A stretch of DNA of 11,681 nucleotides from Methanobacteriota archaeon (lineage in GTDB: Archaea; Thermoplasmatota; Thermoplasmata; RBG-16-68-12): contig VBLV01000051.1 in assembly GCA_005879045.1 (NCBI GenBank), positions 1-11,681 of the forward strand. Direction: 5' to 3'. The position numbers and the translations under genes are program-made. Positions 1 to 11,681 of this stretch are shown here, piece after piece (position 1 is the first letter of the stretch; each line of letters starts with the position of its first letter). The notes beneath the pieces are model-generated. The model saw only the letters and a list, made by a program, of their open reading frames with translations, was not told the DNA's origin and searched no databases.

Positions 1-72
1 AACGGCGGGAGGAAGCGAGTCGAAGACAATCGTTGAATCGCGACGTACCGCGCCCCGCCTGTCGATCCTCAC
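1..72 (-). CDS. Possible 5' end of a leftward gene (partial, unknown product)
   Basis: On the minus strand a GTG at 72 opens a frame with no stop to the window edge (24 codons, beginning VRIDRRGAVRRD and continuing STIVFDSLPPAV). A GGAGAGGAG stretch lies just upstream as a possible ribosome-binding site, and the TATA-like box at 99-105 reads equally well leftward (CTTATAG), at the right distance for transcription starting just before this codon. The alternation of charged and hydrophobic residues resembles a beta-strand-rich N-terminus, but I do not recognise a family. It would be divergently transcribed from the methyltransferase gene. With only 24 codons this may be non-coding. Confidence 0.3.
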   Translation of the reverse strand, partial: MRIDRRGAVRRDSTIVFDSLPPAV

Positions 73-98
73 CTTTGCGATGGCTCCTCTCCATCAAA

Positions 99-105
99 CT
101 ATAAG
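99..105. promoter_or_regulatory. TATA-like box, possibly bidirectional
   Basis: CTATAAG lies in otherwise GC-rich DNA with AAA immediately before it (BRE-like). Its centre is about 28 bases before the GTG at 130, the spacing expected for an archaeal promoter making a leaderless mRNA for the methyltransferase gene. Read on the other strand it is CTTATAG, about 28 bases before the possible leftward start at 72, so one box may serve both directions. Assigned from sequence and spacing only. Confidence 0.45.
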
Positions 106-129
106 CCGCCGTCTTCCTTCCCTGCGATC

Positions 130-1140
130 GTGGCCCAGAGACACGGAGGCCGGCGTAAGACTTCCGCGAAGATGGGCATTCTCGAGCAACTCGAAAAGGG
201 CGTGGTCCTCGGCGATGGCGGCTACCTGCTCGAACTCGAGAAACGCGGCTACGTGCAACCGGGTCCTTTCACGCCCGAGGTCGTCGTCGAGCATCCGTCC
301 GCGGTGACGGAGCTCCACCAGGAGTTCCTCGACGCGGGTGCCGAAGTCCTGCAGTCTCTCGCCTTCTACGCGAGCAAGGAGAAGCTCGCGACGGTCGGAT
401 ACGCGAACAAGGTGCGCGACATCAACCGCGCCGCGGTCCGCCTCGCCCGCGAGGTCGCCGGCGATCGGGTGCTCGTCGCGGCGAACCTCAGCTTGACTTG
501 GATGTACGATCCGAAGGACAAGCGCTCCGCGGACAAAGTGCGTCGTCTCTTCGACGAGCAACTCGAGGCCCAGCTCCAAGAGGCGCCGGACTTCGTGATC
601 GCGGAGACGTTTTCCTGGCTGGGAGAGGCCCTGCTGGCCATGGAGCGGATCGAGAAGACGGGCATGCCGTCCATGGTCACGATGTCGTTCGACAAGGATC
701 CGAAGTCGTACGACGGGCATTCGCCGGCGGAGTGTGCGCGCGCCTTGCGGGACGCCGGCGCCGACATCATCGGGGTGAATTGTCTGCGGAACCCGCTCCT
801 GCTCCTCCCCCTCGCCCGGGAGATGCGCCAGGCCGTGTCCGGGTTCGTCGCATGCCAGCCGACGGCGTACAGCACCCCGCCGGACGTCCCGGACTTCACG
901 GCGACGAAGGAGTTTCCGTTCGAGACGGAGACCCTCGTGCTGTCGCGCAAAGTGATGGGGGCCTTCGCCGCGGAGGCCCGGGCGGCGGGCATCAACTACA
1001 TCGGCTCCTGCTGCGGCTCGATGCCCGTCCATGTGCGGGAGATGGCGCGCGCGCTCGGGAAGGCGCCCGTCGACCGGACGTGGCGCGTGGACTATGCGAA
1101 GCCGATGTCCGCGTACGAGTTCTACAAACACCGGACGTAG
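130..1140 (+). CDS. Homocysteine S-methyltransferase, BHMT-like
   Basis: This zinc-dependent cytosolic methyltransferase should move a methyl group from a small methylated donor (betaine or a similar onium compound) to homocysteine, making methionine. The 336-residue (beta/alpha)8 barrel carries the family zinc ligands: C218 in GVNC and the pair C294-C295 in IGSCCG. GDGG near 28-31 and the AETF glutamate (E159) match the homocysteine-binding Asp and Glu of betaine-homocysteine methyltransferase (BHMT). From recall, the stretch at about residues 28-85 (GDGG, EKRGYV, GPFTPE, FYAS) is closer to animal BHMT than to MetH or MmuM. The C-terminal extension of animal BHMT, about 70 residues, is absent. 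The start is GTG at 130: the TATA-like box at 99-105 fits a leaderless mRNA, and the basic N-terminus resembles the GKKAKKGILE end of BHMT. An ATG at 172 (MGILEQLEKG) is the alternative. The donor cannot be read from sequence. Confidence 0.9.
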   Translation: MAQRHGGRRKTSAKMGILEQLEKGVVLGDGGYLLELEKRGYVQPGPFTPEVVVEHPSAVTELHQEFLDAGAEVLQSLAFYASKEKLATVGYANKVRDINRAAVRLAREVAGDRVLVAANLSLTWMYDPKDKRSADKVRRLFDEQLEAQLQEAPDFVIAETFSWLGEALLAMERIEKTGMPSMVTMSFDKDPKSYDGHSPAECARALRDAGADIIGVNCLRNPLLLLPLAREMRQAVSGFVACQPTAYSTPPDVPDFTATKEFPFETETLVLSRKVMGAFAAEARAAGINYIGSCCGSMPVHVREMARALGKAPVDRTWRVDYAKPMSAYEFYKHRT

Positions 1141-1153
1141 GGCGCTCGCGGCA

Positions 1154-1171
1154 TACCTCTGCTTGGAGGTA
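1154..1171. terminator. Hairpin between convergent genes, possible terminator
   Basis: TACCTC (1154-1159) and GAGGTA (1166-1171) form a 6-bp stem with a 6-base loop; a further GC pair follows after one mismatch. It sits 13 bases after the methyltransferase stop and about 40 bases beyond the end of the oppositely oriented protease gene, where a bidirectional terminator would be expected. No clear T-tract follows, so the role is uncertain. Confidence 0.3.
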
Positions 1172-1213
1172 CGCAGTCAGTCCGTGTCAAGAGCGGTCCG
1201 ATCGTGTTCCGAC

Positions 1214-2986
1214 TCAGCGGAATCGGTTCCCGCAGAAGAAGCAGAACATGTTGTCCGCGCTGACCATCGTCCCGCAACTCGGGCAGCGCTTCTTGGCAGC
1301 CGTGGGCTGCACCACCGTCACCGGGGCAACCGGTTGGGCGGGTGGGATGGTCTGAACGGAGGTCGGCGGACTCGTGATCTGCGGCTCGATTCGCGGAGCG
1401 GCGGTTTGAACCGGAGGCGGGCCGGGTGGGGGCGCCGACGGCCGTACCGCTTGAACGTAGTAACTCGGCGGGTACAGCGTCTGCGGGCGGGCGAGTGCTC
1501 GACGGGCCCGGGCGGCGCGGCGCTGCGGGATGAACGCGACGACACCCGCCAGGACGAGGATGAACAACGCCAAATACAGTAGGTTCGAGGCGAGGAGTTG
1601 GTACAGGACGAAGAGGAAGTCGGGGACGCTCGAGGCCGTGACCGTATACTCGGGCGAGGAGAACGCGCTCCCGTTCACGGTCGCAACGACCTTGAAGTAC
1701 AGGGAGCCCGCGCCCGAGGGCATCGAGAAGCCGTTCGCCGTGTACGACTGGTGCGTCTGGCCCGACTGGGCCGCTGTTGAATTGCTCAGCCGTCCGGAGA
1801 CGGTTCCCCATACGACATGGGTGTCGGTCACGGAGAGCCCGGTCGGCCCGAGGATCGACCACGACACGCCGAACGTCGAACTGCTCGAGACCGACCGGGG
1901 GAATGAGTTCACCGAGATGAACGGTTGGCTCAGGGCATTGATCGCGTTCCAGACGTTCACGACGCCCCAGCCATAGTTCGTATTGTAGCCGCTGCCTACC
2001 GGCTGGACGGCCGTGCTGTTGAGGATGTTCCAGAGCTCGACGTTGGTCAGGCTCGGGTCGACGGACAGAAGCAGCGCGGCGGCGCCGCTCACGAAGGGCG
2101 TGGAGAAGGAGGTCCCTTGGAGGTAGTGGACGTTGTTTTGCTGGTTGTTGCCTCCGTTCAGCGTGACGATCCGGGTCCCCGGCGCGGAGATGTCCAGCCC
2201 GCTCCCATAGTTCGAGAAGGAGGCCCGACGCCCCGATTCATCGATCGCCGCAACGGATACGACGTTCGGAAGTCGTGCCGGGTAGTCGAGCGTCCCGACT
2301 CCGGCGTTCCCCGCGGCCGCGACGATGAGCGCGCCCTTGGACCACGCATAATTGACGGCGAGTTGGATGTCTGTCGGACCGATGAACGTCTCATTGGTCC
2401 CGAGGGAGAGGTTGATCACACGGGCGCCGCGGTCGGCGGCCCAGCGGATCGCCTGCGAGGTGTTGAACGAGGAACCTTGACCGTTGGGGCCCAGGGCCCG
2501 GACCGCGATGACGCTGATCTGGGCGGTGCCCGCGATTCCCTGACCGTTGTCCGTGATCGCGGCGATGACGCCGGCCACGCCCGTCCCATGGTAGACCTGT
2601 CCCGACGGGTCGACGTCCATCGGGTTCGAGTCGCCATCGACGAAGTCATGCCCATGCGTGCCGTCCGCCGAGTTCGTCCACATGTTCGCTTGAATGTCGG
2701 GCTGGGTCCACCAGACGCCGGTGTCGACGACGGCCACGAGGATCGAGCGGTCCCCGGGAGTCACGCTCCAGGCATTCGGAGCCCCAATCGATTGGAGGCC
2801 CCATTGGTCCACGAAGAACGGATCGCTGGGAGGGCCGAGCTCCGCGTGGACGGGGAAGTTCGTCACGATGGCGGCGGCCGTCGAAGTCGAGCCCGCCGCG
2901 GCGCCGGACACAAAGGAGCCGGCCATGACGAGGACCGCCATGAGAGCGGCAAGCCGCCGGGCGAGGGCGCTCAATCGGGCCGACAA
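1214..2986 (-). CDS. Secreted, membrane-anchored S8 subtilisin-family protease with C-terminal zinc ribbon
   Basis: This 590-residue serine endopeptidase should act outside the cell on peptides or proteins. Residues 1-31 form a signal peptide with an arginine-containing start and hydrophobic core. The S8 domain (about 55-350) has the full triad: D88 in VAVVDTG, H133 in HGTGVAG and S293 in GTSFSTP, plus oxyanion N227 in AAAGN. A Ser/Thr/Val-rich beta-sandwich-like region (about 355-450) follows, then one membrane helix (about 457-485), an RRAARARR stop-transfer cluster, a long Pro/Gln-rich linker (about 500-562) and a CxxC...CxxC zinc ribbon (C568, C571, C582, C585). Predicted topology puts the protease outside and the ribbon in the cytoplasm. 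There is no obvious separate propeptide domain. The start is TTG: a GGAGG lies 10 bases upstream and it completes the signal peptide. ATG at 2941 is possible but loses the positive N-region. The hydrolase gene upstream is in the same direction, but a separate promoter seems present. Confidence 0.93.
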   Translation of the reverse strand: MSARLSALARRLAALMAVLVMAGSFVSGAAAGSTSTAAAIVTNFPVHAELGPPSDPFFVDQWGLQSIGAPNAWSVTPGDRSILVAVVDTGVWWTQPDIQANMWTNSADGTHGHDFVDGDSNPMDVDPSGQVYHGTGVAGVIAAITDNGQGIAGTAQISVIAVRALGPNGQGSSFNTSQAIRWAADRGARVINLSLGTNETFIGPTDIQLAVNYAWSKGALIVAAAGNAGVGTLDYPARLPNVVSVAAIDESGRRASFSNYGSGLDISAPGTRIVTLNGGNNQQNNVHYLQGTSFSTPFVSGAAALLLSVDPSLTNVELWNILNSTAVQPVGSGYNTNYGWGVVNVWNAINALSQPFISVNSFPRSVSSSSTFGVSWSILGPTGLSVTDTHVVWGTVSGRLSNSTAAQSGQTHQSYTANGFSMPSGAGSLYFKVVATVNGSAFSSPEYTVTASSVPDFLFVLYQLLASNLLYLALFILVLAGVVAFIPQRRAARARRALARPQTLYPPSYYVQAVRPSAPPPGPPPVQTAAPRIEPQITSPPTSVQTIPPAQPVAPVTVVQPTAAKKRCPSCGTMVSADNMFCFFCGNRFR

Positions 2987-3040
2987 CAGGGGGAAGCCTC
3001 CGCGAATTCGAGGGCTGGACGCGCATATGAACCGCGCCCC

Positions 3041-3050
3041 CTCATAAACC
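3041..3050 (-). promoter_or_regulatory. TATA-like box for the subtilase gene
   Basis: On the minus strand GGTTTATGAG places a TTTATG box about 60 bases before the TTG start. Transcription beginning about 26 bases downstream would give a leader of roughly 33 bases containing the GGAGG ribosome-binding site. This suggests the protease is transcribed separately from the hydrolase gene. Confidence 0.4.
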
Positions 3051-3090
3051 TCTGCCCGTGATTGTCAGCGGTTGACATCGGTTGCATTCG

Positions 3091-3720
3091 TCAGAGGCGT
3101 TTCGCCAGTTCGGCGATCTTTGCACTGGCGCCGCCCTTGATGGGGGCCCCATGCCCCATGACGAGGTTCTCGAAATGGAACGTCGCGAGTTTCTTGATTG
3201 ACTGGCGATGCTGCTTCGGGTCCACGTTGTACTTGTCCGGCATCGGCGCCAGGCCGCCCTCGTTGTTCAACGCGTCGCCGGCGATGCACAGCGAACGGGT
3301 CTCGTCGAGCAGCGACATGCTCCCGCGGGTGTGGCCGGGCGTGAGGATGACGCGGAGGCCATCGTGCGTTTGCCCGTCATCCAGCGGGACGTCCACCGGC
3401 GTGCCCGGGTGCGATTGGGGGCCCGACGGACCATCGTACACGCGTTTGCGGGAGATGAAGTCCGCTTCGACCCGGGAGGACGCCACCTTTGCCGGCGACC
3501 CGTGCTTGATCGCCGCGAGCCCGTTCACGTGATCCGGATGCGTGTGGGTGATGAAGATCGTCGAGAGGTCTCTCGGCTTCACTTTGATCTTCGCGAGGTA
3601 GTCGAGGATTTTCCCGCCGTCGGCGTCCGAGGACGTGTCGATGAGGACGAGGCGGTCGTCGACGAGCAAGGTGGTGGTCGCATACGTCTCGATGACATGC
3701 ACGCCTTTCAGGAGTTCCAT
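3091..3720 (-). CDS. Metallo-beta-lactamase-fold hydrolase
   Basis: This 209-residue cytosolic protein is of the glyoxalase II-like MBL superfamily, which hydrolyses ester, thioester or similar bonds with two metal ions. The ligand set is complete: THTHPDH (H59, H61, D63, H64), H130 in TPGHTRGS, D149 in IAGD and H190 in GHG. The length is normal for a single-domain member, with no signal peptide and no extra RNase or flavodiiron domain, so the substrate cannot be named. The ATG at 3720 is followed directly by the first beta strands (VHVIETYATTTLLV). No good Shine-Dalgarno sequence precedes it, and a TATA-like box about 35 bases upstream implies a very short leader. It is divergent from the dipeptidase gene across a 136-base gap and lies 104 bases upstream of the protease; no functional link is evident. 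Confidence 0.9.
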   Translation of the reverse strand: MELLKGVHVIETYATTTLLVDDRLVLIDTSSDADGGKILDYLAKIKVKPRDLSTIFITHTHPDHVNGLAAIKHGSPAKVASSRVEADFISRKRVYDGPSGPQSHPGTPVDVPLDDGQTHDGLRVILTPGHTRGSMSLLDETRSLCIAGDALNNEGGLAPMPDKYNVDPKQHRQSIKKLATFHFENLVMGHGAPIKGGASAKIAELAKRL

Positions 3721-3752
3721 AGTCTCGCCGGCATGCGCAGCCCGTTCGCGGA

Positions 3753-3758
3753 CTTATT
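3753..3758 (-). promoter_or_regulatory. TATA-like box for the MBL hydrolase gene
   Basis: The minus strand reads GAAAGGAATAAGTCC; AATAAG with a preceding purine-rich BRE-like GAAAGG is centred about 35 bases before the ATG at 3720, predicting a leader of about 10 bases. No Shine-Dalgarno sequence is visible. Confidence 0.4.
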
Positions 3759-3826
3759 CCTTTCGTGCGATTCGATGGGGATCCGCGGGCCGCGGCTGCA
3801 CCGCAGCACCGCTACACGCGTCGGGT

Positions 3827-3834
3827 TCTTATGG
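3827..3834 (+). promoter_or_regulatory. TATA-like box for the M20 dipeptidase gene
   Basis: TCTTATGG is the only A/T-rich element in the stretch before the dipeptidase. Its centre lies about 27 bases before the GTG at 3857, exactly where a leaderless mRNA would begin, and this is the main reason for choosing that start codon. Confidence 0.45.
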
Positions 3835-3856
3835 TGCGCCGACCTTCCCATCGCGG

Positions 3857-5221
3857 GTGCGTGGATTGGCCCTCACGGATGTCCTGGCCCGTGTTGAAGC
3901 GGACGCGGGGAAGGCCTTGGAGATTCTCAAGGAGTACGTTCGATTTCCCACGATCTCGGCGCACAAGCGGGCCCAACCGGAGACCGCTGCCTTCGTCCGG
4001 CGTCTCTTGGCCGAGAACGGTTTCGAGGCGCGCGAATATCCGACGGATGGCGGACCGAACGTCGTCTTCGGCCAGATGATCGTCGACGAGCGCAGGCCGA
4101 CGTTGCTCATGTACCAGCATTACGACGTCCAACCCGTCGACCCGCTGAACGAATGGAAGCGCGATCCGTTCGACCCTGCGATCGAAGAGGGCAAGTTCTG
4201 GGGCCGCGGTTGCGCGGATACGAAGGGCAACCTGATCATGCAGATCCTCGCGGTCCAAGCCTGGAATGGCGTCGAAGGCCGGCCGCCGATCAACCTGAAG
4301 TTCGTGGTCGAGGGCGAGGAGGAGGTCGGCAGTCCCCACTTTGGCTCCTTCGTCCGTGCGAACCAGGACATCCTGCACGCGGACGGCGCGACGATCGAGG
4401 GCGGCGACCATCTCCACGAGGGAACTCCGAAAATTGAGCTCGGATGCAAAGGCATCCTGTACGTCGAGATGACCAGCCGCACGGCGAAGGTCGACCAGCA
4501 TTCGTCGTACGCGGCAATCGCTCCGAATCCGGCGTGGCGGCTCATCCACGCGCTCATGACCCTTCGAGACGCGAAGGGCCGGATCAAGGTGCCCGGGTGG
4601 TACAAGGACGCGCGCCGTCCGACCGCCCGCGAGCTGCGCTACTTGCAAGCGAGCGCGTTCAAGGCCGATGCGCTGAAAGAATTCTGGGGCGTCTCCGAGT
4701 TCGTCGGGGGCGGGAACGACTTCGAGGTGCTCCGCCGCCTCATCTATTCCCCGACGTGCACGATCTGCGGCTTCGTGAGCGGCTACATCGAACAGGGCAC
4801 GAAGACGGTGAATCCCGCCGTGGCCAAGGCGAAGATCGACTTCCGCCTCGTGCCGAACATGAAGCAGGCGACCCAGTTCGAAAAGCTCCGGGATCATTTG
4901 ATCGCGAAAGGCTTCGGGGACATCGAACTCTCTCCGGCGAAAGAGGCCTTGGAGGCGGCTGCGATTTCGCTGAGCGCTCGAGTCGTCAAAGCCGCGATCA
5001 AGGGATCGGTCGACGCATACGGACGCGAGCCGGAAGTGTGGCCGTGGTCTGCCGGGGCTTCGGCCCACGGATTCTTCAACGAGGTCGTCGGCGTGCCCTC
5101 GATCTCAGGGCCCGGTGTCTCATACGACGGGTCGAACTATCACGCGCCGAACGAACATTTCCGCATGGAAGACTTCGTTGGCGGCGCGAAGCACATGGCC
5201 GCGATGATGGCTCGTCTCTGA
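3857..5221 (+). CDS. M20-family zinc metallodipeptidase (ArgE/CNDP-like)
   Basis: This 454-residue cytosolic di-zinc aminoacyl-dipeptidase should cleave dipeptides or N-acyl amino acids during peptide turnover. Family landmarks appear in order: H88 and D90 in YQHYDVQP, D121 in GRGCADTKG, the catalytic/metal pair E155-E156 in VEGEEEVGS, a dimerisation-domain histidine H215 in KVDQHSS following GCKGILYVEM, and H429 in NYHAPNEH near the end. Length and the late HAPNEH motif match CNDP/DapE-like dipeptidases. The reading frame stays open upstream to 3635, but that part would overlap the hydrolase gene and looks non-protein-like (Arg/Ser-rich). GTG 3857 fits the TATA-like box spacing; TTG 3866 is a near alternative. 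A repeat-rich 102-base gap separates it from the exported protein gene. Confidence 0.92.
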   Translation: MRGLALTDVLARVEADAGKALEILKEYVRFPTISAHKRAQPETAAFVRRLLAENGFEAREYPTDGGPNVVFGQMIVDERRPTLLMYQHYDVQPVDPLNEWKRDPFDPAIEEGKFWGRGCADTKGNLIMQILAVQAWNGVEGRPPINLKFVVEGEEEVGSPHFGSFVRANQDILHADGATIEGGDHLHEGTPKIELGCKGILYVEMTSRTAKVDQHSSYAAIAPNPAWRLIHALMTLRDAKGRIKVPGWYKDARRPTARELRYLQASAFKADALKEFWGVSEFVGGGNDFEVLRRLIYSPTCTICGFVSGYIEQGTKTVNPAVAKAKIDFRLVPNMKQATQFEKLRDHLIAKGFGDIELSPAKEALEAAAISLSARVVKAAIKGSVDAYGREPEVWPWSAGASAHGFFNEVVGVPSISGPGVSYDGSNYHAPNEHFRMEDFVGGAKHMAAMMARL

Positions 5222-5235
5222 AGCGGATTTCGTCG

Positions 5236-5271
5236 GACCCGAGGCGCAATTCGGGTCGAACTCGGGTCGAA
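5236..5271 (+). repeat. Tandem 10-bp direct repeat with matching inverted copy
   Basis: TCGGGTCGAA occurs at 5251-5260 and again at 5262-5271, an 11-base period of about one helical turn. GACCCGA at 5236-5242 is the inverse of the first part of each copy, so two alternative hairpins are possible. It lies 15 bases past the dipeptidase stop and 53 bases before the exported protein gene. It could be a protein-binding site or an RNA structure at the 3' end of the dipeptidase transcript. Confidence 0.5.
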
Positions 5272-5323
5272 TCTTGAGAAACAGGGAACGCACGCGCCGC
5301 CCTTTCCCAGGCCGGAGGAAGCC

Positions 5324-5722
5324 ATGTTGATCAAACGACTGAGTCTCGTGATGCTCGCGTTCGTGACCTTCGTCGCCGTGTTGCCGCCGGCGCAAGCCGC
5401 ACGCCCAGGGTTTGTCTTCCCGGATATCTGCTGTTACTACAACGGCGCCGTCGTGCGGACCGTCGTGCCTCCCGCCGCTTTCCCCAACGAAGGTCGGGAC
5501 AACTTCTATGTGGTCATGGGCCAAGCGATTTTCGGCGTCGTCGGCGTCGCACCTGGGGCTCCGGGCTACCACGGGGGCCATTGGAAGTTCCACTCCGTGA
5601 CTTGGAACGTCGCCGCCTATCCGCTCACCTCAGAGTCTGCGATATTGTCCGCCGCGGCCGCAGGGGACGTCACCGTCACGAGGAATGCCGCGAACGACTT
5701 CCTTTGCCCCATCCAACCCTAG
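5324..5722 (+). CDS. Small exported protein, function unknown
   Basis: This 132-residue protein has a clear signal peptide: MLIKRLS basic start, hydrophobic core to about 20, and a signal-peptidase-I-type AQA site at 23-25. The mature part of about 107 residues contains C36-C37 near its start, a glycine/histidine-rich YHGGHWKFH segment (82-90, with H83, H86 and H90), an SVTWN strand, an alanine-rich helix (about 104-114), and C128 in the C-terminal DFLCPI. From recall, small uncharacterised bacterial exported proteins also carry a Y-x-GG-x-W-x-x-H motif and end with a CP motif, but I cannot name a family or function. The histidines could bind metal and C128 could pair with C36 or C37; both are inference. 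The ATG has a strong Shine-Dalgarno (GGAGGAAGCC, spacing 5). No membrane anchor is seen. A perfect palindrome follows the stop. Confidence 0.82.
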   Translation: MLIKRLSLVMLAFVTFVAVLPPAQAARPGFVFPDICCYYNGAVVRTVVPPAAFPNEGRDNFYVVMGQAIFGVVGVAPGAPGYHGGHWKFHSVTWNVAAYPLTSESAILSAAAAGDVTVTRNAANDFLCPIQP

Positions 5723-5740
5723 ACGACTGGACGCGGCTCC

Positions 5741-5760
5741 GAGGGGTAGCACTACCCCTC
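5741..5760. repeat. Perfect 9-bp inverted repeat (terminator or operator)
   Basis: GAGGGGTAG (5741-5749) and CTACCCCTC (5752-5760) are exact inverses around a CA spacer, 18 bases past the exported-protein stop. The following 25 bases are T/C-rich (TATTTTATCCTC TTTCTC), so it could end the upstream transcript. It also sits about 60-80 bases before the winged-helix regulator, where a dimeric repressor could bind. The sequence alone does not decide. Confidence 0.6.
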
Positions 5761-5780
5761 ATCTCCTATTTTATCCTCTT

Positions 5781-5809
5781 TCTCGGGATGTAACCGAGAC
5801 GCTCTTTAT
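5781..5809 (+). promoter_or_regulatory. Inverted repeat and TATA-like box before the winged-helix gene
   Basis: TCTCGG (5781-5786) and CCGAGA (5794-5799) form a 6-bp inverted repeat with a 7-base spacer, directly against a CTCTTTATC TATA-like box (5802-5810). A protein bound here would cover the BRE/TATA region, the usual way archaeal regulators autoregulate. A second A/T-rich box (CTATTTTAT, 5767-5774) lies further upstream. Transcription about 25 bases after the nearer box would start near 5831, which favours GTG 5842 as start codon. Confidence 0.4.
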
Positions 5810-5817
5810 CCCACGTC

Positions 5818-6153
5818 GTGTCCTTTAACGCTCCGACATCTGTGAGCGCGGCACTCCGACAGCTTCTGTGGTATCTGATCGCAGGAACCCGAGGGGGCGT
5901 CAACCGAGCGAGAATCATCGAGGCGTTGCGCGAACGGCCTTACAACGCAAACCAGCTCAGCGCGGCGCTCGGACTCGATTACCGGACGGTCCGACATCAC
6001 TTGGATCTCCTGCAGAAGAATGGTCTGATTACGCGCCCCACCGGGGACGCCTACGCCTCCCCTTATTTCCTGTCGCCCTATCTCGAAGGGAGCTACGCGA
6101 TCTTCGAGGAAATTCGGAAGAGGCTCAAGCCGCCGGGCGGGCGATTCGGGTGA
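5818..6153 (+). CDS. Winged helix-turn-helix transcriptional regulator
   Basis: This 111-residue cytosolic DNA-binding protein has an ArsR/MarR-like winged helix: helix 1 (about 13-23, ALRQLLWYLIA), a conserved-looking TRGGVNRARI turn and helix (24-38), PYNANQLSAALG (41-52) as the positioning helix, DYRTVRHHLDLLQKNG (54-69) as the recognition helix, and a wing with paired aromatics (ITRPTGDAYASPYF, 71-84). The tail ends in FEEIRKRLKPPG. From recall, very similar proteins with a TRGG motif and ANQLAExLGLDYxTVRHHL helix are common in Thermoplasmata and other Euryarchaeota, often beside a small membrane protein, as here. No metal-binding cysteine site is present. GTG 5818 gives the longest frame; GTG 5842, 8 codons later, fits the nearer TATA-like box and the usual short N-terminus. 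The inverted repeats upstream are candidate self-operators. Confidence 0.88.
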   Translation: MSFNAPTSVSAALRQLLWYLIAGTRGGVNRARIIEALRERPYNANQLSAALGLDYRTVRHHLDLLQKNGLITRPTGDAYASPYFLSPYLEGSYAIFEEIRKRLKPPGGRFG

Positions 6154-6180
6154 GATTGTGGAATATGTCCATGTGCCGCG

Positions 6181-6489
6181 ATGCGTGAGAAGGGAATGCT
6201 CATGACGAGCGCTCTAATGATCGGAAGCATCGCCGTGGGTTGCGCGAACATTTCCCTCGCGGCGGCGCTGCTCACGGTTTATCGTGTGGTCTACGCAAAG
6301 ACGAAAGCCCCTTTCAGCCTCGCCCTCGTGTTGTTCGCTTTGGCGTTCCTCGCGCAGAACGTCCTCATGGTCTACTCCCTCGTCACGATGATGGCCCTTG
6401 TGCCCGGCGGGCTGGACCCGTATCTCCTCGGGGTCGGAACGCTCGAAGCGGTCGGGCTCGGGGCGATGCTCTGGACCGCTACGCGCTAG
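6181..6489 (+). CDS. Small three-helix membrane protein, partner of the winged-helix regulator
   Basis: This protein of up to 102 residues is almost entirely hydrophobic, with three predicted membrane helices at about 10-33, 45-70 and 78-99, a short basic cytoplasmic loop (VYAKTKAPF) between the first two, and a two-residue polar end. Features such as KAPFSLALVLFALAFLAQN, YSLVTMMAL and a final Trp-Thr-Ala-Thr-Arg recall a small archaeal membrane family seen next to TRGG-type winged-helix regulators, but I know of no tested function. It begins 27 bases after the regulator stop, consistent with co-transcription, although an AATATG box at 6162-6167 could give it its own promoter. In-frame ATGs at 6181, 6196 and 6202 compete; 6202 has a GGGA element 6 bases upstream and begins MTSALMIGS, so it may be the true start. 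It could be a membrane sensor or anchor for the regulator (inference). Confidence 0.8.
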   Translation: MREKGMLMTSALMIGSIAVGCANISLAAALLTVYRVVYAKTKAPFSLALVLFALAFLAQNVLMVYSLVTMMALVPGGLDPYLLGVGTLEAVGLGAMLWTATR

Positions 6490-6537
6490 GTCATCCGTGC
6501 CCCCCGGCGGCAAGAAGCAGGCTTACCCAGACAACCC

Positions 6538-6571
6538 TTTTATTCGCGGAGCGCGCCTTGTTGGTCGGAGG
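6538..6571 (+). promoter_or_regulatory. TATA-like box and ribosome-binding site of the SPFH-NfeD operon
   Basis: TTTTATT (6538-6544) is centred about 41 bases before the ATG at 6582; transcription starting near 6566 would leave a leader of about 16 bases. GGAGGAG at 6567-6573 lies 8 bases before the ATG. This gene therefore appears to use a Shine-Dalgarno, unlike several leaderless neighbours. Confidence 0.45.
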
Positions 6572-6581
6572 AGTGTGAGGC

Positions 6582-7382
6582 ATGGCGGGAGAGGAACTCA
6601 TCCTTGCGGCGGTACTTGCAATCATCTTGGTGCTCGTGATCTTGCGGGCCGCGATCAAGGTCGTGCGGGAGTACGAGCGCCTGGTGATCTTCCGTCTCGG
6701 GCGACTCTTTCCCACCCCGAAAGGGCCGGGGCTCACGGTGATCATCCCGATCTTCGATCGCCGGGTCCTGATCGACCTCCGGACCGTCGCGTTCGATGTG
6801 CCCCGGCAGCGCGTCGTGAGCCGCGACAACGTGTCCGTCGAAGTTGACGCCGTCGTGTACTATCGGGTCTACGATCCGCTGAAGGCGGTGACGGAGGTCC
6901 AGAACTACATTCAGGCGACGAACCTCCTCGCCCAGACGACCCTGCGGGACGTCCTCGGCCAGGTCGAGCTCGATGAGCTCCTCTCGAAGCGCGAGGAGTT
7001 GAGCAAGAGAATCCAGATCCTCCTGGACACCTCGACGGAGCCGTGGGGAATCAAGGTCTCCGCGGTCACCCTGCGGGACGTCTCGCTGCCGGACACGATG
7101 GTCCGAGCGATCGCGAAGCAGGCCGAGGCCGAGCGCGAGCGTCGCTCGCGGGTCATCATGGCCGAAGGCGAATTCCAGGCCGCGGAGAAGATGCGGGAAG
7201 CCGCCATGCTCTACGGCTCCGCGCCGTCCGCGATGCGCCTGCGGGAGCTGCAGACCCTCACGGAGATTGCGCGGGAGAAGAACATGATCGTCGTCACGAA
7301 TACCACCGCGGCCGGGGACATCACGGGCGAGGTCGCGTCCCTGACGGCCGCCCTCGCGAGGAAAGGGGACAAGAAAGAGTGA
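6582..7382 (+). CDS. SPFH/band-7 stomatin-slipin family membrane protein
   Basis: This 266-residue protein has a single N-terminal membrane helix (about 5-26) followed by a band-7 domain: REYERLVIFRLGR (29-41), the GPGL...IPIFDR segment (48-60), DLRTVAFDVPRQ (65-76), SRDNVSVEVDAVVYYRV (80-96) and DVLGQVELDELLSKR (123-137). A charged coiled-coil helix (about 172-235, rich in Ala, Glu and Arg) and a short basic tail complete it. Stomatin-like proteins oligomerise into membrane microdomain scaffolds, and in archaea the partner NfeD protease can cleave the C-terminal region of its stomatin, as shown for PH1511/PH1510 of Pyrococcus horikoshii. The nfeD gene here overlaps the stop codon by four bases, supporting one operon and a joint membrane quality-control role. 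Length and domain order are normal for archaeal slipins. Confidence 0.93.
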   Translation: MAGEELILAAVLAIILVLVILRAAIKVVREYERLVIFRLGRLFPTPKGPGLTVIIPIFDRRVLIDLRTVAFDVPRQRVVSRDNVSVEVDAVVYYRVYDPLKAVTEVQNYIQATNLLAQTTLRDVLGQVELDELLSKREELSKRIQILLDTSTEPWGIKVSAVTLRDVSLPDTMVRAIAKQAEAERERRSRVIMAEGEFQAAEKMREAAMLYGSAPSAMRLRELQTLTEIAREKNMIVVTNTTAAGDITGEVASLTAALARKGDKKE

Positions 7383-8788
7383 GCTCGAGTTTGGCGAGAT
7401 GGGCCCGCGTCGGCCTGATCTTGGCGTTCGCGACGATCGTCCTCGCCGCCGCGCTACCAGCGGCCCGAGCCCAGGGGCCGCGGATCCTCCTGGCCGTCGT
7501 CGATGGTGCGATCGACCGTTCCACGGTGGACTATCTCCAGGAGGCAATCGACGAGGCCCGCGGCGGGGGCTACGCGGCCCTCATGATCCGCTTCGACACG
7601 CCCGGGGGCGGGCTCGCCGAGACGGTGGCCCTCGCGGAGATGTTCAACAACGCCCGGGACGTGCCGATCCTCGGATGGGTCGGGCCGGTCGGCGCGCACG
7701 CGTGGAGCGCGGGGACGATCCTGCTCGTGTCAACGGACCTCGCGGCAATGGCCCCCGGCACGACGATCGGGTCGGTTCAACCCGTGGAGGTCGGTCCGGG
7801 CGGGATCGTGCCGGTCACAGACCCGAAGATCATCAACGCGGTGGTGACCGCGATCTACGAGGAGCTCGCTCTCCACAACCGCAGCACGGACCTCGCGGCG
7901 CGGTTCGTGGTCGACAACCTGAACCTCAATGCGACGCAGGCGCAGAGCCTCCGAGCGACGGAGCTGGTCGCCGCGAGTCCGCAGGAATTTGCGAGCCTGG
8001 CGGACGGACGCCGGGTGGTCGTGCAGAGCAACGCGACCGTGTACAAGGACTTCACCCTCCACACCGCCGGCGCCGAGATTGTGACGTTCAGCTCGTCCGC
8101 TCGAGTGCGACTCCTCGAAATCCTGTCGGACCCACTCGTTGCGTCCCTCCTGCTCATCCTCGGGATCTATCTCGTGATCTTCGGCATCTCCGCGCCGGGC
8201 CACGGGGCCGAGATCGCCGGGATCATCATCCTCCTCTTGGCCCTCATCGGGCTCGGATTCAGCGTCGATCCGATCGCCCTCCTGCTGTTCATCGTCGGAG
8301 TCATCCTGATCATCATCGAGATCAAGACGCCCGGATTCGGCGTGTTCGGGATCGGCGGGATCATCGCGATCGTCTTGGCGGCGGCGTTCCTCGCACCGTT
8401 GCGACCGCCGCGGTTCGTCGTCTCGCCGGACTATCAGATTTTCTTCCTAGCCTCCTTCCTTATCCCGACGGGTTTCTTCGGCGGATTCCTGTTGTTCGCG
8501 ATGTTCAAGGTGCAGCAAATCCGGCGCCGCGCTCCGATTGTTGGGATGATGATTGGGCAACCCGCGACCGTGGTCGAGGGCCTCCGCCCCGGGGAGAAGG
8601 GCTACGTGCGGCACCGCGGGGAGCTCTGGCAGGCGACGGCGGCCGAGACCCTCTCGGCCGAGTCCAAAGTCTACATCCAAGGGGTTGACGGCATCGTCCT
8701 CCGAGTGTCGTCCGCGCCGCCGCCCGCGCCAGCATCCAGTCTTCTGCGTCGCCGCTTCGCGTTCCTCCTCCGTCGGAAAGCCGCGTGA
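7379..8788 (+). CDS. Long-form NfeD: ClpP-class membrane serine protease
   Basis: This 469-residue intramembrane-associated protease is the partner of the SPFH protein. Domain order: signal peptide (1-32, ending AARAQ), ClpP-like domain (about 34-235), four to five membrane helices (about 253-272, 276-295, 297-316, 322-341 and 353-378), then a soluble OB-fold NfeD domain (about 388-445). In the protease domain DTPGGG (73-78) is followed by GAHAWSAGT, whose S110 matches the nucleophile of Pyrococcus PH1510 (S97), and by DPKIINA, whose K150 matches its catalytic K138, so it should be active with a Ser/Lys dyad. AMAPGTTIGS (123-132) is typical. The start is GTG 7379, overlapping the SPFH stop as GTGA; the frame is open further upstream but that would run inside the SPFH gene. 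The last 25 residues are proline- then arginine-rich, an unusual basic tail. Confidence 0.93.
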   Translation: MSSSLARWARVGLILAFATIVLAAALPAARAQGPRILLAVVDGAIDRSTVDYLQEAIDEARGGGYAALMIRFDTPGGGLAETVALAEMFNNARDVPILGWVGPVGAHAWSAGTILLVSTDLAAMAPGTTIGSVQPVEVGPGGIVPVTDPKIINAVVTAIYEELALHNRSTDLAARFVVDNLNLNATQAQSLRATELVAASPQEFASLADGRRVVVQSNATVYKDFTLHTAGAEIVTFSSSARVRLLEILSDPLVASLLLILGIYLVIFGISAPGHGAEIAGIIILLLALIGLGFSVDPIALLLFIVGVILIIIEIKTPGFGVFGIGGIIAIVLAAAFLAPLRPPRFVVSPDYQIFFLASFLIPTGFFGGFLLFAMFKVQQIRRRAPIVGMMIGQPATVVEGLRPGEKGYVRHRGELWQATAAETLSAESKVYIQGVDGIVLRVSSAPPPAPASSLLRRRFAFLLRRKAA

Positions 8789-8799
8789 GGTCCCAAACT

Positions 8800-8805
8800 C
8801 TTAAG
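8800..8805 (+). promoter_or_regulatory. TATA-like box for the Rieske-fold gene
   Basis: CTTAAG, preceded by CAAACT (BRE-like), is centred about 28 bases before the ATG at 8831, the leaderless spacing seen elsewhere in this window. A GGAGG at 8812-8816 is 14 bases from the ATG, too far for a standard ribosome-binding site. Confidence 0.4.
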
Positions 8806-8830
8806 GCCCGGCGGAGGTTCGCCCCGCCCA

Positions 8831-9151
8831 ATGGACACGGACGTCAATCTGTGCAAGATCGACGACGTCCCGGACGGCGGGAAGAAGCACTTCGAGATCA
8901 TGGGGTACGACATCCTCGTGGTGCGATTGGGTGACCGCTTCTTTTGCGTCGATGCCGCGTGCACGTACAAGTGGGCGATGCTCACCGACGGCCTGGTGGA
9001 CCGCGAGAAGCTTTTGATCACATGCAAGGACTGCAACGGTTCGTGGGATCTCCAGACGGGCCAGCCGAAGGAACTGCCCGCGAAGTTCCCCCTTACCGCC
9101 TACCGGATCGAATCGGTCGCGGACGATCTGATCGTCACGTTCACGTATTGA
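8831..9151 (+). CDS. Rieske-fold protein with histidine ligands replaced (four-cysteine variant)
   Basis: This 106-residue soluble protein has a Rieske-ferredoxin layout: YDILVVRLGDRFFCVDAAC strands, CTYKWAMLTDG (44-54) in place of the usual C-x-H-x-x-x-x-L-x-x-G box, and TCKDCNGSWDLQTG (64-77) in place of C-x-x-H-x-x-x-F-D-L-x-T-G. The anchors LTDG and WDLQTG keep the spacing exact, so the first cluster histidine is Y46 and the second is C68. The remaining candidate ligands are C39, C44, C65 and C68. Rieske [2Fe-2S] centres need two Cys and two His, so this protein cannot hold a normal one. It might bind a four-Cys [2Fe-2S] cluster or zinc, or use C65-x-x-C68 as a redox pair. There is no signal peptide or oxygenase domain. 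It lies alone, 42 bases after nfeD with its own TATA-like box. Fold confidence is high; cofactor is unknown. Confidence 0.85.
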   Translation: MDTDVNLCKIDDVPDGGKKHFEIMGYDILVVRLGDRFFCVDAACTYKWAMLTDGLVDREKLLITCKDCNGSWDLQTGQPKELPAKFPLTAYRIESVADDLIVTFTY

Positions 9152-9183
9152 GCCAGCCGATTTCGCGAGCTCGGAAGAAAAGC

Positions 9184-9189
9184 CTTATG
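9184..9189 (+). promoter_or_regulatory. Possible TATA-like box upstream of the small basic protein gene
   Basis: CTTATG in the string GAAAAGCCTTATGTG follows a purine-rich BRE-like GGAAGAAAAG. It is about 110 bases before the ATG at 9296, which would mean an 85-base leader. It may instead drive an unrecognised short transcript. No better box is visible before the gene. Confidence 0.25.
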
Positions 9190-9295
9190 TGCGCGCGGTT
9201 CCTCGCGACGGCCGTCCTCCAATTCCCGTGACGAACCGAGTCGGCCCGTTCGGCCTTGGCCCGCGTTCTCATCGAGCGTTGAGGCGGTGGCGACG

Positions 9296-9526
9296 ATGGC
9301 CGACGACAAGGACCAGCAGTTCACGCGGATGTGGAACGAAGAGAACAAGTCGAAGCGAGCGAAGTTCCGGAACCTCATGAAGGCGAAGCTCGATGTGCTC
9401 CACGTCGAGGTGACGGAAGAAAACGCGCGCGCCTTCTGGAACGGCCGGCTCGCGGTTCGCCAGCCCGAGCGGATTTATCAGATGCCTGAACGGCCCGAAA
9501 GCCGAAGGCCTCCAAGACGCCGTTGA
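9296..9526 (+). CDS. Small basic hypothetical protein
   Basis: This frame encodes 76 residues from ATG 9296 (79 from GTG 9287). It is strongly charged: an acidic/lysine-rich helical first half (DDKDQQFTRMWNEENKSKRAK), an LMKAKLDVLHVEVTEENARAFWNGRL middle with a helix-strand-helix look, and an Arg/Pro-rich end (PESRRPPRRR). There are no cysteines, signal peptide or membrane segments. I do not recognise it. Support comes from a GAGGCGG ribosome-binding-like site 9-15 bases before ATG 9296, non-random composition and the terminator-like hairpins right after the stop. The basic tail suggests nucleic-acid contact, and the SSB-type gene faces it on the opposite strand, but no function is claimed. 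Confidence 0.55.
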   Translation: MADDKDQQFTRMWNEENKSKRAKFRNLMKAKLDVLHVEVTEENARAFWNGRLAVRQPERIYQMPERPESRRPPRRR

Positions 9527-9543
9527 TCGGACTCGCGCCGATC
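9525..9543 (+). repeat. Short inverted repeat at the end of the small basic gene
   Basis: GATCGG (9525-9530) and CCGATC (9538-9543) pair around a 7-base loop, starting inside the stop codon of the small basic protein. It is the first of three hairpins between the two convergent genes. No T-tract follows on the plus strand. Confidence 0.35.
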
Positions 9544-9567
9544 GGTGCGGGTCGCTGACCTAGAAAC

Positions 9568-9625
9568 GAGCAGCGCTACCGCTGCTCAGCCAGAAAAATG
9601 AAAAGTCCTGGCCCAAGGGCCAGGG
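9568..9625 (-). terminator. Twin hairpins, terminator of the SSB-like gene (possibly bidirectional)
   Basis: Two perfect stems lie between the convergent genes. CCTGGCCC/GGGCCAGG (9607-9614 and 9617-9624, 2-base loop) begins 18 bases past the SSB stop and on the minus strand is followed by ACTTTTCATTTTTC. GAGCAGCG/CGCTGCTC (9568-9575 and 9580-9587, loop CTAC) follows and is trailed by GTTTCT on the minus strand. Stem plus T-rich tract resembles an intrinsic terminator for the leftward gene. Confidence 0.55.
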
Positions 9626-9641
9626 AAATGGTGAAGGTGAA

Positions 9642-10101
9642 TCAGTACCGGCGTCGCCCGCGGTCCCGTCGGTCTCGGTCGCGCCCGCCGCTGCTACCGC
9701 CGCCACTGCGGTTGCCGCTGAAGGTCCCGAACTCGAACTGCCGGTCTCCGCCGCCACTGCGCTCACGTCGCTCGCCGCTGTAGCCACCGCTCCGGTAGCG
9801 CGGCTCGCGCTCGTATTCGACTGCGCTGACGTCGAGCGCCGTGTTGACGTTCTCGATCATCTGCTCCGACTTCGCCATCGTGCCGTACTTCCCGACGTTC
9901 AGTCGGATGTGCCCGCGCACGAGGGTGACGTAGCCGTTGTCGATGAGGAGCGTCTCGTCCTTGTGGACACTCCCGATCTGGTCGTTCCAGAGGGTCAGGA
10001 GGACGGTCCCGGTCTCGTCGCCAACCGACCTTGACCAAGACATTCACTTGCTTGGAGGCGGGGGTCAAGTCTTTGACTTTCGTCATTGCCTTGTCTTCCA
10101 T
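9642..10101 (-). pseudogene. OB-fold single-stranded DNA-binding protein gene, disrupted
   Basis: The gene starts at ATG 10101 in one frame (MEDKAMTKVKDLTPASKQ then VNVLVKV) and continues in another (VGDETGTVLLTLWNDQIG... RGHIRLNVGKYG...), ending at 9642. In Sulfolobus SSB, recalled as ...VNVTVRV + 22 residues + VGDETGRVKLTLWG..., about 22 residues lie between these two blocks; here they are absent and one extra base sits at the junction (near 10024-10030), so about 65 bases are missing and the frame is broken. The lost part is the first hairpin of the OB barrel. The rest is typical: OB core, then a Gly/Arg/Asp-rich tail (about the last 45 codons) like SSB RGG tails. An internal ATG at 10043 could restart a 133-residue fragment. 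Whether this is a true pseudogene, a strain variant or an assembly error cannot be told here; a ribosomal frameshift alone would not restore the missing strands. Confidence 0.75.
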
Positions 10102-10205
10102 GTTCTCACTTCTGCCGACACAAGACGCCAGAGTCGCAAAGGCCGGAAAAACCGTGTCCAGTCGAATTCAGACGTTGTGGGCTGATTGCCGCTTACGAGA
10201 CCCTC

Positions 10206-10215
10206 CTATAAAAAC
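10206..10215. promoter_or_regulatory. Strong A/T-rich TATA-like box in the 10102-10330 intergenic region
   Basis: CTATAAAAAC, on the minus strand GTTTTTATAG, is the most A/T-rich element of the divergent gap. Leftward it would start transcription near 10184, giving the SSB-like gene a leader of about 83 bases. Rightward it would start near 10236, about 95 bases before moaA. T-run orientation favours leftward use. The rest of the gap (229 bases) holds the moaA box, a near-palindrome around 10240-10258 (TGCGA...TCGCA) and nothing recognisable as tRNA or a known riboswitch. Confidence 0.35.
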
Positions 10216-10294
10216 ATTCGGAAGCGGTGGAGTGCAACGTGCGACGCGACGCATCGCAGCGGGCCTCGAGCAAACTCCCTCGATGCCGGCACCA

Positions 10295-10302
10295 TCTTTT
10301 TA
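10295..10302 (+). promoter_or_regulatory. TATA-like box for moaA
   Basis: CATCTTTTTACC, with box CTTTTTAC, is centred about 33 bases before the ATG at 10331, predicting a leader of only about 6 bases. A GAGGG at 10324-10327 is too close to the ATG for a normal Shine-Dalgarno, so the mRNA is probably nearly leaderless. Confidence 0.4.
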
Positions 10303-10330
10303 CCGCGACTCCACCTTCCTATGAGGGCTC

Positions 10331-11305
10331 ATGCTCGTCGACGCCTTCGGACGCGAAGTCACGGACATCCGCGTGAGCGTCACGAAGCGATGCAACTTCG
10401 GTTGCATCTATTGTCATGATGAGGGCCTCGGTCCGATCTTGAAACCGCGGATGCCCCACGAGGACGAGATGTCCGTCGATGAGATCGAACGGCTCCTGCG
10501 CGTCGCACGGGAGTTCGGCATTCGATCCGTGAAGTTCACGGGAGGCGAGCCGCTTATTCGGTTGGACATGGAACAGATCATCGATCGTTCGGTCCGCCAG
10601 ATTCCCGATGTCTCGATGACGACGAACGGGTCGATGCTCGCGAAACGGGCGGAGCCCCTCCGAGCCGCGGGGCTGAAGCGCGTGAACGTCTCGATTGACT
10701 CGCTCGATCCGGCCGCATTCCGCGACATCCGCAAAGGCGAGCTCGCGCCCGTCCTGCGTGGCATTCAGGAAGCGCTGCGAGTGGGCCTGAAGCCCGTCAA
10801 GCTCAACATGGTCGTGTTCAAGCAGACGCTCCCGCACATCCCTCGGATGATCGAGTACATCTCCGATGGGGACGGGCTCAAGCTCCAGCTCATACAGTTC
10901 ATGCCGGAGCTCGTTGGTCAACAGGATTGGATGGTCGACATCGACGCGCTCAAGAAATGGCTCGAGGACCGCGCCGACAAAGTCCTCGTGCGCGAGATGC
11001 ACCACCGTCGCATTTACATCTTCAACGGCGCGGAGGTCGAGGTCGTGGACCCCGTGTACAACGTGGAGTTCTGCATGAACTGCCACCGGATCCGCGTGAC
11101 GCACCAGGGCGAGTTGAAGGGATGCCTGAACCGGAACGACGATCTGATCCCGACTCGCGGCCTCGATGACGATGGCTTGCGTGCGGCCTTCCGAAATGTC
11201 GTCGCGAACCGCGTACCGTACTACGGCGCATACGTCAAAGAGTTCCCGCGGCGAGATCCGCGGGCCGCCGTGCCGATCGAATTCCCGGGAGTCCCGGCGG
11301 GCTGA
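10331..11305 (+). CDS. moaA: GTP 3',8-cyclase, radical SAM molybdenum cofactor enzyme
   Basis: This 324-residue cytosolic enzyme carries out the first step of molybdopterin synthesis, rearranging GTP to 3',8-cyclo-7,8-dihydro-GTP, which MoaC then converts to cPMP. The radical SAM cluster motif is CNFGCIYC (C21, C25, C28), with GGEP (71-74) for SAM, TTNGS (97-101) and NVSIDSL (119-125) typical of MoaA. The second, GTP-binding [4Fe-4S] cluster motif is CMNCHRIRVTHQGELKGC (C248, C251, C265; spacing 2 and 13), and R253 and R255 fit the family's GTP-contacting arginines. The protein ends RDPRAAVPIEFPGVPAG, without the terminal Gly-Gly known to matter in bacterial MoaA; I recall many archaeal MoaAs also lacking it. 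No other molybdopterin genes are in the window; the next gene is a permease 47 bases downstream with its own TATA-like box. Confidence 0.94.
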   Translation: MLVDAFGREVTDIRVSVTKRCNFGCIYCHDEGLGPILKPRMPHEDEMSVDEIERLLRVAREFGIRSVKFTGGEPLIRLDMEQIIDRSVRQIPDVSMTTNGSMLAKRAEPLRAAGLKRVNVSIDSLDPAAFRDIRKGELAPVLRGIQEALRVGLKPVKLNMVVFKQTLPHIPRMIEYISDGDGLKLQLIQFMPELVGQQDWMVDIDALKKWLEDRADKVLVREMHHRRIYIFNGAEVEVVDPVYNVEFCMNCHRIRVTHQGELKGCLNRNDDLIPTRGLDDDGLRAAFRNVVANRVPYYGAYVKEFPRRDPRAAVPIEFPGVPAG

Positions 11306-11323
11306 GCCTCCCGTCAGAATCCT

Positions 11324-11330
11324 CAAATAG
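11324..11330 (+). promoter_or_regulatory. TATA-like box for the NCS1 permease
   Basis: CAAATAG lies 18 bases after the moaA stop, centred 26 bases before the GTG at 11353. No Shine-Dalgarno is seen, so a leaderless mRNA is likely. The spacing supports the GTG start. Confidence 0.4.
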
Positions 11331-11352
11331 CCCCGCGGAATGCGTCGCGCGC

Positions 11353-11681
11353 GTGAAAGTTTTCCGAGGCCTGGACGTCATCGCGGCCGAGTACAAGGCC
11401 ACCGACCAGGTGCCCGCGAAGGCCCGCACGTTCACCGGATGGGATCAGTTTACCCTGTGGTTCGCCGCGGCTTCGTTGCCGGCCGCCTGGCTGTACGGCG
11501 GCTACATGACCGGCGCGTACGGACTCCCGGGGGCGTTCGCCCTCATCTTTCTCGTTTCTACCCTGACGTTCATCCCTTGGGCCCTCATCGGCTACATCGC
11601 CGCGGACAAGGGGGCCTCGTCAGTCTCCCTCCTTCGGCCGGCGTTTGGCTTGCGCGGGAGCAAGTTACCTTCCGTTTTCTA
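11353..11681 (+). CDS. NCS1-family nucleobase:cation symporter (cytosine/purine permease), 5' part
   Basis: From GTG 11353 an open frame of about 109 codons runs off the window end without a stop. It begins with a soluble stretch (MKVFRGLDVIAAEYK) and then the NCS1 pattern: RTFTGWDQFTLWFAA (Trp-Asp before the first helix), a first membrane helix (about 37-53), GAYGLPGAF and a second (about 60-84, ending IPWALIGYIAA), then DKGASSVSLLRPAFGLRGSKLPS, the diagnostic RPxFGxRGS loop after helix 2. NCS1/CodB-like transporters import cytosine, purines, hydantoins or thiamine precursors with Na+ or H+. Full members have 12 helices and about 400-450 residues, so only a quarter is visible and the substrate cannot be assigned. 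No in-frame start lies further upstream. Confidence 0.85.
   Translation, partial: MKVFRGLDVIAAEYKATDQVPAKARTFTGWDQFTLWFAAASLPAAWLYGGYMTGAYGLPGAFALIFLVSTLTFIPWALIGYIAADKGASSVSLLRPAFGLRGSKLPSVF

Follow-up and report, generated by a model that had tools for sequence, protein, structure and literature searches.

A conserved Rieske-fold protein of archaea that lacks both histidine ligands and keeps three cysteines in its cluster loops

The window, which is the whole stretch of 11,681 nucleotides analysed here, carries a gene for a small Rieske-fold protein, P0001 (Table 1). The protein belongs to the Rieske domain superfamily PF00355, as indicated by a profile score above the curated cut-off and by a predicted Rieske fold. 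Rieske chemistry, with its high potential and its proton coupling, is defined by a set of two cysteine and two histidine ligands. P0001 is without the corresponding pattern C-x-H ... C-x2-H and reads C-T-Y ... C-K-D-C; as the earlier note had seen, both histidine ligands are gone, with Tyr46 and Cys68 at their places. The protein falls below the cut-offs of the NCBIfam models for dioxygenase ferredoxins (HcaC/MocE/AndAb), scoring 54.6 against 113 for NF007422, 41.6 against 136.15 for TIGR02377, 41.1 against 150 for NF041683 and 38.4 against 150 for NF042948, and it lies narrowly under the cut-off of Rieske_2 (PF13806; 26.4 against 27 bits).

Table 1. Features of the window. Positions are those of the window; residue numbers are those of P0001.
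Feature	Position	Strand	Remarks
Subtilisin-like S8 protease with C-terminal zinc-ribbon-like tail	1214-2986	-	Zn_ribbon_3 24.8 bits, cut-off 27
Metallo-beta-lactamase-fold hydrolase	3091-3720	-	NCBIfam matches far under cut-offs
ArsR-type winged-helix protein	5818-6153	+	HTH_5 37.8 bits, cut-off 22
SPFH/Band 7 protein, upstream of NfeD	6582..7382	+	
NfeD protein (membrane and partner-binding domains)	7376..8788	+	Start codon putative
Rieske-fold protein with His-less, three-cysteine cluster loops (P0001)	8831..9151	+	106 aa
C8 codon	8852..8854	+	Conserved, yet not tied to His loss
C39 codon	8945..8947	+	Predicted strand 36-41; outside conserved site
Box 1 core C44-T45-Y46, first His ligand replaced by Tyr	8960..8968	+	
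Box 2 core C65-K-D-C68, second His ligand replaced by Cys	9023..9034	+	
79-aa protein, downstream	9287..9526	+	No Pfam/NCBIfam match

The start of the Rieske gene lies 42 nt after the stop codon of the NfeD gene in the window. Among the 14 relatives' loci compared, NfeD adjoins the Rieske gene in seven, all of the same genus (7/8 of its loci); in six of them the gap between the aligned ends is 42-53 nt, and the seventh has a shorter NfeD alignment. A second genus of the same family, g2, has an M16 peptidase gene upstream in 3/3 loci, 0.1-1.4 kb away. The gene for the 79-aa protein follows on the same strand, not always adjacent, in 12/12 loci of f1 and f5, the latter being another family of the order, and in 0/2 f6 loci. 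This protein was found in 29 of the 120 genomes searched, families f14 and f26 included; two f14 genomes have the 79-aa gene and the Rieske matches on different contigs, and there the best Rieske matches are canonical. The f6 genomes carry Rieske-like genes of a sister clade described below (L072 in G026, 4660-4977; L073 in G030, 4064-4381), and in both of these loci a YjeF/NAD(P)H-hydrate repair ORF is convergent with the sister-type gene and overlaps it by 4 bases. The ArsR-type gene of the window precedes the SPFH/NfeD genes and a gene for a 102-aa protein that by eye resembles a membrane protein, and is matched in 4/14 relatives' loci. The NCBIfam matches of the metallo-beta-lactamase-fold hydrolase (25 of 49 listed) are so far below their cut-offs that they point neither to a particular function nor to a part in resistance.

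A functional link was sought through SPFH/NfeD, the 79-aa protein and YjeF, and none of them tells the function of the Rieske protein. No oxygenase and no nirB is present among the window genes scanned, and scans for Rfam families and tRNAs gave no match in the window. Elsewhere, the same genome encodes a canonical CTH/CPWH Rieske ferredoxin and a Rieske oxygenase, so that a different gene covers the normal role. The order RBG-16-68-12, to which the host probably belongs, corresponds to Ca. Angelarchaeales (PMC9038741); in the part of that paper available, the mentions of Rieske proteins concern complex III and Nitrososphaerales.

Rieske protein matches were found in 28 of the 61 genomes searched (the window's own and 60 relatives), some of the 28 holding canonical-type paralogues only. 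Proteins of the window type form a clade, of which 21 complete loci were read codon by codon: 17 from the same genus, the window's own included, three from g2 and one from f5. L020, where a contig end cuts the locus, was excluded from this count. C8, C44, C65 and C68 are each present in 21/21 of these loci. The database set comprises 51 window-clade proteins, P0001 among them, of which 45 cover at least 100 positions; C44, C65 and C68 are each found in 44 of these 45 near-full-length rows, and all three are kept in 43/43 once two broken rows are dropped, namely P0040, which has Gly at 44, and P0047, which continues into sequence that belongs to the 79-aa protein downstream. Across the 205 aligned proteins the four ligand places read CYCC in 44 and CHCH in 136; P0204, P0049 and P0050, together with the broken rows P0041, P0047 and P0048, could not be properly scored. 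The relatives that bear names are metagenome-assembled genomes of archaea (Euryarchaeota isolates EA_x, RBG_19FT_COMBO_69_17 and one Thermoplasmata archaeon). With C8 and C39 set aside for the reasons given below, C44, C65 and C68 make up the specific cysteine set of the His-less window clade.

It is hardly credible that P0001 is a decayed copy of a Rieske ferredoxin on its way to loss. The His positions of the sister clade, which vary among Y, N, L and among G, D, C, could be read in that direction, but dN/dS in the window clade is 0.07-0.32 over 11 pairs (NG86 values), none of the window-clade matches has internal stops, and the family extends over two genera of one family and another family of the order. 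The window-type protein is maintained under purifying selection. This agrees with the earlier note's reading of a changed site, as opposed to a decayed copy: the family is conserved, and so is Cys at the second His place.

The sister group, found by profile search, consists of 105-residue archaeal proteins and is taken here as 30 rows, selected by Trp48 and Cys26. Residues 46 and 68 are His/His in 13 rows, Tyr/Gly in ten, Asn/Cys in two, and Leu/Cys, Tyr/Cys, His/Gly, Tyr/Asp and His/Asp in one each. C44 and C65 are present in 30/30 rows, and are thus retained even where position 68 is Gly or Asp (13 rows). Two members of the sister clade, P0066 and P0076, keep the first His and have Gly or Asp at the second place, and are intermediates in ligand loss. 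Outside both clades, every scorable row among the best 120 of 1071 matches reads CHCH. When 400 genomes of the class were searched with a sister-clade profile at E<=1e-25, matches were obtained in three, two of them f6 genomes with the sister type and one the f5 genome with the window type.

A tree of 60 rows was made with columns 46 and 68 removed; the window clade contributed 20 rows, the sister group 28 and a canonical outgroup 12. The window clade is supported at 100/99 and the sister clade at 100/97. C44 and C65 are kept in 60/60 rows and show no change on this tree; Cys68 accounts for five changes (5-5 over 200 bootstrap trees). Of the 200 bootstrap trees on which losses of His68 were counted, 190 give four losses and the other 10 give three. 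Parsimony ties were broken alphabetically, which favours Cys; three His68-to-Cys events (window clade, P0056 and P0073) are unambiguous on the main tree and independent of tie-breaking, whereas a fourth depends on it. Canonical P0059 is the partner of P0056 (Leu/Cys) at 98/81, and canonical P0128 and P0130 group with P0073 (Asn/Cys) at 94/92. Few sequences lie behind three of the four sister C68 rows, P0073 coming from one contig, P0077 from two and P0058 from one short contig; P0056 is present also in genome G030.

The change from His to Cys takes two base changes in the genetic code. Under LG, 0.7-0.8% of simulated His replacements ended in Cys, and under WAG 0.4-0.7%; the chance of three drift-driven events of this kind, estimated after the fact, is about 4e-7. 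The residues that replace His at position 46 are more varied (Y, N, L, F or V), a pattern that looks like relaxed constraint towards non-ligands. Taken together, the recurrence of Cys68 and the variety at position 46 make Cys68 look selected and His46 dispensable, and the swap of His for Cys appears to have occurred several times among related archaea.

Whether a classical site could be completed within one chain depends on a fourth ligand. The earlier note had proposed that C39, C44, C65 and C68 could form a ferredoxin-like [2Fe-2S] or zinc site, and had named conservation of all four among homologues as a check. The window protein does have all four, and C39 is found in 42/45 near-full-length close database rows, at a position that is Ala or Val in 136/136 canonical rows. 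The complete window-clade loci bear out the proposal for C44, C65 and C68 but not for C39, which is present in 14/21 and replaced by Gly, Ala or Thr in the remaining seven, all of which keep the other three cysteines. Furthermore, C39 lies within a predicted strand, costs nine parsimony steps on the 60-row tree, as against none for C44 or C65, and occurs also in the canonical His-bearing ferredoxin of the same genome (L107, G000 contig C304). On the aligned rows, Cys39 is unusual but has no strict coupling to His loss, and it was rejected as a ligand on these grounds. Since the loop set then consists of three cysteines, a classical four-Cys ferredoxin site in a single chain is highly unlikely. 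Homologues without C39, and close relatives with the normal His residues, had been named beforehand as findings that would speak against the proposal; the former exist, whereas the His-bearing relatives belong to the sister clade, at 30-37% identity, and are not close.

Other candidates fared no better. C8, in the first predicted strand, is present in 29/30 sister rows (the other has a gap), His-bearing rows included, and in 56/136 canonical rows, so that it is not tied to His loss. By way of P0203 it aligns with Cys7 of the T4MO ferredoxin, which according to a publication title was crystallised in an electron-transfer complex with Cys7 replaced by Ser. C8 is therefore an unlikely fourth ligand. 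H20 was rejected in the same way, being His in 21/21 loci but Ser or Pro in 6/43 database rows. Position 47 is Lys or Gln in 43/43 database rows, Ser in the g2 and f5 loci, and Glu or Asp in two f6 loci. A fourth conserved ligand was thus not found among position 47, C39, C8 and H20.

The protein probably carries either a metal site of another kind than the Rieske one or a thiol switch. Our best guess, with a probability of about 0.48, is a metal site made of three cysteines with a non-protein or variable fourth ligand. The metal centre bound by C44, C65 and C68 would be either a mononuclear iron or zinc or a [2Fe-2S] cluster that is labile or of low potential. The inner position would fall to C44 and C65, as it does in ordinary Rieske proteins, with C68 in the place of His68. 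The fourth ligand might be supplied by water, by a small molecule, by a partner, or by the protein itself through a residue that differs from member to member. Such a site would have neither the proton coupling that histidine provides nor the potential usual for Rieske proteins. The protein could then serve as a carrier at low potential, as a sensor of labile metal or as a regulator that binds metal, and not as a donor to Rieske oxygenases, a task for which the genome has its canonical ferredoxin.

Experiments performed with the Rieske protein ARF of S. solfataricus provide a precedent. The H64C variant yields a low-potential 3Cys/1His [2Fe-2S] cluster, and H44I/K45C/H64C a rubredoxin-like Fe(Cys)4 site; replacement of His44 by Cys stops cluster insertion or assembly, H44C/H64C is largely impaired, and C42 and C61 are essential (PMC2946596, as far as available). 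The same source describes a three-Cys rubredoxin variant, C42A, that assembles a [2Fe-2S] cluster. The window protein shares with the ARF variants the scaffold and the change of the second His to Cys and, with the triple mutant, the change of the first His to a non-ligand. Compared with ARF, it has a non-ligand at 44, Lys at 45 and Cys at 64, and is one cysteine below the rubredoxin design. It differs from the variants in that it is a natural family, in that it has no first-knuckle CxxC and in that no His remains, unlike in H64C. None of the ARF variants described in the available part of PMC2946596 combines H64C with a non-ligand at 44 and an unaltered Lys45. Natural clusters held by three cysteines together with water, substrate or an unknown ligand are listed for aconitase, DHAD, RirA and RisR (PMC11138216, in part). 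In the light of these engineered and natural examples, it is chemically plausible that three cysteines hold a site whose fourth position is open.

MitoNEET and IscR have folds unrelated to the Rieske fold. They carry 3Cys/1His [2Fe-2S] clusters (PMC11138216), and the likeness lies in the three cysteine ligands and a possibly labile cluster; the window protein differs from them in that a conserved His candidate is absent (H20 in only 37/43 rows). Another comparison is with the Rieske-type ferredoxins of aromatic-ring dioxygenases (CarAc 1vck and 3gce; NDO ferredoxin 2qpz; BphA3 2e4p), from which the window protein is set apart by the replacement of both His (Tyr46, Cys68) and by a third loop cysteine. 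Neither a natural His-less, cysteine-bearing Rieske protein nor a cluster-less Rieske fold was recognised from the titles and abstract openings of the open-licence papers searched.

The sister rows with Gly or Asp at 68 limit how far the three-Cys site can extend, given that it is impossible in these 13 proteins. There, the retained pair could form a C44-C65 disulfide, make a two-Cys site between chains, or serve some other use. The same rows speak for a metal-free switch, in which the cluster has been lost and C44 and C65, with C68 adding a CxxC, are joined by a disulfide that opens and closes to sense redox state or to relay it. In canonical Rieske proteins the two cysteines bind the same iron (PMC2946596 and PMC11138216, both in part), so C44 and C65 should be within disulfide reach of each other. 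A simple C44-C65 pair leaves the recurrent Cys68, invariant in the window clade, without explanation, although the change H68C does create a CxxC; moreover, no thiol reductase is encoded among the window genes scanned. We regard such a switch as less likely than the metal site, and as its main rival.

A different outcome is represented by NirD, the small subunit of NADH nitrite reductase (2jo6, 3c0d, 4aiv), which likewise has a Rieske fold without the Rieske ligand set. In the alignment, the two Cys places of E. coli NirD are occupied by Asp and Ser, and its two His places by Phe and Lys. The window protein might similarly be a cluster-less structural or binding protein, for example an adaptor between proteins in an NfeD/SPFH membrane complex, with cysteines that do no chemistry. 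However, E. coli NirD lost both cysteines, whereas the window protein keeps C44 and C65, unchanged on the 60-row tree, and has gained C68; by this comparison, the kept C44 and C65 of window-type proteins probably serve some role. Besides, the NfeD link was not seen in the three g2 loci, the f5 locus and the two f6 loci. An adaptor of this kind is accordingly rather improbable.

For the three-cysteine metal site, the sequence of box 2 brings a further comparison. Rieske cluster loops resemble those of rubredoxins and zinc ribbons (PMC2946596, as far as available). Box 2 reads CPVCKG, CPQCGG, CPGCGG and CPECGG in the four sister C68 rows, and CPSC, CPAC, CPQC or CPGC in 6/8 of the divergent window-clade loci listed. 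CPxC is the usual knuckle of rubredoxins and zinc ribbons. The likeness has its limits: CKDC is found in 41/50 C68 rows, including the window protein and most of its close relatives, and the CxxC that a rubredoxin-like Fe/Zn(Cys)4 site has in both loops is found in box 2 and missing from box 1, which has one cysteine. The Pro of CPxC is moreover inherited from canonical CPxH, so that the likeness alone is weak evidence. It is possible, and we put it forward tentatively, that one archaeal lineage has repeatedly and convergently rebuilt the Rieske cluster loops towards a three-Cys, rubredoxin-knuckle-like site with open coordination, serving as a labile cluster or metal sensor, or as chains that share a cluster or zinc at their tips. 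If C44 and C65, with or without C68, of two chains met at an exposed tip, this would explain why C44 and C65 persist in the sister branch without C68.

Our comparisons of related proteins indicate that the ligand change is real, conserved and unusual, that it took place on a fold already known, and that it has both intermediates in nature and repeats that arose by convergence. Engineering of ARF showed which ligand swaps the Rieske scaffold tolerates, and the two sister groups offer a natural series: at positions 46 and 68 they include the canonical pair, His/Gly, His/Asp, Asn/Cys, Leu/Cys, Tyr/Cys, Phe/Cys, Val/Cys, Tyr/Gly and Tyr/Asp. This series bears on how one type of cluster gives way to another, or to none, on the Rieske fold. 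At stake are the annotations as 'Rieske ferredoxin' in these archaea, which are possibly wrong on both cofactor and potential. If true, the convergent three-Cys rebuild would be the natural counterpart of the ligand-swap experiments performed with ARF.
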